38,096 nt of DNA from Enorma phocaeensis (lineage in GTDB: Bacteria; Actinomycetota; Coriobacteriia; Coriobacteriales; Coriobacteriaceae). The stretch spans positions 1 through 38,096 of the forward strand of contig NZ_JACJKQ010000019.1 of NCBI RefSeq assembly GCF_016901575.1. Reading direction: 5' to 3'. A program made the position numbers and the translations under genes. How positions within the stretch are numbered: the stretch's first letter is position 1; every line of letters starts with the position of its first letter. The notes under the pieces are model-generated. The model was given only the letters and a program-made list of their open reading frames with translations, did not search any database and had not been told where the DNA came from. Below, piece after piece: positions 1 to 38,096 of this stretch.

Positions 1-19
1 AGATGTGTATAAGAGACAG
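1..19 (+). other. Tn5/Nextera mosaic-end adapter remnant
   Basis: The first 19 bases read AGATGTGTATAAGAGACAG, which is exactly the transposase mosaic end used in Nextera library preparation. This is residual adapter, not genomic sequence. It indicates that the window's left edge is a contig edge and that the real genome begins at about base 20. Confidence 0.95.
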
Positions 20-153
20 CTCGCGTGGGGGAGCGCCGCCTGGGGCGCATGCCGTGCAGGGCGCTCGGGGCTTTTCCGCGATGCCGAGGCGTCCTGTGTC
101 ACCTTGCCGTCCATGGATGCCACCTCTTTCGAAAACGTCCCAATCTGCTCAAA

Positions 154-171
154 TAAGTTAGCTATATCTTA
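154..171. promoter_or_regulatory. DtxR/IdeR-like operator upstream of first ABC operon
   Basis: TAAGTTAGCTATATCTTA is an imperfect palindrome (TAAG-N-TA-N4-TA-N-CTTA). By eye, the 19-mer at 153-171 matches the IdeR/DtxR consensus TTAGGTTAG-S-CTAACCTAA at 12 of 19 positions. It overlaps a possible -35 (TTAGCT, 158-163) that lies 17 bp from TACGGT (181-186), about 40 bp before the 223 start. The same AAGTTAG-N6-CTTA core recurs at 5763-5779 before the second ABC operon. Metal (probably iron) control is inferred, not shown. Confidence 0.5.
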
Positions 172-222
172 CTCGAATGATACGGTGGGGGCCGTCCGTA
201 ACACAACGGTAAGGAGATTGAT

Positions 223-2130
223 ATGGCAGACAAGGATTGCAGTCCCGGCGCCTCGGGCGCCGCGCGCGTGCATTCGACGTCGGGGTCCGTGCCGGGCGAT
301 GGGCGAGCTGGTGGAGCCGCCGGAGCGGGCTCCGGCTCGGCCGTCGGGCGCCTGCTCGCCTTCGCCGGCCCGCGCCGCGCGCTCACCTATCTGGGCTGTG
401 TGCTCTCGGCTGCGTCAATGCTGGTGAGCTTTGGGCCGTATGTATGCATCTGGTTCGCGGCGCGCGACCTCATCGCGGTTGCCCCCGACTGGGCTGCGGC
501 GACAGGCATCGCCGCATATGGCTGGTGGGCGCTCGGCTTTGCCGTGGGATCGATCGCGCTCTATTTCGTCGGCCTCATGTGCACGCATCTCGCCGCCTTC
601 CGGTGCGCGTCCAACATGCGCAAGCGTGCCATCGGCCATCTCATGCATACGGGCTTGGGCTACTTCGACATGCACGCCTCGGGGGCGCTCCGGCGCGTGG
701 TGGACGGCTGCGCCCTCGAGACCGAAGGGCTGCTTGCGCACAAGCTGCCGGACACGGCGGGCTCGGTGGCAATGATCTTGGGAATGCTGGCGCTCTTCTT
801 CGTCTTTGACTGGCGGCTGGGCGTCGCCTGCCTCGTGCCCGTGGCGGTGTCGCTCGCCTGCATGTTCTACATGATGGGCGGGCGTGGCATGGACTTCATG
901 ACGCGCTACATGGGCTCGCTCGTGAAGATGAACAAGACCGGCACCGAGTACGTGCGCGGCATCCCGGTCGTGAAAGTGTTCCAGCAGACGGTCTACTCGT
1001 TCCGCGCGTTCCATGACGCCATCGAGGAGTTCACTCGTCTCGCGCAGGACTACGCCGTGAAGTGGTGCCGGACCCCGCAGTCGCTCTCGCTCACCGTCAT
1101 CAGCGCCGCCGCGGCATTTCTCGTGCCGGTGGCCGTCATGCTTGCGCCGGGCGAGCACGACCTCGCCCACTTTGCCGCGAACTTCGCCTTCTACGCGATC
1201 TTCTCGGCGGTGATTCCCACCGCCATGACGCGCGTGATGTTCATGTCCGAGGCGTTCCAGTCCGCGGCGGACGCAGTGGGCCGCGTGGAGGAGGTACTCG
1301 CCGCCCCCGTGATCGAGGCCCCCGCCGCGCCTCAGGTCCCCTCCGACAACTCCATCCGCTTTGAGGGCGTGGGCTTTACCTATGAGGGCGCCGAGGCGCC
1401 GGCGCTCGACCGGGTCTCCTTCGAGGTTCCGGCGGGCGCCACGGTGGCGCTCGTGGGGCCCTCCGGCGGCGGCAAGACCACGGCGGCGAGCCTTGTGCCG
1501 CGCTTCTGGGACGTCGGCGCGGGACGCGTGCTCGTGGGCGGCGTGGACGTGCGCGATATGGACCCTGCCGACCTCATGGGGCGTGTGGCCTTCGTCTTCC
1601 AGGCGAACCGGCTCTTCTCGCAGTCGATTCTTGAGAACGTGCGCGCGGCGCGGCCTGACGCGACGCGCGGGGAGGTCATGGCCGCGCTCGAGGCCGCGCA
1701 GTGTGCGGACATCATCGAGAAGCTGCCCGACGGCGTCGACACCGCCTACGGCGCTGCGGGCGCGCACCTCTCCGGTGGCGAGGTGCAGCGGCTCATGCTC
1801 GCCCGCGCCATCTTGATGGATGCCCCGATCGTGGTGCTCGACGAGGCCACTGCCTTTGCCGACCCCGAGAACGAGGCGAAGATCCAGGCCGCCTTCGGGC
1901 GCCTTGCGCACGGGCGGGACGGGGCGCCGCGCACGGTGCTCATGGTCGCCCATCGCCTCTCGACGGTGAGAAACGCCGACAAGATCGTGGTGCTCGACGG
2001 GGGCCGCGTGGCCGAGCAGGGCACTCACGAGGAGCTTCTTGCGGCGGGCGGCCTCTACGCGCGGATGTGGGCCGACTACGAGCAGGCTGTGAGTTGGAGG
2101 ATCCAGAGCGCCGAAGGGAGCGCGCGATGA
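223..2130 (+). CDS. ABC transporter, fused permease-ATPase (YbtP/IrtA-like half 1)
   Basis: 635 residues. A six-helix exporter-fold membrane domain (about 40-340) is followed by a nucleotide-binding domain (about 370-635). The ATPase shows Walker A GPSGGGKTT (near 412), Q-loop VFQANRLF, signature LSGGE (near 516), Walker B IVVLDEATA (near 537) and H-loop VAHRLST. The phrase ATAFADPENE after Walker B is typical of the siderophore-import half-transporters YbtP/YbtQ and IrtA/IrtB, which use an exporter fold to take up ferric siderophores. The start is set by AAGGAG at 211-216. The stop overlaps the next gene by ATGA, so the two halves are translationally coupled and probably heterodimerise. Substrate is inferred from family resemblance, the AraC regulator and the esterase nearby; a drug or peptide exporter is the alternative. 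Confidence 0.88.
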   Translation: MADKDCSPGASGAARVHSTSGSVPGDGRAGGAAGAGSGSAVGRLLAFAGPRRALTYLGCVLSAASMLVSFGPYVCIWFAARDLIAVAPDWAAATGIAAYGWWALGFAVGSIALYFVGLMCTHLAAFRCASNMRKRAIGHLMHTGLGYFDMHASGALRRVVDGCALETEGLLAHKLPDTAGSVAMILGMLALFFVFDWRLGVACLVPVAVSLACMFYMMGGRGMDFMTRYMGSLVKMNKTGTEYVRGIPVVKVFQQTVYSFRAFHDAIEEFTRLAQDYAVKWCRTPQSLSLTVISAAAAFLVPVAVMLAPGEHDLAHFAANFAFYAIFSAVIPTAMTRVMFMSEAFQSAADAVGRVEEVLAAPVIEAPAAPQVPSDNSIRFEGVGFTYEGAEAPALDRVSFEVPAGATVALVGPSGGGKTTAASLVPRFWDVGAGRVLVGGVDVRDMDPADLMGRVAFVFQANRLFSQSILENVRAARPDATRGEVMAALEAAQCADIIEKLPDGVDTAYGAAGAHLSGGEVQRLMLARAILMDAPIVVLDEATAFADPENEAKIQAAFGRLAHGRDGAPRTVLMVAHRLSTVRNADKIVVLDGGRVAEQGTHEELLAAGGLYARMWADYEQAVSWRIQSAEGSAR

Positions 2131-3905
2131 TGTCGATCAAGGAGAAGTATGCACTCACCGACGAGGGCGTGAGGAACGTGCGCCTGGGCGCGGTTTGGAC
2201 CACCGTCACCAATCTGGTGGTCTTTGCGAGCGTGGGATTCACCTACGCCATCATGAGCGCGATCGTGGCGCGGCTTACGGGTGGGGAGGTGGAGCTGGGC
2301 CCTTGGGGCACGCTTGGCTTTGACCCGCTCGCCGTGCCCGTTGCCGGCTGGGTCGCCGCGATCGCAGCCTACCTCGCGGTCCTTTTCGTGTGCGAACGGC
2401 TTGCCTACTACTATCAATATGGCGTCATCTACAAGGAAAGCGGCCGGCAGCGCATCGCCCTTGCCGAGCGCCTGCGGAAGCTCCCGCTCTCGTTCTTTGG
2501 ACGGCGCGACCTCGCCGACCTCACCGAGACGCTCATGGGCGACGTCAAGACCACCGAGCATGCCTACAGCCACGTGCTGCCGGAGCTCTACGGCGCCTAC
2601 GCCACCATGGCCATCGCCTTCGTGTGCCTGGTCGCCTTTGACTGGAGGCTGGCGGTGGCATCCATGTGGTCGGGGCCGGTGGCGCTGCTGCTGCTTTTTG
2701 GCGTGCGCTCCCGCCTTCAGCCGCTCATGCATAAGACGCGCATGGCGGGGCTTAAGACCTCTGAGTTCATCCAGGAGGCGCTCGAGTGCGTGCGCGAGGT
2801 GCGTGCGACCAACCAGGAGGAGCGCTATCTCGAGCACATCTACGAGAGCGTCGACACGGCCGAGCGCACCGCTATCCGCGGCGAGCTTGCCTGCGGGATC
2901 GCGGTCAACGGCGCGCAGATCGTGTTGCGCCTGGGCTTTGCCACCACGTTGCTCACGGGTGCCGGCCTCGTGCTCGAGGGCACGTGCGACTTTCTTGCCC
3001 TGTTCTGCTTCCTGTTGGTGGTGAGTCGCATCTACGCTCCCTTCGACCAGGCGCTCATGCTTATCGCCGAGCTCTTCTCGGCTCGCACCGCGGCGGCGCG
3101 CATGAAGAGCTTCTTCGAGGAGCCGCTCGCCGAGGGCGGCGAGGCGTACGACCCTGCCGGCCACGACGTGGCGTTCGAGCACGTGGGCTTTGCCTACGAG
3201 AAGGGTGGCGAAAAGGTGCTCGAGGACGTCTCCTTCGTTGCGCGCGAGGGCGAGGTCACGGCGCTCGTGGGGCCGTCGGGCTCTGGCAAGTCGACCTGTG
3301 CGCGGCTGGCGGCGAGGCTGTGGGACGCAAGCTCGGGCCGCGTGACGGTGGGCGGCGTGGACGTCTCGACGGTGGATCCGGAAGTGCTGCTCCGGGACTT
3401 CTCGGTGGTCTTCCAAGACGTGACGCTGTTTGACGACACCGTGATGGGAAACATCCGCCTGGGCCGGCGCGGCGCCACCGACGAGGAGGTGCTCGCCGCG
3501 GCGCGGGCGGCGAGGTGCGACGGGTTTGTCTCGCGGATGCCTGAAGGGTACGCCACGATGATCGGCGAGAACGGGGCGCGCCTCTCGGGAGGCGAGCGGC
3601 AGCGCATCTCCATCGCTCGCGCGCTGCTTAAGGACGCTCCGATCGTCCTGCTCGACGAGGCCACGGCATCGCTCGACGTGGAAAGCGAGACCGAGGTGCA
3701 GGCGGCCCTCAGCCGTCTGCTGGCTGGGCGCACGGTCATCGTGATCGCCCACCGCATGCGTACCGTCATGGCCGCCGACCGCGTGGTCGTGCTCGACGGC
3801 GGCCACGTCGCCGAGCAGGGGAGCCCCGAGCGTCTCATGGCTGCGGGAGGCCTCTTTGCCCGCATGGTCGCGCTCCAGCGCGAGAGCGCCGACTGGGCGC
3901 TCTGA
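2127..3905 (+). CDS. ABC transporter, fused permease-ATPase (YbtQ/IrtB-like half 2)
   Basis: 592 residues starting MMSIKEKYALTDEG, at the ATG that overlaps the upstream TGA. A longer open frame runs upstream but lies antiphase inside the partner gene, so this start is preferred. The membrane domain covers about 1-320. The ATPase has Walker A GPSGSGKST (near 383), Q-loop VFQDVTLF, signature LSGGERQR (near 486), Walker B IVLLDEATASLD (near 506) and H-loop IAHRMRT, all intact. It is the partner of the preceding half-transporter and should form a heterodimer in the inner membrane. It is a close paralog of the gene at 7782; the two share an identical stretch of about 35 nt (3478-3512 and 9118-9152). 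A repeat array begins about 105 bp after its stop. Confidence 0.88.
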   Translation: MMSIKEKYALTDEGVRNVRLGAVWTTVTNLVVFASVGFTYAIMSAIVARLTGGEVELGPWGTLGFDPLAVPVAGWVAAIAAYLAVLFVCERLAYYYQYGVIYKESGRQRIALAERLRKLPLSFFGRRDLADLTETLMGDVKTTEHAYSHVLPELYGAYATMAIAFVCLVAFDWRLAVASMWSGPVALLLLFGVRSRLQPLMHKTRMAGLKTSEFIQEALECVREVRATNQEERYLEHIYESVDTAERTAIRGELACGIAVNGAQIVLRLGFATTLLTGAGLVLEGTCDFLALFCFLLVVSRIYAPFDQALMLIAELFSARTAAARMKSFFEEPLAEGGEAYDPAGHDVAFEHVGFAYEKGGEKVLEDVSFVAREGEVTALVGPSGSGKSTCARLAARLWDASSGRVTVGGVDVSTVDPEVLLRDFSVVFQDVTLFDDTVMGNIRLGRRGATDEEVLAAARAARCDGFVSRMPEGYATMIGENGARLSGGERQRISIARALLKDAPIVLLDEATASLDVESETEVQAALSRLLAGRTVIVIAHRMRTVMAADRVVVLDGGHVAEQGSPERLMAAGGLFARMVALQRESADWAL

Positions 3906-4010
3906 CGGGCTTGCTCTGACAGGCTGCGCGAGCTGGCGGGACACGTTGGGCCCCGGGGCGTCCGGGCAGGTCGGACCACGCCCGGCTGCCGCCCCTGCCC
4001 ATCCCGCAGG

Positions 4011-4321
4011 CTGGTCATTTCCCCTCTGCCCTGGGCACGGCGCGCGCGGCGCGGGGGTCCCGGTGGTCAAGTTGCCCCTCACCTGGGCACAACCTGGCCG
4101 CCGTGAGGGCTCTTCGGAGACGCTCCGCGGCGCCCCGCCGCCCAGGGAGGGCGTCTCGTGACCATGCAAGCCGATTCGGCGCAGGCCGCATGCCCAGAGA
4201 TCGGGCAGATTGACCATCAGGTGCGGCCGCGCGCGCTTGGCCTGCCCAGAGTCCAGGCGGATTGACCATCCGGTGCCGCGGCGCGCGCGGCGCCTGCCCA
4301 GGGGTCGAGCGAGATGACCAC
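4011..4321. repeat. Repeat array A: inverted 52-bp-period array (2 left + 4 right units)
   Basis: Right-facing units start at 4139, 4191, 4243 and 4295, exactly 52 bp apart. Each reads (T/C)GCCCAG, 13 variable bases, then TGACCA(T/C) at offset 20. Two left-facing units are the reverse complement; their TGCCCAG ends lie at 4089 and 4037, again 52 bp apart, with GTGGTCA at 4063-4069 and CTGGTCA at 4011-4017. The left and right sets are separated by a 49-bp centre (4090-4138). The 25 bp between units is GC-rich and not conserved. The same rules hold in array B at 10551-10859. The function is unknown. The 52-bp period equals about five B-DNA helical turns, which favours protein binding on one face of the helix. 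Confidence 0.9.
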
Positions 4322-4442
4322 CGTTCCCATGGAGACCGGCATGCTCAGGCTCTTTCGTGAGGAGCGGCGGTTCCCCCAGGAATGCGCCGCCAGCCGCAAG
4401 GACGCCTTCCGTCGGACGCTCGCCTTCCTCAATCGGTGGTAG
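4314..4442 (+). CDS. Possible small ORF or gene fragment, 42 codons
   Basis: The frame begins MTTVPMETGMLRLFREE inside the last unit of repeat array A and ends FLNRW before TAG at 4440. Its codon use (GC-rich third positions, many Arg, Phe and Glu codons) looks like neighbouring genes, but there is no convincing ribosome site and I recognise no family. It may be the tail of a gene cut off by the repeat array, a true small protein, or chance. Low confidence. Confidence 0.2.
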   Translation: MTTVPMETGMLRLFREERRFPQECAASRKDAFRRTLAFLNRW

Positions 4443-4622
4443 GCCGTTCGCAACCATGCTCGACTGTGCGCCTCGGCACGTCATTGCCACAATGATTCCG
4501 GTCGTATAAGGAGACAGGCCTTGCAGTTGCCTGCGTTGCGTCGCCCCAAGTTTACAGCCGTTGGTCCATGTCATCCGCCATGTAGGCCCATGCGTCCTGT
4601 GACTGCGAGCCGGCCCCGTTTG

Positions 4623-5723
4623 TCAGGCGTCGGCGACCTGAGCGACGTTCATGCGGCTCGCGGCGCGCCATTGGCTCGGGGACATGCCATGGGCGCGGGC
4701 GAAGGCAGCGGAGAAGCTCGTGGGGGAGCGATAGCCGACGGCGCGGGCGGCATGCTCGACGGTGGAGCCGCATGCGAGGAGCAGCCTTGCCTCGCGCATG
4801 CGGCGCATGGTGAGGTAAGTTGCCCATGAGCTGCCGGTTGCCTGGCGAAAGAGCCGCTTGAACGTGGTGAGCCCCATGCCGGCGACCTCTGCCGCCTCCT
4901 TCTGGCCCGCGCCCTCGCGGAGCCGCGTGTTCGCAAGTTCGATGGCGGCAAGGATGCCTGCGCGGGCGCGTCGGTCAGCGGGAAGCGCCTCAGCTGCCGT
5001 TTGCACGAGCGAGCCGAGGAGCAGCTTTGCCGCGCCCTCGTAGATGAGCGGGGTTCCCGAACCGGCTGGATCGGCGCGCCCGATCTCCTCCAAGGAGAGC
5101 AGCACGCTCGGCGCCCAGCTAACGTCTCCGCGCATATCTGCCAAGAGGCTTGAGATCTCTTCGACCGAGCCTCGGCCAAGGCGGGCGAACGCGGCACGGA
5201 GCGCCCCATCGAAATACTCGACTTCTGTATAGGCGAAGCGCGTGCCGGCGGGGACGGGCGTGGTTACCCAGCCCTCGCGCGTTTCGATATAGGCGATGGC
5301 AGCGGTGTCGCTCGGCGTGGTGGCGTCTTTTGGGGAGTTGGTTGCGGAGGGCGCTGGTCCGCGCACGGTGAGGTAGCGTCGCGTGGCGATGCCAAAGAGC
5401 GTGTCGACGAGCATCGTGAAGTCGCAGGTGACCACCGTGAATCCGTTGCCTGCCCACGCGTGGTACCAGCCCGATGCCCGCGTCCCGTCTCCCACGAAGA
5501 GGGCGCCCACATGGGCGGTATCGTTTTTCGGCAGCAGACCCATGCGCTCAAGCTCGGCAGCCTGGAAGAGCTCGCAGGCGTCTGCCGGCCGGTTGCCGTC
5601 TCGGGTTCGATCGATGCCGGGGTATCGGTCAGACCCGGTTGCGGTCGCATCGTACGTGGGACGGCGGCGGGCCGCGGCCTCTTCGTGCGGTCGCGGAGCT
5701 CTTCCCATGGTCGTTTTAGCCAT
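4623..5723 (-). CDS. AraC-family transcriptional regulator of the ABC/siderophore locus
   Basis: 366 residues from MAKTTMGRAPRP. The ATG at 5723 is preceded by AGGGAGGACG. The open frame continues 49 codons upstream but across the divergent promoter, so it was trimmed. The C-terminal 100 residues are a double helix-turn-helix AraC domain: KEAAEVAGMGLTTFKRLFRQ as the first HTH and AARAVGYRSPTSFSAAFARA as the second, ending in the typical GMSPSQWR. The N-terminal 230 residues are an unrecognised effector or dimerisation region. It is divergent from the ABC pair at 5841 and shares a 117-bp intergenic region containing a DtxR-like box. By analogy with YbtA, which is encoded beside ybtPQ, it may sense an imported siderophore; that role is inference. 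Confidence 0.85.
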   Translation of the reverse strand: MAKTTMGRAPRPHEEAAARRRPTYDATATGSDRYPGIDRTRDGNRPADACELFQAAELERMGLLPKNDTAHVGALFVGDGTRASGWYHAWAGNGFTVVTCDFTMLVDTLFGIATRRYLTVRGPAPSATNSPKDATTPSDTAAIAYIETREGWVTTPVPAGTRFAYTEVEYFDGALRAAFARLGRGSVEEISSLLADMRGDVSWAPSVLLSLEEIGRADPAGSGTPLIYEGAAKLLLGSLVQTAAEALPADRRARAGILAAIELANTRLREGAGQKEAAEVAGMGLTTFKRLFRQATGSSWATYLTMRRMREARLLLACGSTVEHAARAVGYRSPTSFSAAFARAHGMSPSQWRAASRMNVAQVADA

Positions 5724-5762
5724 GCTCGGCCGTCCTCCCTGAATCGCGTTGCAGAATCCATG

Positions 5763-5779
5763 TAAGCCTATTCTAACTT
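5763..5779 (-). promoter_or_regulatory. Second copy of the DtxR/IdeR-like operator
   Basis: Read on the minus strand this is AAGTTAG-AATAGG-CTTA. It shares all 11 fixed positions with the box at 155-171 (AAGTTAG-N6-CTTA) and, by eye, 11 of 19 with the IdeR/DtxR consensus. It lies between the divergent AraC gene (start 5723) and ABC gene (start 5841), so one metal-sensing repressor could control both. Confidence 0.5.
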
Positions 5780-5840
5780 GTTGCGACACGGGCGGAGCGG
5801 CGCATGGTCCTTCGCGCGGTTGCAGCGGAAAGGAGGTCAC

Positions 5841-7781
5841 ATGGCCTACAACGAACCAGGGGCGGCACAAGATGCGGGTGCCGAGAAATCTCAGTCATGT
5901 CCGGGTTCCACGGGCGGGCAAGCGACCAGTCGGCAATCTTGGGCCGCTCGCGTCATAGGGTTCACGGGAGGCGGGCGCTGGCTCATCTACCTCTCCATGG
6001 CGCTCTCGGTGCTGTCGTCTGCCTGCACGTTCGTGCCGTTTGTCGCGGTGTATCTCGTGGTGGCGGACGTCATCGCGGTCTACCCGGACTTCTCGGCGCT
6101 CGACGCGGCGCGCATGGCGGGCTTCGGATGGATGGCGGTCGCGGGCGTGGTCGCAAACATCGGGCTCTATCTCGCGGCCCTGCTCTGTGCGCACTCTGCG
6201 GCCTTTGACGCCGAGTACCACCTCAAGCTGCAGATCGTCGAGCACCTGGCGCGCGTGCCGTTGGGGAGGCTCGAGGCGCTGGGCACGGGCCGCGTGGGAA
6301 AGATCATGGATGAGAGCGTCGGCGCCATCGAGGGCTACCTCGCGCACTCGCTGCCCGACACGGCGGCGGCCTTCACCGCGCCCGTGGCCATCGTCGTGCT
6401 GCTGTTCGTCTTCGACTGGCGCTTCGGGCTGGCCGCCGTCGCATGCGTGGTCGCGGCGTTCGGCGTCGAGGCGGCCGGCTTCTCCAACAAGGCCATCACG
6501 GAGAAGATGCGCCGGCACCTCGTCAACCAGGAGCGCATGTCAAACGCGACGGTGGAGTACGTGCGCGGCATGCCCGTCGTGAAGACCTTCGGCCAGACGG
6601 CGGAGTCGTTCGGACGCCTCTCCGAGGCGGTGCGCGCCTATACGGACCTCGCGCTCGACGTCGCGCTCTTCTGGCAGAGCCTCATGCCCGCCTTCACGGC
6701 CATCATCAACAACGCGTATCTCTTTATCCTGCCCGTGGGCATCGCGCTCGGTGCGGGGCTCGACGGCGAAAGCTTTCGCGCCTTCGCGCTCGACTTCATC
6801 TTCTACCTGCTGTTTGTTCCCTCCATTGCGGGCGCGCTCAACAAGATGATGTACATCTCCGAGGACAGCATGATCATTACGGCGCAGCTCGCGCGCATCG
6901 ACGAGGTGCTCGGGATCGAGCCTGTGCCCGCGCCGCGGGCAGGCGAGGCGCGCGTGCCGGAGCGCTATGACGTGGAGCTTGACGACGTGTGCTTCTCGTA
7001 TGGCGCGGCGGGCGAGGGGAGCGCGGGCGAGAAGGACGGCGCGCCTGCGGGCCCGCTCGCCCTCGACCACGTGAGCCTGGCCGTCCCCGCCGGCACCACG
7101 CTCGCCATCGTGGGGCCCTCGGGCGCGGGAAAGTCGACCGTGGCGAGCCTCGTGGCGCGCTTCTGGGACGTTGACGCGGGCGCGGTGCGCATCGGGGGCG
7201 TCGACGTGCGCGACATCGACCCCGACGACCTCATGGGCTGCATGAGCCTCGTCTTCCAGGACGTCCACCTCTTCCGGGCGAGCCTGCTCGAGAACATTCG
7301 CATGGCCCGGCCCGACGCCACGCGCGAGGAGGTCGTCGAGGCGGCGCGCGCCGCGCAGGCTGATGCCTTCATCCGCGCGCTGCCCCAGGGCTACGACACT
7401 GTCTTCGGCAGCGCGGGCGTGCATCTCTCGGGCGGCGAGGCGCAGCGCGTCTCCATCGCCCGCGCGATCCTGGCCGACCGCCCCATCGTGGTGCTCGACG
7501 AGGCCACGGCGTTCTCCGATCCCGAGAACGAGCATCTCATCCAGCTCGCCTTCGAGCGGCTCATGGCGGGCAAGACCGTGATCATGATCGCGCACCGGCT
7601 CTCGACGGTGGTCGGTGCAGACCAGATCGCGGTCGTGGACGGCGGGCGCGTGGCGGAGCGCGGGCGACACGAGGGGCTGCTCGCCGCGCGCGGTGCCTAT
7701 GCGCGCATGTGGGCGCGCTACACGCAGGCCCTCTCGTGGGGCATCGAGTCGAACGCCTCGAACGACAAGGAGGTGGCCTAG
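5841..7781 (+). CDS. ABC transporter, fused permease-ATPase (second YbtP-like copy)
   Basis: 646 residues from MAYNEPGAAQ. The start is chosen at 5841 because AAAGGAGGT lies at 5829-5837; a longer frame starts before this site. The membrane domain covers about 45-345. The ATPase has Walker A GPSGAGKST (near 425), Q-loop VFQDVHLF, signature LSGGEAQR (near 529), Walker B IVVLDEATAFSDPENE (near 550) and H-loop IAHRLST, all complete. It is closely related to the product of 223-2130 and is the first half of a second heterodimeric pair. The stop is adjacent to the ATG of the next gene with no gap (TAG then ATG). The paralogy suggests duplication of an ancestral pair, perhaps for a second ligand. 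Confidence 0.88.
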   Translation: MAYNEPGAAQDAGAEKSQSCPGSTGGQATSRQSWAARVIGFTGGGRWLIYLSMALSVLSSACTFVPFVAVYLVVADVIAVYPDFSALDAARMAGFGWMAVAGVVANIGLYLAALLCAHSAAFDAEYHLKLQIVEHLARVPLGRLEALGTGRVGKIMDESVGAIEGYLAHSLPDTAAAFTAPVAIVVLLFVFDWRFGLAAVACVVAAFGVEAAGFSNKAITEKMRRHLVNQERMSNATVEYVRGMPVVKTFGQTAESFGRLSEAVRAYTDLALDVALFWQSLMPAFTAIINNAYLFILPVGIALGAGLDGESFRAFALDFIFYLLFVPSIAGALNKMMYISEDSMIITAQLARIDEVLGIEPVPAPRAGEARVPERYDVELDDVCFSYGAAGEGSAGEKDGAPAGPLALDHVSLAVPAGTTLAIVGPSGAGKSTVASLVARFWDVDAGAVRIGGVDVRDIDPDDLMGCMSLVFQDVHLFRASLLENIRMARPDATREEVVEAARAAQADAFIRALPQGYDTVFGSAGVHLSGGEAQRVSIARAILADRPIVVLDEATAFSDPENEHLIQLAFERLMAGKTVIMIAHRLSTVVGADQIAVVDGGRVAERGRHEGLLAARGAYARMWARYTQALSWGIESNASNDKEVA

Positions 7782-9284
7782 ATGGCCGCAACAAGCAAGA
7801 CGCCCCGCATCCAGCGCGCCCTCGCGCTCACCGACGAGGGGTATCGGGGCCTCAGGCGCGCCATAGCGGCGTGCACGCTCACCAACCTGGCCCTCATGGT
7901 GCCCTTCGCCCTCACCGTCATGGTCTTCGGGGCGGTGCTCATGCGGCTCACGGGCGACGAGGCGGACTGGGGAGGGCTCTGGGGCCTCTTCGCGGCGGGC
8001 GCCGTGGGGCTCGTCGTGGTGTTTCTCTGCGCGCGCAACGACTACCGGCGGACCTACGTCACGGCGTATCGCGAGACCGAGGCCACGCGCATGGGCCTCG
8101 CCGAGCACCTGCGCCGGCTGCCCATGAGCTTCTTCAACCAGCGCGACCTCTCCGAGCTCACCGAGAACCTCATGGGCGACGTCTCGAGCCGCGAGTCGCT
8201 CATGTCGAGCACCGTCCCGCAGCTCGTGGCGAGCTGCGTCTCCACGGCGGTGGTCTGCGCGATGCTCGCCTTCTTCGAGTGGAGGCTCGCCCTCTGCGTG
8301 TTCGTGACGCTGCCCGTGGCGCTTGGCATCGTGCTTGCCGCGCGCCAGCACGAGCGACGGCTCTTCGAGCGGCAGACAAAGGCGCGCCTTGCGGCGTCGG
8401 CCCAGCTCATGGACTACATCGAGGGCATCCGCGACATCCGTGCGTGCCGGCAGGTGGGCGCGCGCTCCAAGCCTATGCGCGCGGCGCTCGGGACGCTTCG
8501 CGACCTTGCCATGAAGGTCGAGCTTGCGGTTGACGTATGCGTCTCGGCTGCGACCACGGTGCTCCAGGCGGGCGTGGGCATCACGGTCTTCGTGGGGACG
8601 ATGCTTCTTTCGGGCGGCGAGGTCGACGTCCTCACGCTGCTCATGTTCCTGCTCATCGTCTCGCGGGTGTACGGTCCCATCACCTCGATCCTCTCGCAGC
8701 TGCCGAACCTGCTCTCGCTCTCGGGCCGCACGGCTCGCCTCCGGGCGCTTGCCGAGGAGCCGGTGGCTGCGGGGTCGGGCGACGCCGCGGGTCTGGGCGA
8801 GAGGTCCATCGAGCTTCGCGACGTGCGCTTCTCGTATGACGGGAACGGCGACGAGGTCCTGTGCGGCGTCTCCTTCACCATGGAGCCGGGTACGGTGACG
8901 GCGCTCGTGGGGCCGAGCGGTTCGGGCAAGTCTACGGTGGCAAAGCTCGTCGCGCGGTTCTTCTCGCCCTCCTCCGGCGCGATCTGCGCGGGCGGCGTGG
9001 ACCTCGCCGGGCTCGACGAGGAGTCGTGGCTCAGAAACGTGTCCGTGGTCTTTCAGGACGTGACGCTCTTTGACGACACGGTCATGGAGAACATCCGCAT
9101 GGGCCGCGCCGGCGCCTCCGACGAGGAGGTGCTCGCCGCGGCGCGGGCGGCGCACTGCGAGGAGTTCGTCGATCGCATGCCCGAGGGCTGGGGGACGCGG
9201 CTCGGCGAGAACGGCGCGCGCCTCTCCGGCGGCGAGCGGGTCCGTCGTCGCTCCACTTGCGGCGGCGTGCGAGCTGCACGCTGA
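7782..9284 (+). pseudogene. ABC transporter half, truncated after the LSGGER signature
   Basis: 500 codons; the paralog at 2127-3905 has 592. The membrane domain and first half of the ATPase are normal: Walker A GPSGSGKST (near 378), Q-loop VFQDVTLFDD and LSGGER at 481-486. From base 9240 the frame switches to an unrelated 14-residue tail (VRRRSTCGGVRAAR) and stops. Walker B, the catalytic Glu, the D-loop and the H-loop histidine are all absent, so the protein cannot hydrolyse ATP on its own; at best it supplies one degenerate site. The break is sharp, with full homology up to base 9239 and none after. Causes could be a genomic deletion or insertion, or a chimeric assembly join. The gene starts directly after its partner's stop. 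Confidence 0.85.
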
Positions 9285-9344
9285 GAGAAGGTCCGGTGGA
9301 GCTTCTGCCGCCCTCTGCCTCGTTCGAATTATCTACTTCAAAAG

Positions 9345-9453
9345 TTGACTAACAAGATGGTCAATAAGGTGGGTATAGTTGTGACGGAAAGGGCTTACAG
9401 GGGGGGGTGCGTTCGAGCGGGCGATGGTGGTGAAGCATGGAGAGGTTGCTTGA
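9345..9453 (+). pseudogene. Possible frameshifted remnant of the PIN toxin's antitoxin
   Basis: From a TTG at 9345 the frame reads MTNKMVNKVG to a run of eight G (9400-9407). If that run were seven G, translation would continue in a frame ending FERAMVVKHGEVA and stop at 9453, overlapping the toxin ATG (9437) in the way coupled antitoxin-toxin pairs usually do. As sequenced, the frame is broken. The product would be only about 35 residues, so even intact it may be just the end of a longer antitoxin lost in the nearby rearrangement. Speculative. Confidence 0.25.
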
Positions 9454-9805
9454 TGCCGACGCTGTGCTTCGCTACTTGTTGGAAGACGTCCAGGAGCAGG
9501 CGGACATTGTCGCGCGGAGTATTGAGCTGGGTGCAGAGGTCACGGTAGAGGTGCTGGCCGAGTGCGTATACGTGCTCTCGGGCGTGTACCGCGCGAGCCG
9601 CTCGGACATCGCCGAGAGCCTCCGCATTTTGCTTGATGAGGTGACGTGCCGTCGCAAGCGCGTCGCCACGACGGCGCTGGGGCTGTACAGCGCAAGCTCG
9701 CTCGACTTCGTCGATTGTGTGCTGGCGGCTGAGGTGGCCGAGGGTGGGCGTGAGGTCCTTACGTTCGACAAAAAGCTGCAGGGCCTTCTGGGTCGCTTCG
9801 TGTAG
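9437..9805 (+). CDS. PIN-domain protein (VapC-like toxin ribonuclease)
   Basis: 122 residues. The N-terminus MERLLDADAVLRYLLED matches the PIN start pattern, with the first acidic residue in LLDAD. The second acidic region is VEVLAECVYVL. The third acidic cluster is SLDFVDCVLAA, followed by VLTFDKKL near the end. This layout is typical of PIN nucleases that cleave RNA and are usually paired with an upstream antitoxin. No complete antitoxin precedes it here, only a possible frameshifted remnant, so it is an orphan or its antitoxin lies elsewhere. It sits directly after the breakpoint that truncates the ABC gene. The ribosome site is weak; translation may have been coupled to the missing antitoxin. 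Confidence 0.75.
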   Translation: MERLLDADAVLRYLLEDVQEQADIVARSIELGAEVTVEVLAECVYVLSGVYRASRSDIAESLRILLDEVTCRRKRVATTALGLYSASSLDFVDCVLAAEVAEGGREVLTFDKKLQGLLGRFV

Positions 9806-9856
9806 CGCGCTTTTCGTGTTGTATGGCATGCACATCGAAGAGGGGGTGAGGGGATT

Positions 9857-10537
9857 GTGAGCTACGTCGACCTAGACGGGTGCGAGGTCCTTCACGGCGC
9901 GGGCGGGTCGAAGGCTCCGGTCGTGTATGTGGTCGACCTGCCCGAGCATCCCTTTGACCTGGCCACGGCGGCTGAGGGGCTGCGCGCGCATGTGGTGCGT
10001 GTGCCCGTGCGCCGTTGGGACGACAGCCTGACCCCTTGGCCCGCGGCGGGCGTGCGCCCGGGCTCTCCCGACTTCGGCGGCCGAGCCGCCGAGACGCTCG
10101 CGGAGCTTGTGGACGCGACGATTCCCGCGGTCGAGGCAGCAAGGGGTCTCGATCCCGCGCGTCGTGCGGTCTGCGGATACTCGCTCGGCGGGCTCTTCTC
10201 GCTCTATGCGTTTGTGCACGCCGCCTCTCCCTTCTCTGCCTGCGCATGTCTTTCGGGCTCGGTCTGGTACGAGGGATGGGTCGATTATCTGCGGCGCACG
10301 TGCCCGGACGGAGCGGGACGCTACGCGTATCTTTCGATCGGGAAGAAGGAGCGCCGCGCCGGGGCGCCTATCATGCGAGGTGTTCAGGACGATCTGGAGG
10401 CATGCGCCGCCATCCTGCGGGAGCACGGCTGTGCGGTGGATTTGGTCGTGGGTCCGGGCAATCATATGCAGCACCACACCGAGCGACTCGCCGCGGGGCT
10501 CGCGGCGCTCGATGCACGCCTCGCACGCGACCGTTGA
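9857..10537 (+). CDS. Alpha/beta-hydrolase esterase (IroE/Fes-like)
   Basis: 226 residues from GTG at 9857, with GAGGGGA just upstream. The fold is an esterase-D/siderophore-esterase type: nucleophile elbow CGYSLGG with Ser109, oxyanion and strand region PVVYVVDLPE near the N-terminus, and a C-terminal catalytic histidine probably His203 in GPGNHMQHH. There is no signal peptide, so it is likely cytoplasmic. In iron-uptake loci such enzymes hydrolyse imported ferric siderophores to release iron, which fits the two YbtPQ/IrtAB-like pairs upstream. The exact substrate cannot be read from sequence; a general carboxylesterase is the alternative. Its stop is 13 bp before the first unit of repeat array B. 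Confidence 0.75.
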   Translation: MSYVDLDGCEVLHGAGGSKAPVVYVVDLPEHPFDLATAAEGLRAHVVRVPVRRWDDSLTPWPAAGVRPGSPDFGGRAAETLAELVDATIPAVEAARGLDPARRAVCGYSLGGLFSLYAFVHAASPFSACACLSGSVWYEGWVDYLRRTCPDGAGRYAYLSIGKKERRAGAPIMRGVQDDLEACAAILREHGCAVDLVVGPGNHMQHHTERLAAGLAALDARLARDR

Positions 10538-10902
10538 TTCCGCTGCGCGCATGGTCAATTTCGCGAGCGCTGGGCAGAGGTCTCGCGATGCGCGTGGACG
10601 ATGGTCGATAGCCCCTTGTTCTGGGTATGGCATGCGTGACGGGAAAGCGCCGGTGGTCAATCTATGGGTTTGCTGGGCAAGGTCCGGATGCTGTCTGGCA
10701 CGTCGGGCACGATTTCTGTTTATCTCGCTGCCCAGGGAAGGCGTTTTGTGACCATGAGAGGCGGGCAGGCGCAAACGGCTTGCCCAGTGGAGGCGATGTA
10801 TGACCAACGGGGAGCGCGCCCTGACGGTTGCCTGCCCAGCGCATGGATGGATTGACCATCATGTAGGGGCCGCGTCCTGCGAACAACGGTCTGCCCGACG
10901 AC
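10538..10902. other. Convergent intergenic region filled by repeat array B
   Basis: This 365-bp gap lies between the esterase (+, stop at 10537) and a membrane-protein gene (-, stop at 10903). Almost all of it is repeat array B (10551-10859). I see no gene in it. Confidence 0.8.
10551..10859. repeat. Repeat array B: inverted 52-bp-period array (3 left + 3 right units)
   Basis: Right-facing units begin at 10729, 10781 and 10833 (52-bp steps), each TGCCCAG-N13-TGACCA(T/A). Left-facing units end at 10679, 10627 and 10576 (52 and 51 bp apart), with (T/C)GACCA 19-20 bp away on the minus strand. The centre between left and right sets is 49 bp (10680-10728), the same as in array A. The first right unit resembles its array A counterpart also in the variable part (GGAAGGCGTTTTG against GGAGGGCGTCTCG, 10 of 13). 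CGGTGGTCAA is identical in the innermost left units at 4061 and 10651. Like array A, it sits between convergent genes. Confidence 0.9.
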
Positions 10903-11328
10903 CTACTGCGAGCCGACGACGCTCCGTCGTGCGGTCGCCCAGCCGATCGCGAGCCCTATGGCTGCGGGGGCGAGGCCAAGGGCGAGTGCGAAGAGGCCGT
11001 CGTCAGCGATGTTGGTTAATCCGAGCATATTCGAGAGGCCAAACGTCGCTTTGATGAAGAGCCCAAAGAAGATGGCGATCGCGGGCGCGGCGACGATGCG
11101 CCATCGTCCGAGATATGCGGTCCGGCCGATAAGAAGGGATGAGGCGAAGCCGGCCGCAGGCAGGACGACGTAGAGCGCCAGCAACGTGTATCCCATGATG
11201 CCGCCTCCTCCGAGGGCCCCTGTTGCCAGGCCTCCCCAGTACAAGGCAAGGCAGGCGAGCCAAGCCGCCCCGTAGACAACGCGTGCAGCGACGAGATTGC
11301 GTGATGCGGCTGCGCTTCCCTTGGCCAT
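10903..11328 (-). CDS. Small integral membrane protein, unknown function
   Basis: 141 residues from MAKGSAAASRN. The ATG at 11328 is preceded by AAGGAGGTATC, a near-perfect ribosome site; a longer frame upstream has no such support. Four hydrophobic segments are visible: ARVVYGAAWLACLALYWGG, MGYTLLALYVVLPAAGF, RIVAAPAIAIFFGLFIKATFG and DGLFALALGLAPAAIGLAIG. I recognise no family motif. It is a single gene, convergent with the esterase across repeat array B and separated from the gene upstream by the 27-bp tandem repeat region. Confidence 0.7.
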   Translation of the reverse strand: MAKGSAAASRNLVAARVVYGAAWLACLALYWGGLATGALGGGGIMGYTLLALYVVLPAAGFASSLLIGRTAYLGRWRIVAAPAIAIFFGLFIKATFGLSNMLGLTNIADDGLFALALGLAPAAIGLAIGWATARRSVVGSQ

Positions 11329-11385
11329 GAGATACCTCCTTGGCTGATTGGTAACCCCCTTATACCCCCTGTCGACAAAGCCCAT

Positions 11386-11520
11386 GCCACAGGGGTGGCC
11401 GAGGAGACCTGTGCCGCGGGGACGGCCGAGGAGGTTCGGGTCGCGGGGACGGTCGGGGAGATCCGAGTCGCGGGGTAACCGAGGAGGTCTAGCGCCGCGG
11501 GAGCCGCCGGGGCGACCTCG
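11386..11520. repeat. 27-bp tandem repeat, five copies
   Basis: Five adjacent 27-bp units start at 11386, 11413, 11440, 11467 and 11494. They share a G(C/T)CGCGGGG core, then a variable CGG or ACC, then GAGGAG(A/G)(T/C). The first and fifth units are the most diverged. The array lies between the promoter side of the membrane-protein gene and the 3' end of trmL, ending 11 bp before the trmL stop. A 27-bp period keeps a 9-codon phase, but I see no convincing gene in it. Confidence 0.8.
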
Positions 11521-11531
11521 CTCCCGAAGGG

Positions 11532-12155
11532 CTACAGCGCCTTCGCCTCCATGTGGCCCATGCCGGGGAAGCCGGTTTGACGCAACGCCTCATAGAGGAC
11601 GATGGCGGCGGCGTTCGACAGGTTGAGGGCGCTGATGCGGTAGTCGTCGGGGTCGATGAAGTTGCCGCAGATGTCTTGGCGGCGCAGGGCGGCATGCTCC
11701 TCCCTCGCGCCGTGGTCCGACGCCTGCGCCCATGCCTCGGCGTTTGCGAGCGACTCGTCGTCGGGCAGCATGGGGATGCGCTCGCAGCTATTGGGAAGCG
11801 CGGCGAGGATCTCCTCGGGAATGCCGGAGCTCTCTTTGCCGAGCACCAGGTAGTCGCCGTCGCGATAGGTCGCATTCGAATAGAGGCGGGCCGCCTTTTT
11901 GGTGAGCAGATGCAGCCGGGGCTCGGCACCTTCGGCGGCAAGGCCGCGGCGCTGCAAGAAATCCGCCCAGCTGTCGTAGACCGTCACGTCGAGGTTTTGC
12001 CAGTATCCCAAACCGGCCCGGTGAAGCGCCCGGTCGTCCAGGGAGAAGCCGAGCGGTCGGATGAGGTGGAGGCGCGTGCCGGTGACCACGCAGGTGCGGC
12101 CGATGTTGCCCGTGTTCGCGGGAATCTCAGGCTCAAAGAGGACGAGGTTGAACAT
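11532..12155 (-). CDS. trmL: tRNA (cytidine/uridine-2'-O-)-methyltransferase, TrmL/SpoU family
   Basis: 207 residues from MFNLVLFEPEIPANTGN. The ATG at 12155 has AGGAG at 12161-12165; the frame could start earlier but homology begins at MFNL. SPOUT-family motifs are clear: motif 1 EPEIPANTGNIGR, motif 2 YLVLGKESSGIP and motif 3 LNLSNAAAIVLYEALRQ. TrmL methylates the ribose of the wobble base (position 34) of certain leucine tRNAs using S-adenosylmethionine and works as a knotted dimer. The usual length is about 155-160; here an extra segment (about 135-170, including DHGAREEHAALRRQ) sits between motifs 2 and 3. It is a single gene on the minus strand. Confidence 0.88.
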   Translation of the reverse strand: MFNLVLFEPEIPANTGNIGRTCVVTGTRLHLIRPLGFSLDDRALHRAGLGYWQNLDVTVYDSWADFLQRRGLAAEGAEPRLHLLTKKAARLYSNATYRDGDYLVLGKESSGIPEEILAALPNSCERIPMLPDDESLANAEAWAQASDHGAREEHAALRRQDICGNFIDPDDYRISALNLSNAAAIVLYEALRQTGFPGMGHMEAKAL

Positions 12156-12320
12156 GGCGGCTCCTAACACGCGTATCTCATCTGTTTGGCACGCTGGCAA
12201 CGCTAACACAATCCTTACGTTTCACATACCGAGGCCTGCCCCTTAATCCGATAGGTTGATGTCATAGGTTTCCGCGCATGATTCGCCACGGGTATGGTAC
12301 GGGTTGCGAGGGGATAGACG

Positions 12321-13358
12321 ATGGGATGGCAACGTCTCAAGGCGCATCAGATCACGCCGAGCACCTTTCGAGAGGTGCGCTCGATGCTGCGCGCCGAGCA
12401 CGCCGCGCCGGCGATCGCCGTGTGCACCGCGGTCGTGGCGGTGCTCGTGTGCCGGGCGTTTTCCGAGGCTCTTCCCGCACCATGGGGAGCTGCGGCGTCG
12501 AGCGCCGTCGCCGTCGCCGCGCTGGGCGCCGTCGCCGCGGTCTTTCGCCTGGCGCGCCCCCGTCGACGCGACTGCTCGCGCATGCTCCCGCAGGTCATGC
12601 GCGAGCTGTACCCGGATTTCTCGTTCGACGCCTCGGCCGGCCCCGACCAGATACGCACCCTGCTGCCTTCCGGGGTGCTCAAGCTGGTCGACGGCGTCGA
12701 CTTCTACGAGGGGACGCTCTGCAGGCGCACGCCCCAGGGCGACATACGCATCTATGCCGTAGAGGCCTGGGACTCTGCAGGCGAGGACAACGTGCTGCGC
12801 CAGCATCTCGTCTACGAGCTGCGTGCACCGTTCTCGATCCCCTCGGTCCCGCAGGGGTATGTCGAGGTCGTCGACGGGCGCGCGCCCGCGGCGGTGACCT
12901 GGCGCGAACGCGTCGCCGGGGCGGCGGCCGGGGTCGCGCGCGGCGTCGCCACGCTCCTGCCGGGGGAGCGCCAGGGGTTCGGCAGGGTCCCGGGCAGCTG
13001 GCTCAACGTCCGCACCGACTGTCCCGAATGCGCCCAGGCGCTGCTGAGCCCCGCCGTCACCCGCGCGCTCGAGGCATATTTCGACGCCTGCCGCGAAGAG
13101 CTGCCGCTCCGAAAGGCGGGGTCGGTGGTATTTGCCGGAACCATGGTGTATGTGGTGGTGCCCGACGCCACGCTTGCGGTGGACGGCTCCACATGGAAGC
13201 GGGTGACCGAGGAGGGCATCAACGGAAATGCCGACCTGGTCCGTCGCCGTCTCGACGCGATCCTCTCGCTCGTCGACAGCTTGAGAAGCCAGGGGGACAA
13301 GGGCCCCGCCCCCGGCGCCGCTCGCGACGGGGCAGGACCCTCCAAGTGGGCCGCCTAG
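12321..13358 (+). CDS. DUF3137-like membrane-anchored protein, unknown function
   Basis: 345 residues. Two hydrophobic helices are near the N-terminus (PAIAVCTAVVAVLVC and SSAVAVAALGAVAAVF), followed by a soluble domain containing YPDFSFDASAGPDQI and a stretch around RIYAVEAW that resembles DUF3137 proteins. The resemblance is by general layout (two helices then a mixed alpha/beta domain) and is not certain. The C-terminal 25 residues are low-complexity. The ATG at 12321 follows GAGGGGATAGACG. It is convergent with the 863-codon fusion gene; the two TAG stops overlap in a shared CTAG. Confidence 0.5.
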   Translation: MGWQRLKAHQITPSTFREVRSMLRAEHAAPAIAVCTAVVAVLVCRAFSEALPAPWGAAASSAVAVAALGAVAAVFRLARPRRRDCSRMLPQVMRELYPDFSFDASAGPDQIRTLLPSGVLKLVDGVDFYEGTLCRRTPQGDIRIYAVEAWDSAGEDNVLRQHLVYELRAPFSIPSVPQGYVEVVDGRAPAAVTWRERVAGAAAGVARGVATLLPGERQGFGRVPGSWLNVRTDCPECAQALLSPAVTRALEAYFDACREELPLRKAGSVVFAGTMVYVVVPDATLAVDGSTWKRVTEEGINGNADLVRRRLDAILSLVDSLRSQGDKGPAPGAARDGAGPSKWAA

Positions 13359-15946
13359 CAGGTGGCGCCGCCCGTCACCTGCTTTGCCAAGATGGCGTCC
13401 TTGTCTATGGGCGCCGTCAGCAGCTTGTCTTGCACATAGTCAAAGCCGAGGCGCGCCACGGTGTCGGCGAAGCGCTCGCCCGAGCGCCCCTCGTCACGGA
13501 AGAAGAGGATCGCCCGCTCGACGACGGCCATCACCTCGTCCTCGCTCGTGAAGATCTTCTCGAGCGCCTGTCCGTGGGCGGTCTTTTTGCCCCAGCGCCC
13601 GCCGATGTAGACCTTATATCCAACGAGGTCTTCCGTGATGGCGCCGAAGGGGCAGCTTCCGATGCAGCGCCCGCAGTGGTTGCAGAGTGTCTCGTCGATG
13701 GTGATCTTGCCGTCGGGCCCCACCTGGGCGTCGCCCATGGGGCAGGCCTTCACCACCTGGCAGACCTTGCACGCGCGGCAGCGGTCCATATCGATCCCCG
13801 GCACGCGCTGCCCGACGATGCCCAGGTCGTTGAGGTCGGGCTTGACGCACATGTTGGGGCAGCCGCCCACGGCGATCTTGAACTTGTGCGGCAGCTCGAC
13901 GCCGTGGTAGCCCACGTAGAAGCGCTCGTGGAGCTTCTCCGAGAGCTCGAAGGTGTCGATGAGGCCGTACTGGCACGTGGTGCCCTTGCAGGAGACCACG
14001 GGGCGCACCTTGGAGCCGGTTCCGCCCGCGTCGAGGCCGGCGTCTTGCAGAAAGGCGATGCAGTCCTCGATGCTCTCGTACCTCACGCCCTGGATCTCGA
14101 GGGTGAGGCGCGTGGTCATGGTGACCTCGCCGGAGCCGAAGCGCTCGCTTGCCTCGGCGACGACCTTTTGCTCTGCGGCGGTGAGCTTTCCGTTGCGCGT
14201 GATCACGCGGATGTTGAAGACGTCGTCGTAGCGCTTGTCCTGGAGACACCCCAGGCCCTTCAAGCGCTTGATCTCCGCTGCGGGAAGCTTGGTGCCTTGG
14301 CGAGGCACCTTGACCTCGTTGAACGTGATGCCTCCCTCGAGCACGCGCGTGGCGGTGTAGCCCGCCGCCTTGAGACGGTTCTGGGCGAAGTAGCCGCGCT
14401 TGCCCTTGGCGCAGACGAGCAGGACCTTTGCGTCGCGCGGGATGCCCTCGATGCCGTCCGGCCCGATCTTGGTGAGGTCCACCCAGCGCGCGCCGGGGAT
14501 GGTGGGTGCCGGAAGGACGTCGACGACCTCCCAGCCGGCCGCCTCGCCGGCTGCGTACTGCGCCGGAGTGAAGGTCTCCAGGCGACCGTCGAGCTTGTTT
14601 TCCAAGATGTAGCAGCAGGTTACCAGGGGATGGATCGCCGTGGAGAACGGGGGAGCGTAGCTCAGGTCAAGAAGGTCGAGGTCGTCGACGGCAAGGCCCT
14701 GGTAGATGGCCATCGCGGCGACGTCGCACATCTTGTCCACGGCGCCCGCGCCAAAGACCTGCATGCCCAGAAGGCGCCTCGAGGGCGCGTCGGCGATGAG
14801 CTTCACCGAGAAGCTCGAGGCGCCGGGATAGTAGTGCGCCTTGTCGTCGACGACGGCGACGACGCTTCGGGGCTCGAAGCCCGCCTCGTTCGCCTGCGCC
14901 TCGGTGAGGCCCGTGCGGCCTCCGTTGAGGGTGGCGGAAAGCTTGACGACTCCGGTTCCCAGGACGCCGGGGTAGGGCGTCGGGGTGCCGGCGAGGGTCT
15001 TTGCGAGGGCGCGCGCGGAGATGTTTGCCGTCGACCCCATGGCGCTCCACTGGGGAAGGCCCGTGACGGCATTGCGCACCTCGGCGCAGTCGCCGGCGGC
15101 GTAGACGTCGGGCAGGTTGGTCTTAAGGTACTCGTCTACGACGATGGTTCCCTTGAACATCTCGATGCCCGAGCCGTCGAGCCACGCGGTCGCGGGACGG
15201 ATCCCGATGGCGAGCACCACGATGTCTGCGGGAAGGGTTCCCGCCGCGGTCTCGACGGACGCCGCGCGGCCTGCGCCTGCGCCCTCGCCGGGCCTGATGG
15301 AGGCGAGCGCGCACGAGGTCATGATGCGCATGCCGATCGCTTTGAGCTGGCGCGTGGCCCAGGCGGCCATCTCGGGGTCGAAGGCGTTGGGCATGATCTG
15401 GGGCGCGGCGTCGATGACGGTGACCGAGAGGCCGCGGGCGTGCAGGTTCTCTGCGACCTCGAGGCCGATGAAGCCGGCGCCCACCACCACGGCGCGTCGG
15501 CAGGGGAGCTCGTCCACATAGGTGCGTATGCGCTCGGCGTCGTCGGGCGTGCGGACGCAGAAGACCCCGTCGAGGTCGGTGCCGGGAACGGGCGGCACGA
15601 ACGGCGCCGCGCCGGTGGCGATGACGAGCTTGTCGTAGGGCTCGGCGCCCACCGAGCCGTCTGCACGGCGCACGGCGACGGTTTTCGCCGCCGCATCGAG
15701 CCCCGTGGCCTCGACGCCGGTTTCTACGGCGACGCCGGTAAGCCCTTCGTACGCCGCCGGGGTGTTCACGATGAGCTCGTCGCGCGTGGCGATGCCTCCA
15801 CCGATGTAGTAGGGCAGGCCGCATCCGGCGTAGGAGATGTCGGCGTCGCGGGTGATGACGCGCACGTCGGCCGTGCGGTCGCAGCGCTTGAGCTTTGCGG
15901 CAACCTTGGTTCCGGCGGCCACGCCGCCGACAATCAGATACTTCAT
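13355..15946 (-). CDS. CoA-disulfide/persulfide reductase-rhodanese-siroheme reductase-ferredoxin fusion
   Basis: 863 residues in four modules. Residues 1-445 are an FAD/NAD(P)H CoA-disulfide reductase: GGVAAG at 7-12, redox Cys42 in YAGCGLPYYIGG, second dinucleotide site GAGFIG at 157-162. Residues 455-550 are a rhodanese domain with active loop CAKGKRG (Cys512). Residues 565-715 resemble the siroheme/4Fe-4S half of sulfite/nitrite reductases, with Cys653, Cys658, Cys696 and Cys700; the first pair is C-x4-C where the classic family has C-x5-C. Residues 720-770 hold two 4Fe-4S ferredoxin motifs (Cys723/726/729/735 and Cys755/758/761/765). GAGAGGGG precedes the ATG at 15946. A likely role is NAD(P)H-driven reduction of persulfide, polysulfide or sulfite to sulfide in the cytoplasm; the reaction is inferred. 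Siroheme synthesis is encoded at 17459-17932. Confidence 0.85.
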   Translation of the reverse strand: MKYLIVGGVAAGTKVAAKLKRCDRTADVRVITRDADISYAGCGLPYYIGGGIATRDELIVNTPAAYEGLTGVAVETGVEATGLDAAAKTVAVRRADGSVGAEPYDKLVIATGAAPFVPPVPGTDLDGVFCVRTPDDAERIRTYVDELPCRRAVVVGAGFIGLEVAENLHARGLSVTVIDAAPQIMPNAFDPEMAAWATRQLKAIGMRIMTSCALASIRPGEGAGAGRAASVETAAGTLPADIVVLAIGIRPATAWLDGSGIEMFKGTIVVDEYLKTNLPDVYAAGDCAEVRNAVTGLPQWSAMGSTANISARALAKTLAGTPTPYPGVLGTGVVKLSATLNGGRTGLTEAQANEAGFEPRSVVAVVDDKAHYYPGASSFSVKLIADAPSRRLLGMQVFGAGAVDKMCDVAAMAIYQGLAVDDLDLLDLSYAPPFSTAIHPLVTCCYILENKLDGRLETFTPAQYAAGEAAGWEVVDVLPAPTIPGARWVDLTKIGPDGIEGIPRDAKVLLVCAKGKRGYFAQNRLKAAGYTATRVLEGGITFNEVKVPRQGTKLPAAEIKRLKGLGCLQDKRYDDVFNIRVITRNGKLTAAEQKVVAEASERFGSGEVTMTTRLTLEIQGVRYESIEDCIAFLQDAGLDAGGTGSKVRPVVSCKGTTCQYGLIDTFELSEKLHERFYVGYHGVELPHKFKIAVGGCPNMCVKPDLNDLGIVGQRVPGIDMDRCRACKVCQVVKACPMGDAQVGPDGKITIDETLCNHCGRCIGSCPFGAITEDLVGYKVYIGGRWGKKTAHGQALEKIFTSEDEVMAVVERAILFFRDEGRSGERFADTVARLGFDYVQDKLLTAPIDKDAILAKQVTGGATC

Positions 15947-16183
15947 GCGGTTCCCCTCTCGTGGCTGTGCCCGTCAGGCGGCACAGGTGTCTTTCATGAT
16001 AGGCTCGCCGCAAACGTATCGCCCCCTGATTTGCGACAGCGGGCGCTATGGGTCCGCAAAGGGTCATGGGCGCGCCGGAGCCTGCCGTTGCCGGGCGGGG
16101 CGCCCGCCTTCGTGGGACTCGCGCCGGAGCCCTTTGCCGGCGCATGCGGTGGGCGCGCATCTATCGCGTGCGGTCCGCTTGCG

Positions 16184-16189
16184 TATAAT
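16184..16189 (+). promoter_or_regulatory. Likely -10 box (TATAAT) for the amidotransferase-fold gene
   Basis: A perfect TATAAT lies 34 bp upstream of the ATG at 16223. No good -35 is visible at 17 bp (CTATCG). Confidence 0.55.
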
Positions 16190-16222
16190 GGTCGGCCGAG
16201 AAGACCGCGAGGAGGGAGACCC

Positions 16223-16942
16223 ATGTCACAGCGCCCCGTCATCGGCGTCGTGCCGCTTGTCGACTATAAGCTCGAGAGCCTGTGGATGCTGCCGGGATAC
16301 TTCGACGCCGTGGCCGAGGCGGGAGGGGTGCCCGTGATGCTGCCGCTGACCGCGGATGCCGAGGCGCTCTCCCGCGCACTCGACGTGGTGGATGGCGTGG
16401 TGATGACCGGTGGTCAGGACGTGGCGCCTGCCCTCTATGGAGAGCGCGGGGCCGATGCCGCGGCGCTTTGCGGCGAGCTCTGTCCCGAGCGCGATGCCAT
16501 GGAGGAGCTGCTCGTGCCCGAGCTCGTGGCGCGCGACGTGCCCACGCTCGGCATCTGCCGGGGCATCCAGGTGGCAAACGCCGTCCTTGGCGGCACGCTC
16601 TGGCAGGACCTGCCCCGTCAGCGTCCGTCGGCGATCGAGCACCACGGCAAGCCGCCGTACGACCAGCCCGTCCACAGCGTCGAGGTGCTCGCCCGCACGC
16701 CGCTCGCCGCGTGCGTGGGCGCCGGCGAGCTGGCCGTGAACAGCTATCACCACCAGGCGCTGCGAGACATGGCTCCGGGGCTCGAGGTCATGGCCGCCGC
16801 TGCCGACGGCGTGGTCGAGGCGGTGTGGCGGCCCGCGTCTCGCTTCTTCTGGGCGGTGCAGTGGCACCCCGAGTTTGCCCACAAGGTCGATGAGCCGAGC
16901 CGCAAGATCTTCTCCGCCCTCGTGGAGGCGGCTCGGGCGTAG
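16223..16942 (+). CDS. Gamma-glutamyl-GABA hydrolase-like (PuuD family, class I GATase fold)
   Basis: 239 residues from MSQRPVIGVVP, with GGAGGGAGA at 16211-16219. The triad of a class I glutamine-amidotransferase fold is visible: nucleophile Cys112 in GICRGIQ, and His215 and Glu217 in QWHPEF. The start (PVIGVV), VMTGGQDVAPALYG and VNSYHHQAL are typical of the gamma-glutamyl-gamma-aminobutyrate hydrolase family, which removes gamma-glutamyl groups in polyamine or amine catabolism. No putrescine-pathway genes are adjacent, so the physiological substrate is open; related enzymes trim folylpolyglutamate or other gamma-glutamyl compounds. It is transcribed divergently from the sulfur-redox fusion gene. 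Confidence 0.85.
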   Translation: MSQRPVIGVVPLVDYKLESLWMLPGYFDAVAEAGGVPVMLPLTADAEALSRALDVVDGVVMTGGQDVAPALYGERGADAAALCGELCPERDAMEELLVPELVARDVPTLGICRGIQVANAVLGGTLWQDLPRQRPSAIEHHGKPPYDQPVHSVEVLARTPLAACVGAGELAVNSYHHQALRDMAPGLEVMAAAADGVVEAVWRPASRFFWAVQWHPEFAHKVDEPSRKIFSALVEAARA

Positions 16943-17096
16943 GCGCGCCCGCGCCGGCCTCGAGCGGGCGCCGCGGCGGCGGCTCGGGTGCAGGCGGGGG
17001 CGCGGCGCGCCGGCCTTGCATGGGACGTCGCCTGCCCGTTGTGGGAGAATGGGGCAAACCATCGGCGGACACGCGTCCAACAAGGAGGAGACGGAT

Positions 17097-17459
17097 ATGA
17101 AGGTTGCTATTCCTACCATGGGCGAGGGCGGTCTGGACTGCGAGCGCTCGGGACATTTTGGCCATTGCGACTGCTTTACCGTGGTGGACATCGACGACGG
17201 CAAGGTCGGGGCGGTGCAGGTGCTGGAGAATCCGCCCCACGAGGAGGGCGGGTGCATGCGGCCCGTGTCACTGCTTGCCGATGCTGGCATCGATGCGATC
17301 GTCGCTGCGGGCATGGGGATGCGCCCCATGATGGGGTTCGCCCAGGCCGGCATCACGGTGCTCTTTGACAACACCACGCCCGGCGTGGGCGCGGTGGCGG
17401 AGCTTGCCGCCGCGGGCGCCCTCCCCGAGATGGGGCCCGAGAACGCGTGCCACCACTGA
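17097..17459 (+). CDS. NifX/NafY-type dinitrogenase cofactor-domain protein
   Basis: 120 residues from MKVAIPTMGEGGLDCERSGH; AAGGAGGAG at 17083 sets the start. This is the small stand-alone form of the domain found in NifX, NifB C-terminus and NafY, which bind Fe-Mo cofactor precursors or other metal clusters. The conserved pattern is present: MKVAIP, then HFGHCDCFTVVDID and IDAIVAAGMGMRPMMGF. No nitrogenase genes are here, so it is one of the many stand-alone family members linked to Fe-S or metal handling in anaerobes. Its stop (TGA 17457-17459) overlaps the ATG of the siroheme-synthase gene (TGATG), so the two are co-translated. Confidence 0.82.
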   Translation: MKVAIPTMGEGGLDCERSGHFGHCDCFTVVDIDDGKVGAVQVLENPPHEEGGCMRPVSLLADAGIDAIVAAGMGMRPMMGFAQAGITVLFDNTTPGVGAVAELAAAGALPEMGPENACHH

Positions 17460-17932
17460 TGTCCGGCTGCGCGCCGGCGGGGAGCCCTCCGCGATTCCCC
17501 CTGTTTGTGAGTCTGGTTGGCGCCCGCTGCCTCGTGGTGGGGGCGGGTGCCGTCGGACGCCGGCGCGCGGAGGCGCTCGCGAGCCACGGGGCGGTCGTGA
17601 GGGTGGTGGACCCGCGCGCCGCCGAGGCGTGGGCGAACGGGGCGGCCCCGGGGTCGGTCGAGCTGGTGTTGCGCCCCTTCCTGCCGGGTGACGAGGAGTC
17701 CTGCTCGCTCGCGGTGGCGGCGACGAGCGACCGGGAGACGAACCGCCTGGTGGGGGAGCGCTGCCGCGCCGCTGGCATCCCCGTATCGGTCGCGGACGCT
17801 CCCGATGAGTGCACGTTTTTCTTTCCGGCGCTCTGCGAGACCGAAGACCTGAGCGTCGGGGTGGTGTCGCGAGGGGGCGACCATGCCCTCGTCGCCCGCG
17901 TCGCCGAGGCGATTCGCGCGCTGATCGCGTAG
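17459..17932 (+). CDS. Precorrin-2 dehydrogenase/sirohydrochlorin ferrochelatase (Met8/CysG-N-like)
   Basis: 157 residues from MSGCAPAGSP, starting at the ATG in TGATG shared with the upstream stop. The N-terminal Rossmann domain has CLVVGAGAVGRRRAEAL (glycines at 28-33). The catalytic-loop region is VSVADAPDECTFFFPA, equivalent to the conserved Asp-containing DDP-FxxPA segment of CysG/Met8; next is SVGVVSRGG. The family oxidises precorrin-2 to sirohydrochlorin with NAD and may insert iron to give siroheme. It is shorter than E. coli CysG because the methyltransferase half is absent, and also lacks most of the helical C-terminal region of Met8. It probably supplies siroheme to the reductase domain encoded at 13355-15946; that link is inference. 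Confidence 0.82.
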   Translation: MSGCAPAGSPPRFPLFVSLVGARCLVVGAGAVGRRRAEALASHGAVVRVVDPRAAEAWANGAAPGSVELVLRPFLPGDEESCSLAVAATSDRETNRLVGERCRAAGIPVSVADAPDECTFFFPALCETEDLSVGVVSRGGDHALVARVAEAIRALIA

Positions 17933-17987
17933 CGGCGCGCAACGCTCACCGGCACCGAGGAGGCGCCGGCTCGCGACGACGCCGATG

Positions 17988-18019
17988 AAAAAGGGACGCC
18001 GACCTGCGTCGACGTCCCT
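17988..18019 (-). terminator. Intrinsic terminator of the exonuclease gene
   Basis: On the minus strand AGGGACG and CGTCCCT arms, extended by GTCG/CGAC, form a hairpin with a CAGG-type loop followed directly by five T (17988-17992). It lies 44 bp after the exonuclease stop. Confidence 0.8.
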
Positions 18020-18062
18020 GAGCGGACATGCGTGCGGCTCCGTAGGCAGCGAAGTGTCGCGT

Positions 18063-19028
18063 CTACGCCTTGAACATGCCCTTGCGGTTGAATTCTGCCT
18101 GCATGGTGCGGAGCATGAGGTCGGTGTCGTCGAGACCCAGGTGGCGCTCCGCCTCGTCGGCGGCGAGGGTGCCGCGGCGGCGCGCCCAGTTCTCGAGGCT
18201 TGCCGGCGAGCTCTCGCGCGGAAGCGTGCGCACCTCCTCGTCGATGGAGCGGCAGATCTGGCGCGAGTCGATGACGATGATCTTGCCCTCGCGCCGCGCC
18301 TCGGCGTATCCGGGCAGGTGCAACATGAACCAAGAGTCCTCGAACGCGGCGTTGTGGGCCACATACGGGCGCTTCTTCATGAGGGAGAGCAGACGCTTCT
18401 GCAGCTCGGCGTCCTCGCGGAAGGGCTTCTTGCCCTCGACGTCTGCCCAGGTGATCTTATGGATGTCGGCGAGCGGGACGCCGGCCTCGCGATACATCTC
18501 GGGAAGGCCGCAGTAGTAGCTCTCAGGGTCGTGCGGCACCGCGTCGCTCGTGAGGTCCATGAGCTCCCAGCCCACGTTGATGATGTAGCCGCGCTCGGGG
18601 GCGCGTCCGGTGGTCTCGATGTCGATGCCCAGCACCTTGCCCTTGATGGGCTTGCGCACCCATTCGACGGCGTAGGCGTCGCGATCGCCGCGCACGGCAC
18701 GCGCGACGGCGGATGCCGAGCGGCCCTGGAGCTTCGCGATGCCGGCGCAGGTGTCGGCGTCAGAGAGGCTGCGTGCCAGAAGTGGGCTCGACAGGTTGCG
18801 CAGGCGGTTCTCACCGATCTGGTCGCACAGCTCGCGGTTCTGGTCGGCGAGCTGCAGGATGACGTTGAAGTCGAAGCCCGGCTCGTCGTTGGCGCGCCAC
18901 TCGTCGATGAGGGTCTTCATGGCCTCCTCGCCGCGGCGTCGCTCGGACTCCATGGCATCGTAGTCGCCATAGATGAACATGGGGATGAAGGGCTGCATCG
19001 AGTATTCGAGTGCCTGGCTGACGTTCAC
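18063..19028 (-). CDS. DEDDh-type 3'-5' exonuclease (DnaQ-like)
   Basis: 321 residues from GTG at 19028 (MNVSQALEYSMQPF). GAGAGGT is 9 bp upstream; the open frame continues beyond but lacks a ribosome site. The exonuclease fold is in the second half: motif Exo I LGIDIETTG (Asp and Glu metal ligands), Exo II YVAHNAAFEDSW and Exo III HLGLDDTDLM, with the His/Asp spacing of the DEDDh class (RNase T, DnaQ epsilon). The N-terminal 150 residues, containing YGDYDAMESERRRGEEAM, are helical and unassigned. It could be a proofreading-like, RNA-trimming or repair exonuclease; it is not the replicative epsilon subunit by context. It is divergent from the metal exporter. Confidence 0.82.
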   Translation of the reverse strand: MNVSQALEYSMQPFIPMFIYGDYDAMESERRRGEEAMKTLIDEWRANDEPGFDFNVILQLADQNRELCDQIGENRLRNLSSPLLARSLSDADTCAGIAKLQGRSASAVARAVRGDRDAYAVEWVRKPIKGKVLGIDIETTGRAPERGYIINVGWELMDLTSDAVPHDPESYYCGLPEMYREAGVPLADIHKITWADVEGKKPFREDAELQKRLLSLMKKRPYVAHNAAFEDSWFMLHLPGYAEARREGKIIVIDSRQICRSIDEEVRTLPRESSPASLENWARRRGTLAADEAERHLGLDDTDLMLRTMQAEFNRKGMFKA

Positions 19029-19062
19029 AGGTTGGTCACCTCTCGAAATCGTATGGAATAGT

Positions 19063-19091
19063 TTGCCATGTGAAACTAGCACGGATACAAT
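19063..19091 (+). promoter_or_regulatory. Promoter of the heavy-metal exporter gene
   Basis: TTGCCA (19063-19068), a 17-bp spacer and TACAAT (19086-19091) form a good sigma-A type promoter about 90 bp before the ATG at 19183. The predicted transcript begins near 19098 and contains the palindrome at 19126-19146. Confidence 0.65.
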
Positions 19092-19125
19092 ACCTGAATC
19101 CGATTCGTCGCACACGGCGCCGGGA

Positions 19126-19146
19126 TGAAAGGGTACTAACCTTTCA
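19126..19146. promoter_or_regulatory. Perfect palindrome in the exporter leader (operator or RNA hairpin)
   Basis: TGAAAGG-N7-CCTTTCA is a perfect 7-bp inverted repeat located downstream of the predicted start of transcription and 36 bp before the exporter ATG. It could be a repressor operator acting as a roadblock or an RNA hairpin. A link to metal sensing is inferred from the gene it precedes. Confidence 0.5.
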
Positions 19147-19182
19147 CACGGACATCGATTATACGAAAGGGAGCGCTGCTCC

Positions 19183-20283
19183 ATGGACCTTCTTCTTCAC
19201 GTCGTCGAGCATGCCTTTGAGGACACCTGGCCGCTCGTGCCGTTTTTGTTTGTAACCTATCTGGTGCTCGAGGCGCTTGAGCACGCTGCCGGTGACAAGG
19301 TGAACTCGCTGGTCAAACGTGCCGGCGCCGCGGGACCGGTGGTCGGCGCGGTGCTGGGCGTCGTCCCGCAGTGCGGCTTTTCGGCAATGGGCGCCACGCT
19401 CTATGCAGGCCGCGTCATCACGCTCGGCACCCTTGCGGCGGTGTTTTTGTCCACGTCGGACGAGATGCTGCCCCTGCTCATGGCGGAGCGCCTCGATGCC
19501 GGCTCGCTCGCGGGAATCCTGCTTGTCAAGGCGGCGGTCGCAGCGGTGACCGGCCTCGCCATCGACCTCGGCCTCCGGGCACTCAGCCGCAATGCGCATG
19601 CCCATGCGGCCCTGAGGCGCCTGGCGCGCGGGACGGAGGCGGAGCGCGACCTCATCGACGAGATGGCTGATGCCGGCGAGAGCACCGAATACATCCATCG
19701 CCTCTGCGAGTATGACCACTGCGGCTGCGACGACGCGCCGGCAGGCGGGCCGGGGCATGCGGACGACGCCACTGGCGTCCATGAGGGCCATGGGGACCAT
19801 GCCCACGCGCACACCTCGCACCGTCACGTACGGCCTGGCGACGATGCCTGCTGCGCCAATTCCCATGGGCATGAGCACGGGGGCGGCGGGACCGTTTGGC
19901 CCATCGTCCGCAGCGCGCTGTCCCACACCATCCAGGTGAGCTTGTTCATCTTCATCGTCACCTTGGCGCTCGTGGCGTTGCTCGAGACTGTGGGCGAAGA
20001 CGCGCTCTCGGCATTTCTCGCCAGCAACCAGACGCTCGCCCTGTTCGCCTCGGCCTTGGTGGGCCTGGTGCCCAACTGCGCGGCGAGCGTGGTGATCACG
20101 CAGCTCTACCTCGAGGGCGTGCTCGGCTTCGCTCCGCTCATGTCGGGAACGCTCGTGGGCGCCGGCGTGGGGTTCCTCGTGCTCTTCCGCACCAATCACA
20201 ACGCCCGCGAGAACGCCATCATCCTGGCGATGCTCTACGCGGTCGGCGTGGTGTGGGGCTTTGTGTTCATGGCGCTTTTCTAG
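19183..20283 (+). CDS. Putative ten-helix heavy-metal exporter (ArsP_2/DUF2899-like)
   Basis: 366 residues with about ten membrane segments in two related halves. The motif VLGVVPQCGFSAMGATLYAG in the first half is echoed by LVGLVPNCAASVVITQLYLEG in the second, an inverted internal repeat. The cytoplasmic loop between the halves (about 180-240) is rich in His and Cys (EYDHCGCDD, HEGHGDHAHAHTSHRH, DDACCANSHGHEHG), which suggests metal binding. This layout fits the putative heavy-metal or manganese exporter family related to the arsenic permease ArsP. The metal cannot be told from sequence. ATG 19183 follows GAAAGGGAG with a spacing of about 10. Its stop shares CTAG with the convergent YaiI-family gene. 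Confidence 0.8.
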   Translation: MDLLLHVVEHAFEDTWPLVPFLFVTYLVLEALEHAAGDKVNSLVKRAGAAGPVVGAVLGVVPQCGFSAMGATLYAGRVITLGTLAAVFLSTSDEMLPLLMAERLDAGSLAGILLVKAAVAAVTGLAIDLGLRALSRNAHAHAALRRLARGTEAERDLIDEMADAGESTEYIHRLCEYDHCGCDDAPAGGPGHADDATGVHEGHGDHAHAHTSHRHVRPGDDACCANSHGHEHGGGGTVWPIVRSALSHTIQVSLFIFIVTLALVALLETVGEDALSAFLASNQTLALFASALVGLVPNCAASVVITQLYLEGVLGFAPLMSGTLVGAGVGFLVLFRTNHNARENAIILAMLYAVGVVWGFVFMALF

Positions 20284-20834
20284 GGGCGACCGTCCGGGAG
20301 GCCGCGGCCGCCCCTATCGGGGTGTAGCAGCTGCGTGAGGTTGCGGACGAAGCGCTCGCGGTCGTCGTCGGTGAAGGCGGAGGGGCCGTGCGTGCGGCCG
20401 CCGGCGCGGCGCACCTTCTTCTCCTCGTGGCGGATGAACAGGTCCATATCGATGGTGGCGCGGGTGTAGATGCGCCCGCGCACGCCGATCGCCGCGGCGC
20501 CGCGGCCGAGCGCCATGCTGGCGAGACCGATATCCTGCGTGACCACCACGTCGTCGGGCCGCAGCCGCTCCACGATGGCGAAATCGGCGCTGTCGGCGCC
20601 GGCGGAAACGGTCAGGGCCTCTACCCAGAAGCCGGCGTGCGCGCGGTCGCGTCCCCGTGCGTGCGCTGCGTCGCGCGGGTCGTCGCGGCGGATGTGGCGC
20701 TCGAGGTTCTGCGTGCCGTTGCCCACGATGACGACGGGGATGCGCTCGTGTCGGGCGCAGGCCAGGGCTTCGCGCGTGACGGGGCATGCGTCGGCGTCTA
20801 TGAACAGCGTGCGCTCTCTGGGGGTCTCTGCCAT
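20280..20834 (-). CDS. YaiI/YqxD-family protein (DUF188, NYN/PIN-like fold)
   Basis: 184 residues from MAETPRERTLFIDADACP. The ATG at 20834 has AAAGGAGT just upstream; the frame continues but would read through that ribosome site. Conserved blocks are LFIDADACPV, VVIVGNGTQN, DFAIVERLRPDDVVVTQDIGLA, and RIYTRATIDMDLFIRHEEKKVRRAGGRTHGP given here in overlapping pieces (RIYTRATIDM, RRAGGRTHGP). The family is widespread and predicted to have a PIN/NYN nuclease-like fold with acidic residues in the first and third blocks. Activity is undefined. It lies downstream of, and in the same direction as, the MerR gene. Confidence 0.85.
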   Translation of the reverse strand: MAETPRERTLFIDADACPVTREALACARHERIPVVIVGNGTQNLERHIRRDDPRDAAHARGRDRAHAGFWVEALTVSAGADSADFAIVERLRPDDVVVTQDIGLASMALGRGAAAIGVRGRIYTRATIDMDLFIRHEEKKVRRAGGRTHGPSAFTDDDRERFVRNLTQLLHPDRGGRGLPDGRP

Positions 20835-20892
20835 GCCGACTCCTTTCATGCGGGTTATCGTGCTCGGCCTTCGGGCTGCCGCTTGCCCGATT

Positions 20893-21654
20893 CTACCGCG
20901 CGTGGGCGACGATGGCGTCGCGCAGCCAGGCGGCGCAGCCCTCGACCGCGCGGTCGTAATAGCCGCGGAATCGGTCGTCGGCGACGTAGGCCTCGGCAAG
21001 CCCGCGGTGCGCCTCGGCGGAATACGCGGGCCAGGTATAGCCCAGCCACGTGCGATGCATGCTGCAGATCCGTTCGCCCGTCTCGCCCGCGGGATCGTCT
21101 CCCGCCGTGACGGCCCCCTCCAGCTCGGTGCGGATCTGCTCTTCCAGTTTGCGGAAATCCGTATATTCCTGCTTGCTCATCCTCAGCATCTTCCTGTTGC
21201 TCTCGTCGGCGACGTCGTCTCCGTAGCGCTCGCGAACCTCGGCTCCGTAGCGCTTTTCGTTCTTATCCACGAGATTCCGTTTGAAACCTTCGAACTTCTC
21301 GATGTCGGTCATGGACCCAGCTCCTTCCAAAGTCGCGAGCGTTCGCTCGACGGTGGCGATGAGGCGCGTCAGGCGGAGCCGCTCGTCGCGCAGGCGGCCA
21401 AGATGGCGCGCGAGCAGATCGGCGCGCTCGGCGGGCGTCGTGCTCAGCAGCGGGCCGATGTCGCGCACCGCCACGCCGCAGCGGCGCAGCAGCAAGATCT
21501 CCTGCAGCCGATCGGCGTCTGCGCTGCAGTACAGCCGATAGCCGCGTTCGCTGCGGCCCGAGGGCGCGAGCAGCCCCACTTCCTCGTAAAAGCGCAGCGT
21601 GCGCGTGGTGATCCCCGCCATGTGCGCGAGCTCCCCGATGCGGTATTCGTTCAT
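20893..21654 (-). CDS. MerR-family regulator with TipAS-like ligand domain
   Basis: 253 residues from MNEYRIGELAHMAGITTRTL. The ATG at 21654 follows GGAGGGGCC. The N-terminal winged helix (1-70) has the MerR signature TTRTLRFYEEVGLL. A coiled-coil dimerisation helix follows (about 80-120). The C-terminal half (about 130-253) resembles the TipAS antibiotic-binding domain, including YAEVRERYGDD-like text around 140-155 and the end RGYYDRAVEGCAAWLRDAI. TipA-type regulators bind thiopeptides or other drugs and activate transcription from promoters with long spacers. Its own promoter (21674-21704) has such a 19-bp spacer. The neighbouring YaiI-family gene, 58 bp downstream, may be in the same transcript. 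Confidence 0.85.
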   Translation of the reverse strand: MNEYRIGELAHMAGITTRTLRFYEEVGLLAPSGRSERGYRLYCSADADRLQEILLLRRCGVAVRDIGPLLSTTPAERADLLARHLGRLRDERLRLTRLIATVERTLATLEGAGSMTDIEKFEGFKRNLVDKNEKRYGAEVRERYGDDVADESNRKMLRMSKQEYTDFRKLEEQIRTELEGAVTAGDDPAGETGERICSMHRTWLGYTWPAYSAEAHRGLAEAYVADDRFRGYYDRAVEGCAAWLRDAIVAHAR

Positions 21655-21673
21655 GGCCCCTCCTTCGAGCTCC

Positions 21674-21704
21674 ACGATATCGCTTTACGTAACGGTAAGG
21701 TCAA
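21674..21704 (-). promoter_or_regulatory. MerR-type promoter/operator with 19-bp spacer
   Basis: On the minus strand TTGACC (21704-21699) and TATCGT (21679-21674) are separated by 19 bp. The spacer contains an imperfect dyad (CCTTACCGTTACGTAAAG). This is the classic MerR-family arrangement, which suggests autoregulation. The predicted transcript start, near 21667, leaves almost no leader before the ribosome site. Confidence 0.7.
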
Positions 21705-21851
21705 GGATGAGCCGTGCGAGACATGGGGTGTCGATGCGCCCTGCGACGCTATGCCAAAGGTTTTGGGCAGCGCGTCCGCTTCGTTTGTGCTGCAGTGGGG
21801 GTACACGGAAGGTAGCCGCGTGAGGCACGGCGAGGCGAAAGGGGTGTCGTC

Positions 21852-22703
21852 ATGAACGTGGGGGAGCAGATCAGGCGCGGGCGCGAGGCGCTTGGGATGT
21901 CGCAGACAGACCTGGCGGATGCCATCTGGGTTTCGCGCAACACGGTGTCGAACTGGGAGACGGGCGCGACGACCCCGGATATCCAAAGCTTCATTCTCAT
22001 GAGCGCCCTGTTCGGCATTACGATCGACGAGATGGTGAAGGGCGACGCAAACGTGATGGCGCAGGCCATCGCGCGCGATCGCAACCGTCTGCTGGTGGTA
22101 GGGCCGGAGTTCCCCAAGGATGATTCCAAGGTGGGGGATGCTGCCGGCGACGGCTCGCAGAACGGATCCGAAGCGGAAGATGATGCCGCATCGATCACCC
22201 TCACCATGCCAGAGCCGCAGGGCAACGAGGTGTTCGGCAACTACGAGCGTATCGAGGCGTCGCACGACGGCGTCCCGGAGTTTCGCCTGGTGCGTACATT
22301 CGCTCTGCTCAGCATGAGCAATTACCGCATCGAGAACCGTGCCGGCGAGGTCGTGGGCACGATTCACCGCGGAAGGGCGCTGTTCGATCCGGTGTACCAG
22401 CTGCGCGTCCCGGGGTTCGAGCGCGTCCAGGTGAAGCGCGAGTGGAAGCCTGCAGACTTTCGCTATGTGTATACCATCGAGGGCGAGGGCGTGGGCGTCG
22501 ACGGCGCGGTGCTGGGCGACGAGTTCAGCATCTGGCGCCATGAGGAGCGCATCGCGACGGTGCGGGCGCTGCGCGGCGCCGGCAGGCCGGTCTATGGCAT
22601 CGAGCTTGAAGACGGAGACGCCCGCCCGCTTGCCTTTGGCGTGGCGATGATGTTTCTGATGCTGCGCGACTATGACCGGTGCTGGGTGCGGACAAGCAGG
22701 TAG
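21852..22703 (+). CDS. XRE-family regulator fused to a LURP-one/Tubby-like domain
   Basis: 283 residues. Residues 1-65 are a Cro/CI-type HTH: MNVGEQIRRGREALGMSQTD, DAIWVSRNTVSNWETG and ITIDEMVKGD are typical of XRE proteins. An acidic linker follows (about 90-120). Residues 125-283 look like a LURP-one-related/YxjI barrel: SNYRIENRAGEVVGTIHRG, VKREWKPADFRYVYTIEGEG and GDEFSIWRHEERIATVRA. In other proteins this fold may bind lipids or act at the membrane, but its role with an HTH is unknown. AAAGGGGTG precedes the ATG. It is divergent from the MerR gene. Confidence 0.75.
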   Translation: MNVGEQIRRGREALGMSQTDLADAIWVSRNTVSNWETGATTPDIQSFILMSALFGITIDEMVKGDANVMAQAIARDRNRLLVVGPEFPKDDSKVGDAAGDGSQNGSEAEDDAASITLTMPEPQGNEVFGNYERIEASHDGVPEFRLVRTFALLSMSNYRIENRAGEVVGTIHRGRALFDPVYQLRVPGFERVQVKREWKPADFRYVYTIEGEGVGVDGAVLGDEFSIWRHEERIATVRALRGAGRPVYGIELEDGDARPLAFGVAMMFLMLRDYDRCWVRTSR

Positions 22704-22779
22704 CGCGAAGGTCCAGGAGGGCGTCGGGGGCGCGGCGGGAAGGGGTTCTCGGCAGGGCTTCGGCTCCATCGCGTGCAGG

Positions 22780-22799
22780 CTGCGGCAGAAATGCCGCAG
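22780..22799 (+). terminator. Hairpin after the XRE-LURP gene (8-bp stem, GAAA loop)
   Basis: CTGCGGCA-GAAA-TGCCGCAG is a perfect stem with a stable GNRA tetraloop, 76 bp after the stop. It has no T-run, so it may be a weak or Rho-assisted terminator, or an mRNA-stabilising hairpin. Confidence 0.5.
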
Positions 22800-22837
22800 G
22801 GCGGGCGTTGCGCGGGCCGTTGCGCGCCCGATGCCGC

Positions 22838-22843
22838 TACAAT
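22838..22843 (+). promoter_or_regulatory. Likely -10 box for the hydroxyproline operon
   Basis: TACAAT lies 39 bp before the activase ATG (22882). The region is otherwise GC-rich, and no matching -35 is seen at 16-18 bp. Confidence 0.4.
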
Positions 22844-22881
22844 GGTGGGCGCTGCTTTCACCGAGCCGCCAGGAGGCCTGC

Positions 22882-23799
22882 ATGGGCGCAACCCCGACCA
22901 TCTTCAATATCCAGCGCTTCTCGACCCACGACGGGCCGGGCATTCGCACGACGGTCTTCTTCAAGGGCTGCCCGCTGCGCTGCGCGTGGTGCCACAACCC
23001 CGAATCGCAGTCATATGCCCCGGAGCTTCTGGTGGACTCGTCGCGCTGTGCCGGCTGCGGAATGTGCATCGACGCGTGTCCCGAGGGGGCGATCGCGCTC
23101 GACGATGGAGGCCGCGCGCGTTTGGACCGCGATCGGTGCCGCGCGTGCGGGGAGTGCGTGGACCTGTGCGCCCAGGGATGTCGCGAGGTCGCGGGCGAGC
23201 CTGCCGCCGAGCCGCGGGAGCTTGTGGAGCAGCTTCTCCGCGACCGCTCCTTCTTCGAGCGCTCTGGCGGAGGCGTGACGCTCTCGGGCGGGGAGTGCCT
23301 GGCGCAGGAGGAGGGCTATCTTGCCGAGCTCTGCTCGCGCCTGCACGCGCGGGGCATCCGGGTTGCAATCGACACGTGCGGCGACGTGCCTTGGGAGCGC
23401 ATCGAGCGCCTGCTGCCCGACGTCGATCTGTGGCTCTACGACATCAAGGCGGCGGACGACGTCCTCCATCGGCGTCTTACCGGCTCGTCGAACATGCGGA
23501 TTTGGGATAATCTGGGACATCTTGCGCGCTCGGGCGCGGCGGTGCGGGTGCGCATGCCGCTCGTGAGCCCGGTGAACGACGACATGGCGTGCATCGATGC
23601 TACGATTCGACTCCTTTTGGAGCGGGTGGGTACGGTGCCCGTGAGTCTGCTACCGTATCATGCAGCGGGCAATGGAAAGTATCGCCGCCTCGACCGGGTG
23701 CCGCGCGAGGATTTTCGCGTGCCCGCGGACGATGAGCTCGCATCTATTCGAGATCGGTTCTTGGACGCCGGCTTCTCCGACGTCGAGATAGGGGGCTGA
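22882..23799 (+). CDS. hypE: Glycyl-radical enzyme activase (radical SAM), HypD partner
   Basis: 305 residues from MGATPTIFNIQRFSTHDGPG; AGGAGG at 22871-22876 sets the start. The radical SAM cluster motif is C-x3-C-x2-C at Cys30, Cys34 and Cys37 (CPLRCAWCHNPE). An insert carries two more 4Fe-4S ferredoxin motifs (Cys56/59/62/66 and Cys86/89/92/96), as in activases of the choline-lyase, glycerol-dehydratase and hydroxyproline-dehydratase types. The SAM-binding GGE motif appears as LSGGECL. It would cleave S-adenosylmethionine to place a glycyl radical on the dehydratase encoded 2 bp downstream. The gene symbol rests on context, since activases of different glycyl radical enzymes look alike. 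Confidence 0.85.
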   Translation: MGATPTIFNIQRFSTHDGPGIRTTVFFKGCPLRCAWCHNPESQSYAPELLVDSSRCAGCGMCIDACPEGAIALDDGGRARLDRDRCRACGECVDLCAQGCREVAGEPAAEPRELVEQLLRDRSFFERSGGGVTLSGGECLAQEEGYLAELCSRLHARGIRVAIDTCGDVPWERIERLLPDVDLWLYDIKAADDVLHRRLTGSSNMRIWDNLGHLARSGAAVRVRMPLVSPVNDDMACIDATIRLLLERVGTVPVSLLPYHAAGNGKYRRLDRVPREDFRVPADDELASIRDRFLDAGFSDVEIGG

Positions 23800-23801
23800 G
23801 T

Positions 23802-26423
23802 ATGGGAACGTATGAAGAGACCGGCTCCGCTGCGCTCGCGGGATCGCGCGCCGAGGACGCGGCGCAGCCGCTCATGACAGAGGGGGATGTCGGCGTCCCT
23901 GCCGCCGATGCGCCCGCGGAGCCGACCTTCGCGGGGACCTTCTTCGACCTCGAGCGCGCCCAGCTCGACCTGATCGACCGGGCGCTTGGCTCGATTCGCG
24001 TCCATGGGGCCCCGAGCCGCACCACCTCGCATGCCACCTGGCAGGACGACCGCGGCATGAACGACCGCGTGAAGAAGCTGCGCCATCAAAGCGAGACGAC
24101 GCAGCCCTACCTCGACATGGAGCGCGCGCTCATCGAGACCAAGACGTATCTGGCGCACGAGGGCGAGCTCTCCCAGCCCGAGCTCCGCGGCATGGTCCTG
24201 CGCGACTACTTTGCCGAGAAGACCATACGCATCGAGCCGGGCGAGCTCATCGTGGGCGAGAAGGGACGCGGCCCCCAGGCGGCGCCGACCTTCCCCGAGC
24301 TGTGCTGCCACACGCTCGAGGACATGCATAACATGAACGACCGCGAGCAGGTGAATTTCTGCGTCACGGAGGACGACCTTGCCGCCCAGCGCGACATCGT
24401 GATCCCGTTCTGGTGCCGCCGCGCCTCGCGCGAGCGCATCATGGAGGCCCAGACGCCGGCGTGGCACGACGCCTTCGAGGCGGGTATCTTCACCGAGTTC
24501 TACGAGCAGCGTGCGGGCGGCCATACCTGCCTGGGGTCCGAGCGCGGGGCGCATGCGGGCTTCGATGAGATCCGCGGAGACATCGAGGGCGCGATCGAGG
24601 CGCTCGACTATCTCGCGGACGAGCATGCGACCGAGAAGCGGCAGGAGCTCTCGGGCATGCTGCTCGCCCTCGAGGGCGTGCAGGTGCTCGCGACGCGCTA
24701 TGCCGAGCTTGCCGGCCGCATGGCGGCCGAGGAGGCAGATCCGGCACGCGCCGCCGAGCTCGCGCAGATCGCTGAGAACTGCCGCGTGGTCGCCCATGGG
24801 CGCCCGCGCACCTTCTGGCAGTGGATCCAGCGCTACTGGTTCATCCACCTGGCCATCACGAGCGAGACCAACCCGTGGGACGCCTATACGCCGGGCCGCC
24901 TCGACCAGCATCTGATCGGCTACTATGCCGCCGACGTCGACGCCGGCCGCCTCACGCGGGACCAGGCCTTGGAGCTGCTCGAATGCCTGTGGGTGAAGTT
25001 CAACAACCAGCCGGCGCCGCCCAAGGTGGGCGTCACGCTCAAGGAGTCGGGCACCTATAGCGACTTCGCCAACATCAACACCGGCGGCATCACGCCCGAC
25101 GGAGCGGACGGCGTGAACGACGTCTCGTACCTCATTCTGGACTGCATGGACGAGATGATGTTCATCCAGCCCAACTCGAACGTGCAGATCTCGCGCAAGA
25201 CGCCGCGGGCGTTTTTGCGCCGCGCCTGCGAGGTGGCGCGCGCCGGGTGGGGGCAGCCCGCGTTCTATAACACCGAGGAGATCATCGACGAGCTGCTCAA
25301 TGCGGGCAAGTCGCTCGCCGACGCCCGCCGAGGGGGCTCTTCCGGCTGCGTGGAGACGGGCTGCTGGGGATACGAGGCCTACCCGCTCACCGGCTACTTC
25401 AACCTGCCGAAGATCCTCGAGATCACCCTGAACGACGGCGTCGACCCGCGCACCGGCAAGCGCATCGGCCTCACCACGGGCGACCCGCGCTCCTTCTCGT
25501 CGTTCGACGAGCTCATGGACGCCTACCTGCGCCAGATGGACTACTTCATCGACATCAAGGTCCGCGGCTCGAACATCAACACGCGCCTGTGCGCCCAGCT
25601 GAACCCCGTGCCGTTCATGTCGCTCATGACCGAGGACTGCATCGCCCGCGGCGAAGACTACAACGCCGGCGGCGCGCGCTATAACACCACCTATCTGCAG
25701 GGCGTGGGCATCGGCTCCATCACCGACGCGCTCGCGTCGCTCAAATACAACGTGTTCGACGAGCGGCGCTTCACCATGGACGAGCTGCTCGGCGCCTTGG
25801 CGGCAAACTTCGAGGGCGCCGAGTACGTGCGGATGAAGAACCTGGTGAGCCGCAGGACGCCCAAGTTCGGCAACGACGACGACTATGCGGACGCCATCAT
25901 GCGCGCCGTGTTCGACCACTTCCACGATGCGGTGACGGGACGTCCCAACATGCGGCGCGGCGAGTGGCGCATCGACATGCTGCCCACGACCTGCCACATC
26001 TACTTTGGCGAGGTCACGGGCGCGTCGCCTTCGGGCAGGCTCGCCGGCGAGCCGGTCTCGGACGGCATCTCGCCCGAGCGCGGGGCCGACACGCAGGGAC
26101 CCACCGCGGTGATCAAGTCCTGCTCGAAGATGGACCACGCCGCGACGGGCGGGACGCTGCTCAACCAGAAGTTCGCGCCTGCCGCCATCGAGGGGGAGAA
26201 GGGCCTGGACAACCTCGCCGACCTCGTTCGCACCTACTTCGACCTGGACGGGCATCATATCCAGTTCAACATCGTCGACCGTGCCACCCTCATCGATGCG
26301 CAGAGGCACCCCGAGCGCTACCCCGATCTCATCGTGCGCGTGGCGGGCTTCTCCGAGAAATGGTGCAACCTGGGGCGCGAGCTGCAAGACGAGATCATCA
26401 ACCGAACGGAGCAGGCGTTCTAG
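23802..26423 (+). CDS. hypD: Trans-4-hydroxy-L-proline dehydratase (glycyl radical enzyme)
   Basis: 873 residues if started at 23802, or 788 from the internal ATG at 24057 (MNDRVKKLRHQSETT), which is where HypD proteins normally begin. Counted from 24057, the thiyl cysteine and base glutamate (GGSSGCVETG) fall at 431 and 433, a Tyr 16 residues later, and the glycyl radical glycine (RVAGFS) at 764. These match HypD of Clostridioides difficile (Cys434, Glu436, Tyr450, Gly765, recalled from memory). HypD removes water from trans-4-hydroxyproline to give 1-pyrroline-5-carboxylate, and proC follows directly. The 85-residue N-terminal extension includes a possible amphipathic helix (FFDLERAQLDLIDRAL). 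The start at 23802 has a G-rich site only 2-3 bp after the activase stop; the start at 24057 has a weak site. A different GCVE-class dehydratase is less likely. Confidence 0.85.
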   Translation: MGTYEETGSAALAGSRAEDAAQPLMTEGDVGVPAADAPAEPTFAGTFFDLERAQLDLIDRALGSIRVHGAPSRTTSHATWQDDRGMNDRVKKLRHQSETTQPYLDMERALIETKTYLAHEGELSQPELRGMVLRDYFAEKTIRIEPGELIVGEKGRGPQAAPTFPELCCHTLEDMHNMNDREQVNFCVTEDDLAAQRDIVIPFWCRRASRERIMEAQTPAWHDAFEAGIFTEFYEQRAGGHTCLGSERGAHAGFDEIRGDIEGAIEALDYLADEHATEKRQELSGMLLALEGVQVLATRYAELAGRMAAEEADPARAAELAQIAENCRVVAHGRPRTFWQWIQRYWFIHLAITSETNPWDAYTPGRLDQHLIGYYAADVDAGRLTRDQALELLECLWVKFNNQPAPPKVGVTLKESGTYSDFANINTGGITPDGADGVNDVSYLILDCMDEMMFIQPNSNVQISRKTPRAFLRRACEVARAGWGQPAFYNTEEIIDELLNAGKSLADARRGGSSGCVETGCWGYEAYPLTGYFNLPKILEITLNDGVDPRTGKRIGLTTGDPRSFSSFDELMDAYLRQMDYFIDIKVRGSNINTRLCAQLNPVPFMSLMTEDCIARGEDYNAGGARYNTTYLQGVGIGSITDALASLKYNVFDERRFTMDELLGALAANFEGAEYVRMKNLVSRRTPKFGNDDDYADAIMRAVFDHFHDAVTGRPNMRRGEWRIDMLPTTCHIYFGEVTGASPSGRLAGEPVSDGISPERGADTQGPTAVIKSCSKMDHAATGGTLLNQKFAPAAIEGEKGLDNLADLVRTYFDLDGHHIQFNIVDRATLIDAQRHPERYPDLIVRVAGFSEKWCNLGRELQDEIINRTEQAF

Positions 26424-26485
26424 GCTCTCCCAGGCGCCCCCTTATACGCTTTTACCATGCTGACACCGACCGAAAGGATATGGAT

Positions 26486-27286
26486 ATGGCTAAGGAACTG
26501 GCACTCATCGGCTGCGGCAACATGGGCAGCGCCATCGCGAAGGGCGTGGTGAGCTCCGGGCTCGTCGCGCCCCGGGACCTGGTGGTCGCCGATGTGTCCG
26601 AGGCGTCTCAGAAGCGTCTTGCGGCAGAGCTGGGCTGCGCGGGGACCTGCGATAACGTCGAGGCCGTGAGCGGCGCGAAGATGGTGCTCATCGCGGTGAA
26701 GCCGCAGTATCTGGACGACGCCGTGAGCGCCTTTGCGCATGCGGTCGACGAGGGCGCGATCGTGGTGTCCATCGCCGCCGGCGTCTCGCTCGAGCGCCTT
26801 GAGGGGCTTTTGGGGGCGGGGCGCAAGATCGTCCGCGTCATGCCCAACCTCGCGGCGACGGTGCTCGCCGCCATGAGCTCGCTGTCGCCCAACGCCAACG
26901 TCTCAGAGGACGAGACGGACCAGGTGAAGCGCATCTTCGATGCGCTCGGCCGCGCCGAGGTGGTGCCCGAGCACCTGATCGACGCCGTGATCGCCGCCTC
27001 GGGCAGCTCGCCCGCCTACGTGTGCGTCTTTATCGAGGCCCTGGCGGATGCCGCGGTTGCCGAGGGCATGCCGCGCGCCCAGGCATACACCTTCGCCGAG
27101 CAGGCGGTTCTGGGCACGGCCAAATACCTGTTGGAGACCGGCACCCATCCGGCGGTGCTCAAGGACATGGTGTCGAGTCCCGCGGGCACCACGATCGAGG
27201 CCGTCGCCGCGCTCGAGCGCGGCGGGATGCGCGCCGCGGTGATCGATGCCGCCCGCGCCGCGGCAGCCAAGAACCGCGCGATGTAG
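26486..27286 (+). CDS. proC: Pyrroline-5-carboxylate reductase
   Basis: 266 residues from MAKELALIGCGNMGSAIAKG. GAAAGG at 26472 gives 8 bp spacing to this ATG; the ATG six bases earlier is too close. The NAD(P)-binding loop is GCGNMG. The C-terminal ProC signature region is [20 protein letters not shown], with the conserved tail MVSSPAGTTIEAVAALE. It reduces 1-pyrroline-5-carboxylate to L-proline. In this operon it would complete conversion of dietary or collagen-derived hydroxyproline to proline after HypD, and it could also serve normal proline synthesis. It lies 62 bp after hypD with a possible weak promoter between (AT-rich stretch near 26441-26452). It ends in a strong hairpin at 27331-27358. 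Confidence 0.93.
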   Translation: MAKELALIGCGNMGSAIAKGVVSSGLVAPRDLVVADVSEASQKRLAAELGCAGTCDNVEAVSGAKMVLIAVKPQYLDDAVSAFAHAVDEGAIVVSIAAGVSLERLEGLLGAGRKIVRVMPNLAATVLAAMSSLSPNANVSEDETDQVKRIFDALGRAEVVPEHLIDAVIAASGSSPAYVCVFIEALADAAVAEGMPRAQAYTFAEQAVLGTAKYLLETGTHPAVLKDMVSSPAGTTIEAVAALERGGMRAAVIDAARAAAAKNRAM

Positions 27287-27330
27287 AGGCGCTGCCGTCT
27301 GCCGGCGGCGATCGTCCCACAAGATGGCCG

Positions 27331-27358
27331 CGGCCCGCATCCCGAGGGGTGCGGGCCG
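27331..27358 (+). terminator. Hairpin terminator after proC
   Basis: CGGCCCGCA and TGCGGGCCG form a perfect 9-bp GC-rich stem with a 10-nt loop, 44 bp after the proC stop. It is followed by CTTGCGTTG, so the T-run is poor. Confidence 0.65.
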
Positions 27359-27447
27359 CTTGCGTTGAGCGCGCGGCGGGGGCAGCTCGCCTCTGAACCT
27401 CGGCTCGAACCGGCTCGACCGAGGGGGCTTGCGTATGCCCGCCTAAG

Positions 27448-27882
27448 CTAGCCGAGTTGCTCGAGGATGAACAACGGCTCGCTGGATGCCTCGGCCGGGT
27501 CGGCTCCGGCGTCAACGGCGTCTAGCGTGGCCTCAAGGTTCGCCCGGAACGCCTCCTCAAATCCCTCGACGGGAATGATGCGGTAGCGCTGGGTGAAGGT
27601 CTGGCCGGCGGGGGACGTCGCGGTGATGGTCAGCACCCGTCCGTCGAGCTGCTGGACCGCGCACGCGGCATGCGCGGCGAGGTATTCGTTCCAGTTGGAT
27701 TCATCCGCCTTCTCCGTCATGGCCAGGAGCTCGTCGGTGAGCAGTCGGATAAAGGTGTCTTGTACCACATCTTGGGCATCGGCAGCCGAGCGCAGCTGAT
27801 TGAGCGCAAGTCGAAAGACCGCGTCGCCATGGCGGGAGAGGGCGTGCTCTACGAAATCGTCTGATTGAAGCTTAGGTGCCAT
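27448..27882 (-). CDS. Short sigma-region-2-like protein with unknown C-terminal domain
   Basis: 144 residues from MAPKLQSDDF. The ATG at 27882 is 9-10 bp from GAGGAG; an ATG at 27891 abuts that site. Residues 8-48 (VEHALSRHGDAVFRLALNQL, then DAQDVVQDTFIRLL) match sigma-70/ECF regions 2.1-2.2, which bind core RNA polymerase. The following aromatic and basic helices that melt and read the -10 (2.3-2.4) and all of region 4 are missing. Instead there is a domain of about 90 residues (LLAMTEKADESNWNEYLAAH, then GRVLTITATSPAGQTFTQRY, ending FILEQLG) that I do not recognise. It may be a polymerase-binding regulator or the product of an in-frame deletion. It is last in a minus-strand run after serC, serA and the DUF1015 gene, beyond a terminator. 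Confidence 0.6.
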   Translation of the reverse strand: MAPKLQSDDFVEHALSRHGDAVFRLALNQLRSAADAQDVVQDTFIRLLTDELLAMTEKADESNWNEYLAAHAACAVQQLDGRVLTITATSPAGQTFTQRYRIIPVEGFEEAFRANLEATLDAVDAGADPAEASSEPLFILEQLG

Positions 27883-27969
27883 GTAAATCATCTCCTCGTG
27901 TAATAAACGAGCGAGAGATTCAAGATGTTCCGTTCCGTCTCGCCATGTTCATGCGAAGGACGGGCCAAG

Positions 27970-28014
27970 ATCGGGGCGGGCGATGCGGTCGATTCCGCGG
28001 CGCCCCGCCCCGAT
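27970..28014 (-). terminator. Terminator after the DUF1015 gene
   Basis: ATCGGGGCGGG (27970-27980) and CCCGCCCCGAT (28004-28014) form a perfect 11-bp stem just after the stop at 28022. Minus-strand sequence after it is CTTGGCCC, without a long T-run. Confidence 0.7.
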
Positions 28015-28021
28015 GCAGGGA

Positions 28022-29284
28022 TTATTTGATGCGGTGGAGGAACAGCCCGCTTCTGAGCTTCGGTTCAAACCAGGTCGATTTGGGCGGCATGAGCATGCCT
28101 GCGTCGGCGACGGCCAGCAGCTCGTCGATGCCGGTGGCGTGCAGGGTGAACGCGACGCCCTCGGCGCCCGCGCGCCGCTCGAGCTCTTCAGTTCCGCGGA
28201 TGCCGCCCACAAACGAGATGCGCGGGTCGCACCTTGGGTCCTCGACGCCGAGCGCGGGACCAAGGAGGGTGCTCTGGAGCAGGGTCACGTCGAGGGCGGC
28301 CACGGGATTGCCCTCGGATGCCGCCTCGATGGATGCGGCAAGGTTGGCGCCGGGCGAGAGGCGCCACCAGCGTCCGTCGGTATACATGCCGATCTCCCCA
28401 TGGCGCTCGGGCTCGACGGGTCGGGGGCTCTCCTCAATCGCGAAGCCCGCCGCCATCGCCTGGGCGATGAGCCCTGCCACCGTGAGGCCTCCGCGGTCGG
28501 AGACCACGCGGTTGTAGGGCAGCACCGTGAGCTGGCTTGCCGGGAACAGCACCGAGAGGAAGTAGTTGAAGGGCTCCTTGCCCGTGAAGGTGCCGGCAGC
28601 CTTCGCCTCCTCACGCATTGCCTGCCCGACCTTTACCGCCGAGGCGGTGCGATGGTGGCCGTCGGCGATGTAGGCGCAGGGAATCTGCTCGAACATGGCA
28701 TGGATGGCCTCGACGGCATCGGGGCGCTTGATCTCCCACACGGTCTGGGCGACGCCCTCGTCATCGGTGAAGCGGTACAGCGGGGTCGCGGACTTCGCGG
28801 CGCCGATGATGATGTCCAGCACCGGCTGGTCGCGATAGGTGAGGAAGATCGGTCCGGTCTGGTAGCCGAGGGCGCGCATGTGCTCGATGCGGTCGCGCTC
28901 CTTCTCCTCGCGGGTCAGCTCGTGGCGCTTGATGACGCCCGACTCATACTCGTCGATGGAGCAGACGCCCACGAGCCCCGTCTGGGTCCGGCCCTGCCAG
29001 GAGAGCTCGTAGAGGTAGTAGCTGCGGCTGGCGTCTTGGAAGAAGGTGTGGTCGGCGATGCGTCCCTGGAGAAGCTCGGACGCCTTCTCATAGACCTCGG
29101 GCGCATACATGTCCTCATCGGGGCCAAACTGCGTCTCGGGGCGGTCGATGTTCAGAAACGAGAGGGGGCGCCCCTGGACATAGGCCGCCGCCTCGGCTCG
29201 GTCGAAGACGTCGTAGGGCAGCGCCGCGACATCGGCGGCGTGTTCGGGTGCCGGTCGGGTGCAGGGGAAGGGGAGGACGCGCAT
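28022..29284 (-). CDS. DUF1015-family protein associated with serine biosynthesis
   Basis: 420 residues from MRVLPFPCTRPAPEHAADVA; AAAGGAG precedes the ATG. The family hallmarks are the N-terminal VAALPYDVFDRAEA, the central DGHHRTASA block (in YIADGHHRTASAV) and the C-terminal MPPKSTWFEPKLRSGLF. The DGHHR loop resembles ParB/Srx-type nucleotide-binding folds, including archaeal SerK, but the enzymatic role of DUF1015 is not established. In many anaerobes it sits beside serA and serC, as here, which suggests a job in serine or phosphoserine metabolism. It lies 118 bp after serA, across a hairpin terminator (29337-29378), so it is probably transcribed partly by read-through or from its own promoter. 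Confidence 0.82.
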   Translation of the reverse strand: MRVLPFPCTRPAPEHAADVAALPYDVFDRAEAAAYVQGRPLSFLNIDRPETQFGPDEDMYAPEVYEKASELLQGRIADHTFFQDASRSYYLYELSWQGRTQTGLVGVCSIDEYESGVIKRHELTREEKERDRIEHMRALGYQTGPIFLTYRDQPVLDIIIGAAKSATPLYRFTDDEGVAQTVWEIKRPDAVEAIHAMFEQIPCAYIADGHHRTASAVKVGQAMREEAKAAGTFTGKEPFNYFLSVLFPASQLTVLPYNRVVSDRGGLTVAGLIAQAMAAGFAIEESPRPVEPERHGEIGMYTDGRWWRLSPGANLAASIEAASEGNPVAALDVTLLQSTLLGPALGVEDPRCDPRISFVGGIRGTEELERRAGAEGVAFTLHATGIDELLAVADAGMLMPPKSTWFEPKLRSGLFLHRIK

Positions 29285-29336
29285 GGGGCTCCTTTCGGGC
29301 AGGTTGCATGCGCCCCATGATACCGCAGGGACGCAA

Positions 29337-29378
29337 AACGGGACGAACGCATGCCCGAGGGCGCGCCTTCGTCCCGTT
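29337..29378 (-). terminator. Intrinsic terminator between serA and the DUF1015 gene
   Basis: On the minus strand AACGGGACGAA and TTCGTCCCGTT pair as an 11-bp perfect stem (29368-29378 with 29337-29347), followed by TTTTGCG. It starts 25 bp after the serA stop. Confidence 0.75.
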
Positions 29379-29402
29379 GTCTCACATGGCGGCTGCCGAT
29401 CC

Positions 29403-30566
29403 CTACTTGATCACGCGGACGCGATAGACGGCGGGAATCTGCTTGAGCGCCTCGATGGTCGACTGCTCGAGATGCTCGTCGGTGTCGAACATGGTGTAGG
29501 CGTTCTCGCCGGCGCTCTCGTTGACCATGCGCTGCACGTTGGCGTTGTCCTTGGCGAGGATCGCCGTGATCTGTCCGATCATGTTGGGGACGTTGGCGTG
29601 CAGGCATGCGATGCGGCTGGCGGCGCGCGCCTTGCCCATGGAGCAGGCGGGGTAGTTCACCGAGTGGGCGATGTTGCCGTTTTCCAGATAGTCCTTGAGC
29701 TCCGAGATCGCCATGTCGGCGCAGTTGGCCTCGGCCTCGCTCGTGCCGGCGCCCGAATGGGTGGTCACGTACGTATTGGGCATGAGCACCGTTTTAGGGG
29801 TGGCAAAGTCGGTCGAGAACCACGAGAGCTGTCCCGAGTGCAGGGCATCGGACACCGCGTCCTCGTCGACGATGGTCTCGCGCGCGAAGTTGATGAGGAT
29901 GGCCCCGGGTGCCAGGAGCGCGAGCTGGTCGGCGCCGATCATGCCGACCGTGTCGGCCTTGCTGGGAACATGGAGCGTGAGGTAGTCGCAGTTGCGGCAG
30001 AGGTCCTCGAGCGTGCCCACGCGCTGGACGTCGCGGCTGAGCTCCCAGGCGTGCTCCACCGAGATGAACGGGTCGTAGCCATAGACGTCCATGCCCAGCT
30101 GCACGCAGGCGTTGGCGACCTTCGAGCCGACGTTGCCGAGGCCGATGACGCCCACGCGCTTGTCTTTGAGCTCCTGCCCGACGAAGGCCTTCTTGACCTT
30201 CTCGGCGTCGACCATGATATCGGGGTCGTCGGCATTCTGGCGCACCCACTCCATCGACTGCACCACGCCGCGGCTGGAGAGGATCATCATGCAGAGCACC
30301 ATCTCCTTGACGGCGTTCGCGTTGGCGCCGGGGGAGTTGAACACCACCACGCCGCGCCTTGCGTAGTCGTCTACGGGGATGTTGTTGACGCCGGCGCCGC
30401 AGCGGGCGATGGCGCGAATGCTGGTCGGCAGGTCATAGCCGTGCAGGTCGGTCGAGCGCATGAGGATGGCATCCGCCTCCTGCGCCTCCTCGACGAACTC
30501 GTAGCCGGGGCCAAACTCGACGCTGCCGTCTTTGGTGATGTCGTCGATGATCTTGATCTTTCGCAT
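29403..30566 (-). CDS. serA: D-3-phosphoglycerate dehydrogenase
   Basis: 387 residues from MRKIKIIDDITKDG, with GGGAGC upstream. This is the short SerA form with a C-terminal ACT domain (about 315-387, from RIACLHANVPNMIGQITAIL). The D-2-hydroxyacid dehydrogenase core has the NAD loop GVIGLGNVGSKVAN, the catalytic Arg in ILINFARETIVDE and the catalytic His in TTHSGAGTSEAE (in many relatives PHxGAST). It oxidises 3-phosphoglycerate to 3-phosphohydroxypyruvate, the first step of serine synthesis; the ACT domain usually gives serine feedback. It follows serC on the minus strand after a 235-bp leader that contains two hairpins, so it may have its own control. Confidence 0.92.
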   Translation of the reverse strand: MRKIKIIDDITKDGSVEFGPGYEFVEEAQEADAILMRSTDLHGYDLPTSIRAIARCGAGVNNIPVDDYARRGVVVFNSPGANANAVKEMVLCMMILSSRGVVQSMEWVRQNADDPDIMVDAEKVKKAFVGQELKDKRVGVIGLGNVGSKVANACVQLGMDVYGYDPFISVEHAWELSRDVQRVGTLEDLCRNCDYLTLHVPSKADTVGMIGADQLALLAPGAILINFARETIVDEDAVSDALHSGQLSWFSTDFATPKTVLMPNTYVTTHSGAGTSEAEANCADMAISELKDYLENGNIAHSVNYPACSMGKARAASRIACLHANVPNMIGQITAILAKDNANVQRMVNESAGENAYTMFDTDEHLEQSTIEALKQIPAVYRVRVIK

Positions 30567-30625
30567 GGTGCTCCCATCGGGTTCTCGGTGTGCTCCCTGC
30601 GCTCGGGTGGTCCTGCTCGCTCAAA

Positions 30626-30640
30626 GGCGCCGCCGGCGCC
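30626..30640 (-). promoter_or_regulatory. GGCGCC hairpin in the serA leader (possible attenuator)
   Basis: GGCGCC-N3-GGCGCC, extended by one A-T pair, is a compact perfect hairpin about 60 bp upstream of the serA ATG. On the minus strand it is followed by TTTGAGC, a short T-run. It could attenuate transcription from serC into serA. Confidence 0.4.
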
Positions 30641-30769
30641 TCTGGGCAGGGGACGCATCAACAACCCTGCGCGCCAGGGAACGAATCACTGCGGTAAAGG
30701 GGCGCACGGGCTACCTATCTGGCTCGTGCGGAGGCCTGCGGTCCACGTGCATCGGGGTTGCAGGCAGGT

Positions 30770-30802
30770 GGCTAGCAGCTGGGTTGGAGTTGGCTGCTAG
30801 CC
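30770..30802. terminator. 10-bp hairpin at the serC stop codon
   Basis: GGCTAGCAGC and GCTGCTAGCC form a perfect 10-bp stem with a 13-nt loop, overlapping the last base of the serC stop. There is no T-run in either direction. It may be a Rho-assisted terminator, a processing or stabilising hairpin, or an attenuator for serA. Confidence 0.5.
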
Positions 30803-31896
30803 TAATTAGATCGCCGGCTCTCCTCGAAGTCCTGCATGTAGGCGGCGAGCGCCTTGACGCCATCGAGGGAAACGGCGTTGTAGATGCTGGCGCGCATGCC
30901 GCCGGTGAGGCGGTGGGCCTTGACGCCCTCGATGCCGCGCTCGCGGGCGCCCTCGATGAAGGCGGCGTCCAGCTCCGGCGTGGCGCATCGGAAGGTGACG
31001 TTGGCAATCGAGCGCGAAGCGGGTTCGGCAAAGGGGCGGAAGACCTCGCTGGCGTCGAGGACGTCGTAGAGGATGCGCGCCTTCTCGCTGTTCGTCTGCG
31101 CCATGGCCTTGAGGCCGCCCTGCTCCTCGACCCAGCGGAACACCTTGCCGCATACGTAGATGCCAAAGGTGTTGGGCGTGTTCATCATGGATTTGGCGTC
31201 CGCCTGGCGGCGATAGCTCATATAGGTGGGGCAGCATTCGAGCGCCGGCCCCTCGCCGATGAGGTCCTCGCGGACGATGACCACGGTCACGCCCGCGGGG
31301 CCGGCGTTCTTCTGGGCGCCGGCGTAGACGAGGCCGTAGCGCTCGATGTCGAGCGGCATCGAGAGGAAGCAGCTCGAGACGTCGGCGACGAGCGGCGTGT
31401 CGCCGGTGTCGGGCAGCGCATGGAACATGGTGCCGAAGATGGTGTTGTTCTGGCAGATATATAGATAGTCGAGGTCACGTGCCTGCTCGCGGATGCGGGA
31501 GAGGTCGGGGATGCGGTCGAAGCCGGTGTCCTCGCTCGTGGCGAGCACCCGGGCGTCGCCGTAGCGGGCGGCCTCTTGCCAGGCGAGCTTCGCAAAGTGG
31601 CCGGAGACCACATAGCCCGCGCGGCCGCGGCGCATGAGGTTCAGCGGGATGCCGGCGAACTGCAGCGTGGCGCCGCCCTGCAAAAACAGGACGCGGTACG
31701 TGTCGGGAATGCCGATGATCCTGCGCAGGGTCGCCTCGGCGTCGTCGATGATCTGTGCGTAGGCCTGCGAGCGGTGGCTCATCTCCAGCACGGACATGCC
31801 GCATCCACGGTAGTCGACGAGTTCCTGCTGTATCTCTTCCAGCACGGGCAGCGGCAGCGCCGCCGGACCGGCCGAGAAGTTGTGGACGCGGGCCAT
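30802..31896 (-). CDS. serC: Phosphoserine aminotransferase
   Basis: 364 residues from MARVHNFSAGPAALPLPVLE. The ATG at 31896 is preceded by AAAGGA; the open frame upstream runs through the promoter region and was trimmed. Recognisable blocks are NFSAGPAALP, GMSVLEMSHRS, FLQGGATLQFA, and the PLP lysine in VYAGAQKNAGPAG. The C-terminus ends in TGGMRASIYNAVS and ALAAYMQDFE. It transaminates 3-phosphohydroxypyruvate with glutamate to give phosphoserine, directly after the SerA step, using pyridoxal phosphate. It is the first gene of the minus-strand serine cluster. Its promoter region (31897-32107), shared with the divergent phosphoesterase, holds an inverted repeat. Confidence 0.94.
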   Translation of the reverse strand: MARVHNFSAGPAALPLPVLEEIQQELVDYRGCGMSVLEMSHRSQAYAQIIDDAEATLRRIIGIPDTYRVLFLQGGATLQFAGIPLNLMRRGRAGYVVSGHFAKLAWQEAARYGDARVLATSEDTGFDRIPDLSRIREQARDLDYLYICQNNTIFGTMFHALPDTGDTPLVADVSSCFLSMPLDIERYGLVYAGAQKNAGPAGVTVVIVREDLIGEGPALECCPTYMSYRRQADAKSMMNTPNTFGIYVCGKVFRWVEEQGGLKAMAQTNSEKARILYDVLDASEVFRPFAEPASRSIANVTFRCATPELDAAFIEGARERGIEGVKAHRLTGGMRASIYNAVSLDGVKALAAYMQDFEESRRSN

Positions 31897-31969
31897 GGGG
31901 AATCCTTTCGGTGAATGGCACGGCGGCCGCGGCGTCTGCCTCGGGCCGCCTACGGGTTCGGGATACTCT

Positions 31970-32027
31970 ATCATAGTAAAGCCCTGCTGGATACTCGCTC
32001 CATATAATCCGAGTGTAAAACTATGAT
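31970..32027. promoter_or_regulatory. Inverted repeat ATCATAGT...ACTATGAT in a divergent promoter region
   Basis: ATCATAGT (31970-31977) and ACTATGAT (32020-32027) are perfect inverted arms 50 bp apart start to start. They flank TATAAT (32003-32008), which is the likely -10 of the phosphoesterase gene. The left arm also contains TATGAT on the minus strand, a possible -10 for serC. The layout suggests a dimeric regulator that bridges both promoters. Confidence 0.5.
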
Positions 32028-32107
32028 TAACGAGACGTCCTCGGAGCGGCTTTCTGCGCGATACAATGCAAGGAGCATCGTCCACACCACAGATGGGGAG
32101 GCGTGCC

Positions 32108-32947
32108 ATGGCAACCTATGTGACCTCAGACGCCCACGGGCACCTGCGGGCGCTCGACCGGGCGCTTTCGCTGGCAGCCCCCGGCCCTGCCGATACGCTC
32201 TTCGTGCTGGGAGACATGGTGGATCGCGGCCCCGACCCCGTGGGCGTGATACAGCTCGTGCGCGGCATCCCCGGCGTGCGCGTGCTCATGGGCAACCATG
32301 AGCGCATGATGCTCGACGCACTTCTCCACGACAGCGACATCGACCTGGGCACCTGGGCACTCAACGGCGGCTATGCCACGGCGCCGGGCCTCGACCGCCT
32401 TCCGCGCGAGGAGTTTTCCGACATCATCGACTGGATCGCGAACCTGCCTCTCTACGACGTCGTCGAGGCGGGCGGGCGCGCCTTTATCCTGGCGCATGCG
32501 GGCATCGACGCGCTCGCCGCGCGCGGGTACCTGGCGACGGCGGGCGTGGACTGCAGCGAGGGCCGCGGCGCCTCCTCGGCGTCTCGCGAGCAGCTCATGG
32601 ATATGATGGCGCAGCAGGACCCGCAGGACCTCCTGTGGATCCGCGATCGCTTCTGGGCGGAGCCGACCGGGCTGGTCGGCAAAGACGGCTCCGGTCCCGT
32701 GGTGATCGCCGGCCATACGCCGTCGACGGCGCTTGGCTATTATGCCCAGGCGGGCGAGGGCGTAGGGGTCTCTGAGGACGGACGGGGCATGGTGACGCCG
32801 CTCGGCGCCTGCGACGCCACGGGAGGCGTCGCCGACCGCGTGGACATCGACTGCGCCGCCGCGGGCGGGCACGAGATGGGACGGGTGGGCATCCTGCGCC
32901 TGGACGACGGGGCCACCTGGTATGCCGACGTCCTGGAAGGCGAATAG
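32108..32947 (+). CDS. Calcineurin-like metallophosphoesterase (PrpA/ApaH-like)
   Basis: 279 residues from MATYVTSDAHGHLRALDRAL; GGGGAG precedes the ATG. All five metallophosphatase motifs are visible: SDAHGH (D-x-H), LGDMVDRGPD, MGNHERM, ILAHAGID and IAGHTPS. The arrangement is that of bacterial serine/threonine phosphatases of the PrpA class or of diadenosine tetraphosphatase-like enzymes, with two metal ions in the active site. Substrate cannot be told from sequence. An upstream in-frame extension lacks a ribosome site. It is divergent from serC, and the inverted repeat between them could link their control. A GC-rich hairpin pair follows the stop. Confidence 0.87.
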   Translation: MATYVTSDAHGHLRALDRALSLAAPGPADTLFVLGDMVDRGPDPVGVIQLVRGIPGVRVLMGNHERMMLDALLHDSDIDLGTWALNGGYATAPGLDRLPREEFSDIIDWIANLPLYDVVEAGGRAFILAHAGIDALAARGYLATAGVDCSEGRGASSASREQLMDMMAQQDPQDLLWIRDRFWAEPTGLVGKDGSGPVVIAGHTPSTALGYYAQAGEGVGVSEDGRGMVTPLGACDATGGVADRVDIDCAAAGGHEMGRVGILRLDDGATWYADVLEGE

Positions 32948-32955
32948 GGTTCGAC

Positions 32956-32990
32956 GCCCCAGCAGGGGCGCCGTGCGGCCGGTGCCGGCC
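32956..32990. terminator. Twin short hairpins between convergent genes
   Basis: GCCCC-AGCA-GGGGC (32956-32969) and GGCCGG-TG-CCGGCC (32977-32990) lie in the 51-bp gap between the phosphoesterase and the convergent flippase gene. Neither has a T-run; a bidirectional termination zone is likely. Confidence 0.45.
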
Positions 32991-32998
32991 CTTGCTCC

Positions 32999-34525
32999 CT
33001 AGGCGAACGGATTGCGCTCGCGGGTGATCTGGCGGCGCATGCGCGCATACTCCATCACCAGCAGGACGAGCAGCAGCGACATGGTTCCCAGGTAGCTCGC
33101 CACCGCGCCGGCGAGACCTAGGAGGTTCACCAGCACGAGGGACAGCGCCACAGACGCCGCGAACGAGACGGCGTACAGGCGCATGACCGCGCCCTGGCGC
33201 CTCAGCACGGTGATGATCGCGTAGAGGAAGTCGATCGCCGCGGTCACGCCTCCGGCGAGCACCATGAGGTGGGGCAGCGCGCCGAACTGCTCGAAGTCGA
33301 CCCCGTACATGAAGCTCATGAGCGGGATGCCGAGCCATTCCATGAAGATGCTCACGCCTACGGTGATGCCGAGGATGACCGCCATGACGGCGATGACCAC
33401 CAAGTCGAAGCGGCGGCGCTTGCGCGGGTTCGACCAGATGCTCGCGAGGCGCAGCAGCTGGGGCTTGTACACAAAGCCGATGGCGAGCAGGATGCCCTGG
33501 GCGGGGAAGTAGAGGGCGTTGAAGAAGAGCTGGTTCTCGTAGGGGAGGGCGCCCTCCATCACGAACTTCGGCACGCTCTCGATGAGGTTGAACAGGAACA
33601 GCGCGGCAAACAGCGGGAAGCAGTGGCGAAAGAGGTCGGCGACCTCGCCCACGTCCCAGCGGCGCGACTTCTCGGTCTCGAGCAGCGCGAGCGGAAGCGT
33701 CACCAGGGCGAGCGTGGCGGCGGTGGCGACCGCCATGGCGACCGACGCCACCGCGAGGTCGCGCGTGACGAGCAGGAGGGCGGAGAAGCCCGCGATGGCC
33801 GCCACCGAGCGCAGCGTCTGGGAGATTCCCGCAAGGTAGAGCTTGTCGGCCTGCTGCAGGCGTCCCTCGTAGACGTCTGCCACGCCGTCGACCAGCTTAT
33901 AGACGTATACGCCCACGCAGATGGTGAGCATGTGGGAGTCGTATCCGCGCACCGAGCAGTACAGCAGGCCGCACACGAAGGCGGCGATGCCGGTGAGCCA
34001 GCGGTTGATCTGATAGGACGAAAAGGAATGGTCCTCGTCGATGTCGGAGACCTGGAAGTTGCGCACGCCATAGTTCGCGGCGATCATGAGCAGGGTGCCG
34101 GTGACGAAGGCCATGGAGAACATGCCCGCCTCCTCGGCGCCGGCGAGCTGCGTCGCCACCACGGTGAGAACGGGGAACACCATGCCCCATATCGAGGTGC
34201 CGACGGTGTTCCACACGTAGTCGCGCCCCGTGCTGTGCGACTCGTACTGCGCCTCCTGTTTGCTCAGCGAGCCCTTGTAGACCGATTGCAGCAGGCGGGT
34301 CCACCATTGGTTGATGATGCGGGCGAGCCAGGGCTGGCGCTGGGGCCTGCGCGGCGCGGCGCCCTCGCGGCGGTCTCGGGGCAGGGCGTCGTGTCCGGGG
34401 CGCACGTCGATGCGCGGCCCCTCCTCCACGCCGGGGTCGTCCGCCCGCCGAAACGACGGCCCCCGCCGCCCCTCGTCGCGCCGCTTGAGCTCTTTGCGAA
34501 TCGTGTCCCAAGGCGTCATGGTCAT
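32999..34525 (-). CDS. Polysaccharide/lipid-linked oligosaccharide flippase-like membrane protein
   Basis: 508 residues from MTMTPWDTIRKELKRRDEG, with GGGAG 5 bp upstream. An N-terminal cytoplasmic tail of about 90 residues is rich in Arg and Asp. About 12-14 membrane helices follow, for example SIWGMVFPVLTVVATQLAG, WLTGIAAFVCGLLYCSV, LFAALFLFNLIESVPKFVME and YLGTMSLLLVLLVMEY near the end. The pattern is that of the MATE/MOP superfamily polysaccharide transporters (Wzx/RfbX-like). It may export a cell-surface glycan precursor. No glycosyltransferases are adjacent, so the assignment rests on topology and scattered motifs (FVMEGALPYENQLFFNALYF). Divergent from pckA. Confidence 0.75.
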   Translation of the reverse strand: MTMTPWDTIRKELKRRDEGRRGPSFRRADDPGVEEGPRIDVRPGHDALPRDRREGAAPRRPQRQPWLARIINQWWTRLLQSVYKGSLSKQEAQYESHSTGRDYVWNTVGTSIWGMVFPVLTVVATQLAGAEEAGMFSMAFVTGTLLMIAANYGVRNFQVSDIDEDHSFSSYQINRWLTGIAAFVCGLLYCSVRGYDSHMLTICVGVYVYKLVDGVADVYEGRLQQADKLYLAGISQTLRSVAAIAGFSALLLVTRDLAVASVAMAVATAATLALVTLPLALLETEKSRRWDVGEVADLFRHCFPLFAALFLFNLIESVPKFVMEGALPYENQLFFNALYFPAQGILLAIGFVYKPQLLRLASIWSNPRKRRRFDLVVIAVMAVILGITVGVSIFMEWLGIPLMSFMYGVDFEQFGALPHLMVLAGGVTAAIDFLYAIITVLRRQGAVMRLYAVSFAASVALSLVLVNLLGLAGAVASYLGTMSLLLVLLVMEYARMRRQITRERNPFA

Positions 34526-34663
34526 GATGCTCCCATCCAGGGCGTCGCGCGTCCGCCGTCGGTGCAATGGGAGTCATTATACCGCCCGCCCCGTTGGTCT
34601 AGACAGCCCCCGCCGTTCCCCGATAAAGGGGTGCGTCAGAGAATCAGTTGATGTATATGAAAT

Positions 34664-34676
34664 GTGATTGTGTCAC
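34664..34676. promoter_or_regulatory. GTGA-N5-TCAC dyad upstream of pckA (possible Crp/Fnr-type site)
   Basis: In the AT-rich stretch about 125 bp before the pckA start there is a dyad GTGA-TTGTG-TCAC, similar to a Crp-like half-site pair but with a 5-bp rather than a 6-8-bp centre. Carbon or redox control of pckA is a guess. Confidence 0.25.
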
Positions 34677-34789
34677 TGCCGGCGACGTCCTGCCGGGCCC
34701 CAGCGCCTCGCGCCGGGGGCGCGCGGCAAGCCCGTTCGACCGGCCTGCGGGGCATCGTGCCCTGCGCCTACGGGATGAAAGGTGAACCT

Positions 34790-36382
34790 ATGATCGAGAC
34801 GATATTGCTGGAGTCGGGCATCGACTGTGACATCGACCGCGTGCACGTTGACTGGAGCCCCGCCAAGCTCATCGAGCACGCCGTATCCCACCATGAGGCC
34901 TACCTCACCTCGACCGGATCGCTGTCCGTGTCCACGGGCGCCTTCACCGGCCGCAGCCCCGAGAACCGCTACATCGTCGACGCGGGTGCCGCCGACGAGA
35001 ACGTCAACTGGAACAGCCCCACCAACAAGCCCATCGACGAGAAGACCTACAAGCGCGTGCGCAAGAACGTGACGCGCTACATGTCGCAGCGCCGCCACCT
35101 GTTCGTGGTCCGCGGCTTCGCGGGCGCCGACCGCCAGTTCGCCCGCAAGGTCATGGTGGTGTGCGAGCGTGCCCACCAGGCGCTGTTCATCTCCCAGATG
35201 CTCGTGCGCCCCTCTTCGGACGAGCTCGAGGTGTTCGGCCGTCCCGACATCATGGTCTTTGCTGCTCCCACCTATGTGTGCTCACGTGACCGCGACGGCG
35301 TCGAGCCCGCTGCCGTCATCCTGGACATGGAGGGCAAGAAGATCGTCGTCGCCGGCACCGGCTATTGCGGCGAGATCAAGAAGGCCGTCTTCACCATGAT
35401 GAACTACCTGCTGCCCATCGAGGACGGCGTGCTGCCCATGCATTGCTCGGCCAACATGGACCCGCGCACCGGCAAGACCGCCATCCTCTTCGGCCTTTCG
35501 GGCACCGGCAAGACCACGCTCTCTGCCGACCCCGAGCGCCTGCTCATCGGCGACGACGAGCACGGCTGGAGCCCGCGCGGCGTCTTCAACATCGAGGGCG
35601 GCTGCTACGCCAAGACCATCGACCTCACGCGCGAGCGCGAGCCCGACATCTTCGACGCCATCCGCTTCGGCAGCGTGTCCGAGAACGTAAAGCTCGACCG
35701 CAAGACGCGCGCCGCCATCTACTCCGACAGCTCCATCACCGAGAACGGCCGCGCCGCCTATCCGCTTACGCACATCAAGCGCGTCGTCGAGTCCGGCACG
35801 GGCGAGACCCCCTCGGTGGTGCTCTTCCTCACCGCTGACGCCTATGGCGTGCTGCCCCCGATCTCCAAGCTCAACCGCGAGCAGGCCATGTTCCACTTCC
35901 TCACCGGCTACACCGCCAAGGTCGCCGGCACCGAGCTGGGCATCAAGGAGCCCCAGCCCACGTTCTCGGCGCTCTTCGGCGAGCCCTTCATGCCGCTCGA
36001 CCACATGGTCTACGCCTACCTGCTGGGCGAGAAGATCACGCAGAACAAGACGCGCGTGTATCTGGTGAACACCGGCTGGACCGGCGGCCCCTACGGCGTC
36101 GGCCATCGCATCGCGCTCTATCACACGCGCGCGCTGGTGAAGGCCGCCATGAACGGCGAGCTCGACGTCGCCGGCTACCGTCACGACGACGTGTTCGACG
36201 TCGACGTGCCGCGCGACTGCCCCAACGTTCCCTCCAAGATCCTGAACCCGCGCGACACCTGGGAGGACGGCGAGGCGTACGACAAGGCCGCGGCAGAGCT
36301 CGCAGGCAAGTTCAAGGAGAACTTCGAGAAGCGCTATCCCGGCGTCGACCTGAACAGCATGACCCGTCCGCGCCACCGCTAA
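34790..36382 (+). CDS. pckA: Phosphoenolpyruvate carboxykinase (ATP)
   Basis: 530 residues from MIETILLESGIDCDIDRVHV. GAAAGGTGA upstream supports ATG 34790 and rules out the in-frame ATG that contains the ribosome site. Clear ATP-type motifs are FTGRSPENRYIVD, NSPTNKPIDEKTY, VFAAPTYVC, kinase-1a GLSGTGKTTLSADPERLLIG (near 235), kinase-2 GDDEHGW and GGCYAKTIDLTRE. Length equals the E. coli type (about 540). It interconverts oxaloacetate plus ATP with PEP plus CO2 plus ADP. In anaerobes it often runs toward oxaloacetate to conserve energy. It is probably a single-gene transcript ending in the hairpin at 36408-36447. The mRNA start side has an unusual AT-rich region (34630-34680). Confidence 0.97.
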   Translation: MIETILLESGIDCDIDRVHVDWSPAKLIEHAVSHHEAYLTSTGSLSVSTGAFTGRSPENRYIVDAGAADENVNWNSPTNKPIDEKTYKRVRKNVTRYMSQRRHLFVVRGFAGADRQFARKVMVVCERAHQALFISQMLVRPSSDELEVFGRPDIMVFAAPTYVCSRDRDGVEPAAVILDMEGKKIVVAGTGYCGEIKKAVFTMMNYLLPIEDGVLPMHCSANMDPRTGKTAILFGLSGTGKTTLSADPERLLIGDDEHGWSPRGVFNIEGGCYAKTIDLTREREPDIFDAIRFGSVSENVKLDRKTRAAIYSDSSITENGRAAYPLTHIKRVVESGTGETPSVVLFLTADAYGVLPPISKLNREQAMFHFLTGYTAKVAGTELGIKEPQPTFSALFGEPFMPLDHMVYAYLLGEKITQNKTRVYLVNTGWTGGPYGVGHRIALYHTRALVKAAMNGELDVAGYRHDDVFDVDVPRDCPNVPSKILNPRDTWEDGEAYDKAAAELAGKFKENFEKRYPGVDLNSMTRPRHR

Positions 36383-36407
36383 AGGGCAGAGGCGCTACGC
36401 TGAGCCG

Positions 36408-36447
36408 TTGTGCGTCCCGGCATCCTCTGTGGCGTCGGGGCGCACAA
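36408..36447 (+). terminator. pckA terminator hairpin
   Basis: TTGTGCGTCCCG and CGGGGCGCACAA pair as a 12-bp stem (one G-U), with a 16-nt loop, 25 bp after the pckA stop. No T-run follows. Confidence 0.65.
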
Positions 36448-36453
36448 AGCTGC

Positions 36454-36562
36454 TAAGATATTCCAACAGATAGAGCCCCCTTCCCCGGATGGGGGCAGCG
36501 TACGCGCGCACGTGCCGGCACCGTAGGGCAAAGAAGGTGGCCGGCAGGTGTGCGCGTTTTTT
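36454..36562 (+). promoter_or_regulatory. Double-hairpin leader with T6 (attenuator/riboswitch-like) before the B3/B4 gene
   Basis: After a possible -10 (TAAGAT, 36454-36459) the leader holds hairpin 1, GCCCCC-N10-GGGGGC (36475-36496). A long second hairpin follows: ACGCGCGCA (36502-36510) pairs with TGTGCGCGT (36549-36557), with inner GCCGGC/GCCGGC and ACC/GGT pairs, and runs straight into six T (36557-36562). That is a strong intrinsic terminator located 58 bp upstream of the start codon, so read-through must be controlled or a promoter must lie after it. Class unknown. Confidence 0.6.
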
Positions 36563-36620
36563 CATAGGCCGTCTGCGGGGGCTCCTCCGAGCTCGCCGCA
36601 GGGGAGAAAGGATCGCTTCC

Positions 36621-37349
36621 ATGAAGAAGTTTGTGACCGAGGAGTCGTTCTGGCAGCTCTTTCCGGATGCGGCGATCGGCGTGGTGGTCGCCGAGGGCAT
36701 GAAGCCGGCGAGCGAGGTGGCGCCCGAGGACGCCGAGCAGATCGAGCAGCTGCTCGAGCGGGCGAACGCACTCGCGGAGCGTCACCTGACCAGCGAGGTC
36801 ATCTCGGAAAACGAGCCGGTGAAGGCATGGCGCGACGCCTATCGCAGGTTCAAGACGAAAAAGGGCGCGCGCTGCTCGATCGAGAACCTGCTCAAGCGCG
36901 TCCTCAAGGGCAAGCCGGTGGGCTCCATCACCCCGTCGGTCGACATCTATAACGCCATCTCGCTCAAGTACGCCCTGCCGGTGGGCGGGGAGGACATCGA
37001 CGCCTTCCAGGGAGATTTGCGCCTCGCCGTGACCGAGGGCGGAGACGCCTTCGAGCCGCTGGGCGAGGACGGCAAGCAAGACCCCACGCTGCCGGGGGAG
37101 CTGTGCTACTGCGACGACGCGGGGGCCGTGTGCCGGTGCTGGAACTGGCGCGACGGCGTGCGCACGGCGTTGACGGACGATTCGAGCAACGCCTTCCTCA
37201 TCGTGGAGTGCGTGGAGCCGGGGCGCGTCGATGACTGCCGCGCCGCCGTCGACGAGCTTGCCGAGCTCGTGGAGCGCTATCTGGGCGCCGCCATCTCCGC
37301 CAAGTCCATCGTCACCTCCGATGATCGCGAGGTCGTCATAGCGCGGTAG
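36621..37349 (+). CDS. B3/B4 tRNA-binding-domain protein
   Basis: 242 residues from MKKFVTEESFWQLFPDAAIG; GAGAAAGGAT precedes the ATG. The upstream in-frame extension crosses the leader hairpins and was trimmed. The pattern PVKAWRDAYRRFKTKKG and CSIENLLKRVLKGK, then PVGSITPSVDIYNAISLKYA and LPVGGEDIDAF is that of stand-alone B3/B4 domain proteins, related to the editing domain of phenylalanyl-tRNA synthetase beta subunit. They may clear mischarged amino acids from tRNA or bind tRNA, but a precise function is not known. Expression probably depends on the leader described above. Confidence 0.85.
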   Translation: MKKFVTEESFWQLFPDAAIGVVVAEGMKPASEVAPEDAEQIEQLLERANALAERHLTSEVISENEPVKAWRDAYRRFKTKKGARCSIENLLKRVLKGKPVGSITPSVDIYNAISLKYALPVGGEDIDAFQGDLRLAVTEGGDAFEPLGEDGKQDPTLPGELCYCDDAGAVCRCWNWRDGVRTALTDDSSNAFLIVECVEPGRVDDCRAAVDELAELVERYLGAAISAKSIVTSDDREVVIAR

Positions 37350-37357
37350 GGGCCGCA

Positions 37358-37409
37358 GCGCCACGGGCGACCCGTTTGGCTCCGACGCGGGCGGTCCCTG
37401 CCGTGGCGC
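37358..37409. terminator. Stem after the B3/B4 gene
   Basis: GCGCCACGG (37358-37366) and CCGTGGCGC (37401-37409) form a 9-bp stem around a GC-rich 34-nt loop, in the convergent gap before the DUF6485 gene. No T-run in either direction. Confidence 0.5.
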
Positions 37410-37458
37410 GGGCGGCGCCGGGGCAGGGGGTGCCACCCGCGTGCAGAGGCTGCAGACG

Positions 37459-37677
37459 TTATTCGCCGTGCTTCATCACGTGGGCGGCAAAGCCGGCATA
37501 GGTCCAGTCCTGCTCGTCGCCGGGCAGCAGGTCGAGCGAGACGTCCTTGAAGAAGCAGCTGGGGATCTCGCGCTCCTTCAGGCATTTCGCCACGCAGAGG
37601 GTGCACCCCTTGTCATGGTTCACGGGGTTCATGGGGCAGGCGTGGTCGGTGCAGGTGCAAAACGGCGCGGTTGCCAT
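37459..37677 (-). CDS. Cysteine-rich small protein (DUF6485-like)
   Basis: 72 residues from MATAPFCTCTDHACPMNPVN, with GAAAGGAA before the ATG. Seven cysteines (7, 9, 14, 25, 28, 32, 41) in patterns C-x-C, C-x2-C and C-x3-C suggest zinc or Fe-S binding. The sequence NHDKGCTLCVAKCLKEREIPSCFF resembles small anaerobe proteins of the DUF6485 group (quoted here as GCTLCVAKCLKEREIP and PSCFFK). Its function is unknown. Single gene on the minus strand. Confidence 0.75.
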   Translation of the reverse strand: MATAPFCTCTDHACPMNPVNHDKGCTLCVAKCLKEREIPSCFFKDVSLDLLPGDEQDWTYAGFAAHVMKHGE

Positions 37678-37788
37678 GGCTGTTCCTTTCTCGGGGCGAC
37701 GCGGTCCGGTCCTAGATGTGCAGGCGCCCCGGCTCGCGCGGGGCGCCTTGCTCGGCGGGGGAGGGGCTCCATGCCTGAGGAGCGGAGG

Positions 37789-37983
37789 CTATAGGCCGGC
37801 TGGCCAGCGGCAGGCGTCGAGGTCGACGTGCGTGTCGTCGCGGAAGGTCACGCCCTCGTCCTCGAGCAGCGCGCGCTGGGCGTCGGCCCCGCCGAAGGCG
37901 AAGCCCTCGCAGATGCTGCCGTCGGCGAAGACGACGCGATGGCAGGGCACCACGCCCGGCCGCGGATTGCTGTGAAGGGCATT
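37789..37983 (-). pseudogene. 5'-truncated methylated-DNA-protein cysteine methyltransferase
   Basis: The C-terminal part of an Ogt/Ada-C family protein is clear from [19 protein letters not shown], including the PCHR(V) active-site motif, to [18 protein letters not shown]. Upstream of about 37983 the frame stays open to an ATG at 38064, but those residues ([20 protein letters not shown]) do not resemble the family. The DNA-binding helix and Tyr/Arg region that should precede NALHSN are missing. The gene is therefore broken about 110 bp from the window end, by an insertion, a rearrangement or an assembly error. It would not repair DNA in this form. Confidence 0.8.
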
Positions 37984-38069
37984 GTTGATGTGCAATAAGA
38001 AATGGTCCGAATGAGCACCGGTTTCTGAGCAACGCGTGCACCGAAAAATGAGCAGTTTGAGCATGAGGG

Positions 38070-38096
38070 CCGCGCCCCCTTGGACCAGGGGCGCGG
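38070..38096. terminator. Perfect GC hairpin at the window end
   Basis: CCGCGCCCC and GGGGCGCGG form a perfect 9-bp stem with a 9-nt loop that ends exactly at the last base. It may be a terminator or part of a repeated element where the assembly stopped. Confidence 0.55.

Follow-up and report, generated by a model that had tools for sequence, protein, structure and literature searches.

Mirrored, helically phased DNA arrays in gut Coriobacteriales and a candidate nuclease-fold protein dedicated to them

The stretch of DNA analysed here, called the window, is a 38,096-nt sequence of Enorma phocaeensis that carries two solitary arrays of a two-block unit, TGCCCAG-N13-TGACCA, each laid out as a mirror image around a central segment (Table 1). 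In array 1 the block starts are 20 bp apart, the unit period is exactly 52 bp, and 49 bp separate the inverted from the direct set. The exact geometry and the opposed orientation of the two sets, as described in the initial annotation, were therefore borne out, with one unit reading CGCCCAG. Array 2 is irregular in places, having one unit with N12, one with two mismatches, and spacings of 50/52/75/52/52. The pattern TGCCCAG-N11-15-TGACCA presented 10 exact matches in the window versus 0 in 100 shuffles.

Table 1. Coordinates of the two arrays and neighboring genes in the window, and of the array-linked gene in four genomes
Feature	Position	Strand	Remarks
ABC-transporter-type ATPase gene, left of array 1	2127..3905	+	Named from sequence
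Array 1 (solo)	4012..4320	.	2 inverted and 4 direct units, mirror symmetry, TGACCA blocks facing outwards
Array 1 unit TGCCCAG-N13-TGACCA	4012..4037	-	Exact match
Array 1 unit TGCCCAG-N13-TGACCA	4064..4089	-	Exact match
Array 1 centre, 49 bp	4090..4138	.	75 bp start to start, the centre spacing seen most often in the genus
Array 1 unit, CGCCCAG variant	4139..4164	+	1 mismatch
Array 1 unit	4191..4216	+	Exact match
Array 1 unit	4243..4268	+	Exact match
Array 1 unit	4295..4320	+	Exact match
Esterase-like gene (by eye), left of array 2	9857..10537	+	Ends 15 bp before the array
Array 2 (solo)	10552..10858	.	3 inverted (10552, 10602, 10654) and 3 direct (10729, 10781, 10833) units
Flanking gene, right of array 2	10903..11385	-	Convergent
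Array-linked gene, G000 (E. phocaeensis)	C88:34996-35979		Outside the window
Array-linked gene, G002 (Collinsella sp. An2)	C34:28330-29313		Arrays on both sides
Array-linked gene, G009	C11:69838-70836		
Array-linked gene, G021	C4:25444-26442		

The ABC-transporter-type gene has an orthologue in Collinsella sp. An2 without an array behind it, and the homologue of the esterase-like gene in that species lies ~1.8 kb from another array. Separately, the ~7.6 kb between the ABC-transporter-type gene and a TrmL-like gene (3906-11530) is absent from An2, where the orthologues of these two genes are joined by ~120 bp; arrays 1 and 2 lie near both edges of this accessory segment.

Across the E. phocaeensis genome we found 44 exact units (24 on the plus and 20 on the minus strand), against 0 for a reversed-pattern control. 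When mismatches were allowed, there were about 16 array loci, the complete ones usually consisting of three inverted and three direct units with TGACCA outwards. The consensus of 68 units from the genus (g1) is a non-palindromic, multi-block sequence, CRC..TRCCCAG..ATTGACCA. It had been proposed that only the two blocks are conserved; over the 68 units, weaker conservation is also present at -11..-9, +8, +11/12, and +17..19.

Such arrays are present in some gut Coriobacteriales, at 3-16 per genome. Within g1 they occur in two of the three species, E. phocaeensis and Collinsella sp. An2, and none was found in the third (G001). The two-unit pattern retrieved a second genus of the same family (g4), in which two of nine genomes, G009 and G021, show the mirrored 52-bp layout; their motif has diverged and reads approximately RCCCATA-GTCYC-TCGTGACCA, with TGCTACG upstream. 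Among 397 genomes of the order, multiple matches of this array type were found only in these four; five others had one match each, and these single matches resemble coding sequence. In a public pattern scan, the matches listed outside Collinsella sp. An2 were mostly single chance matches, and viral contigs gave 11 single pattern matches. We found no description of such arrays in the open-access literature. The initial annotation had reserved the case that the two arrays of the window are a coincidental duplication; this lapses, since the pattern searches found further arrays with the 52-bp period in E. phocaeensis and in related genomes.

Two array loci differ in gene content between species. 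At L195, in the array-free third species, a gene that appears transglutaminase-like by eye takes the position, between the corresponding neighbors, that an array occupies in E. phocaeensis and An2. At L178 of An2 (~5100-6930), the array and its neighbor are separated by additional genes, among them what looks by eye like a DUF1778-like/GNAT toxin-antitoxin pair; these genes are absent at the orthologous E. phocaeensis locus (L033).

Then, we evaluated the geometry of the arrays. The conserved positions form blocks about one helical turn apart, both in the 68 units of g1 and in 109 units of g4. Unit spacings in the two genera are 51-53 bp, with one at 50, and centre spacings are 63/64, 74/75, and 84 bp, or 52 where a unit is missing; in a third group, G080, units lie at 63, 73-74, 84, and 95 bp. 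The Rayleigh R was 0.94-0.97 at 10.5 bp in the three groups, with best periods of 10.45-10.65. The suggestion that all sites face the same side of the helix is thus upheld by spacings quantised in 10.5-bp steps.

We next compared orthologous arrays. In seven pairs of G009 and G021, identity was 97.3% in the core (506/520), versus 75.7% in the rest of the array and 73.9% in the flanks (p=6e-37); a small bias is left, as the selection of units by motif used a single member per pair. The same comparison in one E. phocaeensis/An2 pair gave 95% versus 54%. These alignments of orthologues show that the motif positions are under purifying selection. Furthermore, on the basis of frame-verified gene calls, tandem genes flank 37 arrays, convergent genes flank 10, and divergent genes flank none, against 118/20/45 for the other intergenic regions of the same loci (divergent context 0/47 versus 45/183, p=1.6e-5). 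In g4, the flanking genes resemble core genes.

Taken from sequence, the block periodicity, the quantised spacings, the core conservation, and the gene context identify the arrays as phased protein-binding arrays on duplex DNA and not CRISPR, in line with what had been proposed for array 1. CRISPR repeats are near-identical, 21-48 bp long, and in one orientation. The arrays are like them in having short conserved blocks with variable sequence between; the mirror orientation, the blocks of only 6-8 bp, the fillers that merely drift between orthologues, and the lack of CRISPR-length repeats rule this class out.

Other roles were considered and rejected. As regards termination, at the L039/L172 pair both species have a terminator-like hairpin (by eye) that adjoins the gene and is not part of the array. 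A promoter or regulon role was discarded on the basis of the missing divergent context and the mixed flanking genes. Origin or terminus macrodomain sites were discarded because the array loci are dispersed: in G061, the orthologues of the G009 array flanks lie at points from ~0.2 to 0.9 along the ori-ter arm, an indirect estimate by synteny. The arrays thus differ from matS/parS-type sites, and nothing was found to support the earlier suggestion of a nucleoid or segregation site.

We also asked whether the arrays are fixed or mobile. Comparison between species indicates that they are mostly fixed and vertically inherited. Indeed, all seven arrays of G021 occupy positions syntenic in G009. In G023, G079, and G088, element interiors match between species at each locus and are unrelated between loci of one genome, while the ends of the copies are near-identical and the length is fixed at ~205 bp. 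Alignment also shows that one whole array was copied elsewhere with sharp ends: in An2, L170 reproduces the inner 3+3 part of L173; the two share 77% identity right up to the array edges, beyond which their flanks are unrelated. The L041/L043 arrays have 66% identity, and two gene-flanking elements in L239 share interiors that are 71% identical. Internal sequence common to copies was found only in L170/L173 and L041/L043 among the solo arrays, and in the array pair that surrounds the L175 gene. In this last An2 locus, a ~70-bp direct repeat (4677-4747 and 7140-7210, 93%) of the 3' end of the upstream gene brackets the array-gene-array block. The terminal inverted ends read TGGTCR...YTGACCA, and in clade B the ends are 25 bp long. 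No short target-site duplications were found in ~48 arrays; together with the fact that most copies within a genome share the motif and not the filler, this lends active mobility little support. The idea that the arrays are the footprint of a mobile element was partly right: what stands of it is the tie to a dedicated nuclease-fold gene, described below, and the sharp-ended copying of one whole array or more.

To identify proteins linked to the arrays, we clustered the 411 proteins called around the array loci. Only one family is present in all four array genomes, and its gene is array-adjacent in each; in E. phocaeensis this gene occurs once. A close homologue (E<1e-180) was found only in these four among the 397 genomes of the order (next best E 1e-100), although the four form two phylogenetic pairs and are not four independent co-occurrence events. 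The protein is ~330 aa long, and its predicted fold (AlphaFold, pLDDT 87.8) combines an AbiEi-C-terminal-like domain with a Vsr/I-Bth0305I-like nuclease domain. Model residues 193-303 match I-Bth0305I (3r3p; Z 9.5 over 96 residues, rmsd 2.4), NGO0050 (Z 8.4), and Vsr (1cw0; Z 7.2), and residues 1-190 match residues 67-195 of AbiEi 6y8q (Z 8.0), values of 8-9.5 being only modestly above the level that the tool states as usual for unrelated folds. The winged-helix DNA-binding domain at the N terminus of AbiEi lies outside the alignment. With Foldseek alone, no PDB entry matched at E<=0.001.

The acidic residues expected in the active site, E198, D235, and E246 (P0003 numbering), are invariant in 28 members of the family. 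In Pfam, these members presented weak matches to PF18741 (21 members) and DUF559 (9 members), and none to Y1. Ten of the 28 weakly match the PADLOC phage-defence candidate PDC-S37 (best E 3e-4), and the tier-1 members have no PADLOC match. A second, more distant homologue is present in both g1 array genomes (G000:C19:2862-3809 and G002:C8:43740-44681). Related AbiEi/DUF559-like genes, mostly distant, occur in 66 of 67 Coriobacteriaceae genomes, commonly 3-8 in each.

More distant homologues of the array-linked protein, 36-48% identical, were found in about 20 further genomes. In the phylogenetic tree, tier-1 and L223, L227, L249, and L250 form one clade (support 100/99), and multi-unit mirrored arrays were seen beside the genes of exactly this set. 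In the other clade, inverted-ended elements lie beside the gene in nearly all cases, with ends mostly 143-241 bp apart, and on both sides of the gene in L228, L230, L234, L236, L237, and L239. The best inverted 25-mer pair beside 24 distant homologue genes scored 20-25/25, and at least 22/25 in most. In 2-kb background chunks, pairs of at least 22 were found in 5/175 and 2/188, and pairs of at least 20 in ~7-10%, so that the few loci scoring 20-21 are individually weak. The outer block is TTGACCA or a close variant in most of these elements. Scans for the 52-bp array at the distant homologues gave no match, owing to the different spacing there, and the elements were found by looser searches.

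Motifs taken from beside the gene predicted dispersed sites elsewhere in the same genomes. Counting the gene-adjacent ones, there were 42 sites in G080, 9 in G323, and 6 in G334. In G079, G023, and G088 the predicted sites numbered 10, 10, and 5, mostly inverted pairs at a fixed 183-184 bp, and sites of this type were 0 in nine comparison genomes. The predictions thus held in six more genomes, from two families. As side observations, the 205-bp elements at L272-L285 have extra mirrored blocks, the outer ones CGTRCGTTTTC-like, and inner CCCAGGAT-like sequences in many copies; near the homologues, L226 (~3525-3885) and L244 (~1706-2066) contain direct repeats with periods of 32 and 31, possibly CRISPR-like or coding.

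We compared arrays and protein with known systems. REP/REPIN elements are associated with RAYTs (TnpA-REP), which are IS200/IS605-like Y1 transposases, and the REP repeat is a short imperfect palindrome with a conserved 5' tetranucleotide. As in REPIN-RAYT, a single dedicated gene lies beside or is flanked by the repeats, many dispersed inverted solo elements occupy intergenic positions, the motif is specific to each protein lineage, and inheritance is mostly vertical. Conversely, the protein of the arrays has a predicted Vsr/PD-(D/E)XK-fold nuclease plus an AbiEi-like domain instead of Y1/HUH, the units are multi-block, 10.5-bp-phased, and non-palindromic where REPs are short hairpins, the fillers are unconserved, and there are 3-16 arrays per genome versus hundreds of REPIN copies. 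BIMEs are similarly intergenic, avoided between divergent genes, and made of inverted modules, but their units are others, and the strict 52-bp helical register and a dedicated protein belong to the arrays. A BIME/REP-like identity, suggested in the initial annotation, fails on both protein and repeat structure.

The predicted C-terminal fold is shared with Vsr and the EDxHD homing endonuclease I-Bth0305I (Z 7.2 and 9.5), but the sites of the arrays are dispersed self elements, and an AbiEi-like domain is fused. The N-terminal half resembles, in its predicted fold, the C-terminal domain of AbiEi/Rv2827c type IV antitoxin-regulators; these differ from the array-linked protein, in which a winged-helix N-terminal domain was not seen and a nuclease is fused, and whose sites are dispersed genome-wide rather than placed only at its own promoter. 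Binding of AbiEi to 23-bp inverted repeats is cooperative and bends the DNA, and an interaction of the C-terminal domains was proposed to mediate this (PMC7319586); such a role would suit the AbiEi-like domain of the array-linked protein. Among the families compared, none has a definition that covers the arrays and their protein.

The reading that we consider probable is a two-part system, in which one nuclease-fold protein has a set of dispersed docking elements to itself; the organisation resembles that of REPIN-RAYT, but protein and motif are unrelated. The array-linked protein very probably binds its arrays, as judged from the association of gene and motif. Each array would be a stretch of duplex DNA on which a single dedicated protein docks; molecules of this protein would occupy the repeated 40-bp sites along one helix face and touch one another both within a row and over the mirror centre. 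The element of 200-400 bp may thereby be bent or looped into a single closed complex. The conserved fold and residues suggest that the nuclease domain may then attack the element itself or its borders, nicking being the likely mode, and the nuclease might drive the spread of the elements. The gene with its adjacent elements and the solo elements would together make up the two-part system, with mostly vertical inheritance. A fuller version is possible, though we propose it tentatively: a Vsr-fold nuclease, and not a transposase or recombinase, would recognise, maintain, and occasionally copy phased mirror arrays, with protein and motif diverging in parallel across two or more families of Coriobacteriales.

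Somewhat unlikely, in our view, is that the arrays are sites of chromosome architecture or insulation, at which a catalytically idle, domesticated nuclease fold bends or loops intergenic DNA without cutting, in a BIME-like manner at gene ends or at topology and domain boundaries. It would explain the purifying selection on each array in place, the vertical inheritance of the seven G021 arrays at G009 loci, the helical phasing, the 3'-side and never divergent location, and the core-looking neighbors in g4. However, arrays so sporadic among close species would be odd for a core chromosome function; moreover, the catalytic acidic residues are invariant, clustering at origin or terminus is missing, and in several genomes elements lie on both sides of the gene.

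It is improbable that the arrays sequester a toxic AbiEi-like/nuclease fusion as a DNA "antidote", the toxin being freed by phage attack or by loss of sites. AbiEi is an abortive-infection antitoxin domain (PMC7319586), and the weak PDC-S37 matches, the sporadic distribution, and the many sites kept by selection are coherent with such a defence; yet with 7-16 arrays the selection on each should be weak, while the constraint is strong, and the tier-1 members lack a PADLOC match.

We give still less credit to the arrays being remains of ordinary transposons, with MITE-like, non-autonomous copies moved by a conventional transposase and a motif conservation that is residual. Terminal inverted repeats are shared with MITEs and transposons, here as 5'-TG...CA-3' ends, and the pairs L170/L173, L041/L043, and the L239 interiors look like copies. 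Nevertheless, copies in one genome are mostly without common interior, as the near-identical ends and unrelated ~205-bp interiors of G023, G079, and G088 illustrate, target-site duplications were not found, and at orthologous loci the blocks are far more conserved than the filler.

The protein gene is very unlikely to be a hitch-hiker with another protein binding the arrays. The link between gene and array could arise from a shared larger module with the real binder encoded by another gene, and the two phylogenetic pairs leave room for this; against it, motifs taken from beside the gene correctly predicted the dispersed arrays of a further six genomes from two families, the array type agrees with the protein clade, and adjacent inverted-ended elements occur at most of the 24 homologues. 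Finally, an RNA element, or a single-stranded DNA or RNA hairpin or cruciform, is most improbable: relative to dinucleotide shuffles the arrays do have stronger folding (median z -4.5) and g4 filler adds to folding (13/16 with z<-2), but mirrored blocks fold trivially (in g1, against shuffles of the filler alone, the median z is -1.1), the filler drifts, 10.5-bp quantised spacing is meaningless for a hairpin, and no Rfam family matched at gathering score.

To our knowledge, few dispersed bacterial repeats are known to have a dedicated protein, RAYT-REP being the main case. If true, the two-part system would be a second, unrelated solution, pairing a nuclease-fold protein with geometrically strict binding arrays. 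Many natural protein/motif pairs are available for decoding its specificity, and binding can be tested directly in the ten genomes whose dispersed arrays have known motifs. Should the nuclease copy the arrays, this would be a new mode of mobility; otherwise, common gut bacteria would possess a chromosome-binding system of a new kind.

Follow-up and report, generated by a model that had tools for sequence, protein, structure and literature searches.

The 38,096-nucleotide stretch of Enorma phocaeensis DNA analysed here (the window) encodes an 863-residue fusion protein: a CoA-disulfide reductase and a rhodanese (residues 1-545) are followed by a sulfite-reductase domain into which two 4Fe-4S motifs are inserted (residues 556-863). 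This fusion may convert sulfite to hydrogen sulfide on a single chain. We tentatively read it, with confidence just short of even, as a one-chain sulfite-to-sulfide reductase, comparable to DsrAB together with DsrC and the reductase acting with them. The sequence shows how the protein is built, which fold class each half belongs to, and that the catalytic cysteines and four sulfite-binding residues are present; the electron route, the substrate and the sulfur hand-over we infer. Beyond the original prediction, the analysis revealed an invariant C-terminal cysteine, conservation of the four sulfite-binding residues, a neighbourhood of siroheme genes and a gap in the early siroheme pathway of the window's genome.

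Gut H2S is usually attributed to Dsr, Asr and cysteine degradation (e.g. PMC9016944). Surveys based on the AsrC, DsrA, DsrB and NirB models would miss this fused NAD(P)H/siroheme enzyme, which scores under their cut-offs. In its hosts the protein probably reduces sulfite or sulfane sulfur, as an electron sink, for detoxification or for sulfur supply. We found no published description of the fusion in the open-access literature, which is no proof of absence.

A conserved multi-domain fusion

The gene (13355..15946; this and all features of the gene given below are on the minus strand) is a single open reading frame of ATG, 863 codons and a stop, and its sequence shows a putative AGGGG-type ribosome-binding site (GAGAGGGGAACCGC, 15947..15960) preceding the ATG. 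Every Pfam match on the protein exceeds its curated cut-off: Pyr_redox_2 (residues 2-294), Pyr_redox_dim (343-439), Rhodanese (475-540), NIR_SIR_ferr (575-634), NIR_SIR (644-842) and the Fer4 motifs (722-781). The open reading frame and the Pfam matches together confirmed the single multi-domain chain that had been predicted. The rhodanese match barely passes (24.9 vs 22.2 bits), and alignments with solved CoADR-rhodanese proteins span this domain up to residue 542.

The protein is a member of a conserved family and no one-off. The family comprises 82 distinct full-length chains, aligned in 89 rows, from Coriobacteriia and Bacillota; Collinsella, Olsenella, Blautia-like bacteria and Oscillospiraceae all have members. 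These hosts are gut-type, in line with the gut setting first proposed. Misassembly or a frame artefact is ruled out by the 81 other distinct full-length chains. All catalytic cysteines, all redox cysteines and the last residue, C863, are invariant across the 82 chains. One further genome encodes the halves as two separate proteins, which counts against the one-chain reading; the GGA(T/S)C tip is retained in this split form.

The N-terminal half resembles persulfide reductases

Residues 1-446 (14609..15946) form an FAD/NAD(P)-dependent CoA-disulfide/persulfide reductase module, as judged from Pfam, PDB sequence matches and a VIA-align Z of 41.9 to 6pfz. The rhodanese domain follows (residues 461-545; 14312..14566), assigned by Pfam and by alignment to CoADR-RHD. 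When compared with structures of NAD(H)-dependent persulfide reductase, CoAPR and CoADR-RHD, the N-terminal half gave 34-36% identity and Z of 40-42, and the predicted kinship with persulfide reductases was upheld by sequence and fold alike. As in the CoAPR/Npsr group, Pyr_redox_2 and a dimerisation domain with a redox cysteine near position 42 are followed by a C-terminal rhodanese carrying a catalytic cysteine. C42 (15821..15823) aligns with C42 of EfCoAPR, and C512, in the CAKGKR loop of the rhodanese (14411..14413), aligns with C508 of EfCoAPR; both are invariant, and both EfCoAPR residues are required in that enzyme (PMC9405070). The CoADR-rhodanese proteins Npsr and CoAPR (PDB 6pfz, 8a56, 3icr, 3nta) share with the fusion the 545-residue N-terminal part, its domain order, the cysteine pair and the FAD/NAD(P) folds, but the fusion bears an extra C-terminal 310-residue siroheme sulfite reductase unit. 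The score against the NCBIfam CoA-disulfide reductase equivalog TIGR03385 was 353.6 bits, under the cut-off of 578.8 bits.

The original prediction had electrons running along a continuous wire from NAD(P)H through FAD and the ferredoxin clusters to siroheme. Six-electron reduction of sulfite (or nitrite) would then take place at the siroheme, as in Fsr or NirB, and the rhodanese and CoA site would have a side or regulatory role. Fsr offers a precedent, its flavin module being fused to a like siroheme-ferredoxin unit and wired to it by clusters (PMC10229431). NirB offers another as an NADH-siroheme enzyme on one chain, and the NirB model matches the fusion weakly. However, the flavin module of the fusion is closest to thiol/persulfide reductases and, unlike that of Fsr, has no Fe-S motif of its own; the CoADR and rhodanese cysteines are invariant, which is unexpected of vestiges; and the two-gene form shows that the halves can be separate chains. 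On balance we regard the wire as rather unlikely.

The C-terminal half resembles a siroheme sulfite reductase

In the full-chain structure prediction that had been suggested, the C-terminal tail was poorly predicted (pLDDT about 38, compared with about 70 in the domain model), a point against the one-chain reading. Since the CoADR part dominated the full-length search, the C-terminal domain was modelled separately. This model (pLDDT 92) matched the F420-dependent sulfite reductase Fsr with a Z of 29, and Fsr was the best match of the C-terminal half in sequence as well as fold. The NIR_SIR_ferr half-domain (residues 575-634; 14045..14224, Pfam) and the NIR_SIR siroheme/4Fe-4S domain (residues 644-842; 13421..14017, Pfam), together with the fold, place this half in the siroheme sulfite/nitrite reductase superfamily.

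Instead of the canonical C-x5-C...C-x3-C cluster motif, all chains have C-x4-C...C-x3-C. Alignment of the first pair (C653-K-G-T-T-C658; 13973..13990) to Fsr and DsrA, both C-x5-C, shows a true one-residue deletion, and the unusual spacing pointed out originally is real in all 82 distinct full-length chains. The second pair (C696-x3-C700; 13847..13861) includes C700, the expected siroheme-bridging ligand by alignment and conservation. Because C-x4-C was seen neither in the solved relatives aligned nor in the stand-alone relatives examined, the cluster geometry could differ from that of canonical relatives, another point against the one-chain reading. The two additional 4Fe-4S clusters of the original prediction correspond to two invariant cysteine sets beyond the siroheme-linked set (723/726/729/735 and 755/758/761/765), which make up the eight cysteines of the inserted ferredoxin domain (residues 722-770; 13637..13783, Pfam Fer4). 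In all, 12 cysteines of this half are expected cluster ligands; the remaining ones are C863, C567 and the non-conserved C629.

The four basic residues expected to bind sulfite (R, R, K, K) are present and conserved: R613 (14108-14110), R648 (14003-14005), and K688 and K690 of the K688-F-K690 segment (13877..13885). Fsr has an aligned counterpart of each, and DsrA of R648, K688 and K690, its alignment not extending to R613; the sulfite-binding residues of DsrA were taken from PMC9295563. The second sulfite-site Arg, lost in nitrite-type FsrII, is retained. These residues bear on whether the chain might instead be a persulfide, polysulfide or thiosulfate enzyme, its siroheme domain acting on a non-sulfite sulfur species or running in reverse from persulfide to sulfite. 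The N-terminal half is a relative of persulfide reductases, as this would have it. IscS and IscU are encoded upstream of the fusion gene in six Lachnospiraceae loci; they would suit such an enzyme as a persulfide source, but may merely serve Fe-S assembly. With all four sulfite-binding residues retained, and the Fsr reaction described as unidirectional (PMC10229431), we consider this alternative improbable.

Like Fsr (7np8, 7npa), the fusion couples a flavin module with one sulfite-reductase repeat into which a ferredoxin domain with two clusters is inserted, and it has the same sulfite-binding residues. It differs in having a donor module of the NAD(P)H/CoA-disulfide reductase type rather than an F420H2-type flavin donor with its own clusters, and in that it alone has C-x4-C, the C-terminal Cys tail and the rhodanese. 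Where Fsr has an N-terminal ferredoxin and an FrhB-type F420H2-oxidase half, the fusion has Pyr_redox and rhodanese. The stand-alone AsrC and Dsr-like siroheme proteins share the NIR_SIR unit bearing an inserted ferredoxin, but the five stand-alone relatives examined have C-x5-C and no C-terminal Cys. NADH-nitrite reductase NirB also places a pyridine nucleotide flavoprotein and a siroheme domain on a single chain; the fusion has a rhodanese and an inserted ferredoxin instead, and scores far under the NirB cut-off (TIGR02374, 233.2 vs 578.35 bits). Scores were likewise under the cut-offs for AsrC (TIGR02912, 103.3 vs 324.1 bits), DsrA (TIGR02064, 91.9 vs 392.85 bits) and DsrB (TIGR02066, 90.7 vs 341.5 bits).

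An invariant terminal cysteine as candidate sulfur carrier

Residues 852-863 (13358..13393) comprise the end of a variable stalk and a GGA(T/S)C tip whose last residue, C863, the alignment shows to be invariant in the 82 distinct full-length chains. This tip is absent in Fsr and in the five stand-alone relatives examined. Published work describes S0 carriage of the DsrC type and the direct formation of S0 by sulfite reductase (PMC13188885; PMC10504309). With DsrC itself the fusion shares the terminal-Cys logic only: the DsrC/TusE family (TIGR03342) had no match in the window's genome, the fusion gene included. DsrC is absent from the fusion-bearing Coriobacteriia and present in three other Coriobacteriia with siroheme-domain genes.

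In the sulfite-to-sulfide reading that we favour, the siroheme-[4Fe-4S] domain would first reduce sulfite with electrons entering through the two inserted ferredoxin clusters. Zero-valent sulfur would then leave as a persulfide or trisulfide on C863 and/or rhodanese C512, a step that may be likened to the role of DsrC for DsrAB, here within one chain. Finally, as homology suggests, the sulfane sulfur would be reduced to H2S by the CoA-persulfide reductase module (C512, CoA, C42, FAD and NAD(P)H). As proposed, this scheme resembles DsrAB-DsrC (with DsrMK or DsrL) in its siroheme sulfite reduction, C-terminal Cys sulfur carrier and separate sulfane-sulfur reduction; it differs in having everything on one chain, with a soluble NAD(P)H flavoprotein, in a genome that lacks a DsrC homologue. 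If such a hand-over takes place, the fusion would be a compact system for following how zero-valent sulfur passes from siroheme to a carrier Cys. DsrL was also considered as an analogue and set aside; a published account of it makes no mention of a rhodanese.

Siroheme supply and gene neighbourhood

Siroheme genes (SirC, CbiK, CobA-HemD) flank the fusion gene in Coriobacteriia. In one locus (L037) CobA-HemD is the next gene on the same strand, another (L035) has CbiK-SirC, and the window has a SirC-like precorrin-2 dehydrogenase (17459..17932, plus strand; NAD_binding_7, with TIGR01470 over its cut-off). Within the same family, SirC was present in 9/9 genomes with the fusion and 0/16 without. 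Because siroheme genes flank the fusion gene and SirC tracks it perfectly in the family, the NIR_SIR domain likely binds siroheme.

A search of the window's genome found no HemB, HemC, CobA or CbiK and no siroheme gene beyond SirC, which implies precursor salvage; that a holo-enzyme there needs a hypothetical salvage route counts against the one-chain reading. Of the 15 fusion-bearing Coriobacteriia genomes in the class draw, none yielded HemB and two yielded CobA over its cut-off. These counts, and the deviation of C-x4-C from canonical ligand spacing, would fit a siroheme-like domain that in many hosts lacks siroheme and, with Fe-S clusters only, carries electrons or acts as a platform for sulfur transfer. 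Against this, each of the same 15 genomes has SirC or a CbiK-family chelatase (one CbiK match being under cut-off), CobA is present in most sampled Bacillota hosts, and invariant sulfite-site Arg and Lys residues are hardly expected without a substrate site. We think it quite unlikely that the domain lacks siroheme in many hosts.

Many hosts are apparently unable to synthesise siroheme from scratch, and we propose that most Coriobacteriia hosts would complete it from a salvaged tetrapyrrole precursor. Such salvage is known for cobamides (PMC6461909) and, if siroheme is completed in this way without early tetrapyrrole synthesis, would broaden from cobamides to siroheme. We found no report of siroheme uptake or salvage in the open-access literature, which does not prove absence. 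A more extended proposal, somewhat unlikely to hold in all its parts, is that a self-contained Dsr-like chain (siroheme reductase, built-in C-terminal Cys carrier and NAD(P)H persulfide reductase) has spread horizontally among gut Bacillota and Coriobacteriia. Early tetrapyrrole synthesis would have been lost in many of its hosts, and these would finish siroheme from salvaged precursors at the level of porphobilinogen, uroporphyrinogen, precorrin-2 or sirohydrochlorin; Oscillospiraceae-type hosts would import the precursors through an ABC transporter encoded directly downstream.

No sulfite source was identified near the fusion gene, which also counts against the one-chain reading. The window's glycyl radical enzyme was considered as one, of the isethionate sulfite-lyase type, and rejected; because a pyrroline-5-carboxylate reductase adjoins it, the locus looks like a hydroxyproline dehydratase cluster. 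A NifX-like (Nitro_FeMo-Co) protein (17097..17459, plus strand) is a conserved neighbour of the fusion gene, present in 24 loci including the window's own copy.

Architecture and predicted fold of the fusion

The ORF at 13355-15946 on the minus strand encodes an 863-aa protein with the Pfam domain order Pyr_redox_2, Pyr_redox_dim, Rhodanese, NIR_SIR_ferr and NIR_SIR, plus an inserted ferredoxin region. Its first siroheme-domain cysteine pair, C653-KGTT-C658, lacks one residue relative to the C-x5-C that DsrA and the F420-dependent sulfite reductase Fsr show in HMMER alignments; the original prediction had described and placed the protein correctly. An NCBIfam search matched CoA-disulfide reductase (CoADR), AsrC, DsrA/B and NirB models, none of which reached its own cut-off. 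A 345-aa ORF at 12321-13358 (plus strand), with no matches in a Pfam search, converges on the fusion gene and overlaps its end by 4 bases.

Residues 1-544 of the full-length model (pLDDT 84, pTM 0.73) matched persulfide reductases (6pfz, Z 41.9, rmsd 2.4, 529 residues; 8a56, Z 40.7; 3icr, Z 40.3). C42 and C512 aligned with C42 and C508 of the Enterococcus persulfide reductase CoAPR, both of them needed by that enzyme, and C508 carries a persulfide in cells (PMC9405070). The siroheme part modelled alone (pLDDT 91.9, pTM 0.87) resembled Fsr most closely (Z 29.2, rmsd 2.8, 283 residues). DsrAB came next (Z 22-23), ahead of the assimilatory nitrite and sulfite reductases (Z 15-21). R613, R648, K688 and K690 correspond to the four positions at which DsrA and Fsr are described as binding sulfite (PMC9295563), with R613 assigned from the Fsr alignment and its invariance in distant relatives. 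The second Arg of this site is lost in nitrite-type FsrII but kept in the fusion. The fusion probably binds siroheme, and we somewhat favor sulfite as its main substrate. The structural alignment with Fsr stops at model residue 295, before the C-terminal tail.

A conserved family with an invariant terminal cysteine

Full-length relatives were encoded at all 80 loci from a GTDB contig scan, with 77-86% identity in Collinsella, Olsenella and Thermophilibacter and 63-70% in Lachnospiraceae, Blautia-like and Oscillospiraceae genomes. Adding phylum-draw genomes gave an alignment of 89 rows, 82 of them distinct and the other 7 copies of the same sequence (one being the window's own). C42, C287, C512, C653, C658, C696, C700, the eight ferredoxin cysteines and C863 are invariant in all rows, C567 is kept in 88 of 89, and CKGTTCQYG is present in every chain. 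The chains end in GGATC (86 rows) or GGASC (3 rows); G859, G860, A861 and C863 show no variation, and the preceding stalk (residues 844-858) varies at many positions. The family is real and conserved, a variant of known protein kinds that is itself new and apparently undescribed so far. What stands out most is its terminal cysteine, together with the gaps in the siroheme pathway.

At locus L113 of another Actinomycetota genome (G115), each half has its own gene; the two genes are neighbors and overlap, one encoding a 541-aa CoADR-type chain and the other a siroheme chain with CKGTTCQYG and a TGGATC C-terminus. C-x5-C is present in each of five siroheme relatives that stand alone in genomes of the class (L129-L133), and none of them has the terminal Cys. 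In a FastTree of siroheme domains, a long stem unites fused and split forms, with the split form branching outside all fused forms; the Coriobacteriia make up a single clade (support 1.00) that lies within the Bacillota sequences, where several deep nodes lack support. These patterns suggest that C-x4-C and the tail arose together once and that transfer between phyla took place.

The analysis establishes the architecture, the invariant residues, the fold class of each part and the gene linkage, whereas the mechanism is inferred. The original prediction suggested that electrons could pass from FAD through the ferredoxin clusters to siroheme; its interpretation is supported in part. Such direct flow appears unlikely to be the sole route. 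Siroheme sulfite reductases are described as yielding S0 directly, with DsrC as S0 carrier (PMC13188885, PMC10504309). DsrC was absent from the fusion-bearing Coriobacteriia genomes, yet present in three other Coriobacteriia carrying siroheme-domain genes. Because DsrC is missing in this way, the siroheme half has a spare invariant terminal Cys, kept also as a separate chain, and the rhodanese and CoADR cysteine pair, whose known job is sulfane-sulfur reduction, is invariant too, we tentatively propose that C863/C512 would pass sulfur from the siroheme domain on to the CoA-persulfide module.

Siroheme supply

In Coriobacteriia the fusion gene lies among siroheme genes: CbiK-SirC and CobA-HemD at L035, CobA-HemD directly downstream at L037, and SirC at 17459-17932 (plus strand) in the window. 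The fusion occurs in 15 of 149 class-draw genomes. Within the window's own family, SirC accompanies it in 9/9 genomes vs 0/16 others (Fisher 5e-7, related genomes not being independent). CbiK-family genes were found in 14 of the 15 (one below cut-off), sharing a contig with the fusion gene in 13 (≤ ~12 kb apart) and lying on another contig amid cobalamin-type genes in G088. HemB was found in none of the 15, HemC and CobA only in G238 and G384, and SirC is the sole siroheme-synthesis gene found in the window's genome (99.8% complete). Siroheme, if used, must therefore be completed from an imported precursor, entering at the level of porphobilinogen in G238 and G384, of precorrin-2 where SirC and CbiK are retained, and of sirohydrochlorin in the Olsenella-type group left with a CbiK-like chelatase alone. 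No chelatase was detected in the window's genome, where iron might be inserted by SirC itself or unassisted.

The window's SirC-like gene is an isolated middle step, CobA, HemB, HemC and CbiK not being found in its genome. HemB is likewise missing from the class-draw genomes of the window's family, yet several have CbiK and cobalamin-type methylases; Coriobacteriaceae possibly salvage tetrapyrrole precursors for cobamides too.

A transporter and other neighbors

In 11 Bacillota loci, mostly the most divergent, a same-strand Peripla_BP_2 binding-protein gene lies downstream, starting ≤ ~300 bases from the fusion stop in 10 (overlapping in several) and followed by FecCD wherever the contig extends. 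Three Coriobacteriia loci likewise have FecCD genes downstream. Among sampled Bacillota, HemC was missing from 9/9 genomes that have the transporter and present in 5/7 that lack it (p 0.005), and CobA followed the same trend (2/9 vs 19/22, p 0.001), statistics weakened by phylogenetic dependence and draft genomes. The solved structures closest to the binding protein are iron-siderophore and haem binders, which match it weakly, so it may have an iron role.

The split genes (L113, 4472-8391) are convergent with a Peripla_BP_2/FecCD/ATPase-type ABC importer and have a divergent LysR gene, partners that the fused gene has as well; divergent LysR genes also occur in 11 Lachnospiraceae-type loci. 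A NifX-like gene is conserved nearby in 24 loci, and IscS and IscU lie upstream in six.

The window also encodes an ArsP_2-type putative 10TM heavy-metal exporter (19183-20283, plus), found near the fusion in L035 too, and a MerR regulator with a TipAS antibiotic-recognition domain (20893-21675, minus). A glycyl radical enzyme (PFL-like and Gly_radical), a radical-SAM activase and a downstream pyrroline-5-carboxylate reductase-type ORF (22672-27286, plus) look like a trans-4-hydroxyproline dehydratase cluster.
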